A stretch of DNA of 64,000 nt. Origin: Candidatus Bathyarchaeota archaeon. GTDB taxonomy: Archaea > Thermoproteota > Bathyarchaeia > Bathyarchaeales > SOJC01. The stretch spans positions 1,246,229-1,310,228 of the forward strand of contig CP070835.1 in assembly GCA_020341775.1 (NCBI GenBank), in the 5' to 3' direction. Positions 1 through 64,000 of this stretch are shown one piece after another. The translations under genes and the position numbers were made by a program. Below the pieces are notes generated by a model. It was not told the origin of the DNA. It saw nothing but the letters and a program-made list of their open reading frames with translations, and ran no database searches. Numbering within the stretch: the stretch's first letter is position 1; the number at the start of each line of letters is the position of its first letter.

Positions 1-309
1 CACCAAGATGTCTTGCCGAATGCGATAGGATAGTTCGGTCTCAAGCTTTTCTAGGGAGTTTTGCAAAGGCTTTTGAGGGTCTGCACCACTCCAAAACTGG
101 AGAATAGCGCCTCTGCGACCGTCAGGTGTTTCGCTTGAATCCAGCCACTTTTCAACTCCACCTTCGATTCTGCCAATGACTATTGAAGGCGTTGCAGTGG
201 CATCTTCTGCGGCGCTCTGCAAAACCTCTTGATCGTCCGCAGTAACTATTACCCTGCAGTAAAGACCCTCAAAGGCTTCGGCATACGTGTCTTCAATGTT
301 GACTTTCAA
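1..309 (-). CDS. ftr: Formylmethanofuran:tetrahydromethanopterin formyltransferase paralog, 5' part only
   Basis: The family moves the formyl group from formylmethanofuran to tetrahydromethanopterin in the archaeal methyl branch of the Wood-Ljungdahl pathway. Only the first 103 codons are in the window. The reading begins at a TTG preceded by a G-rich Shine-Dalgarno stretch. It shows the Ftr N-terminal pattern: [11 protein letters not shown] followed about 55 residues later by [14 protein letters not shown]. The same blocks occur in the complete Ftr at 26085-27065 (IEDTFAEMFG, NTPDGRPGVLVQI). It differs from that protein in lacking the roughly 30-residue N-terminal extension and in being clearly divergent, so the two are paralogs rather than a recent duplication. 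It lies 33 bp downstream of the HAD gene and may be the last gene of the purF-purD operon. Confidence 0.8.
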
Positions 310-342
310 GACCTATTCCCCCGGTTAGGAGGAGGCTTCGTT

Positions 343-1434
343 CTATCCCAGCATCCCCACATTCTCTCCCCTCACACATTTTCTAAAAGCACTACTTTCA
401 GCAGCAAGCTCGAACATGTTGCGATTGGTGATTTCGCTTACCTTAGGCAACTTTTTCGGAAATGCTGCTCGAATCATCTTGCGGAGCAATGGATCTACAT
501 CGAACTGCACTAGGCACGTGTATCTCCAGCTTTCCACTAATTTCAGCAGATACGCTTTTCCATGTCTTCTGAAAGCATCAGCAAGAGCTGCAATAGCTAG
601 AGCGTTTTTTGAGAGCACTGCAATCTCAGCTTCGCGAACAGCATAAGCATTACCATTAAAGGAAATCGTGGCACCACCTTTTTCTTTCACCAATTTGAAA
701 CATTCAACATCGGTGATGCTGTCACCAATGTATATTACGCTGCTCAAATCGATGCCTATTTGATCAACGATGTCCGTCGTCACCTTTGCCTTTTCAGTCC
801 CACCTACGGGATTAATCTCCTCAAACATTATCTTGGATTCCAGCTGCAGCATCTCTTCGAAGAAAATTTCATCGAGCCGAATGATTGTTTCTTGGTCTCT
901 CTCAGAGAGGTCGCTTACCGACTTTGCGTTTCCTGGAATTTCAATTAAAGGCATTGCACATATCTCTTGCTTGAACTCCTTCAGCACTTGTCGCTCTTCT
1001 CTGCCCACTTGATAAGAATCAATGTTTAGGAGGGTGCAATGAGTGCGTTTGAATGGAAAATCCAATACGCTACACAAAGCTCGAATATACTGTTGATAGC
1101 TTGTGCTAACAATGAAACTGGGCATCAGCTCCTTCAGGAACCTTAATGTTGCCTTTGCCCCGGGCATCAATAGAATGTTCTTTGTGGAGAACCTGCTGAT
1201 CTTCTCGTCCGTGACTCCGTAGGCTTTGAGGAATGGTGCGATAAGTTTCAATGTATCACCTGCTTTGTAGCCTTTGCGTTTGACAATGTCTGCCAAAACA
1301 TCGTCATATCTGCTGATTTGATTGAACAATTTCGCACCTTGAGAAATGAAGTGACCAGTTAGCTCGAAAGCATTGTCGTTTTTAGAGATTGGGCCTTCAC
1401 AGTCTGTTATGTACGCGCGCTCACTTTTTTTCAT
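343..1434 (-). CDS. HAD-superfamily hydrolase of the EhaR/COG4030 type
   Basis: This 363-residue protein begins with a modified HAD motif I (TDCEGPISKND, residues 10-20), in which the second Asp of the usual DxD is replaced by Glu. It carries motif IV late in the chain (YIGDSITDVECF, around residue 237), so a phosphatase or phosphotransferase fold is likely. The SKNDNAFEL and SRYDDVLAD blocks are typical of the archaeal family annotated in methanogens as energy-converting hydrogenase A subunit R. No hydrogenase gene is nearby, so that name probably does not describe its role here. The start overlaps the purD stop by 4 bp, indicating translational coupling. A link to purine or folate-like carrier metabolism is inference from position only. 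Confidence 0.75.
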   Translation of the reverse strand: MKKSERAYITDCEGPISKNDNAFELTGHFISQGAKLFNQISRYDDVLADIVKRKGYKAGDTLKLIAPFLKAYGVTDEKISRFSTKNILLMPGAKATLRFLKELMPSFIVSTSYQQYIRALCSVLDFPFKRTHCTLLNIDSYQVGREERQVLKEFKQEICAMPLIEIPGNAKSVSDLSERDQETIIRLDEIFFEEMLQLESKIMFEEINPVGGTEKAKVTTDIVDQIGIDLSSVIYIGDSITDVECFKLVKEKGGATISFNGNAYAVREAEIAVLSKNALAIAALADAFRRHGKAYLLKLVESWRYTCLVQFDVDPLLRKMIRAAFPKKLPKVSEITNRNMFELAAESSAFRKCVRGENVGMLG

Positions 1435-2846
1435 GCGCTGCTATTCCTCAACTTCTCGATATGCTCGATGCTCGCCTGGATGTGTTTGCTAGATGCGATG
1501 TCATTTCGGTTCCAGAGGCCTCCGCCTTCTATGTTTCTGATGCCTTTTAGAGAAAGGTTGCGAGCATCTTCAATAGTTTCAGCGATGCCTACTACAGCGA
1601 CAGATCTGGATGTATGAGCAAAAATCTTCCTATCTCTGAGTTCCATAGAGGCGGGATAAACTCGAATGGTGTCTCCAGATTCTCTTTGCAGGTTATAAGC
1701 TTCGTTTAAGTTCACTGGTGTGCTGATATCTTCTCGTTTCACCCTGTCAGGGAATGCGCTGATATAGCCACCATATGAGGGCGGCGCTTTATAGGTAACT
1801 ACTGACGCTTTCCTTTCAACCTGCACCCTAGTCAAGTTGCCTTCAATCATTTTAAAACAAATATCTACAAAGTCGTCTTTAAGAAGAGGCAATATATTCA
1901 GAATTTCAGGATCACCAGGGCGACTGTTGGTCTCAAGTATTTTTAGTCCCTTTCCAGTGTGCATGAAAGCAACGTAGAAAGGTATTCCTCTTAACTCGTT
2001 GCCGCTTCCTCGCTTTTTAAGATTGGTGAAGATTTTATTTACGATTTCAGTTTCTTTCTCTCGGTCCTCTATGGACATGAAAGGCAAGAGATCAGTTTTA
2101 TCTTTGTAGGAACCCATTCCGCCTGTGTTTGGGCCTTTGTCGTTGTCGAAAGCCCGTTTGTAATCCCGGGTTTCGGGCAGGACTATTAGGCTTTTCCCAT
2201 CGCATAATGCTTGAAAGCTGGATTCTTCGCCTTCAATTTTTTCTTCAACCAATACTGATCCGTGCTTATAGTTGGCCAAGAAATGGTTGAATAACTGTTG
2301 GCGAGTCTTGAAGTGGTCGCCCCAAACACCAACTCCTTTCCCTGCGGCGGGTCTATCTGGTTTCACAACAACTTGGTTGCCCAGCTTGCTTAACCATGTG
2401 TAAACGGCCTTCTTCAAGATGGTCTTGTTTTTGTAGTCATTCGGTTTGAAAACCTTGAACCTTGGATTGGCCACGGAAGCTGCGTCCTCGAAAAGTTGTC
2501 TTTGAGCGACTTTGCTGGCTTCTAAAGCGTATCTTTTTGTGGGGCAGATTATAGGAATGTTTGTTTCTTTCTCCACCAAATCTCTAATACCAAAGATTAT
2601 GGGTTTTTCTGGCCCGACAATGCCGAAGTCGATATTAGCTTTCCGTTTTGCTGCGAATCTACATATTTTGGTCACATCTAAATCTGGAATAACAATGTGC
2701 TCGGCAGCCCGTTTTGCGTTGAAAGGGTTCTTCAACTTGTCAACTATGTAAATTTCTGTTCGATACTTTAGGCTGCGTGAGTAAGCATCTACTATGGCAG
2801 ATGCTCTAGCACCATAAGAGACAACTAGAATTCCCACCTTTTCCAT
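1431..2846 (-). CDS. purD: Phosphoribosylamine-glycine ligase
   Basis: It catalyses the ATP-dependent joining of phosphoribosylamine and glycine, the second step of purine synthesis. Visible features are the N-terminal binding fold (VGILVVSYGARASAI, residues 4-18), the ATP-grasp loop (PAAGKGVGVWG, about residues 166-176), the PurD block KGPNTGGMGSY (237-247) and the metal-binding ETNSRPGDPE (about 308-317). Length (471) is slightly above the usual 420-440 because of extra residues in the C-terminal part. It lies 19 bp downstream of purF, which makes the unstable product of PurF available next door, and overlaps the following HAD gene. Confidence 0.95.
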   Translation of the reverse strand: MEKVGILVVSYGARASAIVDAYSRSLKYRTEIYIVDKLKNPFNAKRAAEHIVIPDLDVTKICRFAAKRKANIDFGIVGPEKPIIFGIRDLVEKETNIPIICPTKRYALEASKVAQRQLFEDAASVANPRFKVFKPNDYKNKTILKKAVYTWLSKLGNQVVVKPDRPAAGKGVGVWGDHFKTRQQLFNHFLANYKHGSVLVEEKIEGEESSFQALCDGKSLIVLPETRDYKRAFDNDKGPNTGGMGSYKDKTDLLPFMSIEDREKETEIVNKIFTNLKKRGSGNELRGIPFYVAFMHTGKGLKILETNSRPGDPEILNILPLLKDDFVDICFKMIEGNLTRVQVERKASVVTYKAPPSYGGYISAFPDRVKREDISTPVNLNEAYNLQRESGDTIRVYPASMELRDRKIFAHTSRSVAVVGIAETIEDARNLSLKGIRNIEGGGLWNRNDIASSKHIQASIEHIEKLRNSSA

Positions 2847-2865
2847 TAGTCACCCCCAACCGAGA

Positions 2866-4365
2866 TCAAGTGATGTTCTCTACATTTACCTCGTAAATTC
2901 TGCCAGTTTCTTTATGGCCGCTTTCAAACCTTCTTCGCATCCAATTCGCCAGTCTCTGCGCCATAGGTGTGGGGTATTGACCCGTAACACAGCCAAAGCA
3001 CAGCTCATCCTTCTTCATGCCGGTGGCTTTGACAAACCCGTCCAAGGATTGATAGTTCACTGTATCTGCACCTATGGCTTGCGCGATTTCCTCAGGTTCC
3101 CGTGTAGAACCTATTAGTTCACCGTAGGTTGCCATGTCAACACCATAAAAGCAGGGACCTAAGATTCTGGGAAATGTGATGAGTAAATGTACTTTTTTAG
3201 CGCCAAGTCTCCGCATCTTTTCAACTACAACTTTAGTAGTGTCGCCTCGCACTATGCTGTCATCAACAACTATTAGGTTTTTACCTTCAAGTTTGTGGTC
3301 GATAATGTTGATTTTTCTGTTTATTGTAGAGTATCGCTCCCGCGACAAAAGAATGAAGGCTCTTTCGGTTACGTAGCGGTGTCTTCTGGTACATCTTTCC
3401 CACCGGAGTTCTGTCCCGTCCTGAAGACCAAAGGCGGCATCGTCACTTGTTTCAGGCAGGGACAAGATCAGATCAGCGTCTTTTACGATATCTGGGTATT
3501 CATTTCCCAGATTTCTACCAAATTCCTCTCTAACTTCATAAACGTGTTTGCCGTTGAGTTTGGAGTCTGGACGCGCAAAATAGGCAAACTCAAAGGCACA
3601 AAAGGCCTTTTTTCTTGCAGCGACAAGCTGATCGTGTTCAAAGCCATCTTTGGTCGCCATCACTAGTTCGCCAGGTCTTATCTCAAAATCACGCACGAAG
3701 TCGTTAATGTCAAGACCGACTGTCTCAGAGGAAAAGGCACGAACATTTCTGTCGTGATCGCAGCCGCCGCATAGAGGTCTTAGCCCATGTATATCTTTAA
3801 ATGCAAACAAATTCCCATCTGGCGTTATTCCAGTCACTGAAATAGCGCCTTCAATTTCGTTCATACATGACTTGACTGCGGACTGTAGGTCGCGTTTTTC
3901 CACAAGTTCGACTGCTAGTTTTCTGCAGATTAGTTCAGCGTCACACTCATAGGAAAAATCGGGGAAAGCCTTACAAAGTTCTTTTTTTTGTTGAACAGTG
4001 TTGACTACATTCCCATTAAAAGAAATGGCTAGTTTTAGCTTTCCTTTTTTTACGAGAACTGGCTGCGTGCCTCTAATCAAGGCTTTCTCATCTAGTTTTC
4101 CAGATGTTGTGTATCTCACATTTCCAATAGCGATATAGCCAGGTAAGTGATCTAGCCACTGCTGAATATCATTTTTCTTTATTTTGGGAATCAGATCTAG
4201 ACTGTGATGGGTGTGAAATCTTCCATCGAAACTTAGGAATCCATGAGATTGATGCCCTCTATGGTTTTGAGCACGCATCCCCCAGTAGACGTAAGGGAAA
4301 ATTGGCTTCCGTTTGAAATCGATTGCACTGAATACGCCACAGTCCATCCCCACAGAGTTTTCCAT
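2866..4365 (-). CDS. purF: Amidophosphoribosyltransferase
   Basis: This is the first committed enzyme of purine synthesis, converting PRPP and glutamine to phosphoribosylamine. It belongs to the N-terminal nucleophile class. Cys9 in MDCGVFSAI would become the N-terminal glutaminase residue after removal of an eight-residue propeptide. The PRPP-binding loop VVDDSIVRGDT is at 366-376. Cysteines in KAFCAFEF (Cys256), GPCFYG and CFGCVTG match those that hold a 4Fe-4S cluster in Bacillus-type enzymes. Length 499 is normal. It is the first gene of the purF-purD-HAD-ftr run. No strong Shine-Dalgarno site precedes the ATG, so a short-leader or leaderless transcript is plausible. Confidence 0.95.
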   Translation of the reverse strand: MENSVGMDCGVFSAIDFKRKPIFPYVYWGMRAQNHRGHQSHGFLSFDGRFHTHHSLDLIPKIKKNDIQQWLDHLPGYIAIGNVRYTTSGKLDEKALIRGTQPVLVKKGKLKLAISFNGNVVNTVQQKKELCKAFPDFSYECDAELICRKLAVELVEKRDLQSAVKSCMNEIEGAISVTGITPDGNLFAFKDIHGLRPLCGGCDHDRNVRAFSSETVGLDINDFVRDFEIRPGELVMATKDGFEHDQLVAARKKAFCAFEFAYFARPDSKLNGKHVYEVREEFGRNLGNEYPDIVKDADLILSLPETSDDAAFGLQDGTELRWERCTRRHRYVTERAFILLSRERYSTINRKINIIDHKLEGKNLIVVDDSIVRGDTTKVVVEKMRRLGAKKVHLLITFPRILGPCFYGVDMATYGELIGSTREPEEIAQAIGADTVNYQSLDGFVKATGMKKDELCFGCVTGQYPTPMAQRLANWMRRRFESGHKETGRIYEVNVENIT

Positions 4366-4520
4366 AGTTTCTCAGTTGTAAAAGCAAGTATTTATCAATT
4401 TTGTACACCTTCAAAAATAAAATTAACATTAAATTGTAGATTGTAAGGATTTCTAGGAAGCTTTCGATACTGTTTTTAGCAGAATAGAGCGCATTATGAT
4501 TCCCAAGATGTCGCCCTTTC

Positions 4521-4539
4521 GCATGCATGCATGCATGCA
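4521..4539. repeat. GCAT tandem repeat
   Basis: Nearly five copies of the tetramer GCAT in alternating purine-pyrimidine order, immediately before the truncated 5' edge of the SAM synthetase remnant. A second tract (63848-63862) lies at the start of the last gene in the window. Confidence 0.8.
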
Positions 4540-4540
4540 C

Positions 4541-4859
4541 AGTCCAACGTTCTCAGAGGCTGCTGCGGGAAAAAGCCCTGTGAGTCGCGCGTTGGAAAGA
4601 TATACAATCTTTTGACACATCGCATTGCGAATAGCATCTACGAGCAAGTTCCCGGTCTGGAAGAAGTTTACATATGGTTACTTAGCCAAATAGGCAAACC
4701 TATTGACCAACCTGCGATTGCTGTTGACAAGTAATTTTGCAGCCTGGCAATTCCTTAGAAAATCTTAAAGAAAGCATCGAGGAAGTTGTGAATGCAGAGT
4801 TGTCGAAAATTGATAGGTTCATCATGGACCTAGCCTATGGGAAATTTTCCATATGCTAA
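4541..4859 (+). pseudogene. mat: Remnant of archaeal S-adenosylmethionine synthetase (C-terminal quarter, frameshifted)
   Basis: Three consecutive pieces in different frames read as the end of archaeal-type methionine adenosyltransferase. Piece 1, from 4541, gives [12 protein letters not shown]. Piece 2, about 4588-4734, gives [14 protein letters not shown], then [11 protein letters not shown], and stops at TAA. Piece 3, 4731-4859, gives LQPGNSLENLKESIEEVV and ends in LAYGKFSIC. Intact archaeal MATs show the same blocks in the same order ([27 protein letters not shown]), from memory. At least two frameshifts are required and about three quarters of the protein is missing, so this is a decayed copy. 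The enzyme is essential, so an intact gene is expected elsewhere. The break coincides with the GCAT repeat. Confidence 0.8.
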
Positions 4860-4919
4860 CTCGTTTTTTTTAAAAAGCAGAATGCACGCTTGTATAAAGA
4901 TAAAGGTGGAATATGGTGG

Positions 4920-5366
4920 TCACTTTTGGACAAGTTCTCGAGCTCTCGTTTCTATGAATTCTGTAACTTTGTCTTCACTGTACTCTTTGGCTTCTTGTTG
5001 CTTCTTCAGATTTGCTCTGATGGTTTTAAGAACTTTTTCTATGTTGAATGGTTTCAGTATATAGGAATCTGCCCCTTTGTTTACGGCCTCAATAGCATTT
5101 TGCAGGGATGGGTAGCCGGTGACAATTATCTTAATCATTTTGGGTGTAGTATCTTTCATTCTCGTCAGCAGCTTTGTTCCTTCCAAGTCGGGGAGTCGAA
5201 TATCTATCATCGCCAAGTTGTAGAATTTAGTTTTGGTCTTTTCTATAGCTTCCCTTCCTGTTCTCGCTGTTTCTACATTGTATCCTTCGTCTTCCAATAT
5301 GGTTGAAAGGATCTTCCTTATGCTTTCGTCGTCGTCAACAACAAGGATTCTGGCGTTTTCACCCAT
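4920..5366 (-). CDS. Receiver-domain response regulator
   Basis: This 148-residue CheY-like protein has all receiver landmarks: acidic cluster DDD (11-13), phospho-acceptor Asp55 in MIDIRLP, Thr83 in VTGY and Lys105 in LKPF. After the receiver there is only a short charged helix, so it has no DNA-binding or enzymatic output domain. The ATG has a strong Shine-Dalgarno site (AGGAGGTGA). The gene overlaps the 3' end of the histidine kinase gene by 49 bp in another frame, so the two are almost certainly co-expressed partners. Output is unknown; protein-protein signalling or a phosphorelay step is the likely mode. Confidence 0.93.
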   Translation of the reverse strand: MGENARILVVDDDESIRKILSTILEDEGYNVETARTGREAIEKTKTKFYNLAMIDIRLPDLEGTKLLTRMKDTTPKMIKIIVTGYPSLQNAIEAVNKGADSYILKPFNIEKVLKTIRANLKKQQEAKEYSEDKVTEFIETRARELVQK

Positions 5367-8300
5367 AATTTTTCACCTCCTCTCAATTTGTCTTTTGCTG
5401 GAATATTAATGACAAATGTGGTTCCTTTGTCTGGAACGCTGTTAACAGAGATGTCGCCACCATGAGCCTCTACAATGCGCTTGCATATTGGTAGACCTAA
5501 TCCCATTCCCTTTGCTTTCGTTGTGAATAATGGTATCCACAGTTTCTTTAGGACATCTTTCGCAATTCCTGTTCCGGTGTCAACGAAGGCGATTTTCAAG
5601 TTTCCATTCTCTTCTCTACTAGAAATTGTGAGCGTGCCGCCTTTGGGCATGGCGTCAATCGAGTTTTTTATGATGTTAATAAAGACTCGTTTCATCTTCT
5701 GGGCATCAATTCTAACTCGCGGCTTTCTATGAGTTAAATCTAATAATGCGATATCCTCGGGAACTTCGACAAGGGACAAGGCTTCTCGAAGGACCAACTT
5801 GGGGGAAGTCATTGAGAGTTCTAAATGTTGTTCACAAGAATATTCCAAGAGATCGTTTACGATTTTGTTTGAGTATTCTATGTCTTTCTCAATGAGCTGC
5901 AACATTTCCCTTGATTTCCTATCTGCTTTAGGAGCTAGTTTCGATTTTAAATAATAGGCGGCGCCAGCTATGCCAGTCAACGGGTTACGCAAGTCATGCC
6001 CAACCATTCCAGCTAGTTCACCTATAGCTGCTAATTTTTGAGCTTTGAGTAGTTTTTCTTGAGACTTTTTCAGCTCTCGAGTTCGTTCATCTACTTTTAA
6101 TTCTAACTGTGCAGCATCAGCCTTTAGTTGTGCCTTGGCCTGATTGAGACGCCGGATAAGCTGAGCGTTTTCTATTGCTACGGCAGCTTGGTGGATGAAA
6201 AGTTGCAGTGGAGCCAAAGATTCTTCAGTGGGTTGTCTCCCATCCATGGGGTCGTCGACGCTTAAGATGCCTACAATTCGACCGTCAGCTAGTTGAAGTG
6301 GAGCATATAGCAAGTCTTGCGGATCCCAATCAACCATTTCTTTTTGCGAAAGCTTGCTAGGGATAGTGCCATCAGAAAATTTTTCCCTAACCCATGGATC
6401 GCTCCATGGAAGGTAGCGAAACTCCCCAATTCTAAAGCGTTCATATTTGGGGCCAAAGCGTTCTTCCCACACTTTGCCTGGAGGTTTATTGCTCCACAAG
6501 AGATCGATTTCTTTGCCTGTTAGGCCAGCAGTTACCAAATCGTTGGGGCTAGTTATCTCCATTTTTCTATTTCTGACGGAAAGAACTACTCTGCGCCACC
6601 CCAATTCTTTAATAGCCTCCGCAATTGTCTGGAGTCTTTGCTGCAAATCTGAGGTGCTTATTATCCTAGTTGAACTTCGCATCAACAAAATCAGCTGGTT
6701 GGAGCGCTTCTCGATTTCTCTTCGTTTCTCCAAGTTGCTGATTGCAGTTGCGGCGTGTGATGCTAAAATCTGCAGCAAAGTTACGTCCCTTTCGTCAAAG
6801 GCATTTTTCCTTTTGCTTTCAACATTTAGAACGCCAAAGATTTTTCCTTCTGTCTCAACTGGAACCGCGAGTTCGGAACGAATGCCTAGAACGCCTTGAA
6901 CATAATCCTTGTTTTCTTTGGTGCAAGGCACAAGAATAGGTCTACGTGTATTTGCTGCTCTAACGGTGACGCCCTTCTTGGCTCCGCTGAGAGGCAGTTT
7001 TAATAAAAGCGGAGAAGGATACCCACGTTGACATTTAATTCTTAGGCTCTCTTTTTCTATTTTCAGAAAGGCGGCATGTTCAAAGCCTAGGGTTCTCTCC
7101 ATTGCGTCGAGTGTTAGTTCATAAACCTCATGAAGACTATTCGCAGCATTTAGTTTTCTGCCATAGAAGTTCAATGCAGAGAGTCTTTCATTAACAACCT
7201 CTCTTACGCGTGCGCGCGCTCTAATTTTCTCAGCGTCTTTTCTTTCTGTCACGTCTCTAGCAATTACTATCTTGCCAACGATTTTGCCATCGATTTTCAC
7301 TGGAGCTCCTACACATTCGAGATGTACCTTTCGACCTTTTTTATTTTTAATGCACAAATTAAGAGTTGTTTTTTCGCCAGTAATGCCTCTTTGGAAACTG
7401 CTTTTTAAAGCAGGCATATCTTTGGGGTAGAATACGGCTAGTTCATCAAAATGTCGTCCCAGCAACTCCTTTTTTGACCCACAAAAGACTTCGAGGGCTT
7501 TTTTGCTAACATTAAGAATCCTTCCAGAACAATCAAGGAATATTATGCAGTCGTTGGCACTATCGAAGATTTTTCTGAATTTCTCTTCCGACTTTTTAAG
7601 AGTTTCTTCTGTCTGTTTGCGTTCAGTGATGTCCCTCATGATAGCTTGAAAGCCCGTTATTCTGTCTCTCGATTTAGTTAAACTTATGTGGATTTCGCCA
7701 TACGCAATAGTTCCGTCTTTACGTTTCCAGGTAACCTCAAACGGCTTCGGCACGTTTCCCCGCACTAGTGATCGCAGCATTCTATGGTACTTGGGAGCGT
7801 CTCTCCGTCGGAGAGCTGTTAACTCTGAAAAGTGCTTCCCTACGAGTTCATTTTTAGAGTAACCACCCATTCTTGCTGAAGCAGTGTTACATGATACAAC
7901 TGTGCCTTTCAGATCAAAAGCCATTATACTGTCAGGGGCTAGGTCGATTAGATTCCGATACTTTTCTTCAGATTCCTTCAAGGCACGTTCTGCTTTTTTG
8001 CGCCCTGTAATGTTTCGGGTAATCGCGACAAAACCGCTTGGATTCCCACAAGGGTCCTTTATCACGCTTGCAGAGAGTTCAGCGGGAAATTTCTGCTCAT
8101 CTTTTCTCACAAAAGTATACTCTACATTTCTTATTGACCCTTGTTTTAAAGTCTTGTTCAGATTTTTTAGAGCTCTCTCATGGTCTTTGGCTGCAATCAA
8201 CTGAAAGGCGCTTTTGCCAAGCAACTCTTCTCTAGATGAATACCCGTGCAAATCCAATGTTGCCTGGTTGCATTCCGTTATTCTTCCCATTAAGTCGGTG

Positions 8301-8401
8301 ACTGTTATAGCATTAGGAGAGGAGTCATATATGGCACTTAATGTTCCTTCATCCTTTCCACAAGTTTTTCTGGGATTTGCTAAACCTCTACTTCCTGCCA
8401 T
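5318..8401 (-). CDS. Soluble multi-sensor histidine kinase (3 PAS, 2 GAF)
   Basis: The order of domains in this 1027-residue protein is three PAS domains (about 18-135, 140-265 and 267-390), a GAF domain (about 410-560), a second GAF-like domain with an unusual insert (about 575-760), a coiled coil, HisKA with phospho-acceptor His802 (VGHDLRNP) and a HATPase domain. The HATPase shows an N-box (NIIKNSIDAM, about 909), G1 (DTGTGIA) and G2 (GMGLGLPI). No membrane segment is visible, so it should sense a cytoplasmic or diffusible signal. It overlaps the preceding small gene by 22 bp and the receiver gene by 49 bp. The ligands of the PAS/GAF domains cannot be read from the sequence. Confidence 0.93.
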   Translation of the reverse strand: MAGSRGLANPRKTCGKDEGTLSAIYDSSPNAITVTDLMGRITECNQATLDLHGYSSREELLGKSAFQLIAAKDHERALKNLNKTLKQGSIRNVEYTFVRKDEQKFPAELSASVIKDPCGNPSGFVAITRNITGRKKAERALKESEEKYRNLIDLAPDSIMAFDLKGTVVSCNTASARMGGYSKNELVGKHFSELTALRRRDAPKYHRMLRSLVRGNVPKPFEVTWKRKDGTIAYGEIHISLTKSRDRITGFQAIMRDITERKQTEETLKKSEEKFRKIFDSANDCIIFLDCSGRILNVSKKALEVFCGSKKELLGRHFDELAVFYPKDMPALKSSFQRGITGEKTTLNLCIKNKKGRKVHLECVGAPVKIDGKIVGKIVIARDVTERKDAEKIRARARVREVVNERLSALNFYGRKLNAANSLHEVYELTLDAMERTLGFEHAAFLKIEKESLRIKCQRGYPSPLLLKLPLSGAKKGVTVRAANTRRPILVPCTKENKDYVQGVLGIRSELAVPVETEGKIFGVLNVESKRKNAFDERDVTLLQILASHAATAISNLEKRREIEKRSNQLILLMRSSTRIISTSDLQQRLQTIAEAIKELGWRRVVLSVRNRKMEITSPNDLVTAGLTGKEIDLLWSNKPPGKVWEERFGPKYERFRIGEFRYLPWSDPWVREKFSDGTIPSKLSQKEMVDWDPQDLLYAPLQLADGRIVGILSVDDPMDGRQPTEESLAPLQLFIHQAAVAIENAQLIRRLNQAKAQLKADAAQLELKVDERTRELKKSQEKLLKAQKLAAIGELAGMVGHDLRNPLTGIAGAAYYLKSKLAPKADRKSREMLQLIEKDIEYSNKIVNDLLEYSCEQHLELSMTSPKLVLREALSLVEVPEDIALLDLTHRKPRVRIDAQKMKRVFINIIKNSIDAMPKGGTLTISSREENGNLKIAFVDTGTGIAKDVLKKLWIPLFTTKAKGMGLGLPICKRIVEAHGGDISVNSVPDKGTTFVINIPAKDKLRGGEKLWVKTPESLLLTTTKA

Positions 8402-8784
8402 TTGACAGCCTCCTTCAAAGCCTTTTCTTTGCTTGTTACACGCTTCTCTCCGGCGAAATTTCGTTTGACATCTATTACATACTCAACAAACGCAAAATCG
8501 TTTGACTCACGAAGCTTCAAAATGCCCCCAACCTTCTCGTAGAGATTCTTCATAATTAAAACCTCTAGGAAATCGGCCCCAGATCCGAAAATTTTCTCAA
8601 TTGCGTCGGCGAAAATTTTGATTTTGTCAGGAATTTCTTGCTTCTTGAGGTCGAATTTCTTTTCTAAATAAAAATAAACTGCGTGTCGGGATGATTCTCC
8701 CAGTGATGATAATCCTTCATCAACCGCTTGGATAAGAAGCTTTTCGAAGTCGCGTTTGGGCAATAATGGTTCCTCAAGGCGCAA
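8380..8784 (-). CDS. Small conserved archaeal protein linked to the histidine kinase
   Basis: This 134-residue, mostly helical protein contains a SLGESSRHAVYFYLE block and a helix-rich middle (DKIKIFADAIEKIFGSGA). As far as I recall, similar proteins are common in TACK archaea, often next to two-component genes, but I cannot give a biochemical function. It has no membrane segment or metal motif. It is first in the overlapping cassette (22 bp overlap with the kinase gene) and may be an adaptor or sensor subunit. A housekeeping role unrelated to signalling remains possible. Confidence 0.7.
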   Translation of the reverse strand: MRLEEPLLPKRDFEKLLIQAVDEGLSSLGESSRHAVYFYLEKKFDLKKQEIPDKIKIFADAIEKIFGSGADFLEVLIMKNLYEKVGGILKLRESNDFAFVEYVIDVKRNFAGEKRVTSKEKALKEAVKWQEVEV

Positions 8785-8937
8785 TAGGCATAATAAGAAA
8801 CCCTCTACGAAAGCGTATAAATTGATTATGAATAGATGATTTTGATTTCAGATTTTACCAAGCGTAACTCCGACCGTGGAGCAGTCTGCTGTTATGCGGC
8901 TTTGGTTAATGGTTTTTATTAGCGATAGAACATAACC

Positions 8938-8945
8938 TTTATTAA
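8938..8945 (+). promoter_or_regulatory. Candidate TATA box for the coiled-coil gene
   Basis: TTTATTAA, preceded by AACC, lies about 39 bp before the ATG at 8984. This fits an archaeal TATA element with a transcription start some 25 bp downstream. The call rests on sequence and spacing only. Confidence 0.4.
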
Positions 8946-8983
8946 GTCTCAATATAGTCGATAAATTGTAGGATTGACAGACA

Positions 8984-9310
8984 ATGGGTGGCACCTCCGA
9001 ACGCGAGTATAGGGAAAAACTTCGAAAAATACAGGAAACCCTCCATAAACAAATCGAAGACGTTCAGAAGGATGCAAGGAAAATCGAGAAAATCAAAGTA
9101 GAAGCGCTGAAAAAAACTGAAGATTTGCGACGCTCTGCTGACAAGAAGATAAACAAGGTAGAAGCAAATATCATGAAGTCGAAAGACTTGGCGCCGGAAT
9201 CCAAAGAAAGACTACGTTCTGAAGTAGCCAGATTGAAAAATGAAAGTGAAGGAAACTACATGCAGGTCAGAAGGCTCATAGTTGAGAGCATTGTACCTGT
9301 TACTGTATAA
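8984..9310 (+). CDS. Small coiled-coil protein of unknown function
   Basis: This 108-residue protein is almost entirely charged heptad-like helix (Lys, Glu, Arg and Asp, with spaced Leu/Ile/Val) and ends in a short hydrophobic tail (IVESIVPVTV). It has no signal peptide, catalytic motif or cysteine. It stands alone between divergent and convergent neighbours with its own TATA-like element, so it is probably a single-gene unit. It could be a structural or DNA/RNA-associated protein. I do not recognise the family. Confidence 0.65.
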   Translation: MGGTSEREYREKLRKIQETLHKQIEDVQKDARKIEKIKVEALKKTEDLRRSADKKINKVEANIMKSKDLAPESKERLRSEVARLKNESEGNYMQVRRLIVESIVPVTV

Positions 9311-9375
9311 AACACTGTATTACTAATCTTTGCACCTCTGAATTAGCGAGAAGATCTGTGAGGATAATCGCCGAT

Positions 9376-9546
9376 TTACCTTCGTAAGTAGCTTATCCAA
9401 CCATCGGGGTTTTGGTATTTCACTTGCAAATTGTCTTTCCAGAAAGCTCTTGCAAGAGTTATGAAATCTTTAGATGGCAATCTGCTACTCATGTCTTGAC
9501 ACTGGATATACAATACAATTCTTGGTGATTTAAGCCAAACTGCCAT
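9376..9546 (-). CDS. Possible 56-residue protein
   Basis: This frame lies in an otherwise empty 373-bp gap. It begins at ATG and reads MAVWLKSPRIVLYIQ, continuing through FITLARAFWKDN to a TAA after GWISYLRR. Its composition is protein-like: aromatic and basic residues and no low-complexity run. An AT-rich TATA-like element (ATAATATT) sits some 25-30 bp before the ATG, which fits a leaderless archaeal transcript. I recognise no family. It could also be a decayed fragment. The rest of the gap (9311-9375 and 9547-9683) shows nothing I can name. Confidence 0.4.
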   Translation of the reverse strand: MAVWLKSPRIVLYIQCQDMSSRLPSKDFITLARAFWKDNLQVKYQNPDGWISYLRR

Positions 9547-9683
9547 AACTTCAATATTTCAGAAACTGGAATATTATGGCACCAAACGCAGAAAGGGATG
9601 AAAACGTTGGGGCAAAATCGTTTAGGAAGCAGTCTTCATGGAAATGCATGCTAACAAGTAGAGCTTGTTGAATATCCCATTCG

Positions 9684-10196
9684 CTAGGCTACATAAAAGT
9701 CCACGACTTTCTCCATTTTCCTTGTAGGGAGCCAGCCAGCTTTCTTGAGGTCTTCGATAACACCGACAATTTTAGGTTCAACGTTTGCTGCACGTGCAAT
9801 GTCCGATAGGGTCACTATTCCAACAATTCTATCGTTCTTTGTAATTGGAAGCTTCTTGATGTTTCTACTGAGCATAAGTTTTGTCGCATCCTCTATGAAC
9901 ATATCAGGTCCGCCTACAATTATTGGTCTAGACATAATTTCAAGCACTTTGGTTTTATCTGGATCCTTGGAGTGCGCCACAACCCTCTTCAAAACATCTC
10001 TTTCCGTTATTATTCCTAAGACTCTTTCTCTATGAGCCACAATTAGGCAGCCGATGCCATGCAAATTCATTAAAACTACGGCATCTCTAACAGTTGAATC
10101 AGCTTCAACACATACAACGTTTCGAACCATAATTTCTTCAATGTCCACTTCAGTCCATCCGAAAGGCAATATCCCATTTTCCGGGGTATAACTCAC
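9684..10196 (-). CDS. Tandem CBS-domain protein
   Basis: Two CBS motifs form one Bateman module in this 170-residue protein: the first runs from IMVRNVVCVEADSTV to LGIITERDVLKRV, the second from IMSRPIIVGG to IVGIVTLSDIARAA. Such modules bind adenosyl ligands such as AMP, ATP or SAM and act as energy or metabolite sensors. There is no attached effector domain; a short C-terminal tail (KAGWLPTRKMEKVV) follows. It is a monocistronic gene divergent from the SMC-like operon. The partner it regulates is unknown. Confidence 0.88.
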   Translation of the reverse strand: MSYTPENGILPFGWTEVDIEEIMVRNVVCVEADSTVRDAVVLMNLHGIGCLIVAHRERVLGIITERDVLKRVVAHSKDPDKTKVLEIMSRPIIVGGPDMFIEDATKLMLSRNIKKLPITKNDRIVGIVTLSDIARAANVEPKIVGVIEDLKKAGWLPTRKMEKVVDFYVA

Positions 10197-10373
10197 TGTG
10201 TGTATGGCAAATTACGCTCAGACATACAAAAGCTGAAAGGACTCCCTCCCATTTGGACACAAGTGCAGCAGAAAGTATGATCGGTGAACCGCCTATTTTG
10301 CGGAAAACTTGTTGTAACTGCTTTAATAGGAGAATTGTGTTCTATTCTCTGCAAAAAAAAGGCTCACGATAAA

Positions 10374-12419
10374 ATGCTGATTCAGGAAATCATCCTTGAA
10401 AACTTCATGTCTTACGAATACGCTAGGATACCTTTTAGGTCAGGCGTAAATGTGGTTTGTGGGCCGAATGGTGCTGGAAAATCTTCCATTCTGTTGGGGA
10501 TATCAGTAGCGCTAGGTCAGTCTTACACGGAACGCTCAAGGAAATTGAGCAATCTTATCCGATGGGGCAAAGACCAAGCTCGAGTGACAATCGTCTTGGA
10601 CAATTCATTAGAGAAAGGCAAGCGTCCAGTTAGAAACTTCAACAAAGACCAAATCTTCCTGACTCGCGTGTTGAGGCGTGATGGTAAATATTGGTTTGAG
10701 CTTGACAATCAAGCTGCAACGAAAAAGCGTGTCGAAAGGGTCCTTCAAAAATTCAGCGTCGATCCCGATAATATTCTCATAATAATGCATCAAAGCATGA
10801 CAGAGCAGTTCACCGTTCTTTCACCTTCAGATAAACTTAGAATGGTGGAAGCAGCTGTCGGCTTGGAATCCTACCGTCGAAATGTCTTGGCAGCAACGAA
10901 AAAGTTGAGTCGAATATTGAGTGAAGAAGAGTCTGTGAGCAAACTTCTTGAATCAGCAGAGCAGACCTTGAATTATTGGCGAGAACAGTATGATCGTTAC
11001 CAACAGAAAAAGCAGCTGCAGATAAAGAGACGATTCTTGGAAAGGGAGCTTGCAGGGGCTGAAGCTTCTCGAAAGGAAGCTGCAATGAACGAATTGGAAG
11101 TTCAAGTTAAAACACAGGAAAAAGAACTTGAGCAGATTGAAAACAGAATCGTGGAAGTCCAAAGTGCGTTGGGAGAACTGCATTCAAAGCTAGACGAATC
11201 TAAAGCCTATTGGCAGAAGCTCTTTCATGAGCGTCTCTTCGTCGAAAGGCAAAGGGCTACGAATGAGGCTTTCATTTCTTCAAGGAACCAAACAATCAAC
11301 GAGATTCGCCAGATCCTAGAAAATAGTAGTGAAATGCTAAATGAATGCACTACTATGATCGAACAGCTCGAAATAGCAATAAATGCCCAGCAAGACTTGA
11401 GCTATTATGCAGTAAGGTTGATGGAGATAAAAAGAGCTTATAAAAACCTGGAATCCTCGTGGATGCGGCAGCTGAATCAGAAAAATGAGAACTTCAAAGC
11501 ACAACTGGAAAGCTACAATGGAACGCTTGAGAAGGTCGACAGAAATATTTCGGAAACACAGCAGAAGATCGAAGCTATCACAGAGGAGATTGACGGCTTA
11601 AATAGCCGTATTCTAGAGGCTAGAATTAACATTGCCGTAATAGATTATCAGAAACAAACAATCAAGAAGGAACTGAAAGAGTCTCGTCGGGAACTGAAAG
11701 TTAAAACCGCGGAGTACATGGAAGCATTAAAAGATGCGGAAAAAACTGGTCCACGAATAGTGTCAACTAGAACTGTAAACGAAATCTTAGATGAAGTCCG
11801 ACTGACCGAGGGCCACATCATCGCCCTTGCGGATGTTTCAGAAGACATTGAACGCATGTACGAATCCTACTCCACACTCTATCTTGACCTAAAAGAAAAA
11901 GCACAGGTAGTTGCTGCGAACCGGGAAAAAGCTTTGGAACAAGTCAAAGCCCGTGTAGAGTCGTGGCAAACAGTGATGCAAACCCTTCTGGATAATGTAA
12001 GCCTTCAATACCAAACAATTCTAACACACGCTCAGGCAGCAGGCGAGGTTCAGTTGACGAATGGCCATGATATAGAGGTTGCAGGATTAGAGGTACTTGT
12101 GGGCTTCAAGGGAGCTCAGCCAGTTCCCTTGAATGCCTACACTCAAAGCGGAGGTGAGCGGAGCATGGCTACCATGAGCTTCCTCCTAGCTCTGCAACGC
12201 CATGTGCAGTCTTCTTTCCGTGCTGTTGACGAATATGATGTGCACTTGGATCCAAGAAATCGAGAAACTATCACAAATCTTCTCATCGAGTCAGTCGAAG
12301 ACTGGAACTCACAATACCTGATAATAACTCCAAGCCAGATCACATTCGCAAAGCCAAATGTCCATATAATAACCGTCCAGAACGTTGGAGGGGCATCCAG
12401 AGTGAAAGAGGTTGTCTAG
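10374..12419 (+). CDS. SMC5/6-like coiled-coil ATPase
   Basis: The ABC-type head is split across the ends of this 681-residue protein. Walker A is GPNGAGKSS (30-38). The C-terminal half carries the signature SGGERSMAT (from 592) and a Walker B region FRAVDEYDVHLDP followed by LIITPSQITF. The SGGERS / VDEYDV / NR / LITPS pattern resembles SMC5 and SMC6 heads more than condensin, cohesin or Rad50. The coiled coil (about 180-560) is short, at roughly 60% of canonical SMC length, and I see no obvious hinge. An upstream ATG at 10284 exists, but the conserved domain begins at 10374. The next gene starts directly after the stop. Likely roles are DNA tethering, compaction or repair. Confidence 0.88.
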   Translation: MLIQEIILENFMSYEYARIPFRSGVNVVCGPNGAGKSSILLGISVALGQSYTERSRKLSNLIRWGKDQARVTIVLDNSLEKGKRPVRNFNKDQIFLTRVLRRDGKYWFELDNQAATKKRVERVLQKFSVDPDNILIIMHQSMTEQFTVLSPSDKLRMVEAAVGLESYRRNVLAATKKLSRILSEEESVSKLLESAEQTLNYWREQYDRYQQKKQLQIKRRFLERELAGAEASRKEAAMNELEVQVKTQEKELEQIENRIVEVQSALGELHSKLDESKAYWQKLFHERLFVERQRATNEAFISSRNQTINEIRQILENSSEMLNECTTMIEQLEIAINAQQDLSYYAVRLMEIKRAYKNLESSWMRQLNQKNENFKAQLESYNGTLEKVDRNISETQQKIEAITEEIDGLNSRILEARINIAVIDYQKQTIKKELKESRRELKVKTAEYMEALKDAEKTGPRIVSTRTVNEILDEVRLTEGHIIALADVSEDIERMYESYSTLYLDLKEKAQVVAANREKALEQVKARVESWQTVMQTLLDNVSLQYQTILTHAQAAGEVQLTNGHDIEVAGLEVLVGFKGAQPVPLNAYTQSGGERSMATMSFLLALQRHVQSSFRAVDEYDVHLDPRNRETITNLLIESVEDWNSQYLIITPSQITFAKPNVHIITVQNVGGASRVKEVV

Positions 12420-13238
12420 TTGCAACCAAACAGGCAGAGGAGACGGCTTGGTAAAGAAAATCTTGAACGTATCATTGACTTATGTCGCTCCCTTGAAGAG
12501 AGAGGCTTAGACCCTTTTTTAGTGAACGTGGACAAAGTGCTCGAAGTCATCCATGAATATTTCCCGGAATGGAAGAGCCCTGAAGAACTCTGCTTAGACG
12601 CAGAAGCAGTACACCAAATAGCCTCAGCCCTTAAGCTTCAAAGCGAATGGATTAAACACCGCTCCTCAGCCCTCTACACAGATCCCTTGCTATTCGTGGA
12701 CAAACTTCGTAGACTGTCCAAAGAAGAAATTTGCACGATTTTTCTCAAATCTTGGCATCCAGTGGTGGAGCTTGAACAGATTTCGCCAAGTAGCTTAGAA
12801 GAAGCGATGAAATATTGGAAAAGTTTGGTGCCGCTGAATGAAAGATGGCAGAGGCTTGAAGGGTTACATGGTGAGACTGGAACTGCCACTCCTGAAGAGC
12901 TGCTGAGACAGCAGATCATAGCTGAAAAGGAGTTTTCTAAGGAGCTGGAGAAATTCTGGCATGAATTGAAGCGGAAGGCTGTGGGAAAAGAAAAAATCGA
13001 ATATTGGGATTTTGTTGGCGCTGACACTTACGAGGAAACGGTACGACGCGCCTATAAAACAAGCTTTCTTGCTACATATGGGTATGCGACGTTGGAAGTT
13101 GATAGGTTAGAAGAGATAGTCTACATCATACCTTTTGATGTTCGCATTTCTATGCCAGAAGCCAAGCACGTAATTTCGCTTCCAATATCTATAACAATCG
13201 AGAATTGGAAAAACTGGAAGGACAGTGGAAAAGATTGA
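12420..13238 (+). CDS. Partner protein of the SMC-like ATPase, unknown family
   Basis: This 272-residue protein starts at a TTG that directly follows the TAG of the SMC-like gene, so translation is probably coupled. It is helical and acidic-basic mixed in the first 190 residues (for example DLCRSLEERGLDPFL). A short segment that may form beta strands lies near the end (VDRLEEIVYIIPFDVRI). The position suggests a kleisin-like linker that joins the two heads. I could not identify a kleisin N-terminal helix or C-terminal winged helix with confidence, so this is inference. The 3' end overlaps the next gene by 34 bp in another frame. Confidence 0.7.
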   Translation: MQPNRQRRRLGKENLERIIDLCRSLEERGLDPFLVNVDKVLEVIHEYFPEWKSPEELCLDAEAVHQIASALKLQSEWIKHRSSALYTDPLLFVDKLRRLSKEEICTIFLKSWHPVVELEQISPSSLEEAMKYWKSLVPLNERWQRLEGLHGETGTATPEELLRQQIIAEKEFSKELEKFWHELKRKAVGKEKIEYWDFVGADTYEETVRRAYKTSFLATYGYATLEVDRLEEIVYIIPFDVRISMPEAKHVISLPISITIENWKNWKDSGKD

Positions 13239-13786
13239 AGAAACGGGCTTTTTATGTAACGCAACTCAAGCGTGCAACCCACATGCTATTCTTTAAACAC
13301 CACAGAAAGCCGGGAGTGAAAGGCTGGGAGCTTAGGAAAAGGCTTGGATCAGATTATTTGAAAATTCTAGCGTTGCTTAATCGGTACTTAGAGAAACTGG
13401 ATCTGCAGGTGAAGTCAGTTTCTGCAGAGGAGGTATCAGCTGAAAATCCGACAAAAGCACAATTGGATAAGGATCGCTTTTACGTAACTCTTCGTGGCAC
13501 TCTTTCACCAAAGGAGGTGAAGATGATGGGGTGGCGCATAGATGACATTGCTGGCCTTGCGATAGTGATAGCCACAATCGTAGCTAGACAAGGAAAAGCG
13601 TCGAGAGATGAAGTAGAGGAACTATTGCGCATTAAGCTGCCGGGCTGGAGGGTGGGTTATAATGTGGATCGGTATATACGAGCGGGCTACATAGATCAAG
13701 ACGAAAAAGGGCAGCTTTACATTGATTGGCGGACCAGAGCTGAAATTGATGAGAAAACTTTAGTGAACCTAATCGTTGCGACATGA
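13205..13786 (+). CDS. Winged-helix partner of the SMC-like ATPase, KITE/MAGE-like
   Basis: This 193-residue protein seems to contain two winged-helix-like units. The first (about 25-95) ends in a strand pair RFYVTLRG. The second (about 103-185) contains AGLAIVIATIVARQGKASRD followed by VEELLRIKLPGW. That hydrophobic-helix / QGKAS / EELL pattern is like the MAGE/Nse3 winged helix and bacterial ScpB, both KITE proteins that bind SMC kleisins. The gene overlaps its upstream neighbour by 34 bp. The family assignment is by eye; a DNA-binding regulator is the alternative. Confidence 0.65.
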   Translation: MEKLEGQWKRLKKRAFYVTQLKRATHMLFFKHHRKPGVKGWELRKRLGSDYLKILALLNRYLEKLDLQVKSVSAEEVSAENPTKAQLDKDRFYVTLRGTLSPKEVKMMGWRIDDIAGLAIVIATIVARQGKASRDEVEELLRIKLPGWRVGYNVDRYIRAGYIDQDEKGQLYIDWRTRAEIDEKTLVNLIVAT

Positions 13787-13830
13787 CTAAGCCTCTCATA
13801 ATCTGTTAGCATAAAAATGAAATACTGTAG

Positions 13831-14172
13831 TCACTGTCTAAACAAGAAATTTATTGCTTGAAATTCTTGGACGAAGGTCAACCCTTTTGGAGTGGTCTTG
13901 TAGACTCCATTGTTGTTTGCTATCATACCGTTCCGGTTCAGGAGTTCCAAGTAAAGTTTAAGCTGAGAGTGGCTCAGTCTTGCCTTGTACATTATATAGG
14001 TTTTCTTTTTGCCTCCCTTCGCCGTTATTAGAATCTCAGCAATTATGTCGTGGCGGTCTCTTCTATGAGATGGCGCTATTGCTTCCTCGTCTTCTAAAAT
14101 TTCTGGAGCCAATTCCAGGTCTTCTTCCTGAAGTTTTTTGACTATTGAAAAGCCCCCTCTCTGCCGCGCCAT
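13831..14172 (-). CDS. Winged-helix transcription regulator
   Basis: This 113-residue protein has a basic N-terminal part (HRRDRHDIIAEILITAKGGK) leading into a winged helix with the common archaeal pattern TYIMYKARLSHSQLKLYLELL, NRNGMI, then YKTTPKGLTFVQEF. That pattern matches the archaeal HTH_45 group of small DNA-binding proteins. No ligand domain is attached. It is convergent with the SMC-like operon. Its target is unknown. Confidence 0.8.
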   Translation of the reverse strand: MARQRGGFSIVKKLQEEDLELAPEILEDEEAIAPSHRRDRHDIIAEILITAKGGKKKTYIMYKARLSHSQLKLYLELLNRNGMIANNNGVYKTTPKGLTFVQEFQAINFLFRQ

Positions 14173-14419
14173 CAGCTTCTCTTAAAAACTACTCTCTGTG
14201 AGTAATAAGGTTTCATGTCATTTCACCACAGCCTCATGTTTAAAGCGCTAGACTTGGTGATTTTTCCTTGCATTATTAATACTCGATGAAGGATGAATGG
14301 TGGAGTAAGCTGAATTTCCTTGAACACTGTTTGCATGTTGGGTTAAATGAACCAAGTTCTGCAATTCATAACGCGATCTTTCATGGTCCCAAAATTTCTT
14401 TGAAGTTATTTCACGGTTT

Positions 14420-14442
14420 CTTATGCAGTGCATCTGCATAAG
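14420..14442 (-). terminator. Perfect hairpin just after the Lhr gene
   Basis: CTTATGCAG and CTGCATAAG form a perfect 9-bp inverted repeat around a 5-nt loop, starting 4 nt beyond the Lhr stop codon. It could end or stabilise the transcript. Archaeal termination usually relies on U-rich tracts, and there is no long one here, so an mRNA 3'-end structure is equally likely. Confidence 0.4.
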
Positions 14443-14445
14443 ATC

Positions 14446-17358
14446 TCAGTCTGTTTCACCTCGAAGGACCTTCTTTTTATTGTTCTTCCGATCCTTCCAA
14501 TAGGGATAAGATTTAATGAAATTAATCTTAGCTTTCAAGAGATCAATAAAAAAATCATCATCATTAGGGTGCATCTTGCCTAAAATTCTAAAAGCCGTTT
14601 CAGGACCTACCCCTCTAACCTGCAAAGCCTCTACAGCCTTCCTACCATAACTTAGGATGAGATCAGCTGTTCGCCGCGAATAAACCAACTCTTCCAACTC
14701 CTCAGGAGTTAACTTCTTTCCCTTCTGTCTCTGCTTCAACAGGCTGTGCAAGACGCGAGGATCTTGACTTCGCATTAGTTTTGCTAGTAGTCCAGAACCA
14801 CATTTTTTACACACCAGCTTTTCTGGTAATTCTCGAATTCGTTTCTCTTCGAAAATTTGGCCACATGAAAGACAGAGCAAATTGGCCTTTCTTGTCAAAA
14901 TCGACTTCTTCATCCTTTCGATGTTGCTAAGCACCACTGACTCAGGGGCCATTAACTCGGAAGCCTCTAAATGCTTTGCTAAAATGTGGTAGGCTAAGGG
15001 CGTAGGTTTATCCAGTCTAAGAACTGCGCTTACTTTGATTTTTCCTTCTTTGATGTGTTTCATTATCTTCTTCACATTTGGCATGTCTACTTTTTCGATC
15101 ATCGCCTCACGAATAACCTCGTCGTAAACTGGCGTATTCTGGAACCGCGAGGGAAGCTCTGCCATCCGTTGAGGGCTCATTGTCTTTCCCCTAGGCAAAG
15201 CACCAAAGCGTTCTGCAACAAACTTCATTTTGTAGGCGAAGGGAAACCGCGTTTCCACATATTTATTGAAGGCTTTGTCAACATCCGTTGGAGTCAAACT
15301 AAAAAGGAGTCGAAAGATTTCATCAAATGTTTTTTTTTCGACCTTTTGAGGTGCCTCAATTAGTATACGATATCCATCGTTCCACCAACCCACAATTTGT
15401 GTTTGATCTGAGAGAAGCGCATCAAAAATACTGCCTAACGTGCGGTTGACAATTTCCCCGAAGCAGGCATGAACTACAACATATTTGTCATAGGCTTCTA
15501 GAAGTATGCAGTTGTGTGTGGGAAGAGGTAAATTTTCTTTGAGAAAAACGTCGATCTCCCTAACCGACTCAAGAAGCGCAGCCTTTCCTAATCCATGCAT
15601 CTCTGCAAGTTTTTCTGCAGTTTCCTCAACATTTCTGCTTTTGATCAATTCGTGCGCAATCTCTTCTCGTAGTCTACCAACATCTACAGCCAAATCAAAT
15701 GGGATTGGAATCATCTCACCATCCCATCCTGGAACAGCTGCGAATTTGTCCTCTGCAGGTGTCACGTAGACCATACCTGTTTGGTCTTCAATTTGCACTA
15801 TTCGCCAAACTTTGCCTTTGCATATGAAGTTTAAGCCTATCCGAGCCCTCAACGCCATGAATTCGTCGCCTAAGGTGCCTATTTTTCGGTCAGAGAGAAT
15901 GTCAACTATTGGATAGCGCCTTTCATCTGGGATCATAGAAAGATTCCTGTAATAATAGTCTCGCGTCCACCTAGTTTTCTTCAAGACTTCGCCTTCGATT
16001 TCTGCTTCTCTCAAAGTATCTAAGTAATTAATGATTTGTAAAAGCTTGGTTCTGGAGAGTTTCCTAAAGGTGTAGGTCCGACGAAAAATCTTCATAATCT
16101 CGTCGACTGTAGTCGTTTGTTTGTCCATAAGAACTCCGGCTATTTGATGCCCCGCCACATCCAAGGCATTTTCGTGGATCAGGAGCGGCTCCAGTGCTCT
16201 TTGGCGAGCTCTCCGCACCGCAGCTAGGGATTCCAAAACATCTTCCGAGAATGCAGTAACAATAACACCTTTTGAGACTAGACCCAAGCGATGGCCACTC
16301 CTGCCAACTCTCTGGATTAAACTGCCCACTTGTCTTGGAGAAAGATACTGAACCACAAGATCTACATGTCCGATGTCAACGCCTAACTCCATAGTACTAG
16401 TGCAGACAATGGCCTTCAAAGCATTCTCCTTGAACTCATCTTCAATCTGCTGCCGTTCTTCTCTTGACAAAGATCCATGATGAACTCCAATCTCATCCGT
16501 GAGCAAGTTGAATCTGTGTCCCAGCATCTCAGCGTTGGTCCGACTATTCACAAAAATCAGTGTTGAAACATGTTTCCTTACTAAATCCAACATGTGCCTG
16601 ATTCTCGCTGCAGCTTCAGGGGCTGTGCCTAATTTCCGAGCCAAATCAAAGTCCGCATCATCAGGAGTTGGATAATCTATGGTGAATGCGAAGTCTTTTG
16701 TCAACCAGACTTGTATGATCCTAACTGGTCTACGTGCACCGCCAATAAACCTAGCAACTTTTTCTGAGTTCGCCACAGTAGCTGATAAACCAATTCGTTG
16801 AAAATCCTTTTCAACGAGTTCAGAGAGCCGCTCCAGCGCAAGAGAGAGCTGTGCTCCACGTTTATTACTTGCAAGCTCATGCACTTCGTCAACAACCACA
16901 TAACGGATTTGCTTGAGATGCTTCTGCATTCTAGAACCAGGCAAAATCGCTTGAAGCGTTTCAGGCGTTGTAACAAGAATATCAGGGGGGCAGACTGCCT
17001 GCTTTCTGCGAATCGTTGGTTTGGTGTCACCATGGCGTACTTGAATAGAGAGGTGCAGTCTGATTGCCCAATAGGACATGCGTCTTCTCATGTCGCGGTT
17101 CAGAGCTCGAAGCGGCGTAATATATAGAACCGAAATGCCTTGCCTTTTGGGTTGCTTAAGAAGTTTTGAGAATATAGGAAGCAAGACTGCTTCTGTTTTG
17201 CCACTTCCAGTAGGGGCAATCAAGAGAATATTTTCGCCTTTCAAAATGAAGGGAATAGCTTTGAGTTGAGGCTCAGTAGGTTCGAGAAGCTCTAGCTCTT
17301 CCAAAACGTTTTGAACAGGTTTCGCCAACAGTTTGAAGATTTGAGCCTCTTTTCTCAA
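14446..17358 (-). CDS. lhr: Lhr-family ATP-dependent helicase
   Basis: This is a large superfamily 2 helicase of 970 residues. Visible motifs are I (APTGSGKTE, 48-56), II (DEVH, 157-160), III (LSATVAN, 191-197) and VI (QRVGRSGHR), plus the Lhr hallmark TSTMELGVDIG. These are followed by the winged-helix and Lhr core region. The C-terminal part has a four-cysteine zinc ribbon (CLSCG and CKKCG) and a helix-hairpin-helix (LQVRGVGPETAFRI). Archaeal Lhr proteins unwind branched or RNA-DNA duplexes during repair. The gene appears monocistronic. Confidence 0.93.
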   Translation of the reverse strand: MRKEAQIFKLLAKPVQNVLEELELLEPTEPQLKAIPFILKGENILLIAPTGSGKTEAVLLPIFSKLLKQPKRQGISVLYITPLRALNRDMRRRMSYWAIRLHLSIQVRHGDTKPTIRRKQAVCPPDILVTTPETLQAILPGSRMQKHLKQIRYVVVDEVHELASNKRGAQLSLALERLSELVEKDFQRIGLSATVANSEKVARFIGGARRPVRIIQVWLTKDFAFTIDYPTPDDADFDLARKLGTAPEAAARIRHMLDLVRKHVSTLIFVNSRTNAEMLGHRFNLLTDEIGVHHGSLSREERQQIEDEFKENALKAIVCTSTMELGVDIGHVDLVVQYLSPRQVGSLIQRVGRSGHRLGLVSKGVIVTAFSEDVLESLAAVRRARQRALEPLLIHENALDVAGHQIAGVLMDKQTTTVDEIMKIFRRTYTFRKLSRTKLLQIINYLDTLREAEIEGEVLKKTRWTRDYYYRNLSMIPDERRYPIVDILSDRKIGTLGDEFMALRARIGLNFICKGKVWRIVQIEDQTGMVYVTPAEDKFAAVPGWDGEMIPIPFDLAVDVGRLREEIAHELIKSRNVEETAEKLAEMHGLGKAALLESVREIDVFLKENLPLPTHNCILLEAYDKYVVVHACFGEIVNRTLGSIFDALLSDQTQIVGWWNDGYRILIEAPQKVEKKTFDEIFRLLFSLTPTDVDKAFNKYVETRFPFAYKMKFVAERFGALPRGKTMSPQRMAELPSRFQNTPVYDEVIREAMIEKVDMPNVKKIMKHIKEGKIKVSAVLRLDKPTPLAYHILAKHLEASELMAPESVVLSNIERMKKSILTRKANLLCLSCGQIFEEKRIRELPEKLVCKKCGSGLLAKLMRSQDPRVLHSLLKQRQKGKKLTPEELEELVYSRRTADLILSYGRKAVEALQVRGVGPETAFRILGKMHPNDDDFFIDLLKAKINFIKSYPYWKDRKNNKKKVLRGETD

Positions 17359-17450
17359 GCCGAGAAAACCTGAAGTAAGAAAGCAGTCTGCCCACTGATA
17401 TTCTTTTGGTCTAAAGAGTGGGAAGCATCAGGATGGTTCCGGAGACTAGC

Positions 17451-17464
17451 TTCGAAGCTTCGAA
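17451..17464. repeat. 14-bp perfect palindrome
   Basis: TTCGAAGCTTCGAA lies 11 nt beyond the stop of the small two-helix membrane protein gene, between that gene and the Lhr gene. It could be a 3'-end structure or a binding site for a dimeric regulator. Confidence 0.4.
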
Positions 17465-17474
17465 CTCGATAGCC

Positions 17475-17702
17475 TTATGGTTCCGTAGGCGCAGTCACAT
17501 ATGCCCAAACTGTCACAAGCAACACTGTGAGAAATGCACCAGCGAACCCTGAAAGAACCCACTCTAACCCAATAGAGGGAAAGACCAACGTAGTGAGCCA
17601 TGGGATAACATATTTTGCTGTGAAATTAGCTACAATTCCTGCGATGAAACCAAGTAACCCGAACATTGCAAATATCCTTATTCTATCACCCATATTGATC
17701 AC
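17475..17702 (-). CDS. Small membrane protein with two transmembrane helices
   Basis: This 75-residue protein has two hydrophobic segments (about residues 10-30 and 48-68) separated by a short loop (PWLTTLVFPSIGLEW), with a basic N-terminus (GDRIRI). No signal cleavage site or enzyme motif is visible. It is divergent from the ESCRT operon and shares the 222-bp control region 17703-17924 with it. A membrane role in division is conceivable but rests only on position. Confidence 0.65.
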   Translation of the reverse strand: MINMGDRIRIFAMFGLLGFIAGIVANFTAKYVIPWLTTLVFPSIGLEWVLSGFAGAFLTVLLVTVWAYVTAPTEP

Positions 17703-17836
17703 TTGAGTTTACATACTGTGAGAGCCCCTTTTTAGGCTAACTGACACGAAACTGTTTATAACAGCAAATAAACCCCGCTCCTCTTTTAATGTGGAATTTA
17801 AAGCCCAAAACATTTTGGAAATCAACTTATACTGCC

Positions 17837-17848
17837 ACGTATATACGT
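17837..17848. promoter_or_regulatory. Palindrome in the ESCRT operon control region
   Basis: ACGTATATACGT is a perfect 12-bp palindrome, 77 bp before the first cdv start codon, in the divergent region 17703-17924. It could be an operator for a dimeric regulator or overlap a promoter. No other copy was noticed in the window. Confidence 0.35.
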
Positions 17849-17924
17849 AGGTGTTTAGTACATAATAACAACGTAAATGAACCTTTTGCATGTCCTCTTT
17901 CTTCTTTAGGAGGTAAACTAAATT

Positions 17925-18581
17925 ATGTCAGAAAGATTTGCCAAACGATGGGAGGAAACCTCTAATCAACAACCGTTTACATCGCGGGTCAAAGAGGCAT
18001 TGAGACCACCAGGCCCCCTGAAGCCACGACTTGACTTGGCAATTCGACGCATCGAACTCCAAGTTCAAAGGCTTGATCAAGCCGGTGAACGTTTCTCAGA
18101 GCGGGACAAGAAAATTTTTGCCAGGATAGTTGACGCCTACACAAAACATGACATGGCCAGAGCAAATGTTTTCGCAAACGAGCTTGCTGAAATCAGAAAG
18201 ATGGAAAGAATGATAATGCATGGAAGACTTGCGCTTGAACAAATCGTATTGAGGTTGAGAACTGTTTCCGAACTAGGCGATATTGTAACCACGCTTGCAC
18301 CTGCTGTTGGTGTACTCCGAAGTGTAAAAACTGGAATGTCAGCAATATTTCCCGAGGCAGAAAGAGAACTTGGACAAATAGGAACACTATTGAACGGCAT
18401 AATAATTGACGCTGGACAAAGCACAGGATTATCAATAAACTTCGAGTCAGCAAACGAGGACGCTCAGAAGATCCTTTCAGAAGCATCATCAGTTGCAGAA
18501 CAGAAAATCAAGGAGAAATTTCCCGAACTACCCACAGGCATACCAGAAGTTGGAGAAAAGACTTCTACTGGTCCTACCTAA
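17925..18581 (+). CDS. ESCRT-III paralog without winged helix
   Basis: This 218-residue protein has the Snf7/CdvB core: a basic helix 1 (PLKPRLDLAIRRIELQVQRL), the RDKKIFARIVDAY block, helix 2 (ARANVFANELAEIRKMERM) and a region that ends in a proline motif (KFPELPTGIPE). That last motif resembles the MIM2 peptide bound by the Vps4 MIT domain. It lacks the C-terminal winged helix of the second paralog (19425-20300), so it resembles the CdvB1/B2-type filament subunits of Sulfolobus. The ATG follows a good Shine-Dalgarno site (TAGGAGGT). It is first in the four-gene operon. Confidence 0.88.
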   Translation: MSERFAKRWEETSNQQPFTSRVKEALRPPGPLKPRLDLAIRRIELQVQRLDQAGERFSERDKKIFARIVDAYTKHDMARANVFANELAEIRKMERMIMHGRLALEQIVLRLRTVSELGDIVTTLAPAVGVLRSVKTGMSAIFPEAERELGQIGTLLNGIIIDAGQSTGLSINFESANEDAQKILSEASSVAEQKIKEKFPELPTGIPEVGEKTSTGPT

Positions 18582-18607
18582 GCACTGCGAAAAAGCAGGT
18601 GATTACT

Positions 18608-19393
18608 ATGTCTGAATCAACATCCAACCTTTTTACCTATCTTGGCAAGCCAGTAAAAGATGAATATGGCCACATCATCGGCACAATGGCGTCTTTTCTA
18701 GTTACGCCTGGGGGTAGAATAAACGGAGTATTCATCGAACATGGAGATGGGCGCATTAAGCAATATTCAAGTGATCAAATAAAGACTGAAAACAACGAAG
18801 TTGTACTATTCTCTCCCCTCAAAATGCAAGCCAACAATTTCTGCAATCAAATACCACTCCTTTGGAGAAAAACACAAGCACTAAGAGACTTGAACGAAAA
18901 GAAGAAAATCCCCGAAGACATGTATGGCGACTTGTACTCGAGCTTTGAAGGCGCCCTAAATCAGCTCAAAGCAGAAGCAGAAGGCACAATTGGAGACGTT
19001 GAAAAAGAAATTGAAAGCTGCACTCTACTCGTCAGAGAGCTTAATTCTGCTTTGATCAACCTAGAAATTGAACGAGAAATAGGACAAGTCAATGAGGAAT
19101 CTTACCAGACTGCCATCGACATGGTGAAAGAAGGGCTGAAGCGAATCAATGCTGAAAAGAACGACTTCACTGCTTTGAAAAACAAACTGACTAACATGCT
19201 TCTTGGCGAAACGCAAGAGGAACCTGCAGAAGCAACGATTGAATCAGCTGCCGAAGAACAGGAGGAAACGGTCCTTGAGCCAATCAGCGAGTCCCTGGAC
19301 ACTTCACTTCCAGAACCCCCAGAATCCCCTGAACCTACAGGGGAATCCCCCGTTGTAGTGTACGTGAAAAACGCAGATCAACCAAGTCCATAA
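18608..19393 (+). CDS. cdvA: Cell division protein CdvA
   Basis: An N-terminal PRC-barrel-like domain (FTYLGKPVKDEYG, then VFIEHGDGRIKQYSSDQI) is followed by a long coiled coil (about 80-195). A Glu- and Pro-rich tail carries near its end VVVYVKN. In Sulfolobus a short C-terminal strand of CdvA (the E3B peptide) binds the winged helix of CdvB, and this segment is a good candidate for it. CdvA binds membrane and DNA and recruits ESCRT-III to mid-cell. An in-frame GTG at 18599 exists, but the ATG at 18608 is better spaced from AGGTGAT. Confidence 0.9.
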   Translation: MSESTSNLFTYLGKPVKDEYGHIIGTMASFLVTPGGRINGVFIEHGDGRIKQYSSDQIKTENNEVVLFSPLKMQANNFCNQIPLLWRKTQALRDLNEKKKIPEDMYGDLYSSFEGALNQLKAEAEGTIGDVEKEIESCTLLVRELNSALINLEIEREIGQVNEESYQTAIDMVKEGLKRINAEKNDFTALKNKLTNMLLGETQEEPAEATIESAAEEQEETVLEPISESLDTSLPEPPESPEPTGESPVVVYVKNADQPSP

Positions 19394-19424
19394 AACACGA
19401 AAAGGCGGGCGGAGGGACAGACAC

Positions 19425-20300
19425 ATTCGGTTTTTCAATTCACAACCTCCACCCCTCAACGACACCATCGTGATGTCTATTCGAAAACTTAAGATCCAGC
19501 ATTCCAAACTGGAACAAGTTCACATAAGACTTCGTGAGAGAGACAAAACTCTCTTTCGAGCATGTACTTTTGCACTAGAGAAAAATAACAACGCTCGCGC
19601 AACAATGTGCGCCAACGAAATTGCAGAGGTCCGAAAATTAATAAACTTGCTTTCCCAGACACAAATTGCGATTGAAAGGATAATTCTTAGACTGGAAACG
19701 ATCAAAGAACTCAGTACATTAATGATTGACCTCAAACCAGCGTTGAGCGCTCTCAAGAATGTCACAGCCAACTTAACTAACATAATGCCTGACGTTGCAT
19801 ATGAACTAAGCAAAGTCAACCAGGGCATACAGGACACACTCACTGTAACCAAGCTTTCATCTGAGACGCCACAAATCCTACGCACCAACCTCAAAACCCC
19901 TGGAGCACACGCCATCCTCAAAGAAGTTAATTCCGTTTTAGAGCAGAGATTGATTGACCAACTTCCCGAACCGCCCGTCTCGGAGGCTATGTCTGAAACA
20001 GAACCCGAACAACTGAAAAAGATGGTTGCTTTGGCTGTTGGCTGTCCCGAATCCAGCCAAAACGAAAAGAAGGAAACTGCTGAAGCATTCCTCTCTATAA
20101 AGGACTTGAAAATGCAAAGTATCTCCCTCAGGATTCAGCATTCCGAATCCCTTGAAGAAGATTTATTGGAGTATATTAAAAAATGCAAAGGCCAAATAGA
20201 CATGACAGACTGTGCATTGAAACTGAAAATTCCTCCAAACGAAGTGAAGAAAACACTCGAAAATCTCAATGCCAAAGGCAAAATAATTCTTGAAACGTGA
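19425..20300 (+). CDS. cdvB: Cell division protein CdvB (ESCRT-III with winged helix)
   Basis: The core matches the first paralog (RERDKTLFRACTFALEKN, ARATMCANEIAEVRKL). It is followed by a MIM2-like proline motif (DQLPEPPVSE) and a C-terminal winged helix (EDLLEYIKKCKGQIDMTDCA, then LNAKGKIILE) expected to bind CdvA. The usual start call would be GTG at 19470, but that removes half of helix 1 and has no Shine-Dalgarno site. The open frame extends upstream to an ATT at 19425 placed 8 nt after GGAGGG. The extra residues (FFNSQPPPLND) align with the PPGPLKPRL region of the paralog. An ATT start is therefore proposed. The filament is remodelled by CdvC. Confidence 0.85.
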   Translation: MRFFNSQPPPLNDTIVMSIRKLKIQHSKLEQVHIRLRERDKTLFRACTFALEKNNNARATMCANEIAEVRKLINLLSQTQIAIERIILRLETIKELSTLMIDLKPALSALKNVTANLTNIMPDVAYELSKVNQGIQDTLTVTKLSSETPQILRTNLKTPGAHAILKEVNSVLEQRLIDQLPEPPVSEAMSETEPEQLKKMVALAVGCPESSQNEKKETAEAFLSIKDLKMQSISLRIQHSESLEEDLLEYIKKCKGQIDMTDCALKLKIPPNEVKKTLENLNAKGKIILET

Positions 20301-20306
20301 TAGGAA

Positions 20307-21467
20307 ATGAGTGCATCTCAAGAACTTGAAAAAGCAGCGACGAATTATGCGTCTGAAGCTGTTAGGCTAGATAAACAAGGTTCACGTGGAATGGCCATCA
20401 CCATGTATCAAAGAGCCATTGAAACTTTACTAAAGATAGTGCATTTGTATCCTGACTATGGATTAAACAAAGTCTACATCCAGCGAGCAATGGCATATCA
20501 AGAAAGAGTCAAAGTGTTACAAGGCGGCTTGCCTCTTGAATCGGACTTAGAGAAGACTGCACCAGATGCAACAACGCCTGAAGAACCTGGAAAAGCCACA
20601 TATGACGAGTTGATCATGCAGGAGAAACCCAATGTAAAGTGGCCAGAAGTTATCGGTCTGGAACCTGGAAAAAAAGCTATCAAAGAAGCTATTGTATATC
20701 CCGTTCAAAGACCGGACCTGTTTCCGCTCGGGTGGCCTCGAGGAATCCTCCTTTTTGGCCCTCCTGGATGTGGAAAGACTTTGCTGGCAGCTGCTGTGGC
20801 CACTGAAATCGACGCCAACTTCATCTCAGTAGATGCTGCTTCGATAATGTCCAAGTGGCTTGGAGAAGCAGAGAAAAATGTCGCAAGGCTTTTTGGGTCC
20901 GCCAGGAAATCCGCTACTAATGGAAAGCCTGCAATCGTTTTCATTGATGAATTAGATTCCCTAATGGGAAGACATTCCACTGAGGTTGGCGGCGAGGTTC
21001 GCGTGCGAAATCAGTTTCTCAAGGAAATGGATGGGATAATAGACAAAGGCAAGAAACTGCATGCTTATGTAATTGGCGCGACGAATCGTCCTTGGGATCT
21101 GGATTGGCCATTTATCAGAAGATTTCAGAAGAGGATAATTGTTCCGTTGCCTGACCATCATTCAAGGCTACAGATGTTCAAACTTTACACAAGCAATTTG
21201 AATCTGAATCCCAACATGAGCTTGCATGAGCTAGCACGGCTTTCAGAAGGATTTTCAGGCAGTGACATCAAAGACTGCTGCCAGTCAGCGTATTTACGTG
21301 TTATCGGCGAGTTCTTTGAATCCGGAAGAGCAAACGATGCGAAGGCTCAGCCTAGACCTGTAACTATGGGCGATTTCCGGCAGATCCTCGAAGACCGAAA
21401 GCCAAGTGTGTCGCTCGATATGGTTGCATCCTACACAAAATGGTTTGACGCTTTCAAAGCGCTTTAG
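20307..21467 (+). CDS. cdvC: CdvC / Vps4-type AAA ATPase
   Basis: An N-terminal MIT domain (about 5-75) binds MIM motifs on ESCRT-III. A single AAA module follows, with Walker A GPPGCGKT (151-158), pore loop SKWLGEAEK, Walker B IVFIDELDS (210-218), sensor ATNRPWDLD and arginine residues RR at 271-272. The C-terminal helix of Vps4 proteins is recognisable (DMVASYTKWFDAF). It disassembles ESCRT-III filaments during division. Length (386) is normal for archaeal CdvC. The start lies 6 bp after the cdvB stop. Confidence 0.96.
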   Translation: MSASQELEKAATNYASEAVRLDKQGSRGMAITMYQRAIETLLKIVHLYPDYGLNKVYIQRAMAYQERVKVLQGGLPLESDLEKTAPDATTPEEPGKATYDELIMQEKPNVKWPEVIGLEPGKKAIKEAIVYPVQRPDLFPLGWPRGILLFGPPGCGKTLLAAAVATEIDANFISVDAASIMSKWLGEAEKNVARLFGSARKSATNGKPAIVFIDELDSLMGRHSTEVGGEVRVRNQFLKEMDGIIDKGKKLHAYVIGATNRPWDLDWPFIRRFQKRIIVPLPDHHSRLQMFKLYTSNLNLNPNMSLHELARLSEGFSGSDIKDCCQSAYLRVIGEFFESGRANDAKAQPRPVTMGDFRQILEDRKPSVSLDMVASYTKWFDAFKAL

Positions 21468-21587
21468 TAATGATCAATGGCTTAAAGGCCGCGGAAAGAT
21501 TTGAAGAAATTTGCACCTTACGCCTTATTAGTAAGATGAAACCTCCTATCTCCCTTCAGCAAAGCTCTTCAAATCCCGAAAAGGCCT

Positions 21588-22109
21588 TCAAATCCCACTT
21601 TTTTTCTCGATAATTCCCACTAGTTTCTCCGGCTCTTCAAGAATGTCGACCACTGGTATGCCCAGCTTTGTGGCTGTGGAAGCTGCAGGACCAGTCAAAG
21701 CAATAATGGATTTGAACTGCTTCAACGTTTCGACAGCTTCACTATATGCCTTAATAGATAGAATCTTCGGCAATTTTGGAGCGTTCTTCATTAGACTCCT
21801 AAAGCCTTCAATAATGATGAAATCAACATTGTTTCTGCAATATTGAGTTATTTCTCGAAGGTCAAATTTTGTGGTGTCAATTTTCCTTATAATTCCAAGT
21901 TCTCCTCGAGCCACCGATACTACTGGATTTGCTCCCGCTTTCGCATGACGCCAAGTGTCTTTTCCAGCAGTGTCGAGTGAGAACCTTTTTTCGGAAATGT
22001 GCTTTGCGGTGGCCACTCGGTGTCCTCGCGCAGTCAAGCCTTTAACTATGGCCTCTACTGTCGTTGTTTTGCCTGATTTCTTGCTTCCGATGACCGCTAT
22101 GATCTTCAT
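21588..22109 (-). CDS. mobB: Molybdopterin-guanine dinucleotide biosynthesis protein B
   Basis: This is a P-loop GTPase-like protein that assists MobA in adding GMP to molybdopterin. The P-loop is GSKKSGKTT near the N-terminus, followed by the MobB blocks AKHISEKRFSLDTAGKDTWR and VDFIIIEGFRS. An upstream ATG at 22133 adds eight residues, but family members begin at the strand before the P-loop, so 22109 is preferred. Length (173 residues) is typical. No molybdoenzyme gene is in the window. A tungsten or molybdenum formylmethanofuran dehydrogenase elsewhere would fit the Ftr genes here. Confidence 0.9.
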   Translation of the reverse strand: MKIIAVIGSKKSGKTTTVEAIVKGLTARGHRVATAKHISEKRFSLDTAGKDTWRHAKAGANPVVSVARGELGIIRKIDTTKFDLREITQYCRNNVDFIIIEGFRSLMKNAPKLPKILSIKAYSEAVETLKQFKSIIALTGPAASTATKLGIPVVDILEEPEKLVGIIEKKSGI

Positions 22110-22176
22110 AGACGAATCACAACATTGTTGCATCTAAGAAGAAGTGTTGACGAATAAACTTTTATGCAAAAACTGG

Positions 22177-23133
22177 TTATGGACGGTAACCGTTTAGAAC
22201 GCTTACTGCTAAAACCGAAGCCACGATGTCAGCTGTTGTCCCCGGATTATATTGGTTGGCTGATCTGCGTAGTTCCTTATCAAAGGAAAAAAGCATATCT
22301 CTACCATAGTTTGTGGTAGAGCCACCAGCCTTCAATACTTGGCTTGCCTTTTCAGAAATCTTCTGCGCTTTCTTCAAACCTGCTTTTCTAGCAATAAGGC
22401 TGTCAGGAGCCACAGATAGGAGTTTGAGAAAAGTATGGACAATGGCAGTGTTCAGATTGCCTGTTTGCTCAAGCTGCTGAGTAAGAAACGGAAAGCCAAT
22501 TTCAAAAGTCAGAGGATAGTTCTCTGTCCACTCCTTAGACACAGAATCGTAAGGCGTTGACATTCTGAAAATGTCGTATAGAGTTACCTTTTTTGCTAAA
22601 ATCGTCTCCTTTGACTTTGGGTCATTAACGTCAAGAGCTGGGGTCTTATTACTTAGACCGCCTGGGCTTGCTAACTTGATGGCTTCGTAAACTGCCACAG
22701 CGTCGGATGGTGTTGTAAACTCTACAACTGGTTTGATGTTTCTTCGAAGCTCTGATATAGAAAACTGGTCGTTGTTTGCCAAAGTAATTCCAGATGCGAC
22801 TGCAATAGGTGAAAGAAGCAGGATTGTGCCCAAGATGGTGTTGCCTCCACGTTGCCACGCGTTGACACTCATCACTTCATCTCTTATTATCTCCCCAAGG
22901 CCTGTCTCGTCGTGCTCGATCTTTCCTTCTGATATTTGAATGCCCCGCTGTGCAGCGGTCGCGAAATAAGGTTCAACAGCTACGGCAGATGCTAAGAAAT
23001 GTTCAAAACGTGTATTCTGAAAGCCCTCTGTTCGATTGACATTTCCAGGTTTATTGGCGCTGGCTTCCAGAAGAATAGCTAATTGGAGGCAGCTTGAAAC
23101 ATATTTCGCCTTTCTGAGAAACGGTTGGTGCAA
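22177..23133 (-). CDS. CitG/MdcB-like triphosphoribosyl-dephospho-CoA synthase family protein
   Basis: The family transfers dephospho-CoA to ATP to make the prosthetic group precursor of citrate or malonate lyase. Archaeal members have no assigned role because those lyases are usually absent. Signature blocks are LEASANKPGNVNR, the ETGLGEIIRD region, RGGNTILGTILLLSP and DMLFSFDKELR. A longer frame to 23244 would add a spurious hydrophobic N-terminus and overlap the divergent gene. The TTG at 23133 sits 7 nt after AGAGG and starts the conserved region, so it is chosen (318 residues). Confidence 0.82.
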   Translation of the reverse strand: MHQPFLRKAKYVSSCLQLAILLEASANKPGNVNRTEGFQNTRFEHFLASAVAVEPYFATAAQRGIQISEGKIEHDETGLGEIIRDEVMSVNAWQRGGNTILGTILLLSPIAVASGITLANNDQFSISELRRNIKPVVEFTTPSDAVAVYEAIKLASPGGLSNKTPALDVNDPKSKETILAKKVTLYDIFRMSTPYDSVSKEWTENYPLTFEIGFPFLTQQLEQTGNLNTAIVHTFLKLLSVAPDSLIARKAGLKKAQKISEKASQVLKAGGSTTNYGRDMLFSFDKELRRSANQYNPGTTADIVASVLAVSVLNGYRP

Positions 23134-23223
23134 TGAAAATCCTCTGTAATGAAATAGGAGAAGTTTTATTAACATTATGTATAGAACTACACAGCCGAGC
23201 AAAAGGCTACACAAGGTGTTGTA

Positions 23224-23928
23224 ATGAAAGTTTCTCCAATGCATGTTGCTCTAATTAGCGTTTTTGCAGCCTTGCAAGCTGTTTTATCAACTCTTCCATT
23301 CACTATCACTGTTGGTGTTGAGGGCCAAATAACTTTAGGTCTCATTGGTGGAGCGATCATAGGCGTCCTTCTTGGACCGGTGATAGGTGGTTCAGCGGTG
23401 TTAATTGGATCCTTTATAGGAGTTTTCTTGAATCCTGCGGGGGCACTTCTAGGCGTCTTCACTGTGATTCCGCCCTTTTTAGGCTCTGTTGGAGCGGGTT
23501 GTGTGAAGATTAGAAAGGGCTACATCGCATGTGGGATAATAGTTGCTGCACTCCTCATATTTTATGCACACTCAGTGGGGCGTGAAGTGTTTGCTTATCC
23601 TTGGCTTTATATTGTTGGGGCGGTTGTGGCGCTCTCCCCGCTTGCGCACATTGCTGGCTCTTCCTTCAACTCAAAAAGACTTGCGAAACCAGTATTTGGC
23701 ATTGTAGTAGCCTCTTTTGTAGGAGTCTTAACTGATGGGATGGTGGGTAGTAGCATTGCGATGTGGTACTTCTCAGGATTACTCTCTTCAGAAATATGGC
23801 TGTCAATAATGTTCATTTATCCTATAGAAAGGATATTTGCTTTGGTTATTACGTCGTTAATCGCCATACCTGTCTACTACGGTTTGAAAACATCTGGACT
23901 GACTGAATTTATTCCAGAGAACATATAG
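23224..23928 (+). CDS. Integral membrane protein, ECF-transporter S-component-like
   Basis: This 234-residue protein has about six hydrophobic segments. The N-terminal part (VALISVFAALQAVLSTLPF, then GQITLGLIGGAIIGVLLGP) is typical of substrate-binding S components of vitamin ECF transporters. The substrate cannot be read from sequence, and no EcfA/EcfT genes are adjacent. Such proteins often share an energising module encoded elsewhere. It is divergent from the CitG-family gene, with a 90-bp AT-rich control region between the two chosen starts. A different small-molecule permease remains possible. Confidence 0.7.
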   Translation: MKVSPMHVALISVFAALQAVLSTLPFTITVGVEGQITLGLIGGAIIGVLLGPVIGGSAVLIGSFIGVFLNPAGALLGVFTVIPPFLGSVGAGCVKIRKGYIACGIIVAALLIFYAHSVGREVFAYPWLYIVGAVVALSPLAHIAGSSFNSKRLAKPVFGIVVASFVGVLTDGMVGSSIAMWYFSGLLSSEIWLSIMFIYPIERIFALVITSLIAIPVYYGLKTSGLTEFIPENI

Positions 23929-23960
23929 GATTAACTTGCTCCATATAGTTTCTGACAAGG

Positions 23961-24974
23961 ATGATGAAAGCTCGAGAAGGCGATTTAATAGAAGCTAGTC
24001 AGGTAGTCTTCGATGTTAAAGGACTAGTTCACCCTCATAATAGAATTATCGCTTTTCCCAGATACATTCCAGACATGCACGGAAATCGGAAGCTGAAAGG
24101 CATAACATATAGTAAAATTTATGCGCTTTCAGAGCGCTACAGATTTCTGGAAAAAAGGCTTCCACAATATTTAGTCTTCGATCCTGTTTTGGGTGACCAC
24201 CTATGTGAAGTTCCAGTGGAAGACATTGAACATCATTACGATCCTATCAAACGTCTCCAAGAGCTCCGCAAGTGCAGTGAGTTGGATACGATTGAGTCAA
24301 ACATGCTAGCTCTCACTAAATTTCTCAAGCGAAACTCATGTCTTCCCTGGAATAAGTTTGGAATTTCTGGTTCACTCTTAGTCCAACTGCACAATGAGAA
24401 ATCAGATTTAGACCTAATAGTCTACGGAGAAAAGGCTTGTGCCAGAGTCTACGACGTCTTGAAATTGGCTAAGAGAGAAGGAAACAATAAATTGAAGTCA
24501 TATGAGTTGGAAGGGCTAAAAACTCTATACGATTTCCGGTCGCAGGACACAAAAATGTCTTTCGAAGACTTTTTTGCTGTGGAGCAGAGAAAAGCATTGC
24601 AGGGGAAATTTGAGTGGTGCGACTTCTATGTCCGATGTGTGAAGGACTGGAGCGAGATTGACGAACGGTATGGAGATGTTGTTTACAAATCCATTGGATA
24701 TGCGAAGATAAAAGCGACAGTTTCTGATGATTCGGAAGCGATATTTACGCCGTGTCGTTACCTTGTTGACAACGTGCAAGTGTTTGAGGGGACAAGTAGG
24801 GGAGTTGTGGCAGAGATTGTGTCTTTTCGTGGACGATTCTGTGAACAGGCTCAGACAGGCGAATGTGTGGTTGCGCAGGGAAAGGTTGAACGGGTGCAAA
24901 AGAGAAGCGGAGATTCTCACTTTAGACTTCTTTTAGGAAGCCGACCGGAAGACTTCATTGTGTTGGCGAGGTGA
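23961..24974 (+). CDS. Predicted nucleotidyltransferase, first of a tandem pair
   Basis: The middle of this 337-residue protein carries the minimal nucleotidyltransferase motif: FGISGSLLVQLHNEKSDLDL, i.e. the GS loop followed by DxD. An N-terminal domain (VHPHNRIIAFPRYIPD) and a C-terminal domain of predicted strands flank it. It is paralogous to the next gene (24982-26034) along its whole length: both share the PxxRxI start, the PQYL block and the late GxVERVQ/GKLEHV block. This fits the archaeal group I remember as COG2413. The nucleotide acceptor is unknown. The two genes are 7 bp apart and surely co-transcribed. Confidence 0.8.
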   Translation: MMKAREGDLIEASQVVFDVKGLVHPHNRIIAFPRYIPDMHGNRKLKGITYSKIYALSERYRFLEKRLPQYLVFDPVLGDHLCEVPVEDIEHHYDPIKRLQELRKCSELDTIESNMLALTKFLKRNSCLPWNKFGISGSLLVQLHNEKSDLDLIVYGEKACARVYDVLKLAKREGNNKLKSYELEGLKTLYDFRSQDTKMSFEDFFAVEQRKALQGKFEWCDFYVRCVKDWSEIDERYGDVVYKSIGYAKIKATVSDDSEAIFTPCRYLVDNVQVFEGTSRGVVAEIVSFRGRFCEQAQTGECVVAQGKVERVQKRSGDSHFRLLLGSRPEDFIVLAR

Positions 24975-24981
24975 ATAGTGC

Positions 24982-26034
24982 TTGGATGACCGAAATTTTA
25001 GAGACCGAGACTTCTTAAGCACTGAAGAGGGCTTTATGTTTTGCGTGGTGGGTCCGTATCACCCTGCTGATCGAGTGATAAGCTATCTAAAATATTCGCC
25101 TAACCAAGCTGGTGATTGGCGAAGAGGAGAAGATCGGTTCAAACGCGTGATGAGAGTTTATACGATTTCTAACCTACTAGAAACATTTGACCTCTTGAGA
25201 AATAAAGCTCCACAATACTTGTATTATTCCACGACCTACGACGTTGAACTTACAGCTGTTCCACGAGAAAACGTTGTTACGCACTTTAAGCCAGAAGAAA
25301 AATTAGTTGGGCTTATTGAAGGAGATCAGCTCGACTCGTTGCAAGGAAAAGTTGTGGATTTCGTGTCCCTGCTGTCTAGATTGAGCGGTGTTCCTATTTC
25401 GGCATTCGGTGTAACGGGCTCGGTGCTTCTGGATATTCACACTCCTTCCTTTTCCGACATGGACGTCACAGTGTATGGAGTAGCGAATAGCTTCGCGGTG
25501 AAGCGGGCTTTAACAGAGCTCCGATGGGGTTCAGAGTCGAATATTAAACGTTTCAATGAGGAGAAGCTTGCAGAATGGGCTGCGAGTAAGATGCAAAATC
25601 ACCCTCTTAATCTAGCTGAAGCGATGCGAATCTATAAACGGAAGTGGAACATGGGCACGTTTGACCGTACTTTTTTTTCGGTGCATCCTGTTAAACTGGA
25701 AGGAGAGCTGGCTGAGGAATATGGGGACAAAATGTTCATTCCCGATGGAGTGGTCACCATATGTGCAGTTGTTGATGATGATCGAGATAGCATCTTCTTG
25801 CCTGCCACTTATAAAGTTAGAGAAGTTAAGATGGAAGAAGAATTGCAGACCCGCATCGAAGAGGTTGTTACTTATGAGGGGATTTATGATAGTCTTGCCA
25901 CAAAAGGAGAAGTAATAGAAGCTCGAGGGAAGCTCGAACATGTTATTGACAGAGTAGCCAATAAGATGTACGACAGAGTTCTCGTAGGCTCATTAGAGGG
26001 AAAAGGCAGGGAATTCATAAAACCTCGTGATTGA
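24982..26034 (+). CDS. Predicted nucleotidyltransferase, second of a tandem pair
   Basis: This 350-residue paralog of the preceding gene has the catalytic core FGVTGSVLLDIHTPSFSDMD, with a GS loop and the DxD read as DMDVTVYG. The N-terminal block YHPADRVISYLKYSP matches the first copy. A TTG start at 24982 lies some 8-10 nt after GCGAGGTGA. The two copies have diverged strongly, suggesting separate substrates or a heterodimer. I do not know the product. Possible roles are RNA or protein nucleotidylation or toxin-like modification, without evidence to choose. Confidence 0.8.
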   Translation: MDDRNFRDRDFLSTEEGFMFCVVGPYHPADRVISYLKYSPNQAGDWRRGEDRFKRVMRVYTISNLLETFDLLRNKAPQYLYYSTTYDVELTAVPRENVVTHFKPEEKLVGLIEGDQLDSLQGKVVDFVSLLSRLSGVPISAFGVTGSVLLDIHTPSFSDMDVTVYGVANSFAVKRALTELRWGSESNIKRFNEEKLAEWAASKMQNHPLNLAEAMRIYKRKWNMGTFDRTFFSVHPVKLEGELAEEYGDKMFIPDGVVTICAVVDDDRDSIFLPATYKVREVKMEEELQTRIEEVVTYEGIYDSLATKGEVIEARGKLEHVIDRVANKMYDRVLVGSLEGKGREFIKPRD

Positions 26035-26084
26035 GAAGATTCTTCGGGAGCCACTCCTTTTCGAAAGTTTGTTGGTGACTCGGT

Positions 26085-27065
26085 CTAATTCAGTCCAAGC
26101 ACATCTTTGAGATAAGCGTGGTAAGGACCAAGGTTTCCGCCATAGTTTCCGGCTGAAATACGAACTACTCCGGACACTTTTCCAGTTGCCTTTATTCCTT
26201 CAGCCATGGCTTTCTTCACAGCGTTAAAATTGAGGCCGTTAATGACAATTTCGTAGACACTTTTGACGCCATTCGGCACGTTGGAATTGACTACTAGTTC
26301 TTTTAATTTTGGACAGAATGGGTGGTTTGTGGAGGCTTTAAGCTTATACTTTAGCGAGCCCGCTTTAGAACCTGCTCTGCAGATGCCGCCTGGGAAAGGC
26401 ATAATCACGCCTCGTGCATGCTTTCTTATAGCATCTGCCGCTTTTTCTGACGCGCTAAGGGCAGCGGGGAGATCTTGAGCCATGATGATGATGTTTCCTC
26501 CAGCAATTGCTTTTGCAGCGCCAAAGTTGTCTTCCACCACGAATTCCCCCTCCATCACTGGAATCCGCCATACTTGCTTGTTAGCATAAACGTCCTTTTT
26601 CTGGAATCCATCTCCGAAGAGTCGAAGGCTCCTTCCTACTTTCATCCGCCTTTTCACCTTTGGCAACGCATCAAAAGCCGCTGAAGTGGGACAAGTCATT
26701 ATGCATTGTCCAATCCTGAGAACCATCTGATTCTTGAGGTCTAATCGCGTTCTGTGGTAGATTTGAACCAGTACTCCTGGCCGTCCATCTGGAGTATTTC
26801 GCGGGTCTAGTGTTCGCTCTATCCCAGCTTCTGCAGGGGACATGATAATGGACGAGGCAAATCCTGTTGTGGTTCCGGCTGCAATGGCTGCCCATTTCTT
26901 GTTTTCTGCGGTGATTAATACTCGTCCCACCCACATGCCGAACATTTCCGCAAATGTATCCTCAATTTCCAGGCCATTTTCTAAAATGTATCCTATAGCA
27001 CCATCTGACAGCTTGCCTTTCTTAACTACTTTCAAGTCTCCTACAGTGCCTTGCTTGGTCGCCAT
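26085..27065 (-). CDS. ftr: Formylmethanofuran:tetrahydromethanopterin N-formyltransferase
   Basis: This complete 326-residue Ftr catalyses the second step of the methyl branch of archaeal Wood-Ljungdahl or methane metabolism, in the cytoplasm. Family blocks are IEDTFAEMFG, SPAEAGIERTLDPRNTPDGR, RIGQCIMTCPTSAAFD and GVVRISAGNYGGNLGPY near the C-terminus. It carries an extra 30-residue N-terminal extension compared with methanogen enzymes, which usually start near the IEDTFAE block. A second, divergent family member is cut by the window edge at 1-309. No other pathway gene is adjacent. Confidence 0.95.
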   Translation of the reverse strand: MATKQGTVGDLKVVKKGKLSDGAIGYILENGLEIEDTFAEMFGMWVGRVLITAENKKWAAIAAGTTTGFASSIIMSPAEAGIERTLDPRNTPDGRPGVLVQIYHRTRLDLKNQMVLRIGQCIMTCPTSAAFDALPKVKRRMKVGRSLRLFGDGFQKKDVYANKQVWRIPVMEGEFVVEDNFGAAKAIAGGNIIIMAQDLPAALSASEKAADAIRKHARGVIMPFPGGICRAGSKAGSLKYKLKASTNHPFCPKLKELVVNSNVPNGVKSVYEIVINGLNFNAVKKAMAEGIKATGKVSGVVRISAGNYGGNLGPYHAYLKDVLGLN

Positions 27066-27286
27066 ATCTTCTTCTCCCTAAATAACTTGTAGGTAGTTTC
27101 ACCCACTTTCATGTCAGTGATGTATTCGAACCCTTGCTCTATTAACTTTTCCATCTCCCCAAGCGTTGCAGCAATCTTAGAGACATGTTTCTCTCTTTTC
27201 AGAGTTTGAATGATGTGAATGAGAGCATCGTTGAAGTTGGGCTCCTGTGTCCAAGTTTTTCTTTGGTCGAGGTTTTGCGTATGCTC
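27041..27286 (-). other. Open frame that looks coding but has no clear start
   Basis: Between the amidinotransferase and ftr genes an 81-codon frame stays open and reads like protein (PNFNDALIHIIQTLKREKH, then EKLIEQGFEYITDMKVGE). It ends inside the ftr start region with a 25-bp overlap. No ATG/GTG/TTG occurs until an internal ATG that would leave 34 residues. It may be a gene with an unusual start, or the 3' part of a decayed gene. I do not recognise the family. Confidence 0.35.
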
Positions 27287-27300
27287 TCAGCTGCGTTTCC

Positions 27301-28242
27301 TCATTCACGTTTGATAATTCCAGTTAGACACCCGATTCCGCCGGCTGCTTGGTGGAGTTCATCCACTTTGACAGTAACGCACTTTATCCCTATCTGCTCA
27401 TAAAATGATTGGGTTTTTGGATTTCCTGATGGCATTAAGATTTGCATTGGCTTCAACGTTACGAAGTTTAGAGCCATCCCATAAAGCGCTTCAGTTTCAT
27501 CGGGAACGAAAAAGATTTCGTATCCGTTATCTCGAATGGTGCGAATTGCCACATTTGGAGTTCGAGTTCTCCAGCAAATTGCTAAGTCTTTGCTGATGAA
27601 CCTCATTGTTCCCATCAGGTGCATTGTTCCTTGAGGTAGATCTAGGTGGATAACCTCGGCGTTCAGTTCGCGAAGAAGACTGGCCACCTGAGTGGCGCCT
27701 TCAGAATTGGTGCGCAATCCGGTTGCCAGAAGAACCACATTTGAATTGATCCATTGGGCGTCTGCGCCTTCGAAGACCCCCTTTCCTCGTACACAGCGGA
27801 GGATGGGGACACCTAGCTCAGCAAGTCTCTTAGCAGCGAATCTTTCTTCACCAGCACGGACGGTTGATGCAGGTCTTGCCAGAATTGCTCCTTCAGATGT
27901 CATAAAAAAGAGATCAGCTACGTACATTAGGTTGGGTGGCGGAATACTATCTGGTTCGACGAAAAATACTTTCACACCTGCAATTTGGTAAGCTTCAACT
28001 AGTTGATCATGTTGATTTCTGGCTTTAGCAGCATCTGGTGCTTGAAGCATCAAGGCTTTGTTGGCATCTTGTACTGACTCGATTTCTACTCCTGGTCGAT
28101 GTACAAGAACCGTCTTGAGGGGAGCCCATTCTGAAGCTACTCCACATGCTGCCCAAATGTGCCCGATCTCATCTTGAAGCGAAGCCTTTCTGGGGGACCA
28201 TCCAGCACCTCCATGAGCCGCATCTTGTGTGTCTTTCGACAT
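27301..28242 (-). CDS. Amidinotransferase/arginine deiminase-superfamily enzyme
   Basis: This 313-residue guanidino-modifying enzyme carries the superfamily landmarks: a substrate block MYVADLFFMT in the usual Asp-loop position, FEGADAQW with the catalytic Glu/Asp pair, catalytic His in HLMGTMRF and catalytic Cys close to the C-terminus (GGIGCLTGII). Members hydrolyse arginine, dimethylarginine or agmatine, or transfer amidino groups. The exact substrate is not evident. The N-terminal tail (MSKDTQDAAHGGAGW) is probably flexible. It is divergent from the M28 peptidase gene. Confidence 0.88.
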   Translation of the reverse strand: MSKDTQDAAHGGAGWSPRKASLQDEIGHIWAACGVASEWAPLKTVLVHRPGVEIESVQDANKALMLQAPDAAKARNQHDQLVEAYQIAGVKVFFVEPDSIPPPNLMYVADLFFMTSEGAILARPASTVRAGEERFAAKRLAELGVPILRCVRGKGVFEGADAQWINSNVVLLATGLRTNSEGATQVASLLRELNAEVIHLDLPQGTMHLMGTMRFISKDLAICWRTRTPNVAIRTIRDNGYEIFFVPDETEALYGMALNFVTLKPMQILMPSGNPKTQSFYEQIGIKCVTVKVDELHQAAGGIGCLTGIIKRE

Positions 28243-28352
28243 ATCAACCTCTCTTGAAGTTGCTTACCACCTGCATAACTTTTTCGCAGCGTGCCCTGTA
28301 CGCACGAAACATGTTAAAAGTGTGTTGCCTAATATTTCGTCGGAGATTGTGC

Positions 28353-29549
28353 TTGACTTCGCCAAGAATCGTCGAGGAAGTGGAAAGTGAGATGATCTAT
28401 CAACATGTCCTGAAAATTGAAGGTCCTAGACACCCTATTGATTCTCTTGAGAAACTGGACAAGGCAGCGAATTACATCCGTTCAGAATTTAGGGAATATG
28501 GACTTCAAGTCAACGAGCAAAGGTTTAAAGTTGAAGACTTCGATGCAACATTTAGAAATGTCGAGGGCATAATGGGGGATAATGGAGACGCAGAGTTTCT
28601 AATAGTATCTCACTATGACACTGTGTGGGACTCACCAGGGGCGAACGATAATGGATCGGGTGTGGCGACGATGCTAGAAAGCGCAAGAGTCTTGGCACAG
28701 GAGTGCTCGAATATTCATCCCGTCAGATTTGTCAGTTTCACTTTGGAGGAGAGAAACCCTGCATGGGAATTAGGGAGTCGCCGGGATGCTCGAAGCCTCG
28801 GATTGATAGATAAGCAAAATCGTTACCGCTCGTCTCAGACGCATAGATTGATGAAAAGAGCGTTGGACCTTCAAGCGAAATCACTGGCTGCGGGAAAGAC
28901 CTTGGTGGAAGCGTTGGAGGATTCCAGAATTAGACTCCAAGGCGAGATGAGCGAATCGGAGATTGAATACCTGAAGCGAAGTGAAGAAAGGTTTCGCGGC
29001 GTAACTGTGACTTCGTGGCCTGGAAAGACTGCGCTGCTGGGGAGTGGTTTCTGGGTTGAGGAGGCGATCCGAGCCAATAGAAAAGTTCTGGGAGCCGTAA
29101 ATTTGGAAACTCTAGGGTACACATCCAGCAAGAATCACTCTCAAACTCTCCCCGAAGGTGTGAATCAGACGATGTTTCGAACGTATAAAATCCCGGATGT
29201 TACTATCGGAAATTTCATCGCAGTTGTTGGTGATGCCAATTCGGACAAACTAGCTCAATCTTTCTGTAACCAGTGTCGACTTGGCTCTGTTGATCTTCCA
29301 TATGCGTGTCTTCAAGTTCCGCTGCGTTTTGATGACATTGCGAAGTTGGGGCTGCATGATTTATTGCGATCGGATCACGCATGCTTTTGGAGAGGTGGGA
29401 TTCCAAGCTTGATGGTTACAGATACAGCGAATTTTCGATACCCCTTCTATCATACGCGAGCGGACACAGCTGACAAGCTGGATACTCAATTCATGGCGAA
29501 GGTTTGCAAAGCCATAATTGCTATGGTGATCGATTGTGTGTCAGCGTGA
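28353..29549 (+). CDS. M28-family zinc peptidase
   Basis: The protein has 398 residues from the chosen TTG start, which follows CGGAGA by 7 nt; a longer frame from 28146 would run antisense into the neighbour. Zinc ligands are visible in VSHYDTVWDSPGANDNGSG (His, Asp) and TLEERNPAW (Glu-Glu), with later SDHACFW and FYHTRADT. Between the EE pair and the next conserved strand there is an inserted charged helical stretch of about 90 residues not usual for small M28 aminopeptidases. No signal peptide is seen, so it is probably cytoplasmic. Confidence 0.88.
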   Translation: MTSPRIVEEVESEMIYQHVLKIEGPRHPIDSLEKLDKAANYIRSEFREYGLQVNEQRFKVEDFDATFRNVEGIMGDNGDAEFLIVSHYDTVWDSPGANDNGSGVATMLESARVLAQECSNIHPVRFVSFTLEERNPAWELGSRRDARSLGLIDKQNRYRSSQTHRLMKRALDLQAKSLAAGKTLVEALEDSRIRLQGEMSESEIEYLKRSEERFRGVTVTSWPGKTALLGSGFWVEEAIRANRKVLGAVNLETLGYTSSKNHSQTLPEGVNQTMFRTYKIPDVTIGNFIAVVGDANSDKLAQSFCNQCRLGSVDLPYACLQVPLRFDDIAKLGLHDLLRSDHACFWRGGIPSLMVTDTANFRYPFYHTRADTADKLDTQFMAKVCKAIIAMVIDCVSA

Positions 29550-29614
29550 CTTTCCAATCCTGACATCTGAATCTACCTCGCGCGAATAGGATTTGTGAAC
29601 GTAAGCCTTCTAGT

Positions 29615-30094
29615 CTATTTCCTTTTTAGGAGCCTGCCCTCACGATCTATTTCTAGACGGCGGATCCTCGTGGTTGAGATTGGCTTACAGTTCTGTGCTA
29701 ACACCATTCGTATGGCGATTATGTGTAGGGGTTGCAGATTCATCTCTATGCGTTTTTTGTTTATTTCGTGAGCTCTCGCTTCGGTTTCTTCACTGACCAC
29801 AATAGCTTCCAAGCGCTCATTGGTCAAAGCAGGTCCATAGGCATCATATAACGGCACAATTTTTGCGTGGTCAAGCCAACCATGCTTCAAGAGAAATCCT
29901 TTGAGCTCCTCCAATCGTACAGCGAAAGGCGCGATTTTGTGAGGTTTCAACATTTTCTGCACAAAGTCATCTGTGCACAAGCCGATCAGAACGTGTTCAC
30001 CGATCTTAAGAGCTCTTTCAAGTAGCACTCTGTGGCCTTTGTGAAATTCATCGAACGTTCCACCGACTGCCACAAACTTGAAAGGCTTGCTCAA
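29615..30094 (-). CDS. coaD: Archaeal phosphopantetheine adenylyltransferase
   Basis: This 159-residue nucleotidyltransferase makes dephospho-CoA from 4'-phosphopantetheine and ATP. The motifs are GGTFDEFHKGHR (the TxGH signature at residues 12-23) and ISTTRIRRLEIDREG (the ISSTKIR-type motif). It is the last gene of the minus-strand CoA operon, 36 bp after coaBC. The fit of enzyme and pathway neighbours makes the assignment firm. The final kinase step (dephospho-CoA kinase) is not in the window. Confidence 0.93.
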   Translation of the reverse strand: MSKPFKFVAVGGTFDEFHKGHRVLLERALKIGEHVLIGLCTDDFVQKMLKPHKIAPFAVRLEELKGFLLKHGWLDHAKIVPLYDAYGPALTNERLEAIVVSEETEARAHEINKKRIEMNLQPLHIIAIRMVLAQNCKPISTTRIRRLEIDREGRLLKRK

Positions 30095-30130
30095 ACTTTT
30101 TCAACTCAGCGGATGACTTGGACGTGATCT

Positions 30131-31405
30131 TCAATGCAACGATGCGTTAGCGGGCTGTTTTAGCTTGATTCTCTCAGCAATTGCGTCGAGGAGAGCTGCT
30201 GCAGCTTCGCGTTTCGTCGTTAGTGGAACGTGTATAACATTCTTCTTGCGGTCAATGATAAAAAGTTCGTTGGTTTCTACTGCAAATCCAGCGCCCCTTC
30301 GTGAAACGTCATTTGCAGCGATCAAATCAGCTTTTGTTTCCTTCAATCTTCGATAAGCACTGTTGACCAATTGTTGGTTAGACACTTTGTGCTCTGCCTT
30401 GAAAGGAACGAGAAAACTTTTGGGGCTAGCTTTCTTAATAACGTCTATTATCTTTGGCGTGGGCTGGAATTTCATGGTAAGTGAAGACGTGTCCCGCGTC
30501 GAAACTTTGTGGTCGAAATGCTTCTTCGCTTTCCAATCTGCTGCAGCTGCTGCAGCAACTACGATATCATATTTCTGTGATTTCAGCTCGGAAATTACAG
30601 CGTCATGCATTTCTTTTGTGGTTTCCACAGAGATTAGTTTAGCTTTTTTGGGTGGAGTAACGGTTCTTGGACCAGCTATCAAAGTGACTTCGGCCCCTCG
30701 CTTCAGAGCTTCTCTAGCCACCTCAACGCCCATTAAACCCGAACTTTTGTTAGTGATCACTCTCATTGGATCGATGTACTCCAAAGTTGGGCCAGCAGTG
30801 ACTAACATCTTTTTTCGGGTGAAGTCTTTGGATGTTGAGAGTTTGTAGATTATGGCTTCTAATATATCGTCTGTGTTAGCGATTTTTGCTTTTCCTTCTT
30901 CGATCCTTGGCCCTATGAACTCAATGCTCAACGCCTTTAATTTGTCTATATTCTCCTGCAAAATTGGGTGGTGGAACATGGACTCATGCATAGCGGGAAC
31001 GATCATGATCGGTATCCTCAAGCTAAAAGCTGCAGAAGCAACCGACGTCACGGGCGTATCGTCTATTCCTGAAGCGATTTTGCTGATAGTATTAGCAGTT
31101 GCCGGCGCAATAAGAATTAGTTCAGTCCGCCTAGGCTGCGGTCCAATGAGCGCTACATGTTCAATTTTTCCAGTGAGCTGTGTTACGACAGCGTTTCCAG
31201 TTGCCCACTCCATGAGGTAGGGGTGGATTATTTTTTGAGCCATTGAAGTCATTACAGCGAAGACTTCTGCGCCGTGTCTCATCAATTGTCTTGCGATTTC
31301 CGGACACTGACTAGCGGCGACACTTCCTGTGATGCCTAGAACTATGTTTTTTCCCTTTAACTCCACCCCTTTTGTTTGAATTATGTCTTTCGAAGGGTGA
31401 ACCAA
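30131..31405 (-). CDS. coaBC: Bifunctional phosphopantothenoylcysteine decarboxylase/synthetase
   Basis: The N-terminal HFCD flavoprotein half (CoaC) shows GITGSVAASQCPEIARQL, the active-site His in GKIEHVAL and PAMHESMFHHP. The C-terminal CoaB half (from about 195) has VTAGPTLEYIDPMRVITNKS followed by SGLMGVEVA, then FKAEH and the NDVSRRGAGF block. It adds cysteine to phosphopantothenate and decarboxylates the product. Start is TTG at 31405. Length (424) is normal for fused archaeal Dfp. It lies in the CoA operon after panB, with a small frame between the two. Confidence 0.95.
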   Translation of the reverse strand: MVHPSKDIIQTKGVELKGKNIVLGITGSVAASQCPEIARQLMRHGAEVFAVMTSMAQKIIHPYLMEWATGNAVVTQLTGKIEHVALIGPQPRRTELILIAPATANTISKIASGIDDTPVTSVASAAFSLRIPIMIVPAMHESMFHHPILQENIDKLKALSIEFIGPRIEEGKAKIANTDDILEAIIYKLSTSKDFTRKKMLVTAGPTLEYIDPMRVITNKSSGLMGVEVAREALKRGAEVTLIAGPRTVTPPKKAKLISVETTKEMHDAVISELKSQKYDIVVAAAAAADWKAKKHFDHKVSTRDTSSLTMKFQPTPKIIDVIKKASPKSFLVPFKAEHKVSNQQLVNSAYRRLKETKADLIAANDVSRRGAGFAVETNELFIIDRKKNVIHVPLTTKREAAAALLDAIAERIKLKQPANASLH

Positions 31406-31408
31406 ATT

Positions 31409-31498
31409 CTAAGCCTCTGTTGCCTCAACTTTCTGTAGATGCTTCTTTAAGTCTTTTGAGATAGGCAGGCATGGATTCTCAAGCATCTTCTTCACCAT
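31409..31498 (-). CDS. Possible 29-residue microprotein between panB and coaBC
   Basis: An ATG frame reading MVKKMLENPCLPISKDLKK fills the only gap inside the CoA operon, 17 bp after panB and 3 bp before coaBC. Its composition is protein-like, and its stop abuts the coaBC start. No good Shine-Dalgarno site precedes this ATG; a GAGG nearby is better spaced for a different 9-codon frame. It may be a translated leader or chance. Confidence 0.3.
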   Translation of the reverse strand: MVKKMLENPCLPISKDLKKHLQKVEATEA

Positions 31499-31515
31499 TT
31501 TGTGGCATCAAATCC

Positions 31516-32283
31516 TCAGTGGTATGTGTGTTCTTTGTCTGGATAAGTGCCTTCTGATACTTCTTCCTTGAATCTTGCGACAGCATCTTTTATTATCTTA
31601 TTAAGGTTGGCGTATCTCTTCAAGTACCTAGGCGCAAAGCTTAGATCAAATCCGAGCATGTCATTGATTACCAACACTTGGCCGTTGCAGTATTTCCCAG
31701 CGCCTATCCCAATCGTAGGAATCTTCACTGTTTCTGTGATTTTCTTGGCAAGGCTCTCAGGAATACATTCTAACACCATTGAGAAGACCCCCCGCTGATC
31801 TAAGTCCAATGCGTCTTTGAGGATTTTTTGCGCTTCTTCTGGTTTCTTTCCCTTCACCCGATAGCTTCCTGCAGTTTGTGGCAGAAGGCCTAAATGCCCC
31901 ATAACTGGAATACCGTGATCCAGCAACGCATTAATTTGCTCAGGTTTGTTGCCCTCGATTTTCACTCCATCTGCTCCCGCTTCTAGAAAGAGTTTCGCGT
32001 TGTTCAATGCGTCTTCAACCGTTCTATAGCTGTTGATTGGCATGTCTCCGATCACAGGGGTGTTTTTTGCTCCTCTAGATACAGCTTTTGTGTGATACAG
32101 CATATCTTCAATCGTCACACTCTTTGTGTCCATGAATCCTTGCATCACCATTCCTAGGCTATCCCCGACTAGGATTAGGTCGATTCCAGCTTCGTCGAGG
32201 ATCTTCGCCATCTGAAAATCGTATGCGGTTAACATGATTATTTTTTCGTGGCGATTCTTCATTCCAACCGCGTCAAATTTCAT
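31516..32283 (-). CDS. panB: 3-methyl-2-oxobutanoate hydroxymethyltransferase
   Basis: The enzyme transfers a hydroxymethyl group from methylene-folate-type carriers to ketoisovalerate, making ketopantoate. Family signatures are VGDSLGMVMQG, GDMPINSY, KIEGN, MGHLGLLPQ and the catalytic Glu in LECIPESLAKKI. GIGAGKYCNGQVLVINDMLG completes the family pattern. The length of 255 is slightly short but complete. Its ATG directly follows the panE stop (TAGATG), so the two are translationally coupled. In this archaeon the one-carbon donor is probably a tetrahydromethanopterin derivative, by inference from the Ftr genes. Confidence 0.95.
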   Translation of the reverse strand: MKFDAVGMKNRHEKIIMLTAYDFQMAKILDEAGIDLILVGDSLGMVMQGFMDTKSVTIEDMLYHTKAVSRGAKNTPVIGDMPINSYRTVEDALNNAKLFLEAGADGVKIEGNKPEQINALLDHGIPVMGHLGLLPQTAGSYRVKGKKPEEAQKILKDALDLDQRGVFSMVLECIPESLAKKITETVKIPTIGIGAGKYCNGQVLVINDMLGFDLSFAPRYLKRYANLNKIIKDAVARFKEEVSEGTYPDKEHTYH

Positions 32284-33171
32284 CTAACGCGCCTCCAAAT
32301 ATTTGATTAGAGCAACCAGTGCTTCGTTAACAGGTGTTGGAATGCTATGTCTCCTTCCAAGCTCCACTATTTTCCCGTTTATAAAGTCGATTTCTGTTTT
32401 CCTCTGCTTAGCTATGTCTTGATACATCGAAGAATAGTTCGTGTAGCCTGCGATTTTCTGTTCAATGCATTCCTCAAGGCCCGTTTCGAAAAGTAATTCT
32501 TCGCTTTGCGCTATTGTGGTGCATTCTTGAATGATTGCATGTCTAATCCCTTTCAGGTTGCCTGCTAGGATCTCATGGTTTCTGGCTCGCAAGATTGCTG
32601 TCAGCGGATTTACCACACAATTAAGGATTAACTTCTGCCAGATTTCAGATTTTATATCGTTTGAGATTCTAGTTTTCAATCCGCTCTCAACAAAGACTCT
32701 GGCTATTGCGTGTGAGCTTTGAGTTGGCTCCAATATGGTTTCCCCTTGCCAAAAAGAGACTTTCCCAGGCTCAAGCAATTCCGCAGCTGATGTAACTAAG
32801 CCTCGAATAATCTCAGCTTTGTCATCTACGATTTTTTCGACTACTTCTTTGATTCCCAAGCCATTCTGTAAAACTAAAATAGTTGAATCTTTTCTCAGCA
32901 ACGGTTTTATACCTTCAATCGTTCTTGCAGCATCTTGAGCCTTTGTCGTTAGGAGGATTAGCGCATTTGGAGGAATTTCTTCGATTTCAGTCTCTGCTGC
33001 CAAAAAGTAGGTGTCATTGACGCTTCCTGAAATAGTTAAACCGTTCTTAGTTATCGATTTCATATGAGCAGTGCGTCCAATCAAGGTGACTTTGTTCTTA
33101 CTTGAAAGTAGGGCGCCATAGGTGCTGCCGATTGCTCCAGCTCCTAAAACAATGATTGCATGTGAACTCAT
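32284..33171 (-). CDS. panE: 2-dehydropantoate 2-reductase
   Basis: This NAD(P)-dependent enzyme reduces ketopantoate to pantoate. The nucleotide-binding loop is GAGAIGSTYG near residues 10-19. The catalytic Lys lies in KLILNCVVNPLTA (about residue 180), with conserved LTTKAQD and LQNGLG. Length 295 is typical. It is followed without a gap by panB and preceded by the phosphopantothenate synthetase gene with 12 bp between. The N-terminal start is supported by the Rossmann strand beginning five residues later. Confidence 0.94.
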   Translation of the reverse strand: MSSHAIIVLGAGAIGSTYGALLSSKNKVTLIGRTAHMKSITKNGLTISGSVNDTYFLAAETEIEEIPPNALILLTTKAQDAARTIEGIKPLLRKDSTILVLQNGLGIKEVVEKIVDDKAEIIRGLVTSAAELLEPGKVSFWQGETILEPTQSSHAIARVFVESGLKTRISNDIKSEIWQKLILNCVVNPLTAILRARNHEILAGNLKGIRHAIIQECTTIAQSEELLFETGLEECIEQKIAGYTNYSSMYQDIAKQRKTEIDFINGKIVELGRRHSIPTPVNEALVALIKYLEAR

Positions 33172-33183
33172 TTTTTTATTCCT

Positions 33184-33972
33184 TCAATGAATTGAAATGT
33201 AGGTTCCATTTTTGGCAAGCTTTGAGAGTCGGTTATTGATGAGTCTGATTGCTTCACTCAAATTTTTCTTGTTATCAAAGTCGGACTGAATCCTCTTCAG
33301 TCTGTTTTGACGTTTCTTGCTGAGCTGTTCAGCGGCGATGGCTAAGGCAGGTAGCGCTCTCACAATGTTGTCGACTATTGTAATGGTAGCAAACTGAGCG
33401 GTTCGCGACAACGGATTTAAATCAATTGTGATGACTTTCTTTCCCATTTTCGCCAAAGCCTCAGCACGGTCTCCATCTTCAAGCGGAACCAAAACAACGT
33501 CTGCTTTAAGTATGCCTCTTGGATCGACGCGCCTCCTTTCCCCTCCGATTTCTGCAATTCTCGCAGAAGCTGCTTGATTAACACCATAGACTTTTTGGGC
33601 CCCGGCTGATTTGAGAAGCCTTTCAATTGCTCTTTCCCGTTGAGCAGAGCGATAGAAAAGGTTGACCTCGATTAAAGCTCCTGTTACTTTGGCCAGCTTA
33701 ACTATGCCTTCCGCGCCAAGAGCCGCTGCATTTCCGTTGGCAGAAATTACTGGGTGTTTGCCAGTGAGCAAAGCGGCTGCAGCAGCTGTGACCGCGACCA
33801 AGGCATTCTCTGTTGTTCTTTCACCCAGCAGATAGTCAAAAGCTTCTCCTCTTCCATGTGCAAACAGGCCTGCATCTGAAACGATTCCCTTTGCAAAATG
33901 CTCAATCAGTCTTTCCCGAATTAATAGAGAATTTGCCCTTGGATGCGTGGATGGAATGACTATCTTATTCAC
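33184..33972 (-). CDS. 4-phosphopantoate-beta-alanine ligase (phosphopantothenate synthetase)
   Basis: The archaeal replacement for bacterial PanC, it joins 4-phosphopantoate to beta-alanine with ATP. The 262-residue protein has family blocks IPSTHPRANSLLIRERLIEH, GRGEAFDYLLGERT, the NGNAAALGAEGIVKLA region and IDLNPLSRTAQFA. Its GTG start overlaps the pantoate kinase stop by 4 bp, which ties the two consecutive reactions together. The assignment rests on family pattern and operon context. Confidence 0.93.
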   Translation of the reverse strand: MNKIVIPSTHPRANSLLIRERLIEHFAKGIVSDAGLFAHGRGEAFDYLLGERTTENALVAVTAAAAALLTGKHPVISANGNAAALGAEGIVKLAKVTGALIEVNLFYRSAQRERAIERLLKSAGAQKVYGVNQAASARIAEIGGERRRVDPRGILKADVVLVPLEDGDRAEALAKMGKKVITIDLNPLSRTAQFATITIVDNIVRALPALAIAAEQLSKKRQNRLKRIQSDFDNKKNLSEAIRLINNRLSKLAKNGTYISIH

Positions 33973-34877
33973 AGAAGCCTGGCTCCTTCAAAATCGATGT
34001 TTGCGAATATCACGTTGCATTGTGAAGATGTGTGCCTGCTGAAGATTTCGTGGATTTCTTTAACTTGGTCTCTTTTCACAATAGAGAAGAGCGTTTCCCC
34101 GAACATTGCCATACTACAGGCAAATCCAGCATAGTCGGTTTCTATCAAAATGGCTCGCAATCTTTCTGTAATCAGCTTCATGTGTTCCGCAAACTTGCGA
34201 GACAATCTCATAAAATTTTCAGGTGTGGCATGCCTCTTTAATTCTTCAATGAGCTGTGGGCTAGATTCGTTTATGCGCTGCTGAGCTGTCTTCTTCCTTA
34301 AAATCTCACTCGTAGGCAGTGGTCCGAAGCTTATACAGGGCACTATGTAGTCGCCGCTGATTGGTATTGATTTGATCTGCCCTATGCCCGGCGCTCCAGG
34401 TTTTTCTCTTAGTTCGAGTCCTCCAAGGGTTTCCGCAATGACTGTGCCGAGGCCAGTTTTGCATTCAACCTCAGCAACGTGGGCTAGCTGAGAGGCTCTA
34501 ACGCGAGACATGCCAAGACCAAGAGCTTTGTTAAGAGCAAGGGCTAGGCTCAGTGCTCCAGCGCCACTAGTGCCAAATCCGCATCCCACAGGGACAGCAA
34601 CGTAATGTTCAACCAATACATCAAAATTCCCATCTACGAGACGGAGAAAAGACTCTGCAACGTGTCTGGACACTAAAGCCGACTCTTCGCGTTTGCCATT
34701 TATCGAGATATTGACTGACTTTTTCCGCGACTTTCTTATCTTCACCTTTGTTGTAACCCCTTCTGAGATAGAGAGTCCTGCTCCCTTAGACCCCCTCAAT
34801 AGAGGATCCTTTGATTTGTCACATGCTTGGAAAAATCCTGTTAAATGTCCTGGCGAGAATGCCTGTATCTCTTTCAA
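33969..34877 (-). CDS. Archaeal pantoate kinase (GHMP family)
   Basis: The first CoA-specific archaeal step phosphorylates pantoate. This 302-residue GHMP kinase has the ATP loop PVGCGFGTSGAGALSLALAL (about 116-135) and the opening FSPGHLTGFF, which replaces the usual substrate loop. The ECKTGLGTV block follows. It is first in the operon, and its stop overlaps the next start (phosphopantothenate synthetase). Mevalonate kinase is the main alternative among GHMP enzymes, but context and N-terminal motif favour pantoate kinase. Confidence 0.92.
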   Translation of the reverse strand: MKEIQAFSPGHLTGFFQACDKSKDPLLRGSKGAGLSISEGVTTKVKIRKSRKKSVNISINGKREESALVSRHVAESFLRLVDGNFDVLVEHYVAVPVGCGFGTSGAGALSLALALNKALGLGMSRVRASQLAHVAEVECKTGLGTVIAETLGGLELREKPGAPGIGQIKSIPISGDYIVPCISFGPLPTSEILRKKTAQQRINESSPQLIEELKRHATPENFMRLSRKFAEHMKLITERLRAILIETDYAGFACSMAMFGETLFSIVKRDQVKEIHEIFSRHTSSQCNVIFANIDFEGARLL

Positions 34878-35072
34878 GTTTTAACCACCAAGCATGCGAT
34901 TTGCACCAATGGTTTTAGGCATGTGGCTATGTGGAAGGTTCTGAGATAAACATTTCGTATAGAATGTCTAAACATATCTAACGTGGTAAAACGTGATGTT
35001 TGGCGTTGAAGCGCAAAGTTTAAGGGTGGTCTGCGTGAAGTCTTTTGAGTAACCGAGACTTGAGGTCTTCCC
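34878..35072. promoter_or_regulatory. Divergent control region between the CoA operon and rpo5
   Basis: This 195-bp AT-rich gap serves both the minus-strand CoA operon and the plus-strand rpo5 gene. It contains TCTAAACATATCTAA-like repeats around 34969-34982 and a GAGGT Shine-Dalgarno site (35062-35066) for rpo5. I cannot place the TATA boxes with certainty. Confidence 0.45.
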
Positions 35073-35630
35073 TTGAATGATGAAACCGAAATAACTTTAG
35101 AAGAAAAAAAAGCTGCAATTCTCATAAAACTTAGAGGTTACAGGAAACTTTCTACGAAAAAAAAGGAATATAAGAATGCATTTGGATTCTCTGTGAAAAC
35201 GCCGGAGGGCAAATCAATAATATATTGCATTCCCTCCAGTGGCACTGTAGGAGTTCAATACATCAACCAACTTGCAAAAATTATGGAAGAAGAAAAGCTG
35301 GAAAAGGCAATAGTGGTAACAAGCGGACGATATACTCAAGCTGCCAAAAAAAAGGCAAGGAAAAAAGGAATAGAATTGATTCCTCGGATTTTCCCAATTT
35401 TTGACATTTTCGATCATGAGCTTGTGCCTAAACATGAGATTCTATCATCTGAAGAACGAGAACAGTTGCTGAATAGATATCGTGTCGACCCCTATCAGCT
35501 GCCCAGAATAAGAACCTCTGACCCTGTGGTGAAAGCCGTAGGAGCAAAGACAGGCGACATTGTAAGAATCATCCGAGACAGCCACACTGCGGGGAAATAT
35601 GTTGCTTATCGATACGTAGTAGAAGGCTAA
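35073..35630 (+). CDS. rpo5: RNA polymerase subunit Rpo5 with eukaryote-like N-terminal domain
   Basis: The last 78 residues (108-185) are classical archaeal Rpo5/Rpo[31 protein letters not shown], then [17 protein letters not shown]. Archaeal Rpo5 normally stops there at about 80 residues, but this gene adds 107 in front. From memory of human Rpb5, the block [20 protein letters not shown] with [15 protein letters not shown] aligns with the Rpb5 jaw ([20 protein letters not shown], AIIVV). The TTG start at 35073 follows GAGGT by 6 nt. The gene sits apart from other polymerase genes. A fusion to a restriction-nuclease-like fold is the alternative reading. Confidence 0.9.
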
Positions 35631-35725
35631 GGTGCTATATATCCGTGCGGAATTCCTAATTCTTCAAACCGAAACCTATATCAGATCTTCCATACACAAC
35701 TCCCCAGCCACATTGGATAGGATGA

Positions 35726-36412
35726 TTGCACATGACTATAAGAGCGGTTGCCTTTGATCTTGATGGAACTCTTGCTGAATTCAACCTTGACTATAAAAGT
35801 GTGAGAGCTGAGATTAGGGCTTTCCTCATAAACCAAAAATTTCCTGCTTCAATATTTTCTAGAAATGAAAGCGTCTTTGAAATGCTGGAAAAAGCTGAGG
35901 TTTTAATGAGGAACAACGGTAGAACGGAAGAAGATGCCTCTGCTGTTCAAGAACGTGCTTTAGACATAGTGTTCAAGCATGAAATTAAAGCGGCCCGTGA
36001 GACCTCGCTCTTACCAGGCGTGTTTGAAACACTAAGAATTTTAAAGGACGCAGGCTTGAGGCTCGCCATTTTTACAATCAACAGCAAAAGAGCGACAGAC
36101 TTCATTCTCCATAGCTTTCATTTGACGCAGTTTTTCGAGGCTGTAGTCACTCGAGAAACTGTTTCAAGAGTGAAACCTGACCCCTCACATCTAGCTGCTG
36201 CTGTGAAAGCGTTAAACGTGAATTATGATGAAGTAATTGTCGTGGGCGATAGTGTGGTGGACATGCGAAGTGCCAAAGCGTTAGATGTTAAGGCTGCTGT
36301 GTGCATTGTCTCGGAAGGGAGTGAAACTAAGAAGCTAATTCAAGCAGGGGCTACTCATACGATTGAGTCGATAACTAAGTTGCCAGCTTTGATCACAGAT
36401 CTAGACAACTAG
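35726..36412 (+). CDS. HAD-family phosphatase, phosphoglycolate phosphatase-like
   Basis: This 228-residue HAD hydrolase has motif I FDLDGTLAEF (residues 10-19), motif II TINSK, the KPDPSHL lysine motif III and motif IV GDSVVDMRSAK. A helical cap lies between motifs I and II, as in phosphoglycolate phosphatase and related enzymes. Substrate is unknown; these proteins often repair side products. Two ATGs six bases apart are possible starts. It is 95 bp after rpo5. Confidence 0.9.
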   Translation: MHMTIRAVAFDLDGTLAEFNLDYKSVRAEIRAFLINQKFPASIFSRNESVFEMLEKAEVLMRNNGRTEEDASAVQERALDIVFKHEIKAARETSLLPGVFETLRILKDAGLRLAIFTINSKRATDFILHSFHLTQFFEAVVTRETVSRVKPDPSHLAAAVKALNVNYDEVIVVGDSVVDMRSAKALDVKAAVCIVSEGSETKKLIQAGATHTIESITKLPALITDLDN

Positions 36413-36422
36413 TCGGGTATTC

Positions 36423-36885
36423 ATGGCTTTCAGTTGGCTGAAAAATGGAGATATACATCCTCTACAGTGGCTTCTTCACTTGGACAAAAGCTTCTTTGGC
36501 TACTCCAAATATCAAGGAGTAAGTTACAACGTGGCCTTGAAGTCCACTCTTGTCTTGACAGGAAAAAACTCTTATGGATACATGCATCCGGAAGCTTCCT
36601 CTGGTTCGAAGACGGTGGAAATTATGAATTACTGAAAGCAAAATATCAATTGTGCCGACGCCGGGTCACTCAGTGGGACATCAATCGGTAATCATTCAGA
36701 GGGGTCAAACCTCAGTTGTTCACTGCGGGGATGCTTCACCATTGAGAGAAAACTTAAAAAGACGAAACATTCCGGGTGTGCTTGACCGGGCTGACCAGCC
36801 ATTAGAGTCAATTGATAAGCTTCGTGCTATCAAAAATCAGTCCTACATTTTTTCGCATGATAACGAACAGCAAAGGCTGAAATAA
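36423..36885 (+). pseudogene. Broken metallo-beta-lactamase-fold gene (lactonase-like)
   Basis: The beginning of the family appears in one frame (GDIHPLQWLLHLDKSFFGYS, then KYQGVSYNVALKSTLVLTG), and a central scrap GGNYELL lies in another. The C-terminal half is in a third frame from about 36652 (VPTPGHSVGHQSVIIQRG, VVHCGDASPLRENL, ending YIFSHDNEQ). The central zinc motif HxHxDH is missing, and at least two frameshifts and an internal deletion are required. It resembles N-acyl homoserine lactonase-type hydrolases. It fills the 620-bp gap before the ribosomal operon. Confidence 0.75.
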
Positions 36886-36972
36886 CCAACGCGTGCGCCG
36901 TTCTCGTACTCGTGGGCAGCGTTCGCAGAGTAGCCTCCATAGACTAATAAGCCTGCTGGAGTTTATTAAAGG

Positions 36973-36984
36973 AAAGTTTAAATA
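36973..36984 (+). promoter_or_regulatory. Promoter of the ribosomal protein/RNA polymerase operon
   Basis: AAAG followed by TTTAAATA gives a BRE/TATA pair 57-50 bp before the uS13 ATG. The predicted transcription start near 37006 leaves a leader of about 28 nt with a GGAG Shine-Dalgarno element 8 nt before the ATG. Confidence 0.55.
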
Positions 36985-37033
36985 AATTGTGAATCCTTTT
37001 CCGTAGTTAGCTTCAAAACATTGGAGATTTAAA

Positions 37034-37504
37034 ATGTCAACGGAATTCCGCCACATTACTCGAATTGCTGAGACAGACTTGGATGGCGCCCTAAAAGTGG
37101 CCTACGCCATCTCGAGAATTAAGGGTATAGGAATCAACATGGCAAATGTCATAGTTAGAAAGGGTGGAGTAAATCCAGAAATGCGACTTGGATTTATCTC
37201 TGAACAAGATTTGGCCAAGCTGGAAGATATTATAGAAAATCCAGTTAAGTATAATCTGCCTGAATGGCTTTTTAACCGTCAGAAAGACTTAGATACTGGA
37301 GAAAATCTGCATTTTACAGGCTCCGATCTTGTGCTCCAAACCAAAACAGACATAGATCTAATGAAAGCCACAAAGTCATGGAAGGGTTATCGTCACTCTT
37401 ATGGATTAAAAGTTCGTGGTCAACGGACAAAAACTACAGGAAGGAAAGGAAAAGCCATAGGCGTTAAGAAGAAGAGAGTAGTGGGGGGTAAATCTAGTGG
37501 GTGA
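37034..37504 (+). CDS. rps13: Ribosomal protein uS13
   Basis: This small-subunit head protein contacts the P-site tRNA and 23S bridge. It is 156 residues with archaeal features: FRHITRIAETDLDGALKVAY, the helix-two-turn-helix IKGIGINMANVIVRKGG and the basic tail RGQRTKTTGRKGK. It opens the operon uS13-uS4-uS11-Rpo3-eL18-uL13-uS9-Rpo10, the order seen across archaea. The stop overlaps the uS4 start by 8 bp. Confidence 0.97.
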   Translation: MSTEFRHITRIAETDLDGALKVAYAISRIKGIGINMANVIVRKGGVNPEMRLGFISEQDLAKLEDIIENPVKYNLPEWLFNRQKDLDTGENLHFTGSDLVLQTKTDIDLMKATKSWKGYRHSYGLKVRGQRTKTTGRKGKAIGVKKKRVVGGKSSG

Positions 37505-38072
37505 TCCGAAAAAGCAGCGGAAGAAGTATGACCCTCCTCGGTTTCCATGGAGAACAGACGTGCTGCAAGGAGAGCTAAGGCTGCTTGGCCAATATGGCCT
37601 ACGAAACAAGCGAGAACTATGGCGACACAAAACCATGTTGTCAAAATTTCGAGGCTCAGCACGTTCTACATTGGGCATGTCTGAAGAAGAAGGGAAAAAA
37701 ATGAAAATTCAACTTTTAAACAGATTGAACCGACTTGGAATACTTCCAGAGACTGCTGGTCTTGACGATGTGCTAGATTTGGCAATTGAAGATATTCTTG
37801 AAAGAAGACTGCAATCTCTTGTTTTTAATAAGGGCTTGGCGAAATCAGTCTATCAAGCTCGTCAACTCATCACGCATGGCCACATCGCGATTGGTAAAAA
37901 GAGAGTGACAGCCCCAAGCTATCTGGTGCCTAGATTAGAAGAAGCTCATATTGAGTATAGTCCTTCCAGCACTATAGCCAACAGTGATCACCCCCTACGG
38001 CAGACTCTGATTAGTTTACCACCAAAGACAAAGACTATAGAAAATGCTACTGAAGAGGGCGCTCGATCATGA
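37497..38072 (+). CDS. rps4: Ribosomal protein uS4
   Basis: This primary 16S rRNA-binding protein has 191 residues. The N-terminal block [14 protein letters not shown] is archaeal or eukaryotic in type, and the S4 RNA-binding domain reads [20 protein letters not shown] with [17 protein letters not shown] start overlaps uS13 by 8 bp, and the 3' end overlaps uS11 by 4 bp, so the three are translationally coupled. The acidic tail (ATEEGARS) is unremarkable. Confidence 0.97.
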
Positions 38073-38464
38073 GCAAGAAAGTTACTAAATGGGGAGTGGT
38101 CCACATCTACAGCTCGTACAATAACACGATAATACACATAACCGATATCTCGGGGGCTGAAACAATTTCAAGGACTAGTGGCGGTATGTTCGTAAAAGCA
38201 GACCGCCTAGAGTCTTCTCCGTATGCTGCCATGCGAGCTGCATCTTCTGCTGCTTCGACTGCAAGAGAAAAAGGCATAACAGCTATTCACATAAAAGTTA
38301 GAGCGCCCGGTGGGTCAGGCGCTAGGACCCCCGGGCCAGGAGCTCAAGCAGCTATAAGAGGATTGGCAAGAGCTGGATTTCGTATCGGTCGCATTGAAGA
38401 AACCACGCCTGTTCCCCACGACGGTACACGAAGGAAGGGGGGCCGAAGAGGGCGGAGAGTATAA
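38069..38464 (+). CDS. rps11: Ribosomal protein uS11
   Basis: A platform protein of the small subunit, 131 residues long. The order of blocks is [20 protein letters not shown], the [19 protein letters not shown] region, [20 protein letters not shown] and the C-terminal [20 protein letters not shown], all standard for archaeal S11. An ATGA overlap joins it to uS4. A 52-bp gap separates it from rpo3. Confidence 0.97.
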
Positions 38465-38516
38465 TGTGTGTGTTTAGTGACAGCGAAAACACGCTGCTAA
38501 GAGGAGTGAAAAAGGC

Positions 38517-39338
38517 GTGAAGATGGAAATCTTGGAAAGAGATGAAAATTCTTTACGTTTACGTATTGGAGGAACCAACGCGGCTTTCATGAACGCGTTA
38601 AGGAGGATAATCCTTTCCGAAGTGCCGAGTATGGCTGTAGACGACGTAGTGATTATCGAAAACTCCTCAACTATTCAAGACGAATTTCTAGCGCATCGAA
38701 TTGGGCTCATGCCGCTTAAAACAGATTTGGACACATACAATTTGCCCGAAAACTGCATATGCAAGAGCGAGTTTGGCTGCAACCTATGTCGAGCATCTTT
38801 GATTCTAGATGTAGAGGCAGAAGATCATACAATAACAGTCTACTCAGGAGAATTTAAGTCTGAAAATCCAGCAACAATCCCTGTTAGTGGCAAAATTCCC
38901 ATTGTCAAATTGGCTCCCGAGCAGAAAGTAAGACTTGAAGCTTATGCTCGGTTGGGAAAAGGCGAAGATCATGCTAGATGGCAACCTGTTTCCATGTGTG
39001 CTTATAAGTTTAGACCGATAGTTAAGGTTGACTCTAAACATTGTGACTTATGTGGTGCCTGTGTAGAAATTTGTCCAAAGAATGTTTTATTGAAGGCAGG
39101 GAACAAGGTCGAGATTAAGAACAGTGATAACTGTACCTTATGTCAGGACTGCATGGATATCTGCAAGAAGACGCCTAAAGCCGTGGAAGTGGTTTGGGAT
39201 GAGAACTCGTTCATATTTAGTCTAGAATCAACAGGCGCCCTTTCGCCAGAGAGAATTCTTAGTGAAGCACTTAACATTTTGGATGGAAAATTAAAGGATT
39301 TTCTAGAGCAGTTTGCAGGGAAGGAAAATGAAAAATAA
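38517..39338 (+). CDS. rpo3: RNA polymerase subunit Rpo3 with two iron-sulfur motifs
   Basis: This 273-residue subunit (bacterial alpha-like) helps to assemble archaeal RNA polymerase with Rpo11. The alpha motif is NAFMNALRRIILSEVPSMA (with ANAFMNALRR at the dimer interface). A ferredoxin-like domain inserted near residues 170-220 carries two complete CxxCxxCxxxC motifs (CDLCGACVEIC and CTLCQDCMDIC), enough for two 4Fe-4S clusters. Some archaea keep one cluster or none; this lineage keeps both. The alternative ATG at 38523 is close to the annotated GTG. Confidence 0.96.
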   Translation: MKMEILERDENSLRLRIGGTNAAFMNALRRIILSEVPSMAVDDVVIIENSSTIQDEFLAHRIGLMPLKTDLDTYNLPENCICKSEFGCNLCRASLILDVEAEDHTITVYSGEFKSENPATIPVSGKIPIVKLAPEQKVRLEAYARLGKGEDHARWQPVSMCAYKFRPIVKVDSKHCDLCGACVEICPKNVLLKAGNKVEIKNSDNCTLCQDCMDICKKTPKAVEVVWDENSFIFSLESTGALSPERILSEALNILDGKLKDFLEQFAGKENEK

Positions 39339-39690
39339 GAAACCTGACAACCCAAGATTGCTTGAGCTAATTCGCTTCTTGCAGAAGATGTCGAGGGAGA
39401 ACGACGCAAAGATATGGAATGCCATAGCCAATGTTCTATCGAAACCTAGGAGCATGCGTGTCTCAATCAACTTGAGCCGCATAAGTCGCCACTCTGAAAA
39501 AGGAGAGGTTGTAGCAGTACCAGGAAAGGTGCTTGGATCTGGAACTATCAACCATCCGGTTACAGTTGCTGCGTTCAGTTTTTCACCTGCTGCAAGAGAG
39601 AAAATAAGGCGTGTAAAAGGAAAATGTTTGACATTCTCTGAATTAGTGAAGAAGAATCCAAGAGGTTCAAATGTGCGAATTGTGGTGTAA
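39328..39690 (+). CDS. rpl18e: Ribosomal protein eL18
   Basis: An archaeal/eukaryotic large-subunit protein related to bacterial L15. The blocks are NPRLLELIRFLQKMS, INLSRISRHSEKGEVVAVPG and KVLGSGTINHPVTVAAFSF. The ATG at 39328, shortly after GGGAAGG, is preferred over the TTG at 39313 because family members begin near this point; it gives 120 residues. The start overlaps the 3' end of rpo3 by 11 bp. Confidence 0.95.
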   Translation: MKNKKPDNPRLLELIRFLQKMSRENDAKIWNAIANVLSKPRSMRVSINLSRISRHSEKGEVVAVPGKVLGSGTINHPVTVAAFSFSPAAREKIRRVKGKCLTFSELVKKNPRGSNVRIVV

Positions 39691-39693
39691 AAT

Positions 39694-40140
39694 ATGATTC
39701 TGCAACGTGAATCTGCTGTAGTTATCGACGCAAGTAATTTGATATTAGGTCGAATGGCCACAATAATCGCAAAACGTCTCCTCGAAGGCGAAAGCATCAT
39801 AATCTTGAATGCGGAGAAGACTGTGATATCTGGGAAGAGACTCAGCATCGTCAAGGAAGCGAAACGGAAATTAACAATTGGTCATCCCCGAAAAGGACCC
39901 TATTTTCCTAGGCGGCCGGATCGGTATGTGAAACGTGTTATTCGAGGCATGTTGCCTAGAAAAAAGTCGAAGGGGTTAAACGCTTATAGAAGGCTACGGG
40001 TCGTTGTTGGAGTGCCTCAAGAGTTTAAAGACAAATCTAGAGAAACAATCTCTGAAGCAAAATCTGAGAATCTTAAATGTTCGTATATCACCGTAGGCGA
40101 ATTAGTTAAGGAAATTGGATGGACTCCGAAAGGCGATTGA
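39694..40140 (+). CDS. rpl13: Ribosomal protein uL13
   Basis: This large-subunit protein has 148 residues. Archaeal features are [33 protein letters not shown] and the basic centre [20 protein letters not shown] followed by [19 protein letters not shown]. The start lies 3 bp after eL18, and the stop is 1 bp before the chosen uS9 start. In some archaea uL13 and uS9 are encoded together as here. Confidence 0.96.
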
Positions 40141-40141
40141 T

Positions 40142-40555
40142 ATGCCAAGCTCGAAGAAAATAATAATTGTCAGTGGAAAGCGAAAAACTGCTACCGCTAG
40201 AGCTTCAATTAGAACAGGCAGAGGAAGAATTAGAATCAACAATGTTCCCCTAGAAATCTTTGAACCTGAGGTTGCTCGAATGAAGATTTCGGAGCCTCTT
40301 CTTTATGTTGGCAAAGAGTTGAGGGGCCAGGTTGACATTAATATAAAGGTTAAAGGTGGAGGCTTCATGGGACAAGCAGAGGCTGCAAGGATGGCGGTGG
40401 CGAGAGGACTTTTGAAGTGGACCAAGAACAAACACCTGCAATCCGCTTTGGCCGAATACGACAGAACTATGCTCGCAGGCGATCCTAGACGAAAGGAACC
40501 GAAAAAGTTTGGAGGCCCAGGGGCTCGCGCGAGAAAGCAAAAGAGCTATAGGTAG
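40142..40555 (+). CDS. rps9: Ribosomal protein uS9
   Basis: This small-subunit protein has a C-terminal tail that reaches the P-site tRNA. It is 137 residues from the ATG at 40142. Motifs are [20 protein letters not shown], the [19 protein letters not shown] region and the end [13 protein letters not shown], with the invariant C-terminal Arg. The alternative start at 40115 would overlap uL13 and add non-homologous residues. Confidence 0.96.
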
Positions 40556-40577
40556 AAAAAGGAGAATGAAGTAAGAA

Positions 40578-40802
40578 TTGATTATTCCTGTCCGCTGTTT
40601 CACTTGTGGAAAAGTAATAGGTGACAAATGGGAAGACTTCGCTCAGCGCGTGAAGGAAGGCGACGATGCGGGTAAAGTTTTGGACGATTTAGGTTTGACG
40701 CGTTATTGTTGCAGAAGAATGCTTCTTTCTCACGTGGAAATCATAGATGAGATCATAAAATTCTATGAGGTTGGACGAAAACAGCAGATTGGACCACCAT
40801 AA
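40578..40802 (+). CDS. rpo10: RNA polymerase subunit Rpo10
   Basis: This small zinc-binding subunit bridges Rpo3 and Rpo2. It is 74 residues with the zinc pattern [13 protein letters not shown] and the unusual paired cysteines RYCCRRM, as in all Rpb10/RpoN proteins. The TTG start at 40578 lies 22 bp after uS9. The next gene (enolase) starts 4 bp after its stop. Confidence 0.96.
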
Positions 40803-40806
40803 GGGA

Positions 40807-42075
40807 ATGACATTGTCCACAGAAATAAAGGAGATCGCAGCACGCAAAATCTTCAATAGTCGCGGTGAAGAAACAATAGAAGTTGATATTAAGACTGAGT
40901 CAGGTTTCGGTAGAGCAGCGGCTCCGGCTGGGGCAAGCAAAGGGGGCGCTGAGGTGCTATATTATCCAAAAGGAGGCGTAGATGCAGCTGTGAAAATTGT
41001 CATTGAAACGATCTCTCCCAAACTGGTTGGCATGGACTCGAATGAGCAGGAAGAAATAGACTTGCTGCTTCACGAGATTGATGGAACGGAGAAGTTTGAG
41101 AATATCGGAGGGAATACCGCATACGCAATTTCCTTGTGCACGGCTAAGGCTGCAGCTGACTCCTGTCAACTTTTGCTATATGAATACCTTGCAGGTCACG
41201 CTGCTTCCGAGCTTCCATTCCCATTGGGGAATGTACTAAGTGGAGGTCGACATGCTCATGGGAGAGCTCCAGACATACAAGAATTCTTGGTCTTGCCTGT
41301 TCACGCAAAATCTTTTTGGGAAGCTGCAAAGGCGAATGTGACATTCCATAAGAAGGTGGGTGACATTCTTAGAGGGACGAGGAAAGCATTCACGAGCGGA
41401 AGAAGCGATGAGGGCGCATGGATTGCTGATATCGACAATGACGATGCAATAGAACTTATGACAAAGTCATGCGAAGAAGTTTCGCAGGAGTTGGGGATTG
41501 AATGTAGAATTGGATTGGATGTGGCTGCATCAACGCTCTGGAAGCCAAGAACGGGTCGTTATGTCTATTCCCACCAAAACATTGAGAGAACACCAGAGGA
41601 ACAAGTGGAGTATATCCTAGAGCTCATTGAGAAACATAATTTGATCTATGTAGAAGATCCTTTCCACGAAGAGGATTTCGAAAATTTTGCCAAGTTAACT
41701 AAAAAAATTGACAGTTGTCTTATTTGCGGCGACGATCTTTTTGTTACAAATGCGAAGCGACTCAAACTTGGAATCCAAAAGGATGCTGCAAATTCAGCAA
41801 TAATAAAACCGAATCAGGTTGGTACCCTAACTGATGCCTGGAACGCTACAAAAATCGCCAAAGAGGCTCTATATACGCCAGTGGTTTCACACCGTTCGGG
41901 CGACACTGTAGGCACTGAAATTGCTCATTTAGCAATGGCTTTCAACTGTCCAATTATTAAAACAGGCGTTGTTGAAGGGGCCCGAATCGCAAAAATCGAT
42001 GAACTCGTCAGAATAGAAGACACGCTTGGAAACAGAGCGCGGATGGCAAAAATTTCCGTTAAAGGAGGGAAATAG
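40807..42075 (+). CDS. eno: Enolase
   Basis: It converts 2-phosphoglycerate to phosphoenolpyruvate. Active-site blocks include the loop GGRHAHGRAPDIQEFLVLP, GDDLFVTN, the catalytic Lys in IIKPNQVGTLTDA and SHRSGDT. The GDEGG motif of most enolases reads RSDEGAW here, keeping the catalytic Glu; I believe crenarchaeal enolases show similar variants. The start is uncertain: ATG 40807 or TTG 40813, the latter being spaced 6 nt from AGGGA. The conserved IKEIAARKIFNSRGEETIEV follows either way. Confidence 0.94.
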   Translation: MTLSTEIKEIAARKIFNSRGEETIEVDIKTESGFGRAAAPAGASKGGAEVLYYPKGGVDAAVKIVIETISPKLVGMDSNEQEEIDLLLHEIDGTEKFENIGGNTAYAISLCTAKAAADSCQLLLYEYLAGHAASELPFPLGNVLSGGRHAHGRAPDIQEFLVLPVHAKSFWEAAKANVTFHKKVGDILRGTRKAFTSGRSDEGAWIADIDNDDAIELMTKSCEEVSQELGIECRIGLDVAASTLWKPRTGRYVYSHQNIERTPEEQVEYILELIEKHNLIYVEDPFHEEDFENFAKLTKKIDSCLICGDDLFVTNAKRLKLGIQKDAANSAIIKPNQVGTLTDAWNATKIAKEALYTPVVSHRSGDTVGTEIAHLAMAFNCPIIKTGVVEGARIAKIDELVRIEDTLGNRARMAKISVKGGK

Positions 42076-42077
42076 TA

Positions 42078-42776
42078 CTGTCAGATAAGGAGGCAATCGA
42101 AAAAACCGAGTCTGAAGAAAAGGCAAGTTGGAAGGAAGAAAGGGAAGAAGAGTTTTCATCAACCGCTGACGATGAACTATTGTTACCACGCGATGTGCTG
42201 CTTTCCGCAGGTATTCACATTGGTACTAGGATGAAAACCAAAGACATAGATCAATTCATATACCGCGTAAGACCCGATGGCTTATTCGTGTTGGATGTAA
42301 AGAAAACAGACGAGCGCATACGCATCGCAGCGAAATTCCTCTCAAGATTTGACTCCCAAAAAGTCGCTGTCGTTGCAGCGCGACTTTATGCAAGGTATCC
42401 GGCGAGGAAGTTCTGTGAGGTGACAAAAACCATCCCTATTATAGGACGGTTTGTCCCTGGTCTGCTATCCAATCCTTTATATCCCAACCACGTTGAACCG
42501 GGAGTCCTGATAATATCAGATCCGAAAGCCGACGCTCAGGCAATAAGAGAAGCAGCCGTCATGGGCATTCCAGTGATAGCTTTGTGTAGCACCGATAACG
42601 ATTTTTCGGGTGTAGACTTCGTAATCCCTACAAACAATAAAGGTAGAAGAGCCTTGGCAGTTATTTACTGGATGTTGGCTAGACAAGTCCTTCGCGAAAA
42701 GGGAGAGCTAGCGCCTGATAAAGACATGGAATTGTCCATAGACGATTTTGAAGCAAAGATTTCTCGCGAAGATTAG
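42078..42776 (+). CDS. rps2: Ribosomal protein uS2, probable CTG start
   Basis: The uS2 core is clear: LLSAGIHIGTRMKTKDIDQF, VRPDGLFVLDVKKTDERI and FVPGLLSNPLYPNHVEPG, then LCSTDNDFSGVDFVIPTNN. The usual start call would be TTG 42180, which has no Shine-Dalgarno site. The frame stays open upstream through an acidic stretch (ESEEKASWKEEREEE) to a CTG at 42078 placed 9 nt after GGAGG. No ATG, GTG or TTG lies between. An acidic N-terminal leader is usual for archaeal uS2, so a CTG start (232 residues) is proposed. Confidence 0.92.
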   Translation: MSDKEAIEKTESEEKASWKEEREEEFSSTADDELLLPRDVLLSAGIHIGTRMKTKDIDQFIYRVRPDGLFVLDVKKTDERIRIAAKFLSRFDSQKVAVVAARLYARYPARKFCEVTKTIPIIGRFVPGLLSNPLYPNHVEPGVLIISDPKADAQAIREAAVMGIPVIALCSTDNDFSGVDFVIPTNNKGRRALAVIYWMLARQVLREKGELAPDKDMELSIDDFEAKISRED

Positions 42777-42794
42777 CAGAATGAGGAAAGCTCT

Positions 42795-43637
42795 GTGAAA
42801 ATACGAAGGCCGACTCAAGCTGGAAGCTTCTACGCAGGCACCACCGAATCCCTAACAAGGCAAATAGAAGACTGCTTCACTCACTCACTTGGTCCGGGCG
42901 AAAAACCAATATTACAGGGAGGGCCAAGGAACATTGTAGGGTTAATCTGCCCACATGCAGGCTACGCCTATTCAGGGCCAATAGCTGCTCATTCCTATCA
43001 CCGGTTGGCGTCTGACGGGAAGCCAGATATCATTGTGATTTTTGGTCCGAATCACACTGGACAAGGTTGTGGATTGGCAGCAACGAAGGGGGCATGGCGC
43101 ACACCTTTAGGTGATGTATCTGTTGATGAAGACGCTGTTGACCGAATTGTACGGAAATCAGACGTCATTGATATAGACGAGTCAGCACACGCATACGAAC
43201 ATTCTATTGAAGTTCAACTGCCCTTCCTTCAATATCTCTACAGCTCTAGCTTCACGTTTGTTCCGATAAGTTTTCTCATGCAAGATTTTGAATCCAGTCG
43301 GGAAGTCGGTCAAACTGTGGCAGAGGTTTTGGAGGGTAGAGATGTGTTAATCATCGCTTCCACAGACATGACTCATTACGAGCCACATGAGATTGCTCAA
43401 AAGAAAGATAAGAAAGCGCTTAGTGCCTTGGAAAGACTGGACGAAAGAGAATTTCATTCAACAATTGAAAGTGAGTGCATAACTGCCTGTGGTTATGGTC
43501 CTGTGGCAGCTCTAGTATCTGCAGTAAAGCTTCTTGGCGCTAGGAAAAGCCAGATACTTTGTTACAGAACGAGCGGCGACATCACAGGGGATTATGCGGC
43601 TGTTGTGGGCTATGTTGCTGTCGCATTTACAAGATGA
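42795..43637 (+). CDS. MEMO-family protein
   Basis: This 280-residue protein is of the MEMO/AMMECR class (class III dioxygenase-like fold). The blocks are RRPTQAGSFYAGT, CPHAGYAYSGPIAAHSY, FGPNHTGQG and the ALSALERLDEREF region. In archaea it sits in the isoprenoid/ribosomal cluster, as here, but its reaction is not settled. His residues in PHAGY and GPNHTG and a Cys near the end (ITACGYGPV) mark the putative metal site. Start is GTG 42795. Confidence 0.92.
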   Translation: MKIRRPTQAGSFYAGTTESLTRQIEDCFTHSLGPGEKPILQGGPRNIVGLICPHAGYAYSGPIAAHSYHRLASDGKPDIIVIFGPNHTGQGCGLAATKGAWRTPLGDVSVDEDAVDRIVRKSDVIDIDESAHAYEHSIEVQLPFLQYLYSSSFTFVPISFLMQDFESSREVGQTVAEVLEGRDVLIIASTDMTHYEPHEIAQKKDKKALSALERLDEREFHSTIESECITACGYGPVAALVSAVKLLGARKSQILCYRTSGDITGDYAAVVGYVAVAFTR

Positions 43638-44485
43638 GGGGAGTGGCCCGATTGGCTGTGCACCCTCTGCGCCAGTTAGGGCGATGTTGTTCGAATGCAT
43701 GTATCATGCTGAAGCTAGGTGGCTCGGTTATAACCAAAAAGCGGGAACCTATGACGGCCAACCTGAAAGCCATAAAACGACTGGCTAGGGAGATAGCTAC
43801 CGCAAGTGTTGAACAGCTAATCATTGTGCATGGTGGCGGTAGTTTTGGTCATCCACTGGCAAAACAATATAAAATCATTGAAGGTTACAGAGATCCTGCC
43901 CAAATTGAAGGCTTTTCGAAAACTCATCAAGCTATGCTGGAGCTAAATAAGCTGGTTGTGAATACGCTAATATCCCATAATATACCTGCTTTCTCTGTTT
44001 CGCCTTCTTCCTGCGTAGTTACGAAGGCAGGTCGAATACAAACATTATACGACGGTGCTTTAACACGGCTTCTTGCAACTGGATTTGTACCAGTGCTCTT
44101 TGGAGACGCTGTTTTAGACAGCGACAAGGGATTTGCTGTGCTTTCTGGCGATCAATTAATTGCTGCTTTAGCAATAATGTTCAAGGCTGAAAAGATTATC
44201 ATGGGCGTAGACGTAAATGGCTTATACCCAGCTGACCCCACGACGAATGCTCAATTAGATTTATTACCTCATATCACATTGAAAGATTTGAAAATCCTGC
44301 TGAACAACATTGAAGAAGCAAAGGTGACCGATGTGACGGGGGGAATGTTGGGCAAGATTTCAGAATTGATTCCAGCTATTAGCGCGGGTATTAAAACATT
44401 TATTGTCAACGCTTCGAAAGAAGATACTGTATACAAGGCGCTTGAAGGAAAAAAAGTAGTCGGCACAATAATCGAGAAAGAGTGA
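43634..44485 (+). CDS. Isopentenyl phosphate kinase
   Basis: An amino-acid-kinase-fold enzyme that phosphorylates isopentenyl phosphate in the archaeal mevalonate pathway. Its signature blocks are MLKLGGSVITKK, the catalytic His in HGGGSFGHPLAKQY and GDAVLDSDKGFAVLSGDQL. The C-terminal TDVTGGMLGKI block completes the fold. The ATG at 43634 overlaps the MEMO stop (ATGA). A shorter form from 43706 is possible, but the first strand would be clipped. The leading 20 or so residues are basic and Cys-rich and may be untranslated. Confidence 0.88.
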   Translation: MRGVARLAVHPLRQLGRCCSNACIMLKLGGSVITKKREPMTANLKAIKRLAREIATASVEQLIIVHGGGSFGHPLAKQYKIIEGYRDPAQIEGFSKTHQAMLELNKLVVNTLISHNIPAFSVSPSSCVVTKAGRIQTLYDGALTRLLATGFVPVLFGDAVLDSDKGFAVLSGDQLIAALAIMFKAEKIIMGVDVNGLYPADPTTNAQLDLLPHITLKDLKILLNNIEEAKVTDVTGGMLGKISELIPAISAGIKTFIVNASKEDTVYKALEGKKVVGTIIEKE

Positions 44486-45585
44486 ACAATTTGCCGAGTC
44501 AAACAGAGAACAGGAAAGTTGAACACATTAACATATCCTTGCAAAAAGATGTTCAGGCTAGGAAGATTAGCACGGGATTTGAAGACGTTTATTTTGTTCA
44601 CCAAGCGTTGCCCGAAATCAATCGGGATGAGATTTGTCCTTCTACATGTTTTCTTGGCCACAAGTTTTCTGCCCCACTCTTTGTTGGGGCGATGACAGGG
44701 GGAACGCCAGAAGCTGCAAAAATCAACCGCTCCATCGCTGAGGCAGTTGAGGAACTTGGCTTAGGCATGGGTGTTGGAAGCCAAAGAGCTGCTTTGGAAG
44801 ACCCCAGGCTAAGATCAACCTACAAAATCGTTAGGAAAAAAGCTCCAAACGCGTTTCTAGTTGCCAATATTGGAGCCCCTCAACTCGCCAAAGGGTATGG
44901 TGTGAAAGAGGTTATGGAGGCTGTTGAGATGATTAGAGCCGATGCTTTGGCTATCCACCTAAATCCACTGCAAGAAGCCATTCAACCTGAAGGCGAAGCA
45001 AGTTATAAAGGGTGTCTGCAAAAAATAGGGGACTTGGCAGAAACGCTGCAAGTACCCTTGATTGTAAAGGAAACAGGAGCTGGCATATCCGCAGAAGTTG
45101 CACAAAAGCTTGAACGGGTAGGGGTAGAATGCGTGGATGTGTCGGGAGCTGGTGGAACCAGTTGGGCAGCCGTTGAGTATTACCGAGCTGAATCCTCTAA
45201 CGATACGCTTCGCAAACGATTAGGAGAGAGTTTTTGGGACTGGGGAGTCCCTACTGTGGCGAGCATTGTAGAAGTCGTTCAATCCACAAAACTCAAACCA
45301 ATAGCTTCTGGAGGGATTCGAACAGGCAGCCAAATAGCGAAAGCCTTGGCATTGGGCGCAGACATGACGAGTATTTCAACTCCAATCCTGCGTCCCGCCA
45401 TCGAAAGCGCTGAAGAAGTGGAAAAAACCTTGAGTTTCCTCATTGAAGAGTTGATAAACAGCATGTTTCTCATAGGTGCAGAATCAGTGGACAAATTAAA
45501 GAAGGCCTCTTTGGTGATCTTAGGAAAAACTGCAACGTGGCTCGAAAGGCGAGGATTTAAGCCTGAAGCTTATGCAAGGCGATAA
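44482..45585 (+). CDS. fni: Type 2 isopentenyl-diphosphate isomerase
   Basis: This FMN-dependent isomerase interconverts IPP and DMAPP. The landmarks are KISTGFEDVYFVHQALPE, MTGGTPEAAKINRSIAEA, MGVGSQRAALEDP, HLNPLQEAIQPEGE and SGAGGTSWAAVE. Phosphate-binding ASGGIRTGSQIAKALALGAD is near the C-terminus. Length 367 is typical. The GTG start overlaps the kinase stop by 4 bp, and the next gene follows 2 bp after its stop. It supplies both C5 units to the neighbouring prenyl synthase. Confidence 0.96.
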   Translation: MNNLPSQTENRKVEHINISLQKDVQARKISTGFEDVYFVHQALPEINRDEICPSTCFLGHKFSAPLFVGAMTGGTPEAAKINRSIAEAVEELGLGMGVGSQRAALEDPRLRSTYKIVRKKAPNAFLVANIGAPQLAKGYGVKEVMEAVEMIRADALAIHLNPLQEAIQPEGEASYKGCLQKIGDLAETLQVPLIVKETGAGISAEVAQKLERVGVECVDVSGAGGTSWAAVEYYRAESSNDTLRKRLGESFWDWGVPTVASIVEVVQSTKLKPIASGGIRTGSQIAKALALGADMTSISTPILRPAIESAEEVEKTLSFLIEELINSMFLIGAESVDKLKKASLVILGKTATWLERRGFKPEAYARR

Positions 45586-45587
45586 TT

Positions 45588-46658
45588 ATGCACATCGAAG
45601 AGTTTCTGGAAGAACAAGTTCCTGCTATTGATGCGATGATAGAACAGTTTATTCCAAGGAAATTTGAGAAACATTCGACTATCTTCGAAGTTAGTGTGCC
45701 ACAATACGCAAACAACTTTGAAGCTTTAAATGAAGCGCTCGCAAAGCCCATTTGGGAATTTCTTGACAGAGGTGGAAAACGGTGGAGACCGAGTCTGTTC
45801 CTTCTAATTTGTGAATCGTTAGGAAAAAATCCTAAGGACTTCATGGAATATGCCATTATACCCGAAGTCATACATAATGGAACCTTAATGATTGACGATA
45901 TTGAAGATCAATCGGAACTGCGCAGGGGAAAACCCTGTACCTATAAGCTGTTTGGCCTGGACATTGCAATAAACACTGGCAACGCCCTGTATTACCTCCC
46001 CCTTCTCCCTCTCATTAAGAACCGAAATAGAATCCCATCTAACATCTTGAGCAAAGTCTATGAGATTTACGTAATAGAAATGATCAATCTAAGTTTTGGA
46101 CAAGCTATGGACATCGCGTGGCACAACGAACTAGCGGATGCAGATATGATCGACGAACAAAGCTACTTGCAGATGTGCGCCTACAAAACTGGAACCCTAG
46201 CTAGAATTGCTGCAAAGCTGGCCGCAGTATTATCGGGGGCTGATGACAGGCTGACTGACAAGCTTGGACGTTTTGCAGAGTCCATAGGCGTTGCTTTTCA
46301 AATACAAGATGACATCTTAGACTTAACTGGAGAGGAGTTTACAAAGAAAAAGGGCGCACGCGGAATGGACATTACTGAAGGTAAGCGAACACTGATGTTA
46401 ATTCACACTCACCAAAAAGCAACGCCTGCTGACAAGGAAAGACTGAAACAGATTCTTAAGATGCAAACAAAAAAACAGGAATTACGTGACGAAGCAATAT
46501 CTATCTTAGAAAAATACAATTCAATAGAATACGCGAAAGAATATGCCCATAAAATTCTCAGACAAAGCTGGAGCGACGTGGACAGGCTATTGCCATCTTC
46601 ACCTGCAAAGGAAAAACTACGCGCCTTCGCCACCTATCTCATCGAGAGAGACATATGA
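45588..46658 (+). CDS. idsA: Geranylgeranyl diphosphate synthase-type polyprenyl synthase
   Basis: An all-helical prenyltransferase that makes the C20 precursor of archaeal lipids. First Asp-rich motif: MIDDIEDQSELRRGKPC; second: QIQDDILDLTGEEFTKKKG. The GGKRWRPSL substrate block is near residue 63. The 356 residues are a little longer than average, with a helical N-terminal lead (EEFLEEQVPAIDAMIEQFI). It directly precedes gltX with no gap. Product chain length (C20 or C25) cannot be set by eye. Confidence 0.92.
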   Translation: MHIEEFLEEQVPAIDAMIEQFIPRKFEKHSTIFEVSVPQYANNFEALNEALAKPIWEFLDRGGKRWRPSLFLLICESLGKNPKDFMEYAIIPEVIHNGTLMIDDIEDQSELRRGKPCTYKLFGLDIAINTGNALYYLPLLPLIKNRNRIPSNILSKVYEIYVIEMINLSFGQAMDIAWHNELADADMIDEQSYLQMCAYKTGTLARIAAKLAAVLSGADDRLTDKLGRFAESIGVAFQIQDDILDLTGEEFTKKKGARGMDITEGKRTLMLIHTHQKATPADKERLKQILKMQTKKQELRDEAISILEKYNSIEYAKEYAHKILRQSWSDVDRLLPSSPAKEKLRAFATYLIERDI

Positions 46659-48413
46659 GTGACTACCTTGTCCTTTGAAGATGAACTTAAGGAAAGAATC
46701 AAGAAAATTGCACTTCTAAATGCAGTCAACTTTCAAGGAAAAGCTAGACAAGAGCCAGTTGTCGGGAAGCTGCTCGCTGAAATGCCCCAATTGAAAGCAA
46801 AAATCAAAGACATAACGCCCATCGTAGCCAAGATTGTTGAAGACGTCAATAACATGGATCTCCCAGAACAAAAAATGACCGTGCAAAGGAGTTGGCCTGA
46901 AACTCTTATTCGCAAAAAAATGAACCAACAGAAAGAACTCTCACCCTTGCCGAATGTCGATAAAAATAAAGTTGTTGTGACGCGGTTCTCGCCCAATCCC
47001 GACGCCCCCATCCACTTAGGATCTTCAAGAGCAATAATCTTGTGTCATGAATATGCGAAGATCTACGATGGAAAATTCCTGGTGCGCTTTGAAGACACCG
47101 ATCCAAAGTTGAAACGACCACAATTAATGTTTTATGACCAGATAAAGCGCGACTTAGAGTGGTTAGACTGCGAGCCTGACAAGTATTTCATTCAAAGCGA
47201 TCGTCTCGCCATTTACTACAACCATGCAGAGTGGCTGCTAAAAGAAGGCCATGCATATGTTTGCACCTGCAAATCTGAAGTTTTCAAAAAATTGATTTTG
47301 ACCAAAAAACCCTGCCCCTGCCGCGGCTTCACTCCTCAAGAGCAAATGAGGCGATGGCATAACATGCTTGACGGCACCTACCAAGAGGGAGAAGCCGTTG
47401 TTCGCATCAAGACAGATCTTACTCATCCGAATCCCGCTGTTCGCGACTGGCCTGCGCTTCGCATAATCGACACTGAGAAACATCGCCATCCTCGAGTCGG
47501 CAGCAAATATCGTGTCTGGCCATTATACAACCTTGCATGCGGAATCGATGACCACCTAATGGGCATAACGCACATAATACGTGGAAAAGAACACCTAACG
47601 AACCAAGTTCGACAAGAGTACATGTACGACTATTTTGGTTGGATTTACCCAGAAGCTATTCATTATGGACGTTTAAAAATCGCTGGCGCATATTTAAGCA
47701 AATCAAAGATTATGCAAGGAATACGTGAAGGAATCTATAAGAGCTGGGATGACCCTAGACTTGCAACCTTCTTTGCGCTCAGACTTAGAGGCATTCAACC
47801 TGATGCAATAAGGCAGCTAATAATCGATGTTGGACCAAAAAGCCAAGATATCACGTTGAGCTGGGAAAATCTTTACGCACACAATCGAAAAATAATTGAA
47901 CCTAAAGCCAACCGTTACTTCTTTGTCGCTAATCCTCTAATGCTGGTCGTGAAAGGCATCACCCACACATTCACAGCAGAAATTCCTTCACACCCTGATC
48001 ATCCCGAAAGAGGATCTAGAAAATTCGATGTCCAACCTAGTGAGGGCATCACAAAATTTTGGATCGCAACAAAAGATGCTGAAAACATGGAGGAGGGTCA
48101 AGTAATTCGATTGATGGAACTCTTTAATATAATGGTTGAAAATACAGAAAACGGTGTCTTAAGGGCAGCATTTCATAGTCAAAGATATGATGAAGCTAGA
48201 AAGGTTAAAGCCCCATTAATCCACTGGATCCCAGAAAATAGAGCCGTACGCTGTCATGTTGTAATGCCAGACGCATCAGTCGTCCAACGTCTGGCTGAGG
48301 AGAGCTTCAAAAGGCTACAAAACGGCACTATCGCGCAGTTTGAGCGCTTTGGGTTCATTAGAGTAGATAGCAACAAAGAAGGTCTCCTACAAGCTTATTA
48401 TTGTCACCGCTGA
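46659..48413 (+). CDS. gltX: Glutamyl-tRNA synthetase, archaeal type
   Basis: A class I synthetase of 584 residues with an archaeal/eukaryotic layout. The N-terminal helical part leads to the catalytic HIGH-like motif in RFSPNPDAPIHLGSSRA. The KMSKS-like loop reads GAYLSKSKIMQGI. A four-cysteine motif (CTCKSEVF and CPCRG) lies in the insertion. Domain order ends in the beta-barrel anticodon domains (IEPKANRYFFVANPL). In archaea it commonly charges both tRNA-Glu and tRNA-Gln, with later amidation. It ends the long plus-strand operon; 129 bp without a gene follow. Confidence 0.95.
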   Translation: MTTLSFEDELKERIKKIALLNAVNFQGKARQEPVVGKLLAEMPQLKAKIKDITPIVAKIVEDVNNMDLPEQKMTVQRSWPETLIRKKMNQQKELSPLPNVDKNKVVVTRFSPNPDAPIHLGSSRAIILCHEYAKIYDGKFLVRFEDTDPKLKRPQLMFYDQIKRDLEWLDCEPDKYFIQSDRLAIYYNHAEWLLKEGHAYVCTCKSEVFKKLILTKKPCPCRGFTPQEQMRRWHNMLDGTYQEGEAVVRIKTDLTHPNPAVRDWPALRIIDTEKHRHPRVGSKYRVWPLYNLACGIDDHLMGITHIIRGKEHLTNQVRQEYMYDYFGWIYPEAIHYGRLKIAGAYLSKSKIMQGIREGIYKSWDDPRLATFFALRLRGIQPDAIRQLIIDVGPKSQDITLSWENLYAHNRKIIEPKANRYFFVANPLMLVVKGITHTFTAEIPSHPDHPERGSRKFDVQPSEGITKFWIATKDAENMEEGQVIRLMELFNIMVENTENGVLRAAFHSQRYDEARKVKAPLIHWIPENRAVRCHVVMPDASVVQRLAEESFKRLQNGTIAQFERFGFIRVDSNKEGLLQAYYCHR

Positions 48414-48542
48414 CACTTATCTCCAAGTAAAGAATGGCTGTCATAAACCGACATAGCCATCTAAGAACACTATTCTGAATCATTAGTCTGGCTTCCGAAG
48501 AGATTTATTCACTGAAACTCACTTTTAGAGGGAGATGCCTTC

Positions 48543-48878
48543 ATGCCTCGTTCAAAGTTAGAAAAATACTTGAATATACTAGAAGTTTTGGTTCGCAAAC
48601 CCCTGCATTTCGAGAAAATCTCGTATAAAGCAAACATGGACTGTCGCTTGTTGAAGCGATATCTTAATTCTTTAATCTCGCAAAAACTTGTTGAAGAACG
48701 ACCTTCTAGTAATGAGAAGGCGATCTACGCTATTACAGAACGGGGATTAGCGGTTTTTAAGACGTTGCAGGCACAGAAGTATCTTCGAAAACTCAAGAAT
48801 ATTCTCCCAATAGTTGAAGAGGCAAATGAAGTCGGTTCCTTACTTTCAAGACCAACCAGTGAACTTGAAGAGAGCTAA
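48543..48878 (+). CDS. Small winged-helix regulator
   Basis: This 111-residue protein has a winged helix: KLEKYLNILEVLVRKPLHFE leads to the recognition helix (DCRLLKRYLNSLISQKLVE), followed by the wing (KAIYAITERGLAVFKTL). It is the same archaeal HTH_45-like class as the gene at 13831-14172. The C-terminal tail is Glu- and Ser-rich. A GGGAG Shine-Dalgarno element precedes the ATG. No ligand domain is seen, and its target is unknown. Confidence 0.8.
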   Translation: MPRSKLEKYLNILEVLVRKPLHFEKISYKANMDCRLLKRYLNSLISQKLVEERPSSNEKAIYAITERGLAVFKTLQAQKYLRKLKNILPIVEEANEVGSLLSRPTSELEES

Positions 48879-48988
48879 TAAGTAAACGAGGTCAAAAAGA
48901 GGTTGGTCATATTTGAGACACACAAAATGTTTTACAATTTCAACGCAGGGGATTAGAATGGCTAATTTGTTTCGGTGAGGAAAATTCG

Positions 48989-49165
48989 TTGAGAGAAAAG
49001 AAAAGGGGCCCGCAAATGCTTGATGAGATTGAACAGAAACTTGAGACTAAAAATGGCCTCATAGATTTGGAGAAGCTAACTGATAGAATCAGCCTCAAAG
49101 ATCGCATCCAAGAAATGAAAATGCAAGAAGCCAGCAAGCCATTATACTTGAAACGTTACGAATAA
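48989..49165 (+). CDS. Small 58-residue protein
   Basis: A TTG at 48989, 8 nt after GTGAGG, starts a short frame reading REKKRGPQMLDEIEQKLE and ending KPLYLKRYE. Its mixed charged helix composition and well-placed Shine-Dalgarno site support translation. An internal ATG at 49016 is the alternative start. Function is unknown. It lies 110 bp after the winged-helix gene and may be part of its transcript. Confidence 0.5.
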   Translation: MREKKRGPQMLDEIEQKLETKNGLIDLEKLTDRISLKDRIQEMKMQEASKPLYLKRYE

Positions 49166-49333
49166 AGCAGCTGATTCTGAGTGTCTAACCTTGCGCTACA
49201 CTTTCGCAGCCTTTAGAAGTAGCCATTCCTAGTTGAGCGCAAAAATACCCCTACCCATTAGCTCATCCTTCATGAATCCTAAAGTTAACAAGAATTGTGG
49301 CTTTTTAGATGCAGCTTCCAAAAGAAGATGTAG

Positions 49334-49428
49334 TGCTCCGGCCGGGATTCGAACCCGGGTCTCCGGCTCGAAAGGCCGGAATACTTAGCCGGGCTATATT
49401 CGGCAGCGCTCAAGGCTTCTACCGGAGC
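49334..49428 (-). tRNA. tRNA-Glu (UUC) with a 20-nt insertion in the D arm
   Basis: The acceptor stem GCTCCGG pairs with CCGGAGC, with discriminator A. Anticodon arm is CCGGC-CTTTCGA-GCCGG, giving UUC; the T arm is CCGGG-TTCGAAT-CCCGG. The D arm is normal (TATAGCCCGGCTAAGTAT) only if 20 nt (49399-49418) are removed after position 10. The inserted piece can pair with the acceptor-proximal sequence (CGGTAG with CTGCCG), as expected for a bulge-helix-bulge splice site. CCA is not encoded. It is the only tRNA gene seen in the window. Confidence 0.85.
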
Positions 49429-49553
49429 CACTTTTTCCAGAGCATTAACCACATAAACGGTTCTCTTGAATAAACCTATCTCTTGAAGGACCTACAGATT
49501 GAGAGCTAAATACGTAAATATGACCAAGCCACAGAAGATGAGCGGTAGGCAAC

Positions 49554-50180
49554 ATGGGAAAGAATGCTGTGGCCATCTTGGGCATTTCCGGTAGTCCTCG
49601 CGAAGCATCTACAGCTTTTGCGGTGAAAGAAGCATTGAAGTATGCTACAGAAAAATTCAACGCACAAACTGACTATTTTTCTCTGCAAAACAAGAAGCTT
49701 AATTACTGCATTCACTGCGACCACTGTGTCAGGGAAAGAAGAGGATGCATTCAAAAAGATGATATGCTGAAGGCTTATGATAAAATGGAAAAGGCAGATG
49801 CCTTCATAATAGGCACCCCGGTCTACACTGGCTCTGTTAGTGGCCAATTGAAAACATTTTTTGACAGGTGTCGAGCCTTAGTTGCTAGGAATCCTAATGC
49901 TCTGAAAAATAAGGTCGGCGCCGGGTTGGCTGTAGGAGGAGACCGCCTTGGGGGGCAAGAACTTGCTTTACTAACTATCCATTCATTCTACTTGGCCAAC
50001 AAAATCATACCCACTAGCGGGGGGGCGTTTGGAGCTAATCTAGGAGGGACTCTATGGTCCCGAGATTTAGGAACAGAGGGCATAAAAAAAGATTCTGAAG
50101 GACTCCAGACAATCTACAGAACAATTAGCAGATTGATGAAGTTATCAATGTTCTTGAAAATTGGAGGACGCAAAATGTGA
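49554..50180 (+). CDS. Iron-sulfur flavoprotein (Isf type)
   Basis: An FMN-binding flavodoxin-like domain in this 208-residue protein begins ILGISGSPREASTA. It has a compact Cys motif CIHCDHCVRERRGC (about residues 49-62) that holds the 4Fe-4S cluster in Isf proteins, then the FMN block GTPVYTGSVSGQLKTFFDR. Isf proteins carry electrons from ferredoxin to FMN and act in oxidative stress or redox balance of anaerobic archaea. The next gene (AfpA) overlaps its stop by 4 bp, suggesting an electron-transfer pair. Confidence 0.88.
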   Translation: MGKNAVAILGISGSPREASTAFAVKEALKYATEKFNAQTDYFSLQNKKLNYCIHCDHCVRERRGCIQKDDMLKAYDKMEKADAFIIGTPVYTGSVSGQLKTFFDRCRALVARNPNALKNKVGAGLAVGGDRLGGQELALLTIHSFYLANKIIPTSGGAFGANLGGTLWSRDLGTEGIKKDSEGLQTIYRTISRLMKLSMFLKIGGRKM

Positions 50181-50791
50181 CCTTGAAAATTGCTTGGGGA
50201 ATAACAGGAAGTGGAGATCGCTTAGCAGAAAGCATTGATCTAGCCAAGAGTCTTCAGAAAAGATATGGTTTGGATATTGACATTATACTCTCAAAAGCCG
50301 GCGAAATGGTTGTCACTTGGTACAAACTCGTAGGATCATTGAAACAGAATTTCAGAGTTTTCATAGAAAGTACGCCCAATACACCTTTTCTTATTGGACC
50401 TCTGCAATTAGGAAAATATGATTTTCTGCTAATATGCCCAGCGACTGCTAATACTACGGCTAAAATAGCCCATGGAATAGCGGATTCCTTGCTGTCTAAT
50501 TGCGTTGCACAAGCAATGAAGGCAGGAATACCAGTGTTCATTTTCCCGGTAGACCAGAAAGCTGGAAAAGTTGAAACCTTGTTACCTAACAAGAAAAAAC
50601 TTACTCTTTATATGCGTGACGTCGACTTGGAAAATGCTGAGAAATTACGACATATGAATGGCATAGCTGTTCTTTCAAGCCCAAGTGAAATTGAATCTGC
50701 GATACTGGAGTTCTCGGAAGAGAAGAAGCGAAAATCTATGTCTATAGAGAAGAAAAAACTTTCTAAAACGCGTGATAGCTCAGTCAGATGA
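50177..50791 (+). CDS. afpA: Archaeoflavoprotein AfpA-like
   Basis: A flavoprotein of the HFCD/Dfp-like class, 204 residues. The landmarks are WGITGSGDRLAESI at the FMN strand, the PNTPFLIGPLQLGKYDFLLI region and CPATANTTAKIAHGIADSLL. The FPVDQKAGKVETLLPNKKKL block agrees with archaeoflavoprotein AfpA from Archaeoglobus, which forms a pair with Isf. The C-terminal 30 residues are a basic tail (KKRKSMSIEKKKLSKTR) that may be disordered. Electron acceptor is unknown. Confidence 0.85.
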   Translation: MTLKIAWGITGSGDRLAESIDLAKSLQKRYGLDIDIILSKAGEMVVTWYKLVGSLKQNFRVFIESTPNTPFLIGPLQLGKYDFLLICPATANTTAKIAHGIADSLLSNCVAQAMKAGIPVFIFPVDQKAGKVETLLPNKKKLTLYMRDVDLENAEKLRHMNGIAVLSSPSEIESAILEFSEEKKRKSMSIEKKKLSKTRDSSVR

Positions 50792-50876
50792 ATTGATAGG
50801 ACGATTATTAGTCACGTATCCTGCTAACGGTGTGCCTTCCTTTCAAAGTGAGTGGCTTCAAGGGTTTCTCGCACCA

Positions 50877-52154
50877 TTAAAATGATATTCTGGCTGAGTA
50901 GGGAAGCTTACCTAGCACTTTGATGGCTGCTTCGGACACTTCTGTTCTGTATGCTTCTTCAGTGTAAACTCTAACCACGTTTATGAATCCTTTTAATGCT
51001 TCAAAAATTTTAGAAACTTCACTGAGACGTTGAGGAATCCTTCGTCCATCTCTTGTTTTGTGAAAAACGGGGATTTCCATTGGTTCTAGGAGAGCTGAGT
51101 GATGGTAGGGCACGGAAGATAGTGTGGGTACGTCTATCACTATAAACTCCGATTTCACACCTGCTTTCTCAGCGATTCTGTCCCGCATTTCATTTCGGAT
51201 TTCTTCTGTGCTGAAGAGTCTTGAAACTGTTTTGTCTTTGACATGGAAGGTTTGGTCGTAAGCGCATTTGATTAGTCTTCTCCTTTCAAGGTTGTCCATG
51301 ATTCTGCGGGATTTTTCGCAGAGTTTCAACATTGTCCAGACAGTGTAATCATTCAAAGATAGGTATTCTTCAGGTTTCTTGAAGTTGATCAATCCTAACT
51401 CATCTTTTGCTTTTTCCATTGCCAGTGCAAGCATTATCTGAGCAGCTCGACTTACACGGTGGAAGTAAATGCTCTTGAAGGACTCTATTCGGGCCAGAAT
51501 GAAAGATTCTAGGGCAGATAGAGCGCCATAGTCAATAGCCAAATTTTCGTTTAAAACATCAATCATGTGAATTAGGCGGAAAACATCAACATTCCCATAT
51601 TTTGCGCCGGTGTGATAGGTGTCTCTTACAATGAAGTCGAGCTTGTCTACATCGATTGCGCTTTGAATTATTTGGTCAATGAATGCTTTTCCTTTTTGTT
51701 GCAGAGAACCTGTTGCGAGTTTCGCGACTTTATTTGGATTGAAGCCGACTTTCCTTAGAATGTCGCCTACCTCCGATTTTTCTATCACCCATGTAGTTAA
51801 TTCTTCATGGGTTTTATCGAGGAATTTTTCGAGCAGATGCTCGAAAACATGTGAAAAGGGTCCATGGCCAACATCGTGAAGCAGGGCTGCTAAGCGGATC
51901 ATCTGAGATTCATCATTTGACAAGTATTGAGTGATATTGGAGTTTTCGGTTATTCGCTGAGACAAATGTAAGGTTCCGATAGAGTGTTCAAAGCGAGTAT
52001 GGTTGGCACTGGGGTAAACATATTCTGCACCAGCCAGTTGGCGTAGTCTGTGGAGCCGCTGCATTGGAAATGAATCAACAACATCTTTCTCCGATTCTGT
52101 TATGTATACATAACCATAAACAGGATCTTTTATTTCACCCCAGCGTTGAGTCAT
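50877..52154 (-). CDS. HD-domain phosphohydrolase, SAMHD1/dNTPase-like
   Basis: This 425-residue metal-dependent hydrolase has HTRFEHSIGTLHLSQRI and LLHDVGHGPFSHVFE, which provide the H...HD...D metal ligands. DVDKLDFIVRDTYHTG adds the fourth Asp and the substrate helix. Domain layout is like SAMHD1 and archaeal dNTP triphosphohydrolases that lower deoxynucleotide pools. Nucleotide specificity is not readable. It is convergent with the AfpA gene and 221 bp from the divergent thymidylate kinase gene, an interesting neighbour for nucleotide balance. Confidence 0.88.
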   Translation of the reverse strand: MTQRWGEIKDPVYGYVYITESEKDVVDSFPMQRLHRLRQLAGAEYVYPSANHTRFEHSIGTLHLSQRITENSNITQYLSNDESQMIRLAALLHDVGHGPFSHVFEHLLEKFLDKTHEELTTWVIEKSEVGDILRKVGFNPNKVAKLATGSLQQKGKAFIDQIIQSAIDVDKLDFIVRDTYHTGAKYGNVDVFRLIHMIDVLNENLAIDYGALSALESFILARIESFKSIYFHRVSRAAQIMLALAMEKAKDELGLINFKKPEEYLSLNDYTVWTMLKLCEKSRRIMDNLERRRLIKCAYDQTFHVKDKTVSRLFSTEEIRNEMRDRIAEKAGVKSEFIVIDVPTLSSVPYHHSALLEPMEIPVFHKTRDGRRIPQRLSEVSKIFEALKGFINVVRVYTEEAYRTEVSEAAIKVLGKLPYSARISF

Positions 52155-52375
52155 TGGTTTTTAGTACTCCATTTTCTTGTCTTGGTTTTTAACATATAAA
52201 GATGTGTTCCGCAAGATCCTAAATGAATTGCGTGAATGCGGTTTTATAGATCTTGAATTCGCGAGTATTCCTTAAATTAGACTTTCAGAATCGGACAGAT
52301 GCGCTTTTAACTAGCTCTTGCGATAACTTATCGTAATTGTCTCTTGGTAGTGCGTGAACAAAGGGATAATGAACA

Positions 52376-52978
52376 GTGACTCCTAAGCATGGCGCATTTA
52401 TTTGCATTGAGGGGATTGATGGTAGTGGGAAGACTACCCAAGCCCGGCTTCTCGTTAAAACATTGATAAAGAAGGGACATGAAGCCACTTTCACCTCTGA
52501 ACCTAGTGAAGGAGCCTATGGAAAAATCATCAGAAATCGCATACTTTTAGAGAATGAACGCGTACCTACAGTTGTAGAGGCTGTGCTTTTTGCTGTGGAT
52601 CGCCTCGACCATATTGAACATGAAATCAAGCCGCTTCTAGAGGGTGGAAAAATTGTCGTCTGCGACCGCTATGTTTATTCCTCTATAGCCTATCAAGGAA
52701 CATCGGAAGTTTCTCCGGCTTGGATAGAAGAAATTAATAAACACGCTATTAAGCCTAATCTTGCCTTGTATATTGATATCTCTCCAGAGATTACAATCAA
52801 ACGTATTAAGAGAAGAAAGACTGTTATGGAAACCCTTCAGACTCAGAGAAAAGTTCGGAAGCTGTATCTAAGTTTGGTTAAAGAAGAAAAACTCATCCTC
52901 GTGGATGGAGATGCCTCCATAAAAGAAGTCGCTGAAACCATTGAAAGAAAAGTATTGAAATTCTTGAAGCACAGTTAA
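52376..52978 (+). CDS. tmk: Thymidylate kinase
   Basis: It phosphorylates dTMP to dTDP. The P-loop is EGIDGSGKTTQARLL (about 12-26), followed by FTSEPSEGAYGK and the DR motif VCDRYVYSSIAYQG. A short lid region follows (KRRKTVMETLQ). The GTG start gives 200 residues, normal for archaeal Tmk. The gene is convergent with the next one, the last four bases overlapping. A 221-bp control region is shared with the divergent HD hydrolase. Confidence 0.94.
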   Translation: MTPKHGAFICIEGIDGSGKTTQARLLVKTLIKKGHEATFTSEPSEGAYGKIIRNRILLENERVPTVVEAVLFAVDRLDHIEHEIKPLLEGGKIVVCDRYVYSSIAYQGTSEVSPAWIEEINKHAIKPNLALYIDISPEITIKRIKRRKTVMETLQTQRKVRKLYLSLVKEEKLILVDGDASIKEVAETIERKVLKFLKHS

Positions 52979-53502
52979 GTTATCCTTTCGCTTTTGAGTT
53001 TAATAGAATCATCATGATGGTCAATAAGTTCACTTGTTACATGCTTCAACAAAAAGTCGATTAAGTCTTCTACATGCACTCGCCTTGGCCCACGTTCATG
53101 TGAGATAAGGAGCTCCATGGAGCTCCAACTAAAAGCAAATCGTAAAAAATAGTAATCGGACTTCAATGCAGCGCGTCTTCTCAACTCATCAAAAAGGTGA
53201 TATTGAAGAACTCCCAGAAAATCCAGGAAGTCCAAGGGTTTTTTCGTAATCGCAGCTTTTAACATACTTAGTGCACCTTCGTCAAGAAATGAGAAGGTGG
53301 CCTCTTCCCCAATGCCAAACTCGAAGTCTACTTCGCAGTGTTGGTTCGATGGGTTGGCTATCTCTTCAAGCCGGTAATGTTTCTGATTCATTCGAAAAAA
53401 GGTTGCAGCTATTGCTTGCTGAATGTTCTTTGGTGAAGTCTTGAGGGCAACTCGAACCACACCGTGTACTACCATTGGGAAGTTTTTGTAGATCCCTAAC
53501 AA
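52975..53502 (-). CDS. Uncharacterised conserved protein
   Basis: This 175-residue protein is predicted alpha/beta with a basic, hydrophobic N-terminus (YKNFPMVVHGVVRVALK) and a helical end (VEDLIDFLLKHVTSELID). It has no signal peptide, cysteine pair or catalytic motif that I can name. It overlaps the tmk stop and lies 15 bp after the UPF0148 gene, with which it is probably co-transcribed. I do not recognise the family. Confidence 0.6.
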   Translation of the reverse strand: MLGIYKNFPMVVHGVVRVALKTSPKNIQQAIAATFFRMNQKHYRLEEIANPSNQHCEVDFEFGIGEEATFSFLDEGALSMLKAAITKKPLDFLDFLGVLQYHLFDELRRRAALKSDYYFLRFAFSWSSMELLISHERGPRRVHVEDLIDFLLKHVTSELIDHHDDSIKLKSERIT

Positions 53503-53517
53503 ATTTTGTGCCTCCCC

Positions 53518-53874
53518 TTATTCGTTCATTTGCTTCAGCTTTTCAAGATTCTCCAAAAGAGAAGTCAGAACAGCGTTGAGTTTCTGCAGATCCTCAACCT
53601 TCTCCTCTTTTCTAATCTTCTCCTCAACGACTTTTATTTTGGAAAGTATCGTGTTCTCTAGTGCCTTCAGCTGCGCTTGACTTGTTATCTTTTCTGCATC
53701 TTCATCTTCCTTCACTACAATTACACGTTTTTCACATCTACCACACCAAAGAGTATCATCTTTGAATCTGAATAGGGGAGAAGAACATGCGGGGCAGGCA
53801 AGCTCCGTAAGCGTTGCACCTTGTTTCAACATATCAACCATGTGTTGAATGTCTTCCGGCTTTTTAGGAGGCAA
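53518..53874 (-). CDS. UPF0148 (autoantigen p27-like) zinc-ribbon protein
   Basis: The N-terminal helix MVDMLKQGATLTELACPACS leads into a CxxC-x-CxxC zinc ribbon (CPACSSPLFRF and CGRCEKRV). A long charged coiled coil (DLQKLNAVLTSLLENLEKL) follows in the 118 residues. This is the archaeal family related to human Sjogren syndrome autoantigen p27; its molecular role is not known. It is upstream of and close to the uncharacterised gene at 52975-53502. Confidence 0.9.
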   Translation of the reverse strand: MPPKKPEDIQHMVDMLKQGATLTELACPACSSPLFRFKDDTLWCGRCEKRVIVVKEDEDAEKITSQAQLKALENTILSKIKVVEEKIRKEEKVEDLQKLNAVLTSLLENLEKLKQMNE

Positions 53875-53941
53875 GCTTAAAACCTCAAAGACTTTATATT
53901 ACTGCCTAGGATAATTTGAGGCTTGCTCTCAATTTTGCCGA

Positions 53942-54238
53942 GTGGAGGCAATTCTTGTAATGAGTAAAAAGAAGTTGAAACAGGAGTATGAAGAAAGAAT
54001 TGGGCAAGCTATGGCCATGCTTGGTCTAATTTCTGAGGACACGACGACTCCGCGAAATATAAGGAGAGCTGCAAAAGAGTCTATCGAAATGCTACAAAAC
54101 GAAGGGGTCACCAACGCAGTGAAAGCTTCAAATGCAATTTCCATTTTGGATGACATTCTTCAAGATCCAAATATGCCCCCCTACACCAGAGTGAAACTTT
54201 GGAACGTAATCAGTCTCCTAGAAGCCATCAAAGACTAG
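53942..54238 (+). CDS. UPF0147 family protein
   Basis: A small all-helical archaeal protein. Conserved pattern: GQAMAMLGLISEDTTTPRNI, RRAAKESIEML, ASNAISILDDILQDPNMP and YTRVKLWNVISLLE. Length is 98 residues, or 92 if the ATG at 53960 is used, which fits the family better. Function is not known. It is divergent from the UPF0148 gene with a short shared control region. Confidence 0.9.
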   Translation: MEAILVMSKKKLKQEYEERIGQAMAMLGLISEDTTTPRNIRRAAKESIEMLQNEGVTNAVKASNAISILDDILQDPNMPPYTRVKLWNVISLLEAIKD

Positions 54239-54358
54239 TGGAATGCAAAACTCATGCGAGTTTGAAACTGGAAGCGGTGTCCGCGTCTTTCCCCAGTGGA
54301 TACAATGCGCGCGCTACGTTAAAGATATATTACAGTTAGGCTATTCTCTGTAAGGTCT

Positions 54359-55819
54359 TTGGTGGATGGTCTCTTGAAATACGACGTGCTAATCGTAGGT
54401 GCGGGACCTGCTGGTATTTTTTCGGCCATTGAACTTGTAGAAAATACGTCACTAAGCATCTTGATTTTGGATAAGGGCGTGGATATTGATAAGAGAAAGT
54501 GTCCCGCCAGTCGTGGATTAGGCTGTCTTAGTTGTGATCCCTGCAACGTTTTACATGGATGGGGTGGAGCTGGTGCTTTTAGTGACGGGAAGTTGACGTT
54601 GTCTACCCAGGTTGGTGGCTGGCTTGGCGAATACATCGGTGAAAAGAAACTTTGGGAGTTAGTCAAGTATGTTGACGGGGTTTATCGCAGGTTTGGCGCC
54701 CCAGATAATGTTTATGGAGGAGATGAAGATCGGGTAGAGGAAATTGAACATAAGGCTTCACTTGCTGGATTGAAGCTGGTTCAGCAGAAGGTTCGACACA
54801 TGGGAACTGAAAAGTGTGCTGAGACCCTAATGAAGATGCGAGAATTTTTAGATGGCAAAGGAGAGGTCCGAACTAACACTGAGGTGAAGGGGCTAATCAT
54901 TAGAGATGGAAAAGCTGAGGGTGTGGAGACAGTCAAGGGTGACAAGCTATTTGGGAAATACGTGATTGTGGCCCCAGGCCGCAGTGGTGCTGAGTGGCTG
55001 AAAGTTGAGGCTCAGGCTTTGGGGTTAAAGACGTTAAATAACCCAGTAGACGTAGGCGTTCGAGTGGAGGTCCAAGCTCCAGTTATGGAAGAGCTTACTA
55101 GTATTTTGTATGAGCCAAAGCTGATTTACTATTCGCGGTTTTTTGATGACGCAGTACGCACGTTTTGTGTTGCACCTTATGGAGAGGTTATCACAGAGTC
55201 TTACGATGGTGTCTTGACAGTGAATGGGCAGAGTTATGCGGAACGGAAAACTGACAACACGAATTTCGCAATCTTAGTGACAACATCTTTCACCGAGCCG
55301 TTTAGGGAACCGATTGCATATGGTAAATATATTGCTCGCTTAACTAATTTACTGAGTGGAGGAGTAATTGTTCAGAGATTCGGCGATTTGGAGGCGGGTC
55401 GGCGATCGACTGAACAACGAATAGAGCGAAGCACAGTGGAGCCAACACTGAAGAGTGCGACGCCGGGTGATTTGAGTTTCGTCTTGCCATATAGGTATCT
55501 AGTGGATATTCGAGAGATGTTGGAGGCTTTGGACAAAATTTCGCCTGGAGTAGCCTCTAGAGACACTCTCTTGTATGGAGTCGAAGTGAAGTTTTATTCC
55601 TCGAGACTAGCCTTAAATGAATGTTTGGAAACACCAATAAAGAATTTATTCACAATCGGCGATGGAGCGGGGCTGACAAGAGGGCTTGTTCAAGCATCAG
55701 TATCAGGCGTCATAGCAGCAAGACAAATCGTGGGACGAGAGAAGGCCATTAAAGAAAAAACCCACGAGCCTGTGATCATTGGTGATGCTGCTGGCAAAGT
55801 GGTTGGCAAAGGATTTTAA
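54359..55819 (+). CDS. FAD-dependent dehydrogenase of the COG2509 type
   Basis: This 486-residue flavoprotein begins DVLIVGAGPAGIFSAIELVE, an FAD/NAD(P)-binding Rossmann motif. It has the family Cys block (CPASRGLGCLSCDPCN) and GWGGAGAFSDGKLTLS, then a late FAD loop (LFTIGDGAGLTRGLVQASVS). COG2509 proteins are common in anaerobes and their substrate is not known. The cysteines may hold a small metal site or be catalytic. GC-alternating tracts lie before (54307-54314) and after (55841-55848) the gene. Confidence 0.88.
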   Translation: MVDGLLKYDVLIVGAGPAGIFSAIELVENTSLSILILDKGVDIDKRKCPASRGLGCLSCDPCNVLHGWGGAGAFSDGKLTLSTQVGGWLGEYIGEKKLWELVKYVDGVYRRFGAPDNVYGGDEDRVEEIEHKASLAGLKLVQQKVRHMGTEKCAETLMKMREFLDGKGEVRTNTEVKGLIIRDGKAEGVETVKGDKLFGKYVIVAPGRSGAEWLKVEAQALGLKTLNNPVDVGVRVEVQAPVMEELTSILYEPKLIYYSRFFDDAVRTFCVAPYGEVITESYDGVLTVNGQSYAERKTDNTNFAILVTTSFTEPFREPIAYGKYIARLTNLLSGGVIVQRFGDLEAGRRSTEQRIERSTVEPTLKSATPGDLSFVLPYRYLVDIREMLEALDKISPGVASRDTLLYGVEVKFYSSRLALNECLETPIKNLFTIGDGAGLTRGLVQASVSGVIAARQIVGREKAIKEKTHEPVIIGDAAGKVVGKGF

Positions 55820-55890
55820 GAAGGCTGAAGAGTCTTGAAACGCGCGCGAAAAATCCATAAATCAGACCTCAACACCTAAACAACGGGAAA

Positions 55891-57378
55891 TTGCCCGAAA
55901 TGAAAATTGCCTTCATAAGTCCCGGGGCGAACGAAGAACTCTCCCTCACTGAAAAAAGCAAAGTCATAGGCGCTTGGCCCCCTCTGGGCATACTATACAT
56001 CGCCACCCTTTTAAGGCAGGAAGGAATAGAAGTCGCGATACTTGATCAAGCAGCCGAAGGCTACTCCATAAAAGAAACCATCCAATGGGTTGAAAAGCAA
56101 AACCCCGATATACTAGGCTTCTCCGCTCTAGCAAGCTCTGGTAGAAATGCCGCGAGAATCGCCCAAAAGGTTAAGCAAAACGATTCAGACATCATAACGG
56201 TTTTTGGGAACTACTATGCCACTTTTAATGACTATCGCATCCTTGAAACCTACCCCCAAGTAGACATCGCTGTCCGGGGCGAGGGGGAAGAAACGACCAA
56301 GGAGCTAGTACAAGCGCTAGAGGAAAGACGCCCTTTAAGAAAAGTGAAGGGGATTACATTCAGGGAGAAAAACAAGTTATATGCCACACCAGACAGACCT
56401 TTGATCGAGAACATTGACGCGCTGCCGATTCCTGACCGCACTATGCTAAACGTGGACTATCATTCAACCTTAGTGGGTGCTATTGGCGCTCCAAAGAAAT
56501 TCACAACACTCCTGTCCTCCCGAGGCTGCCCCTATCGTTGTAGATTCTGTGGTTGCCAAAACATAGTCCATGGCACATGGCGTCCGCGTTCAGTTGAGAA
56601 AACTCTTGAGGAGCTTCAGCTTTTAGCAAGTGAAGGATATCGACAGTTCCTTTTTGTTGATGATAGCTTCACCATAAATCAAAAGAGAATCATCAAACTG
56701 TGTAGAGAAATCATCAGGGAGAAGTTAGATATTGATTGGATGTGTGAGGGACGAGTGAATCATGCTTCCTACGGACTCATGCGTTCAATGGTAAAAGCGG
56801 GCTGCAAAATAATCTACTTTGGTATTGAAAGCGCAAACCAACGAATCCTAGACTATTACCGCAAGCAAATAACTCCGCAGCAATCCAAGACAGCGGTGAA
56901 AGCCGCTAGAAAAGCAGGGATGGATATCATCGTTGGCTCTTTCATAGTAGGCGCTCCAACAGAAACAAGACAGGAAATATGCAAAACTCTCAAATTTGCA
57001 CAAGAGATACCCCTAGACATCCCTCAATACAACATTTTAGGCATATTCCCGGGTATGGCTATATGGAACGAAGCAAAGGCTGAAGGCCATCTCACTGGAG
57101 AATTGGAAAGCCGATATTGGGAGATGGGCATCGCTATTGCCAAAATCTATCCAAATACAGTACCATACGAAGAAATAAAGGACCTGGTTCGTCACTACTA
57201 CCGCAAATTCTTTACGCGACGCCCAATTTTTCTTTTGGACCAGCTAGCACTTACAATGAAAAGCTCGTTTAGATTCAACGTTGTTAAAGCAAATCTGAGT
57301 AGAGTCGGCAGCATTTTAAGAGGGTGGAAAGATTTTGTCGCCTTTGAAGGTGAAGAAGACAATATGACAGAAAATTAA
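55891..57378 (+). CDS. B12-binding radical SAM protein
   Basis: An N-terminal cobalamin-binding domain (FISPGANEE, then GAWPPLGILYIATLLRQEG) is followed by a radical SAM core. The 4Fe-4S motif is SSRGCPYRCRFCGC and the SAM-region block FLFVDDSFTINQKR. The C-terminal part is helical. Members methylate unactivated carbons or remodel lipids and cofactors; the target is not readable. TTG start at 55891. The final bases overlap the convergent eL40 gene. Confidence 0.93.
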   Translation: MPEMKIAFISPGANEELSLTEKSKVIGAWPPLGILYIATLLRQEGIEVAILDQAAEGYSIKETIQWVEKQNPDILGFSALASSGRNAARIAQKVKQNDSDIITVFGNYYATFNDYRILETYPQVDIAVRGEGEETTKELVQALEERRPLRKVKGITFREKNKLYATPDRPLIENIDALPIPDRTMLNVDYHSTLVGAIGAPKKFTTLLSSRGCPYRCRFCGCQNIVHGTWRPRSVEKTLEELQLLASEGYRQFLFVDDSFTINQKRIIKLCREIIREKLDIDWMCEGRVNHASYGLMRSMVKAGCKIIYFGIESANQRILDYYRKQITPQQSKTAVKAARKAGMDIIVGSFIVGAPTETRQEICKTLKFAQEIPLDIPQYNILGIFPGMAIWNEAKAEGHLTGELESRYWEMGIAIAKIYPNTVPYEEIKDLVRHYYRKFFTRRPIFLLDQLALTMKSSFRFNVVKANLSRVGSILRGWKDFVAFEGEEDNMTEN

Positions 57379-57536
57379 CGGACTAGTTCTCGCTTCTTCC
57401 AACGTAAGTTCTTACTTCTGCATTTTCTACATTTTACAGCTGTAGGCGCGTTTCGGACGCCGCATTCTCGGCAAATCTTCATGTAAAGCCTGTGGCGTTG
57501 AGCGATGGTCTTCTTCTGCAAATCCGTAACTGGCAT
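57375..57536 (-). CDS. rpl40e: Ribosomal protein eL40
   Basis: A 53-residue gene of the large subunit, easily missed because of its length. It starts MPVTDLQKKTIAQRH and holds the four-cysteine zinc ribbon (ICREC, then CRKCRSKNLRWKKRE), as in archaeal L40e. The stop overlaps the convergent radical SAM gene by 4 bp. It lies 101 bp upstream of sucD on the same strand, but the 3' gap direction suggests an independent transcript. Confidence 0.9.
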   Translation of the reverse strand: MPVTDLQKKTIAQRHRLYMKICRECGVRNAPTAVKCRKCRSKNLRWKKRELVR

Positions 57537-57637
57537 CAACAGCAGCCTCTAAGTTGTTTGACGTTTCAATCACGGTTGCTACAGATATACTTTGCTGTGT
57601 TTTTCAGCCTCGCCTTAAGTTTTAGGACAAACCTAGG

Positions 57638-58516
57638 CTATCCTTCTTGAATTCCTCCAGCTAGAAGCTTTCTAACATCGCTGACCTTCGCAGCAACCCC
57701 AATTCCAGCAGCTTTAAACGCTTCAATCTTGCTCTTTGCGGTTCCAGCTCTTCCTATAACAATTGCGCCAGCGTGGCCCATGCGCTTCCCGGAAGGAGCT
57801 GTTCGTCCAGCAACAAATGCCACCACATGTTTCGAAAATTCTTTAGTGGCAATATATTCTGCAGCTTGCTCTTCAGCGATGCCGCCTATTTCTCCTATCA
57901 AGACCACTGCTCTGGTTTGGCTATCTTTGCTAAACATTTTCAATACATCAACAAAACTGAGACCTACCATAGGGTCTCCTCCCAGCCCTACACACGTTGA
58001 TTGGCCAAAACCATATTTTGTCAGTTCCACCGCTATTTCATAGGTTAGGGTGCCACTCCGAGAAGCAATGCCTACTGTGCCATGCCTAAAAACGTGAGAA
58101 GGCATTATGCCTAATTTGCACTCTCCAGGAGTGATAATTCCAGGTGTGTTGGGGCCAATTATGGTTGCTCCTTTCCGCTTTGCATGAGTTAAAACGTCGA
58201 TAGTATCTCGCAAAGGAATATGTTCAGTGATTATTGCAACAGTTCTAATTCCTGCTTCAATAGATTCCAAAGCTGCTTCAGCAGCAAAAGGTTGCGGAAC
58301 GAATATTATAGATGCGTTTACGTCATGTCTGAGGATTGCTTCTTTGACTGTGTCATAGACAGGCACATTATGGACTTCAGTTCCGCCTTTGCCAGGAGTC
58401 ACACCAGCAACAATTGATGTACCATAGTCTAACATTAACCGTGTGTGAAAGCTGCCTTGAGTGCCTGTTATGCCTTGCACCACAACTCTAGTTTCCTTTC
58501 CCACGATTATTCCCAT
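57638..58516 (-). CDS. sucD: Succinyl-CoA synthetase alpha subunit
   Basis: The alpha subunit binds CoA and carries the phosphohistidine. CoA-binding block: VVVQGITGTQGSFHTRLM; active-site His in RMGHAGAIVIGRAGTA (about residue 250). Length 292 is normal. With SucC it makes ATP or GTP from succinyl-CoA, or runs in reverse for carbon fixation. It follows sucC by 6 bp. The C-terminus ends KLLAGGIQEG. Confidence 0.96.
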   Translation of the reverse strand: MGIIVGKETRVVVQGITGTQGSFHTRLMLDYGTSIVAGVTPGKGGTEVHNVPVYDTVKEAILRHDVNASIIFVPQPFAAEAALESIEAGIRTVAIITEHIPLRDTIDVLTHAKRKGATIIGPNTPGIITPGECKLGIMPSHVFRHGTVGIASRSGTLTYEIAVELTKYGFGQSTCVGLGGDPMVGLSFVDVLKMFSKDSQTRAVVLIGEIGGIAEEQAAEYIATKEFSKHVVAFVAGRTAPSGKRMGHAGAIVIGRAGTAKSKIEAFKAAGIGVAAKVSDVRKLLAGGIQEG

Positions 58517-58522
58517 TTATGG

Positions 58523-59665
58523 TCACCCTCTAGAGAGCTCCACGGCTTTTTTCGCTGCTTCTTCCATACTATCCAACACATGTATTCCAGCTTCAGCAAG
58601 TATCCGACGTCCCTCATCCTCATTAGTACCCACCAAGCGTATAACTATGGGCTTTGTGAAGCCAACTTTGTTTCGCGTAGCCAGTATTCCCCTCGCTACT
58701 TCGTCACATCTGGTTATGCCTCCAAGAATATTAATAAGGATTGCAGAGGATTTGTCGTCCGCTAATAGAATAGCCAGAGCCGCGTCAATTTGGCTCTCAG
58801 AGGCGCCTCCACCCACATCTAGGAAGTTAGCAGGGCTTCCATTGTAGAGTTGCACCGCATCTAACGTGGCCATCACTAAGCCTGCACCGTTACCCATTAT
58901 TCCGATGTTGCCCTCTAGTTCAACGTATGCTAAGCCTGCTTTTCGAGCCTTGATTTCTTGGAGTGTTAATTCTGTTTTCTGATCCGAAATGAGTCGTTGG
59001 CTATATTGAGGGTGACGGTAGAGAGCGCTGTCGTCAATTATTATTCGAGCGTCTGCCGCAACGAATGTTCCATCCGAGGTTTCCACTATTGGGTTCATTT
59101 CGACTAGTTCCACATCATTTTCCATGGCGAACTTGAAGAGTTTCTCATAAATCGCAGCCAATTTAAGCATTAATTTGCCCGAATAACCAATTTTGCTCGC
59201 CATCTCTCTAGCGTGATAGCCTCTAAAGCCAATTGTAGGATCAATTAGAGTCTTTATCATTTTTCTAGGTGTCGTATAAGCAATCTCTTCGACATCAACT
59301 CCTCCTGAAGCGGATGCCAACGCTACATAGCATCGACGGGATCGGTCGGTTGTGATGCCAAAGTAGAGCTCCTTTCTCACTTGGACTTTTTCCTCTATCA
59401 AAACTTTGTGGACCTTAAGGCCCCTAATCTCCATGTTCAGAATTTTCTTGGTCGCGTTTTCAGCTTCGTCCAACGTATGAGCGAACTGGATGCCTCCCGC
59501 CTTGCCTCTTCCTGCAATCAGCACTTGCGCTTTGACAGCAAAAGGCGGTCGAAGTTGGGAGGCCAATTTCTTTGCTTGACCCGGAGAAGTAGCCAACGCC
59601 CCTTTTGGGACAGGAATGGCATATCCTGCCAAGATAGTTTTCGCTTCATGCTCAAAGAGCTTCAC
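58523..59665 (-). CDS. sucC: Succinyl-CoA synthetase beta subunit
   Basis: An ATP-grasp subunit of 380 residues. N-terminal block: KLFEHEAKTILAGYAIPVPK. The nucleotide region reads VKAQVLIAGRGKAGGIQFA, followed by LVEMNPIVETSDG and DARIIIDDSALYRHPQ. The C-terminal GNGAGLVMATLDAVQLYNG with NFLDVGGGAS and INILGGITRCDEVA is complete. It forms the first gene of the sucC-sucD pair; the Lrp-like gene ends 27 bp upstream. Confidence 0.96.
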   Translation of the reverse strand: MKLFEHEAKTILAGYAIPVPKGALATSPGQAKKLASQLRPPFAVKAQVLIAGRGKAGGIQFAHTLDEAENATKKILNMEIRGLKVHKVLIEEKVQVRKELYFGITTDRSRRCYVALASASGGVDVEEIAYTTPRKMIKTLIDPTIGFRGYHAREMASKIGYSGKLMLKLAAIYEKLFKFAMENDVELVEMNPIVETSDGTFVAADARIIIDDSALYRHPQYSQRLISDQKTELTLQEIKARKAGLAYVELEGNIGIMGNGAGLVMATLDAVQLYNGSPANFLDVGGGASESQIDAALAILLADDKSSAILINILGGITRCDEVARGILATRNKVGFTKPIVIRLVGTNEDEGRRILAEAGIHVLDSMEEAAKKAVELSRG

Positions 59666-59692
59666 AGATAACCACTTCCTGACGAAAGAGAA

Positions 59693-60157
59693 CTATTTCA
59701 ATGTTTGAATAGCAATATATGACCTTGTATCCACAACGCCATCAATATTAGCCAACATCTTCAAGGCTTCATCTAATTTTCCACGCTCAATAACTAAGAT
59801 GGCATCCATGTCTCCCGCTACGCGGAAAATCCGCAGAATTGGGAACTGAAATATCCTCTCATAGGCCTCTCTTCGTTGAAAAGGGGAAATCTTAAGAAAG
59901 ACAAAAGCAGGATTCGCTGAAATTCCCAAGAAGGTTAAGCCCTTTTCGGTAATATCTATAAAACCTCTTCCCGTACGAATGTACCCCTGATCTCTTAATT
60001 TACGCAAGTGTACATTCAGGGCTTGACGGCTGATTCCAAGCTGTGATGCCAACTCGTTTTGTTTGATTCGAAGAGTGTAGGTTGAGATTGGAGTGCTCTT
60101 TTCATATAACATGCGAAGCAGCTTCACGGGACGACCTGTGAGAGATTCTTCGGGCAA
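59693..60157 (-). CDS. Lrp-like regulator with winged helix and RAM domain
   Basis: The N-terminal winged helix of this 154-residue protein (NELASQLGISRQALNVHLRK, then GYIRTGRGFIDITEKGL) is joined to an AsnC/Lrp-like ligand domain (about 80-150: ISANPAFVFLKISP and MDAILVIERGKLDEALKML). It lies directly upstream of sucCD on the same strand, so it may sense an amino acid or organic acid and control succinyl-CoA synthetase. The TTTAGACAAATCTAGA element just before the gene (about 60175-60190) could be its own operator. Confidence 0.85.
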   Translation of the reverse strand: MPEESLTGRPVKLLRMLYEKSTPISTYTLRIKQNELASQLGISRQALNVHLRKLRDQGYIRTGRGFIDITEKGLTFLGISANPAFVFLKISPFQRREAYERIFQFPILRIFRVAGDMDAILVIERGKLDEALKMLANIDGVVDTRSYIAIQTLK

Positions 60158-60379
60158 ATAATCTTCTCCTTGGGTTTAGACAAATCTAGACTTTACGATG
60201 GCAAGTTTTATTAAACTTATGCGAAACCATCAACATGTGAAATTCTGATACCTCTGAAACTATAAGCGTCATTGGTCTACCGTAATCTATTTATTTGCTC
60301 CACTGCACCATAAAAAAGCCTAGAACTTGCACCGAAGGAGCGAGGCGCCTCTCCCCGATTTAAAGGAGAACACCCAAAG

Positions 60380-60889
60380 GTGAAAACACAACTCTGTAAT
60401 TTCTGCTTAAAAAGCGGAATACTGTGCTTAAAATGTCAGAAAAAGGTTAAATCAGGGCTGATCAGCGACACATATCTTGAAGTCGCCCGCTTGCTTCTAT
60501 CTCTGGAAGAAAAATATCCTTCATTGCAGAATATCTACTTTCACAAGGCAATCGAAGCCAACGGGGTTCTCGCCCTAATTGTTGGACGAGGCGATGTTGC
60601 CCACTTTTTAGGGTATGGCGGAAAGATTATTAGAGCAATAGGTCAGAAAACCGGCAAAGCCATCCGCATATTGGAGGATGGTGTCGACGAAAGGAAATTT
60701 CTTGAAGACTTGTTCGCGCCATTCCCTCTCCTGACTATAAACACAATCTGGCTTCCAGATGGCACAACAGAAACTCGTGTCATTTTAAGAAAAAGAGGAA
60801 GAAGACCGCCACCAATAAATGTAAGCGCAATGAAGCAAATTGCGGAAAAAGTTCGAAATATAGTTCTAAGAGTAGAATTTTCTCGCTGA
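60380..60889 (+). CDS. Archaeal KH-domain protein with zinc motif
   Basis: A four-cysteine motif (LCNFCLKSGILCLKCQKKV) opens the 169-residue protein. A KH domain with the GxxG-type loop follows (GRGDVAHFLGYGGKIIRAIG, then KTGKAIRILEDG). The C-terminal part is basic (RVILRKRGRRPPPINV). It is likely to bind RNA, and is related to the NusA-like KH proteins of archaea. It is 13 bp upstream of aspS and probably co-transcribed, hinting at a translation-linked task. Confidence 0.85.
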   Translation: MKTQLCNFCLKSGILCLKCQKKVKSGLISDTYLEVARLLLSLEEKYPSLQNIYFHKAIEANGVLALIVGRGDVAHFLGYGGKIIRAIGQKTGKAIRILEDGVDERKFLEDLFAPFPLLTINTIWLPDGTTETRVILRKRGRRPPPINVSAMKQIAEKVRNIVLRVEFSR

Positions 60890-60902
60890 GGCGAATAGTC
60901 CT

Positions 60903-62222
60903 ATGGGTCTTGACTCGTTAAATGGCTGGCGAAAAACACACTACACAACAGAGATAGAACCCAAGTTTGATGGGAAAGAAATTTGCCTATTCGGTTGGGT
61001 TCAAGAAATTCGAGACCTTGGCGCAATAAAATTTATAATCCTTCAAGACCGGAAAGGAACAGCCCAAATAACTATTCCAAGGAAGAAAACAAGCAAGAAA
61101 ATCCTGGAAAAAGCAGACTCTCTTCAGACGCAATACTGCATAGGCGTTAAAGGCATAGTGAAAAAAACTGAGATGACCCCCAGAGGCTTCGAAGTTATCC
61201 CCACCAGCATAAAAGTCCTTGGTGTCGCGCAACATCCACTACCCCTTGATGTAACTGGAAAGACTCCAGCGACAATTGATACACGACTGAAGGCTCGCGT
61301 TTTGGACCTTTGTCAGATGGAAAACCGAGCATTATGGAGTATCCAACATGTCGTTTTAGCCGCCATTCGCAAGTTTCTCTCAGAAAGAGGTTTCTTAGAG
61401 GTCTACACCCCTAGAATTATCGCAACTGCGACAGAAGGTGGAGCCGCGCTCTTCGCTATAAACTATTTTGACCGCGAGGCCTACTTGGCCCAAAGCCCAC
61501 AGTTGTACAAAGAGGAATTGACTCTGTGCTTTGAGAAAGTTTTTGAGATTGGCCCATTTTTTAGGGCAGAAGAATCCCACACGAGGAGACATCTGAGCGA
61601 GTTCATTTCCATCGACATTGAGCAAGCCTTCGCTACTTCAGATGATGTCATGACGCTGCTTGAACAACTCACGCTTTCCTTTTGCGAAGCCGTGAATCAA
61701 ACCTGCAAGAGAGAGCTAAAAACTCTTAACCACACTCTCGACATTCCCGCAATACCAACTAAACGATTTACTTACACTGCAATTCTGGATGAACTTAACG
61801 AAGAAGGAATAGAAATTCCATGGGGAGAAGACATCCCCACACCTGCCTGCAGAATTCTGGGCAAACTGCATCCGCACTTTTACTTCATTAGCGAATGGCC
61901 AACAAAGTCAAAACCCTTCTACATCAAACCAAAGGAAAGCACCCCTGAAGTTAGTGAAGGATTCGATTTCATGTGGAAATGGATGGAGCTGGCTTCAGGA
62001 GGAACCCGAGTTCACTCAAAGGATCTCTTAATCAAGCGGCTCAAGGAACAAAATTTGAATCCTCAATCCTTCAAGAATCACTTGCAAGCTTTCAACTACG
62101 GTTTGCCACCACATGCAGGTTGGGCAGCTGGTCTAGAAAGAGTCATGATGATGTTGACAGGCAAGCGGAACATTCGAGAAGTTGTTTTGTTTCCTAGAGA
62201 TCGCAGTAGACTTACTCCATAA
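60903..62222 (+). CDS. aspS: Aspartyl-tRNA synthetase, archaeal type
   Basis: This class II synthetase has an N-terminal OB anticodon domain (GKEICLFGWVQEIRDLGAIK). Motif 2 is GPFFRAEESHTRRHLSEF and motif 3 GWAAGLERVMMML near the C-terminus, with the flipping loop nearby. The length of 439 residues is typical for archaeal non-discriminating or discriminating AspRS; which of the two it is cannot be read with certainty. The gene ends in PRDRSRLTP, the usual end of class IIb enzymes. Confidence 0.95.
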   Translation: MGLDSLNGWRKTHYTTEIEPKFDGKEICLFGWVQEIRDLGAIKFIILQDRKGTAQITIPRKKTSKKILEKADSLQTQYCIGVKGIVKKTEMTPRGFEVIPTSIKVLGVAQHPLPLDVTGKTPATIDTRLKARVLDLCQMENRALWSIQHVVLAAIRKFLSERGFLEVYTPRIIATATEGGAALFAINYFDREAYLAQSPQLYKEELTLCFEKVFEIGPFFRAEESHTRRHLSEFISIDIEQAFATSDDVMTLLEQLTLSFCEAVNQTCKRELKTLNHTLDIPAIPTKRFTYTAILDELNEEGIEIPWGEDIPTPACRILGKLHPHFYFISEWPTKSKPFYIKPKESTPEVSEGFDFMWKWMELASGGTRVHSKDLLIKRLKEQNLNPQSFKNHLQAFNYGLPPHAGWAAGLERVMMMLTGKRNIREVVLFPRDRSRLTP

Positions 62223-62316
62223 AAAGCTGCAGATTGGTTCTGGTTTTATAGAAGATAAGTTCACAAAGATATAAGAAAGGTGCAACACCAATTCTTTTTG
62301 AAGGGTGAAGCAATCT

Positions 62317-62754
62317 ATGCATAAAAAGGTTTTTGCCCTAGTGTCTATTGCTTTAATGGTTTTCGGAGCAGTGAGTACAGCCTATTTCTTTCAGTCAATT
62401 CAGGCTTGCTTGCTCGACTTCGAAACTGAGGGCAGAGTAGTCGATAAAAAGCCAAGCGAATCTTTCAGGATTGAAATAGTTCTGAGAAATAAAGGCACAA
62501 TCGATGGCATGTGGGAAGTCAATATGGCTCTTGAAGGAGACGATTGGCTTTGGGCAGGAAAGGCGAAGGAGCTTGCCTTAAAAGGAGATGAGGAGAAAAC
62601 TCTATCATGGCAAGGAAAAGTTCCCTCGAATGCTCCAGTTGGAAGTGTTGCACGCCTAATTGCATATTACGATAATAAGTTTGTAGCGTTGAACTGGTGG
62701 ATCCGCGTAGTCTCTGATGCTGAAATTTGCATAGTGGACAGTAGAATATATTGA
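62317..62754 (+). CDS. Membrane-anchored extracytoplasmic protein
   Basis: The ATG at 62317 gives 145 residues; a GTG at 62305 adds four. One N-terminal hydrophobic segment (FALVSIALMVFGAVSTAYFF) follows a basic start (MHKK), so it is a membrane anchor or uncleaved signal. The rest reads as beta strands (SFRIEIVLRNKGTIDGMWEV), typical of CARDB-like or immunoglobulin-like exported domains of archaea. No cysteine lipobox is evident. Function is unknown. Confidence 0.65.
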   Translation: MHKKVFALVSIALMVFGAVSTAYFFQSIQACLLDFETEGRVVDKKPSESFRIEIVLRNKGTIDGMWEVNMALEGDDWLWAGKAKELALKGDEEKTLSWQGKVPSNAPVGSVARLIAYYDNKFVALNWWIRVVSDAEICIVDSRIY

Positions 62755-62776
62755 GTCCAACCTTCGATGTGCATGC

Positions 62777-62790
62777 TTGCGCGCGCGCAA
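62777..62790. repeat. GC-alternating palindrome
   Basis: TTGCGCGCGCGCAA is a 14-bp perfect palindrome in the gap after 62754. Similar tracts occur at 63137-63148 and 63752-63770. The sequence could form Z-DNA or a cruciform. Confidence 0.7.
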
Positions 62791-62798
62791 AAAACTGC

Positions 62799-62823
62799 TT
62801 TGGGGTTCAAATCCTACCCCAAA
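62799..62823 (+). terminator. Stem-loop TTTGGGGT/ACCCCAAA
   Basis: A perfect 8-bp stem with a 9-nt loop lies 45 nt after the membrane protein stop. It resembles a tRNA T arm by chance (GGTTCAAATCC), but no other tRNA arms are present. It may be a 3'-end structure of the upstream mRNA. Confidence 0.4.
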
Positions 62824-62889
62824 CCCAAACGTAACAATAAACGCCATAAATTTTATTTTAGTCCATCATACTGTTGAAGTCTGATAGTA

Positions 62890-63111
62890 ATGGGAGACGC
62901 TATTGAGAAGCTCCGTAAGAGATACAAAAGTTTCAAGAAAGGAGAAGCAGATGTTTCAGTTGTGAGAGCCCAGGTTCGTCTTGCACTGGAAGAAGCTAAA
63001 AACCATGGAAATAATGCCCTTTTCGACGAACTTGAAGATATGCTAATGGATCTAGAGTTCTCAATAGAAGAAGACAAATGCAAATGCCACAAAGATGACC
63101 CAACGTGCTAA
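62890..63111 (+). CDS. Small 73-residue protein with C-terminal cysteines
   Basis: The helical N-terminal part (EKLRKRYKSFKKGEADVSVV) is followed by LDEALEE-like heptads (RLALEEAKNHGNNALFDELE). A tail with three cysteines (KCKCHKDDPTC) could bind a metal. It is flanked by GC-alternating tracts. Family and role are unknown. The ATG follows an AT-rich stretch. Confidence 0.6.
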   Translation: MGDAIEKLRKRYKSFKKGEADVSVVRAQVRLALEEAKNHGNNALFDELEDMLMDLEFSIEEDKCKCHKDDPTC

Positions 63112-63136
63112 AGCACGCGCATTTAAAGAGATGCGA

Positions 63137-63148
63137 TGCGCGCGCGCA
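63137..63148. repeat. GC-alternating palindrome
   Basis: TGCGCGCGCGCA, 12 bp, lies in the gap after the 73-residue gene. The rest of the 63112-63284 gap shows nothing further. Confidence 0.7.
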
Positions 63149-63284
63149 ATTTCGGAACCATCGGCATTGTTGCCAAAATTAGATCCTCTCCCATTAATTC
63201 ACCTGCAGCAATTTCCTACTCATCACTAGTCTTAACACGTCTCCTTTCAAAAAGTCTCCTTGTTTCCAGATAGCGTGCGCTTCG

Positions 63285-63695
63285 TCATGGCGGGAAATCC
63301 GCTATAAGAGTCGTGACGTTTGAGGGAACATATAGCGAAAAGGTGTAGCTGGGACTTGTTTGACCAGTGCCGATGTATACCTTATATGAGTATCCGCCAG
63401 AGAGTACAATGCTATAATGACCATCCACAATTGGAACATGATGGCCGTAACGAGTGCTTGCCGTTTCATTGTCATTGACGAATTGTATTGTGCCTTTTTG
63501 AGTCACGCTCACCGTACCAGACACCTGCACCGGGTTTATTGCGAAGAGTACCTCCTGCGTCGTAAATGGGCAAATGAATAGTATGCTACCAGCAATGCTT
63601 AATCCCACACCGACCACTAGACCGACCATAAATGCGACAACCCATGTGTTGCTCTTTCTCCGAACGTTTTCAGGTGTGGATGATGGTTGAGGCAT
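63285..63695 (-). CDS. Membrane-anchored protein with carboxypeptidase-regulatory-like domain
   Basis: This 136-residue protein has a basic N-terminus (VRRKSNT) and one transmembrane segment (WVVAFMVGLVVGVGLSIAGS). A short extracytoplasmic beta domain follows: VSGTVSVTQKGTIQFVNDNE then DGHYSIVLSGGYSYKVYIGT. That domain is like the small beta-sandwich repeats of exported archaeal proteins. It may be a surface or pilin-like anchor. Function is unknown. It is minus strand among plus-strand neighbours. Confidence 0.65.
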   Translation of the reverse strand: MPQPSSTPENVRRKSNTWVVAFMVGLVVGVGLSIAGSILFICPFTTQEVLFAINPVQVSGTVSVTQKGTIQFVNDNETASTRYGHHVPIVDGHYSIVLSGGYSYKVYIGTGQTSPSYTFSLYVPSNVTTLIADFPP

Positions 63696-63751
63696 CTACT
63701 CCCCAGAAAACGAAAAGTGTAGCACCATATTAAAGCTTCTGCACATGAACA

Positions 63752-63770
63752 CGCGCTCGCGCGCGCGGCG
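63752..63770. repeat. GC-rich alternating tract
   Basis: CGCGCTCGCGCGCGCGGCG, 19 bp of mostly alternating C and G, lies in the gap between the membrane protein and the last gene. This is the third such tract within 1 kb. Confidence 0.7.
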
Positions 63771-63847
63771 ACCAGCCTTGCCAAGCGCGGGATAGGCATT
63801 TTTGAGTTTTTAGGGTTTTTCAGAATGGTGGGGGGAGTTATCCGTTG

Positions 63848-63862
63848 ATGCATGCATGCATG
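63848..63862. repeat. ATGC tandem repeat at the last gene start
   Basis: ATGCATGCATGCATG contains several in-frame start codons at the beginning of the gene cut by the window edge. It has the same unit as the tract at 4521-4539. Confidence 0.75.
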
Positions 63863-64000
63863 ACGGAAGCGAAAAACTTGACCCAAGTAGAGCCGCTCAA
63901 AAATGGGCTTGCGGGAGCCACACAGCAAGACGCTAAAGGAAAAATCATAGAATATTCATGGTGGCTGAAGAAACAAGACTATGCAGAAATTTCCATTAGA
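63848..64000 (+). CDS. 5' part of an unidentified gene cut by the window edge
   Basis: 51 codons are visible. They read MHACMTEAKNLTQVEPLKNG and end KKQDYAEISIR, with no stop. A GGGGGAG Shine-Dalgarno stretch lies about 10 nt before the ATG; a TTG just before and an ATG at 63860 are alternative starts. I cannot recognise the family from this part. Confidence 0.6.
   Translation, partial: MHACMTEAKNLTQVEPLKNGLAGATQQDAKGKIIEYSWWLKKQDYAEISIR

Follow-up and report, generated by a model that had tools for sequence, protein, structure and literature searches.

A conserved archaeal operon predicted to encode a compact SMC-kleisin-KITE complex of Smc5/6 type

The core of the eukaryotic Smc5/6 complex consists of Smc5, Smc6, the kleisin Nse4, and the KITE subunits Nse1 and Nse3/MAGE, with a long coil that ends in the hinge; its origin is an open question. 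The same combination of SMC, kleisin, and KITE subunits occurs in canonical Smc-ScpAB, likewise encoded as an operon and having a long coil with a hinge, and in MukBEF and Wadjet JetABC, the latter accompanied by the nuclease JetD. ATPases of the MukB/JetC type have long coils. Short-coil, SMC-related ATPases of archaea or prokaryotes include the ASRP family (coalescin ClsN, Sph) and LmuB of Lamassu; no kleisin/KITE operon is mentioned for the ASRPs in the parts of PMC9389158 consulted. The same source cites Yoshinaga and Inagaki (2021) for archaeal SMC5/6-related SMC ATPases that group with SMC5 and SMC6. A literature search, which excluded preprints and most subscription journals, found no report of kleisin or KITE partners, or of an operon, for these ATPases, and archaeal SMC complexes have been argued to contain no KITE subunit (PMC7055376).

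Here we describe a cassette of three ORFs, all on the plus strand, at positions 10374-12419, 12420-13238, and 13205-13786 of a 64-kb bathyarchaeal window (the whole stretch of DNA that was analyzed). We propose, with a probability of roughly 0.78, that its products form a compact archaeal version of an Smc5/6-type SMC-kleisin-KITE complex; formation of the complex and its function are both inferred. With the eukaryotic core the cassette shares the head type and motifs of gene 1, the Nse4-type kleisin C-terminal domain of gene 2, and the Nse1/Nse3-type tandem winged-helix subunit of gene 3, but it has one SMC and one KITE gene where eukaryotic Smc5/6 has two of each. It shares the overall architecture of Wadjet JetABC and MukBEF, without JetD, and it differs from Smc-ScpAB in that its partners fall in the Nse4 and Nse1/3 families rather than those of ScpA and ScpB. 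An earlier note on this DNA had placed the three frames, with gene 2 following gene 1 without a gap and gene 3 overlapping gene 2 by 34 bp, and these positions are exact: gene 2 begins at 12420, the base directly after the gene 1 stop. Gene 1 starts with ATG at 10374, giving a protein of 681 aa, and the equivalent position is the start in most homologues of the class. An in-frame GTG at 10284 would extend the protein to 711 aa. Genes 2 and 3, encoding proteins of 272 and 193 aa, both have TTG starts.

Gene 1 is matched by Pfam SMC_N (2.4e-35) and carries ATPase motifs, all on the plus strand. In the Walker A motif GPNGAGKS (residues 30-37; 10461..10484), G30, P31, N32, G33, G35, K36, and S37 are invariant among 35 homologues, as is the ABC signature SGGER (residues 592-596; 12147..12161), part of a longer stretch, SGGERSMAT (residues 592-600). 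The Walker B/D-loop segment VDEYDV (residues 618-623; 12225..12242), followed by HLDPRNRE, fits the Smc5/6-type pattern FR.(V/L)DE...(M/L)D..NR when aligned with SMC5, SMC6, and canonical SMC. The ITP motif (residues 651-653; 12324..12332) is common to SMC5 and SMC6, whereas canonical SMC has TLK or similar; the stretch LIITPS is present in gene 1. A gene 1 profile (A3) scored human SMC6 at 223 bits, yeast Smc5 at 218, and yeast Smc6 at 200, against 168 for canonical archaeal SMC. In the reciprocal search, the canonical SMC from the same genome matched SMC and Smc1-4, and at 1e-12 no Smc5/6 was among its matches. A tree of the heads separated the cassette plus SMC5/6 from canonical SMC with support of 96/89. 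This tree contains long branches and a single, very long Rad50 outgroup, and whether SMC6 lies inside or beside the cassette group is unresolved; the AU test did not firmly reject the alternative topologies (P values of 0.06 and 0.12, the latter for the cassette with canonical SMC).

The earlier note had assigned this ATPase a head of SMC5/SMC6 type, an assignment that profile score, reciprocal search, and tree all uphold. We conclude that a putative Smc5/6-type head is supported by sequence, with the reservation that the AU test leaves alternatives unrejected. Gene 1 very probably belongs to the archaeal SMC5/6-related ATPases of Yoshinaga and Inagaki (2021), insofar as that study is represented in PMC9389158. 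The coil had also been called short, correctly: coil plus apex amount to only 213-337 aa, and Pfam SMC_hinge was not found in gene 1, although the same model matches the canonical SMC of the genome. As no hinge domain remains, the short coil is a real departure from eukaryotic Smc5/6.

The evidence for gene 2 comes largely from its relatives. Against 177,635 PDB sequences, the only significant matches to a gene 2 profile were yeast and human Nse4 (E value of 3.7e-5), and a wider profile improved the Nse4 match to 4.3e-6. Pfam Nse4_C was matched by 35 of 59 gene 2 relatives; the gene 2 sequence from the window itself, searched singly, gave only a weak match (E value of 0.09), below the Pfam cut-off. 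Run against 151 whole genomes, the Nse4_C model picked out the cassette gene, over the Pfam cut-off in 6 of them, and at the same E value it had no match in 14 control genomes. Neither ScpA nor ScpB ranked within the 25 commonest Pfam families for genes 2 and 3 and their relatives. As a negative control, ScpA and ScpB of related genomes were compared with the same Pfam models; they matched ScpA/Rad21/CNDH2 and ScpB, and never Nse4_C, MAGE, or SMC_Nse1.

The predicted structure of gene 2 has the layout of a kleisin, with an N-terminal helical domain, a flexible linker, and a C-terminal winged helix (AlphaFold2, with Foldseek comparison to Nse4 and to the C-terminal domains of ScpA and Scc1). 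The N-terminal domain (residues 3-82; 12426..12665, plus strand), a candidate for the part that would bind the SMC neck, contains helices at residues 3-28, 37-50, and 54-82 and weakly resembles a ScpA N-terminal domain (E value of 0.34); a similarity to the Nse3-binding region of Nse4, suspected by eye, received no support from any tool. The winged helix (residues 169-238; 12924..13133, plus strand), which coincides with the Nse4_C match and is the candidate for binding the SMC head cap, has a helix-helix-helix-strand-strand topology. In Foldseek the best matches of the model were Nse4 chains in Smc5/6 structures, and the winged helix also matched SMC-head-bound ScpA and Scc1 C-terminal winged helices. 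The kleisin identity suggested earlier for this 272-residue helical protein is thus borne out by the Nse4 matches in PDB, Pfam, and Foldseek, with ScpA as the negative control. We regard gene 2 as a kleisin, specifically an Nse4-like one, as supported; its binding to the SMC heads is inferred.

For gene 3 the guides are the fold and the Pfam matches of relatives. The AlphaFold2 model is a tandem winged helix (pLDDT of 81), and the best Foldseek matches were MAGE-G1/NSE1, Nse1-Nse3-Nse4, a JetABC chain, MAGEA4, and MukE, so that the KITE chains of both Wadjet and MukBEF are matched. Among 58 gene 3 relatives the two commonest Pfam matches were MAGE and SMC_Nse1, although only in one genome did gene 3 reach the MAGE cut-off. 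The MAGE profile aligns to relatives through its own C-terminal half (profile positions about 118-206 of 207), and in the whole-genome search 15 of its 18 matches lay at the cassette. SMC_Nse1, in contrast, gave mostly scattered, weak matches, 4 of 14 at the cassette and none over the Pfam cut-off, so the Nse1 model alone is not diagnostic. A single-sequence search with the window's own gene 3 returned nothing reliable or relevant from PDB and Pfam, and a gene 3 profile found no KITE match among PDB sequences. A RING domain was not seen on gene 3. Some regulators appear in its structural and Pfam match lists, after MAGE and Nse1. Two winged-helix units, the second Nse3/MAGE-like, had been predicted here, and the MAGE profile does match the second winged helix (residues 112-173; 13538..13723, plus strand); matches to DNA-binding regulators alone, which would have counted against the prediction, were not what was found. 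Gene 3 as a tandem winged-helix KITE protein nearest to Nse1 and Nse3/MAGE is supported, on the basis of its fold and of weak sequence matches among relatives. As the earlier note expected, it is in the partners that the novelty lies: ATPases of this kind were already known, and in the literature searched no report was found of Nse4-like and Nse1/3-like proteins accompanying them.

The class is represented by 201 genomes, of which about 160 carry gene 2 and about 160 carry gene 3 (75 of 85 genera in each case). At 67 of 68 loci of the phylum with three full-length genes, the order is 1-2-3 on a single strand, with medians of -4 and -25 bp for the two gaps. The arrangement is therefore not due to chance. 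Gene order is kept all through Bathyarchaeia and also in many families elsewhere in the phylum, and a lack of conserved order, which the earlier note had named as a ground for refutation, was not seen; the search was confined to this phylum, with Asgard archaea and other phyla outside the sample. The cassette is usually single copy, as in its own genome, and the divergence of the three genes is strongly correlated (r of about 0.9). The three genes are inherited together as an operon. Nse2, Nse5, and Nse6 were not seen in the operon, the only place considered. An Lhr-type helicase (14446..17358, minus strand; Pfam DEAD, Helicase_C, DEAD_assoc, and WH_Lhr) lies outside it as a convergent neighbor; among 40 loci sampled from the phylum, 24 have a homologue close to the cassette, in most cases no more than about 65 bp from gene 3, and the convergent arrangement recurs in many distant lineages. 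This adjacency is a hint of DNA repair. The same genome encodes a canonical smc-scpA-scpB operon (G000:C1:1748040-1752842) and, separately, Mre11-Rad50, in the form of a Rad50-like gene and its metallophosphoesterase partner, so the cassette represents a second SMC-kleisin complex.

Could the cassette instead serve in defense, as a system of the Wadjet (JetABCD) or Lamassu kind that uses an SMC sensor and its kleisin/KITE partners to recognize invading DNA? Lamassu ATPases are likewise short-coiled, the PADLOC models for LmuB and JetC match gene 1 weakly to moderately, a JetABC chain is among the best structural matches of gene 3, and eukaryotic Smc5/6 has a role in antiviral immunity (PMC10586767). 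We nevertheless consider it unlikely: no nuclease or other effector was found in the conserved unit or as a conserved neighbor, no PADLOC model matches genes 2 and 3, which are Nse4-like and Nse1/3-like by sequence, and the usual single copy, occurrence in 75 of 85 genera, and codivergence are unlike patchy defense islands. That the cassette is a diverged second copy of canonical archaeal Smc-ScpA-ScpB, with no special relation to Smc5/6, appears improbable. Profiles cleanly separate the two systems in all three genes, the motifs FR.(V/L)DE, D..NR, and ITP occur in gene 1 and not in canonical SMC, and only the latter has a hinge; this must be set against the common three-part architecture, the identical gene order of the canonical operon in the same genome, the ScpA-like features of the gene 2 winged helix, and the AU test, which leaves the grouping with canonical SMC unrejected (P value of 0.12).

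Two further explanations carry little weight. Gene 1 might be a Rad50- or ASRP-like short-coil ATPase lying beside two unrelated DNA-binding regulators, since NCBIfam ASRP and Rad50 models match it weakly and winged helices are common in regulators, some of which are listed for gene 3. This is very improbable, as SMC models score far above either (gene 1 reaches 60 bits with the ASRP model NF045487, far under its 300-bit cut-off), the Rad50 zinc hook CxxC is absent from 35 sequences of the gene 1 family, MAGE and Nse1 precede the regulators for gene 3, and conservation of the operon extends to each of the three genes. If a eukaryotic Smc5/6 module had passed into archaea, this would account for the resemblance to the eukaryotic partners, but such a transfer is scarcely tenable for a cassette that is spread over many families of one archaeal phylum, has a single SMC and a single KITE gene in place of the duplicated eukaryotic pairs, and shows too low a similarity for recent transfer.

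On the favored reading, that of an archaeal complex of Smc5/6 type, known families suggest how the parts might be arranged; the interactions are inferred by analogy with them, the models made here being of single chains only. ATP binding would pair two gene 1 ATPases through their heads, gene 2 would bind both, through its N-terminal helices at the neck of one ATPase and through its C-terminal winged helix at the base of the second, and a gene 3 dimer would sit on the middle of gene 2. The three proteins could then form an ATP-gated clamp round DNA, comparable to Smc5/6-Nse1-Nse3-Nse4 and Smc-ScpAB. Without a hinge, closure of the ring would fall either to the heads and kleisin by themselves or to the short coil's apex, which probably implies local clamping or movement along DNA and no large loop extrusion. 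The complex may act in genome maintenance at replication or recombination intermediates, beside canonical Smc-ScpAB and possibly with the neighboring Lhr-type helicase. This is the most likely role, but it is inferred from neighbors and homology only, and we give it about even odds.

An operon of Smc5/6-, Nse4-, and Nse1/Nse3-like genes, its order kept across much of the phylum, suggests that the core of the eukaryotic Smc5/6 machine is older than eukaryotes. A bolder version, to which we give somewhat less than an even chance, is that the whole core was a pre-eukaryotic three-gene archaeal operon whose SMC and KITE genes were duplicated by eukaryotes, the archaeal form being a hinge-less clamp that works with the Lhr-type helicase in repair. 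If so, the hinge that was thought to close the ring is not essential for an SMC-kleisin-KITE machine to work. The missing hinge would also bear on general models of SMC ring closure and DNA loading. The cassette offers a minimal, probably homodimeric version of Smc5/6 for biochemistry and structural work and, as an archaeal operon that is conserved and includes Nse4-like and Nse1/Nse3-like genes, it opens the origin of eukaryotic Smc5/6 to direct test.

The three open reading frames of the cassette lie in the sequence exactly where the earlier note had placed them, and every motif that it named was found. Gene 1, for an SMC-type ATPase, spans 10374-12419 (681 aa); gene 2, for an Nse4-like kleisin, starts at the base directly after gene 1 and ends at 13238 (272 aa); gene 3, for a predicted tandem winged-helix KITE protein, spans 13205-13786 (193 aa), overlapping the end of gene 2 by 34 bp. 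The window's genome is a single contig of 1.92 Mb. Across the class Bathyarchaeia, gene 2 was found in 160 and gene 3 in 158 of 201 genomes (each in 75 of 85 genera), with matches at abutting coordinates; a profile search of a phylum-wide sample found gene 2 in 126 of 300 genomes, reaching far beyond the class. We checked 80 loci besides that of the window, drawn equally (40 each) from the class and the phylum sample, for all three genes. Where all were full length (68 loci), they shared a strand and ran 1-2-3 in all but one case (67/68), with median spacings of -4 and -25 bp, i.e., overlapping. Pairwise distances of the three proteins were correlated (r = 0.89 to 0.91). Gene 1 is missing or broken in a few assemblies, for which assembly frameshifts would be a likely cause. 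One genome, G164, has two cassettes (loci L091 and L092); gene 1 of the second looks broken in the assembly.

Gene 1 matched Pfam SMC_N (2.4e-35), and a single-sequence search of the PDB placed yeast Smc5 and human Smc6 on top. A profile built from 35 relatives scored human SMC6 at 222.7, yeast Smc5 at 218.5, and yeast Smc6 at 199.9 bits; the best canonical SMC reached 167.9 bits, and Rad50 about 42. Human SMC5 scored lower than the other Smc5/6 proteins, at only 163.6 bits, so the split between Smc5/6 and canonical SMCs is clear, yet not for all members. In the reverse test, the canonical SMC encoded elsewhere in the window's genome matched SMC, Smc2, Smc3, Smc4, and Smc1, with no match to Smc5 or Smc6 at 1e-12. 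Side-by-side alignment showed that cassette ATPases and SMC5/SMC6 have in common FR.(V/L)DE, D..NR, and TP near Walker B and the last strand, where canonical SMCs carry DE.DAHLD and end in a TLK-type motif. A tree of the heads separated the cassette and SMC5/6 from canonical SMC with support of 96/89, using one Rad50 outgroup and with long branches; two alternative topologies were not firmly excluded by the AU test (p = 0.062 and 0.12).

The stretch between the heads of gene 1 is 213 to 337 residues long in 26 sequences (333 in the window's copy), too little to hold a hinge of 120 to 150 residues plus two coil arms of useful length. The Pfam scan found no SMC_hinge in gene 1 but a clear one in the genome's canonical SMC (8.6e-21), and no CxxC hook was found in gene 1 sequences. 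The genome also encodes a Rad50-like ATPase with a zinc-hook match, adjoining a metallophosphoesterase.

Gene 2 profiles were searched against 177,635 PDB sequences. With 39 sequences, the sole significant match was to Nse4 (yeast, 3.7e-5; human EID3, an Nse4, 4.9e-4). A profile of 59 more diverse sequences improved these values to 4.3e-6 and 6.1e-5, followed by archaeal ScpA C-terminal domains (0.019 and 0.024); further down were unrelated proteins and, at 0.34, a weak match to a ScpA N-terminal domain. Pfam Nse4_C was matched by 35 of the 59 family members (best, 3.5e-7), and each other Pfam family listed by two at most. Run blind to the cassette over 151 whole class genomes, the Nse4_C model matched in 42 at 1e-3, six of them above the curated Pfam cut-off, and in none of 14 well-known control genomes; the matches compared with earlier coordinates fell within gene 2. 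In the AlphaFold2 model (mean pLDDT, 78), a helical domain at the N terminus is joined by a poorly predicted linker to a winged helix at the C terminus. The top Foldseek ranks went to Nse4 chains from two cryo-EM structures of Smc5/6 (1.3e-3 and 1.5e-3), followed by kleisin chains of ScpA, condensin, and cohesin. These are modest E-values, and over the whole chain the TM-scores are low (0.27), which is to be expected of separately placed domains.

The AlphaFold2 model of gene 3 (mean pLDDT, 81) comprises two winged helices in tandem. A Foldseek search of the PDB identified two MAGE-G1/NSE1 complex chains, two Nse1-Nse3-Nse4 chains, one JetABC chain, MAGEA4, and MukE, with ScpB lower; further winged-helix proteins came after the KITE/MAGE-type matches. 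Sequence matches were weak though consistent: MAGE in 14 (best, 2.8e-4) and SMC_Nse1 in 12 (best, 1.2e-4) of 58 relatives were the two commonest of all Pfam families. Over 200 whole phylum genomes, 15 of 18 MAGE matches were gene 3, every time through the C-terminal half of the model and once reaching the curated cut-off, and the 14 control genomes gave none. SMC_Nse1 was less clean in the whole-genome search, with 4 of 14 matches at gene 3. We infer that likeness to both Nse1 and Nse3 is what would be expected of a single pre-duplication KITE. The scan used for genes 2 and 3 was repeated on control proteins, five ScpA and five ScpB, taken from the canonical operons of the window's genome and its relatives; ScpA matched SMC_ScpA, Rad21_Rec8, and CNDH2_C, ScpB matched SMC_ScpB and regulators, and no protein of either set matched Nse4_C, MAGE, or SMC_Nse1.

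An Lhr-type helicase gene (14446-17358) lies downstream of gene 3 and convergent with it; of the 40 phylum-sample loci, 24 have a homologue close to the cassette, in most cases oppositely oriented and no more than about 65 bp from gene 3. Upstream of the cassette, 24 loci from lineages across the phylum have a member of an unidentified family (about 230 aa, without a clear match in Pfam), mostly in divergent orientation (e.g., L204:200-916). These conserved neighbours suggest a common DNA-repair function, which has not been shown. A small HTH_45 winged-helix gene (13831-14172, minus strand) lies between gene 3 and the helicase gene. Not far from the cassette, at 17925-19393, a CdvA-like gene (8.5e-9) comes immediately after a Snf7/ESCRT-III-like gene (Pfam, 2.6e-5), and the two are probably a cell-division pair; a few other class loci have a related Snf7-like family close to their cassette.

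By analogy with Smc5/6 and Smc-ScpAB, one asymmetric kleisin would join the neck of one ATPase to the base of another, with a KITE dimer seated on the kleisin, and the whole would form an ATP-gated DNA clamp. Each component of this picture is backed by sequence and fold; how the components assemble, in what stoichiometry, and how they are loaded onto DNA are inferences. With no hinge, the usual ring closure would be impossible: the coils must touch at their apices, or else the complex works as a head-kleisin clamp.

SMC5/6-related archaeal ATPases were already known (Yoshinaga and Inagaki 2021, cited in PMC9389158), and one paper concluded that archaeal Smc complexes have no KITE subunit (PMC7055376). 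Our search of the open-access literature turned up no account of this operon or of Nse4-like or Nse1/Nse3-like partners in archaea; preprints and most subscription journals were outside the search, and an earlier description remains possible.

The window's genome also carries a canonical smc-scpA-scpB operon of three overlapping genes (L247:2541-7342, equivalent to G000:C1:1748040-1752842), which seems at odds with the idea that ScpB is generally absent from archaeal Smc complexes (PMC7055376). At least eight phylum-sample genomes of families f30 and f34 (e.g., G203, G207, and G212) have gene 2 without a canonical SMC at 1e-20, and some relatives have kept the canonical SMC and have no cassette. 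The two systems are thus partly independent, and in f30 and f34 genomes without a detected canonical SMC, the Smc5/6-type complex may be the sole SMC-kleisin complex.

Follow-up and report, generated by a model that had tools for sequence, protein, structure and literature searches.

A tRNA-Glu(UUC) gene of Candidatus Bathyarchaeota is interrupted after position 10 by a 20-nt insertion which, from its own sequence and those of its relatives, is near certain to be a genuine bulge-helix-bulge (BHB) intron between positions 10 and 11. The leader of the gene carries a copy of the 5' strand of the acceptor stem, and in the genes compared this copy is statistically strongly associated with the intron. 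We suggest, with modest confidence, that the copy is a surrogate strand acting as a folding switch that forces splicing to precede 5' processing, and that copy and intron have been co-selected in Bathyarchaeota as a pair whose gain or loss is joint. The gene lies in a stretch of 64,000 nt that we call the window, and coordinates are those of the window unless a contig is named.

The tRNA-Glu gene

The gene runs on the minus strand from 49428 (G1) to 49334 (A73) with the insertion at 49418-49399, which confirms the original prediction of a tRNA-Glu with a 20-nt insertion in the D arm after position 10. The remaining arms had been described as perfect, and the acceptor, anticodon and T stems are indeed all fully paired. 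ARAGORN recognises a tRNA-Glu(ttc) whose start it puts at 49409, within the insertion, and the Rfam tRNA match covers model positions 9-63 only, at 34.8 bits. The features of the gene and its leader are listed here.

49419-49428, minus strand: exon 1, positions 1-10, GCTCCGGTAG, the same in 75 of 81 related genes without a 10/11 intron
49399-49418, minus strand: 20-nt intron AAGCCTTGAGCGCTGCCGAA at position 10/11, placed by register and by relatives
49334-49398, minus strand: exon 2, positions 11-73, anticodon UUC, from the sequence, ARAGORN and Rfam
49421-49424, minus strand: exon side of the BHB central helix H, C5 G6 G7 U8, of which C5-G7 also belong to the acceptor stem
49401-49404, minus strand: intron side of H, GCCG
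49418-49420, minus strand: 5' bulge A9 G10 ^ A, with the cut predicted after G10
49398-49400, minus strand: 3' bulge A A ^ U11, with the cut predicted before U11
49405-49417, minus strand: inner hairpin h', AGC-CTTGAGC-GCT, differing on both strands among relatives
49392-49395, minus strand: A14 G15 C16 C17, proposed partner of G-1 G1 C2 U3 in the outer helix h
49437-49444, minus strand: leader copy of the acceptor 5' strand, TGCTCTGG, complementary to CCGGAGCA (positions 66-73) with one G-U pair
49334-49341, minus strand: 3' acceptor strand and discriminator, the target common to the true 5' strand and the leader copy
49469-49476, minus strand: TATA-like box GGTTTATT, chosen by eye, a putative promoter element

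The gene for GluRS (46659-48413) is about 0.9 kb from the tRNA gene (49334-49428). The two are also close together in genomes G002, G003 and G009, and far apart in G011.

Distribution among relatives

A scan of contigs for GluRS found no relative, and relatives were therefore sought by DNA pattern. There are 14 named records with the same gene and insertion, all from Candidatus Bathyarchaeota; seven of these loci repeat genomes already in our set and were left out. In the class as a whole the pattern matched a tRNA-Glu gene in 98 of 256 genomes, 21 of which have the 10/11 intron (eight in family f1, two in f2, four in f6 and seven in f7); the pattern needs near-exact exons, so the 158 genomes with no match are no evidence of absence. 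One pattern match, at a contig edge (G182:C85), was left out. Addition of the f1 genome G005, whose 31-nt intron is too long for the pattern, gives 22 genomes in four families with introns of 18-31 nt. In four f6 tRNA-Glu genes (L059, L107, L108 and L109) the D arm holds two insertions, one at 10/11 and another in the D loop.

For comparison of leaders the 109 loci were reduced to 104 genes, with L170-L174 lying outside the pattern. G182 was dropped, being at a contig end, and G160, with a leader of 11 nt, was set aside. The resulting leader set of 102 genes comprises 21 with the 10/11 intron, referred to below as carriers, and 81 without it. The latter, from 78 genomes, consist of 79 UUC and two CUC genes; an insertion elsewhere is present in 10.

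Geometry of the intron

The strict register of the gene is CGGU-AGA-AGC-loop-GCU-GCCG-AAU, giving a BHB core of a 4-bp helix H, in which C5-U8 pair with the 3' part of the intron, two 3-nt bulges and an AGC/GCU inner stem. The original prediction cited pairing of CGGTAG with CTGCCG. That pairing exists, but the six base pairs are not themselves a BHB motif, and the part that belongs to one is CGGU (5-8) with GCCG. Another topology, with H between the 5' part of the intron and exon 2, was tried and did not fit the sequence. The proposed outer helix h would rely on G-1 of the leader and leave a widened 3' bulge. The predicted cut, after the second nucleotide of each bulge, would remove 20 nt and give a 75-nt product.

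In 20,000 base-shuffled versions of the insertion a motif in register as good or better was found in a proportion of 0.00125, and for the set of 21 introns the proportions range from 0 to 0.00735; the G012 intron, which is the same as that of G006, was left out of the register set and of this test. All four H pairs are present in 17 of the 21 introns, including the one described here, and three of the four in the remaining four, which are from f6. An inner stem h' of 2-7 bp is present in all 21, with a sequence that varies on both sides among genomes, as in AGC/GCT, AGA/TCT, AGAGC/GCTCT, AGAGTT/AACTCT and AAAG/CTTT.

The predicted junction GCTCCGGTAG-TATAG is also the junction in 75 of the 81 related genes without a 10/11 intron. 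Exon 1 in the other six differs by one base, being GCTCCGATAG in five and GCTCCGGTGG in one, and TATAG is directly next. The whole predicted product of our gene is identical to none of the 81, the nearest having two differences in 75, and that of G161 is identical to one found among them. The geometry, the conservation in 22 genomes and the existence of relatives without the insertion all support the earlier reading of it as a non-canonical BHB intron.

Other tRNA genes of the host genome

The host genome is a single contig of 1.92 Mb, listed as 85.85% complete, with some stretches masked. A second intact tRNA-Glu(UUC) gene had been named as a finding that would count against the intron, and none was found in this incomplete and partly masked sequence by Rfam, BLAST or a T-loop pattern. 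There were 34 Rfam matches (30 loci and four regions), a single BLAST match, which is the gene itself, and 21 further matches to the T-loop pattern, 20 of which were inspected by eye with that at 1849069 left out. BLAST with the gene gave two matches each in seven of the eight other f1 carriers. The same search of the host genome found no tRNA-Glu(CUC) gene either, so it may miss interrupted genes.

Several other tRNA genes on contig C1 of the host genome (G000) have insertions. That for tRNA-Lys(UUU) (L034, G000:C1:1720900-1721400) has 15 nt inserted in the D arm with, by eye, a BHB-like core GGAU/GUCC at 22/23 and nearly no inner stem. That for tRNA-Arg(UCU) (L067, G000:C1:7100-7380, minus strand) has an insertion of about 15 nt in the D loop, by eye BHB-like near 20/21, and that for tRNA-Asp(GUC) (L086, G000:C1:1726970-1727260) has insertions in the D loop and variable region. 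There is also a pair of tRNA-Leu genes (L068 and L072, G000:C1:29460-29740 and 362600-362890), identical over the part shown, including downstream bases, with the sequence upstream of L072 masked.

The leader copy

The leaders of carriers hold TGCTCCG(G) or TGCTCTGG, in one case CGCTCCGG, each of which repeats the acceptor 5' strand and could base-pair with CGGAGC(A) of the 3' acceptor strand. In G027 the copy is extended to GCTCCGGTAA. Scored as GCTCYG in the 35 nt before G1, the copy is present in all 21 carriers (nine in f1, two in f2, four in f6 and six in f7) and in three of the 81 genes without the intron (f4 0/3, f5 0/1, f6 0/10, f7 3/51, f9 0/16). Fisher tests that ignore relatedness give p values of 6e-19 overall, 0.001 within f6 and 2e-6 within f7. 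The longest run of pairing between leader and 3' strand is 7-8 in all 21 carriers, reaches at least 7 in only 10 of the 81, and is 2-5 in 30 other tRNA genes of the host genome. None of the 10 tRNA-Glu genes with an insertion elsewhere has the copy, which thus goes with the 10/11 intron and not with introns generally. Genome G051 has two tRNA-Glu(UUC) genes; the copy is found before the gene with the 10/11 intron and is missing from the other, which has only a D-loop insertion.

In all 21 carriers the start of the copy lies 28-31 nt downstream of the first base of a TATA-like box and 11-16 nt before G1; the boxes were picked by eye, and two leaders have a second match farther upstream. In the gene described here TTTATT begins 30 nt before the copy. 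From the spacing usual in archaea between TATA box and start, we infer that the transcript would begin at about the base preceding the copy. The combination of G at -1 and AGCC at 14-17 that helix h requires is present in 18 of the 21 carriers and in seven of the 81 other genes. Exon 1 is identical in all 21 carriers, so the pairing of the copy holds no information on compensatory change.

The association was also followed on a GluRS tree. For this 60 genomes were hand-chosen, including all those with leader-scored carriers and the three exceptions, and 52 had a GluRS match; the carriers G111, G112, G185 and G187 had none, and the partial G192 sequence was left out. The IQ-TREE tree thus has 51 GluRS sequences; 17 of the 21 leader-scored carriers are represented on it, together with G160 and 33 genomes that lack the intron. 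On this tree the intron changes at least seven times, and so does the copy. In seven independent pairs that differ in the intron, the copy goes with it in five, against it in none and is tied in two (p 0.0625); some alternative pairings give four with, none against and three tied (p 0.125 at worst). Of the three genomes with the copy in a gene without the intron, G018 and G174 group with carriers, as recent loss of the intron would predict, and G165 does not.

Folding models

Helix H takes up C5-G6-G7 and so excludes that part of the acceptor stem, which makes H incompatible with a fully closed acceptor. In all 21 genes a BHB structure with only acceptor pairs 1-4 left in place costs 5.3-11.2 kcal/mol relative to the closed acceptor. 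The state in which the copy stands in for the 5' strand and the BHB is formed lies below the closed acceptor in 17 of the 21, though not in all. The energies for the four f6 genes are unreliable because of their second intron.

With natural leaders, copy and 3' strand pair with a mean probability of 0.92 over the 21 genes and H forms with one of 0.85; when the leader is removed, the acceptor stands at 0.87 and H at 0.22. For shuffled leaders the values are 0.33 (acceptor), 0.05 (leader) and 0.57 (H), and as H rises this far from 0.22 even with a shuffled sequence, the copy itself does not account for all of the effect. The probability of H is just 0.05 in the gene described here and 0.01 in G002, and 0.75-1.00 in the other 19; in our gene the BHB state, at -42.3, is above the free minimum of -47.6. 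For 17 of the 21 genes, the four from f6 being left out, unconstrained RNAalifold has the copy paired with the 3' strand and h and H both formed, but in place of the bulge at the 5' splice site it predicts an unbroken 7-bp helix. After splicing the model gives 0.88 for the leader copy against 0.02 for the true acceptor, so that release of the copy would need tertiary contacts or proteins that are outside the model.

Splicing machinery

The original prediction held that such an intron may need a splicing endonuclease of broad specificity, and the host genome has two EndA paralogues, one catalytic and one degenerate, that support this at the level of sequence. L035 matches the Aeropyrum pernix EndA 3p1z with E 3.6e-44, alignable over 174 residues, and on the alignment by eye it keeps the catalytic Tyr, His and Lys. 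Its K39-P40-K41 align with K44-P45-R46 of the A. pernix enzyme. This loop feature is linked to broad specificity in the sections of PMC6379350 and PMC12397907 available; for the Crenarchaea-specific loop (CSL) those of PMC12397907 give the order lysine, then Pro or Val, then Lys or Arg, as seen in L035. L036, the start of which is masked, is without the Tyr and His, again by eye. The pair fits an (alpha-beta)2 splicing endonuclease, the assembly being a reading of the two sequences. In the A. pernix (alpha-beta)2 enzyme (PDB 3p1z/3ajv) the loop is the same Lys-Pro-basic loop as in L035; the best matches of L036 are 5x89 and 1a79 and not a beta chain.

The host genome also has an rtcB gene. A separate match to the first 61 positions of RtcB (L102, G000:C1:614936-615127) lies apart from it.

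A proposed order of processing, and the alternatives

Our proposal is that the gene encodes a functional tRNA-Glu(UUC), from which the 10/11 BHB intron would be removed by the (alpha-beta)2-type endonuclease and the exons probably sealed by RtcB. The primary transcript would begin with the copy of the acceptor 5' strand, and this copy would form a provisional acceptor stem with the 3' strand. The true 5' strand, so freed, could then build h (-1 and 1-3), H (5-8) and the bulges, and the endonuclease would cut, followed by joining of the exons. Drawn by the D arm and tertiary contacts, the true 5' strand might then return to its place on the 3' strand, with RNase P removing the leader last. The sequences show the anatomy of gene and leader, its conservation, the joint occurrence of copy and intron, and genes for endonuclease and ligase; that splicing takes place, how the enzyme assembles, where transcription starts, that the strands exchange and in which order the steps come is what we infer, and as a whole we take the mechanism to be the best explanation and somewhat probable.

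Two alternatives deny that there is an intron. If the gene were a pseudogene and the insertion a product of decay, the low Rfam score of 34.8 bits over model positions 9-63 would be explained, but the stems are intact, no other tRNA-Glu was found in the host genome as available, and the insertion is at the same point in 22 genomes with a hairpin that varies yet stays paired. The conserved point of insertion and the junction in relatives without the intron led us to reject this reading, which we consider very improbable. Even less credence can be given to a true 5' end farther in, at GCTGCCG near the ARAGORN start of 49409, with no intron at all, as that acceptor has two mismatches by eye and GCTCCGG, perfect to the 3' strand, precedes the insertion in 21 of 21 carriers; this too was rejected. 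We also rejected the leader copy as the mature 5' strand, separated from the rest by one large intron, as T8-A9-G10 does not come next and in several carriers the whole strand is not matched.

The other two alternatives accept the intron and concern the copy. It is possible, though we lean against it, that we have here a non-canonical BHB intron of the usual kind and that the copy is only a promoter or start-site element with no part in splicing. The near-fixed place of the copy, 28-31 nt from the TATA-like box in 21 of 21, is what such an element would show, and in many of the f7 genes that lack the intron TGATGC stands at a similar place. However GCTCYG tracks the intron and not the gene (21/21 against 3/81, and within f7 6/6 against 3/51), the 30 other tRNA genes of the host genome have pairing runs of just 2-5, and the two genes of G051 are both for tRNA-Glu(UUC) yet differ in the copy as they do in the intron. 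We think it improbable that the copy is a scar of the origin of the intron, left by local duplication of the 5' end and co-inherited by descent. The distributions of intron and copy do mostly coincide, and the longer copy in G027, GCTCCGGTAA, would suit a duplication, but a scar should decay, and in fact the pairing is kept, with C or U at the place where G-U is tolerated, while the remainder of the leader differs, and it is kept across carriers with GluRS end branches of up to 0.7 changes per site.

Comparison with known systems

The earlier claim that introns here are rare outside some Thermoproteales needs correction in that introns at unusual positions are less rare than this suggests: 673 noncanonical introns in 217 archaeal genomes are given in the accessible portion of PMC8450103. 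The portion of PMC3293823 at hand reports D-arm introns in Caldiarchaeum subterraneum. The non-canonical BHB introns of Thermoproteales, Thaumarchaeota and C. subterraneum are likewise short and outside 37/38, but in our case the central helix invades the acceptor stem and there is a copy in the leader. The excerpt of PMC4090602 lists positions 3/4, 20/21, 22/23, 25/26, 29/30, 30/31, 45/46, 53/54, 56/57 and 59/60, and 10/11 is absent from this list; the list ends in "etc." and we thus do not claim 10/11 as unseen.

In the case of Methanopyrus kandleri both tRNA-Glu isoacceptors have a D-loop intron, again an archaeal intron in the D region of tRNA-Glu, and RNA-seq shows that ends are trimmed before introns are removed, the reverse of the order proposed here (PMC3695527, in the extract available). 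The split tRNAs of Nanoarchaeum equitans resemble our proposal in that leaders help to assemble the BHB, and differ in that here the arrangement is in cis and the leader mimics an acceptor strand, with no leader-leader pairing (PMC4033280, likewise from an extract). Among the matches listed in searches of the open-licence literature, we found no description of Bathyarchaeal tRNA introns or of an acceptor-copy leader.

Implications

Introns that overlap the acceptor pose a folding problem, as the splice motif and the mature stem are mutually exclusive. Gene finders that ignore leaders would miss leader copies of this kind. The two tRNA-Glu genes of G051, one with the 10/11 intron and one without, provide a natural control for further work. 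If our proposal is correct, splicing information can reside in cis in the 5' leaders of tRNAs, a tRNA precursor would determine by its own sequence the order in which it is processed, and gain or loss of an intron would be accompanied by a matching change outside the gene.
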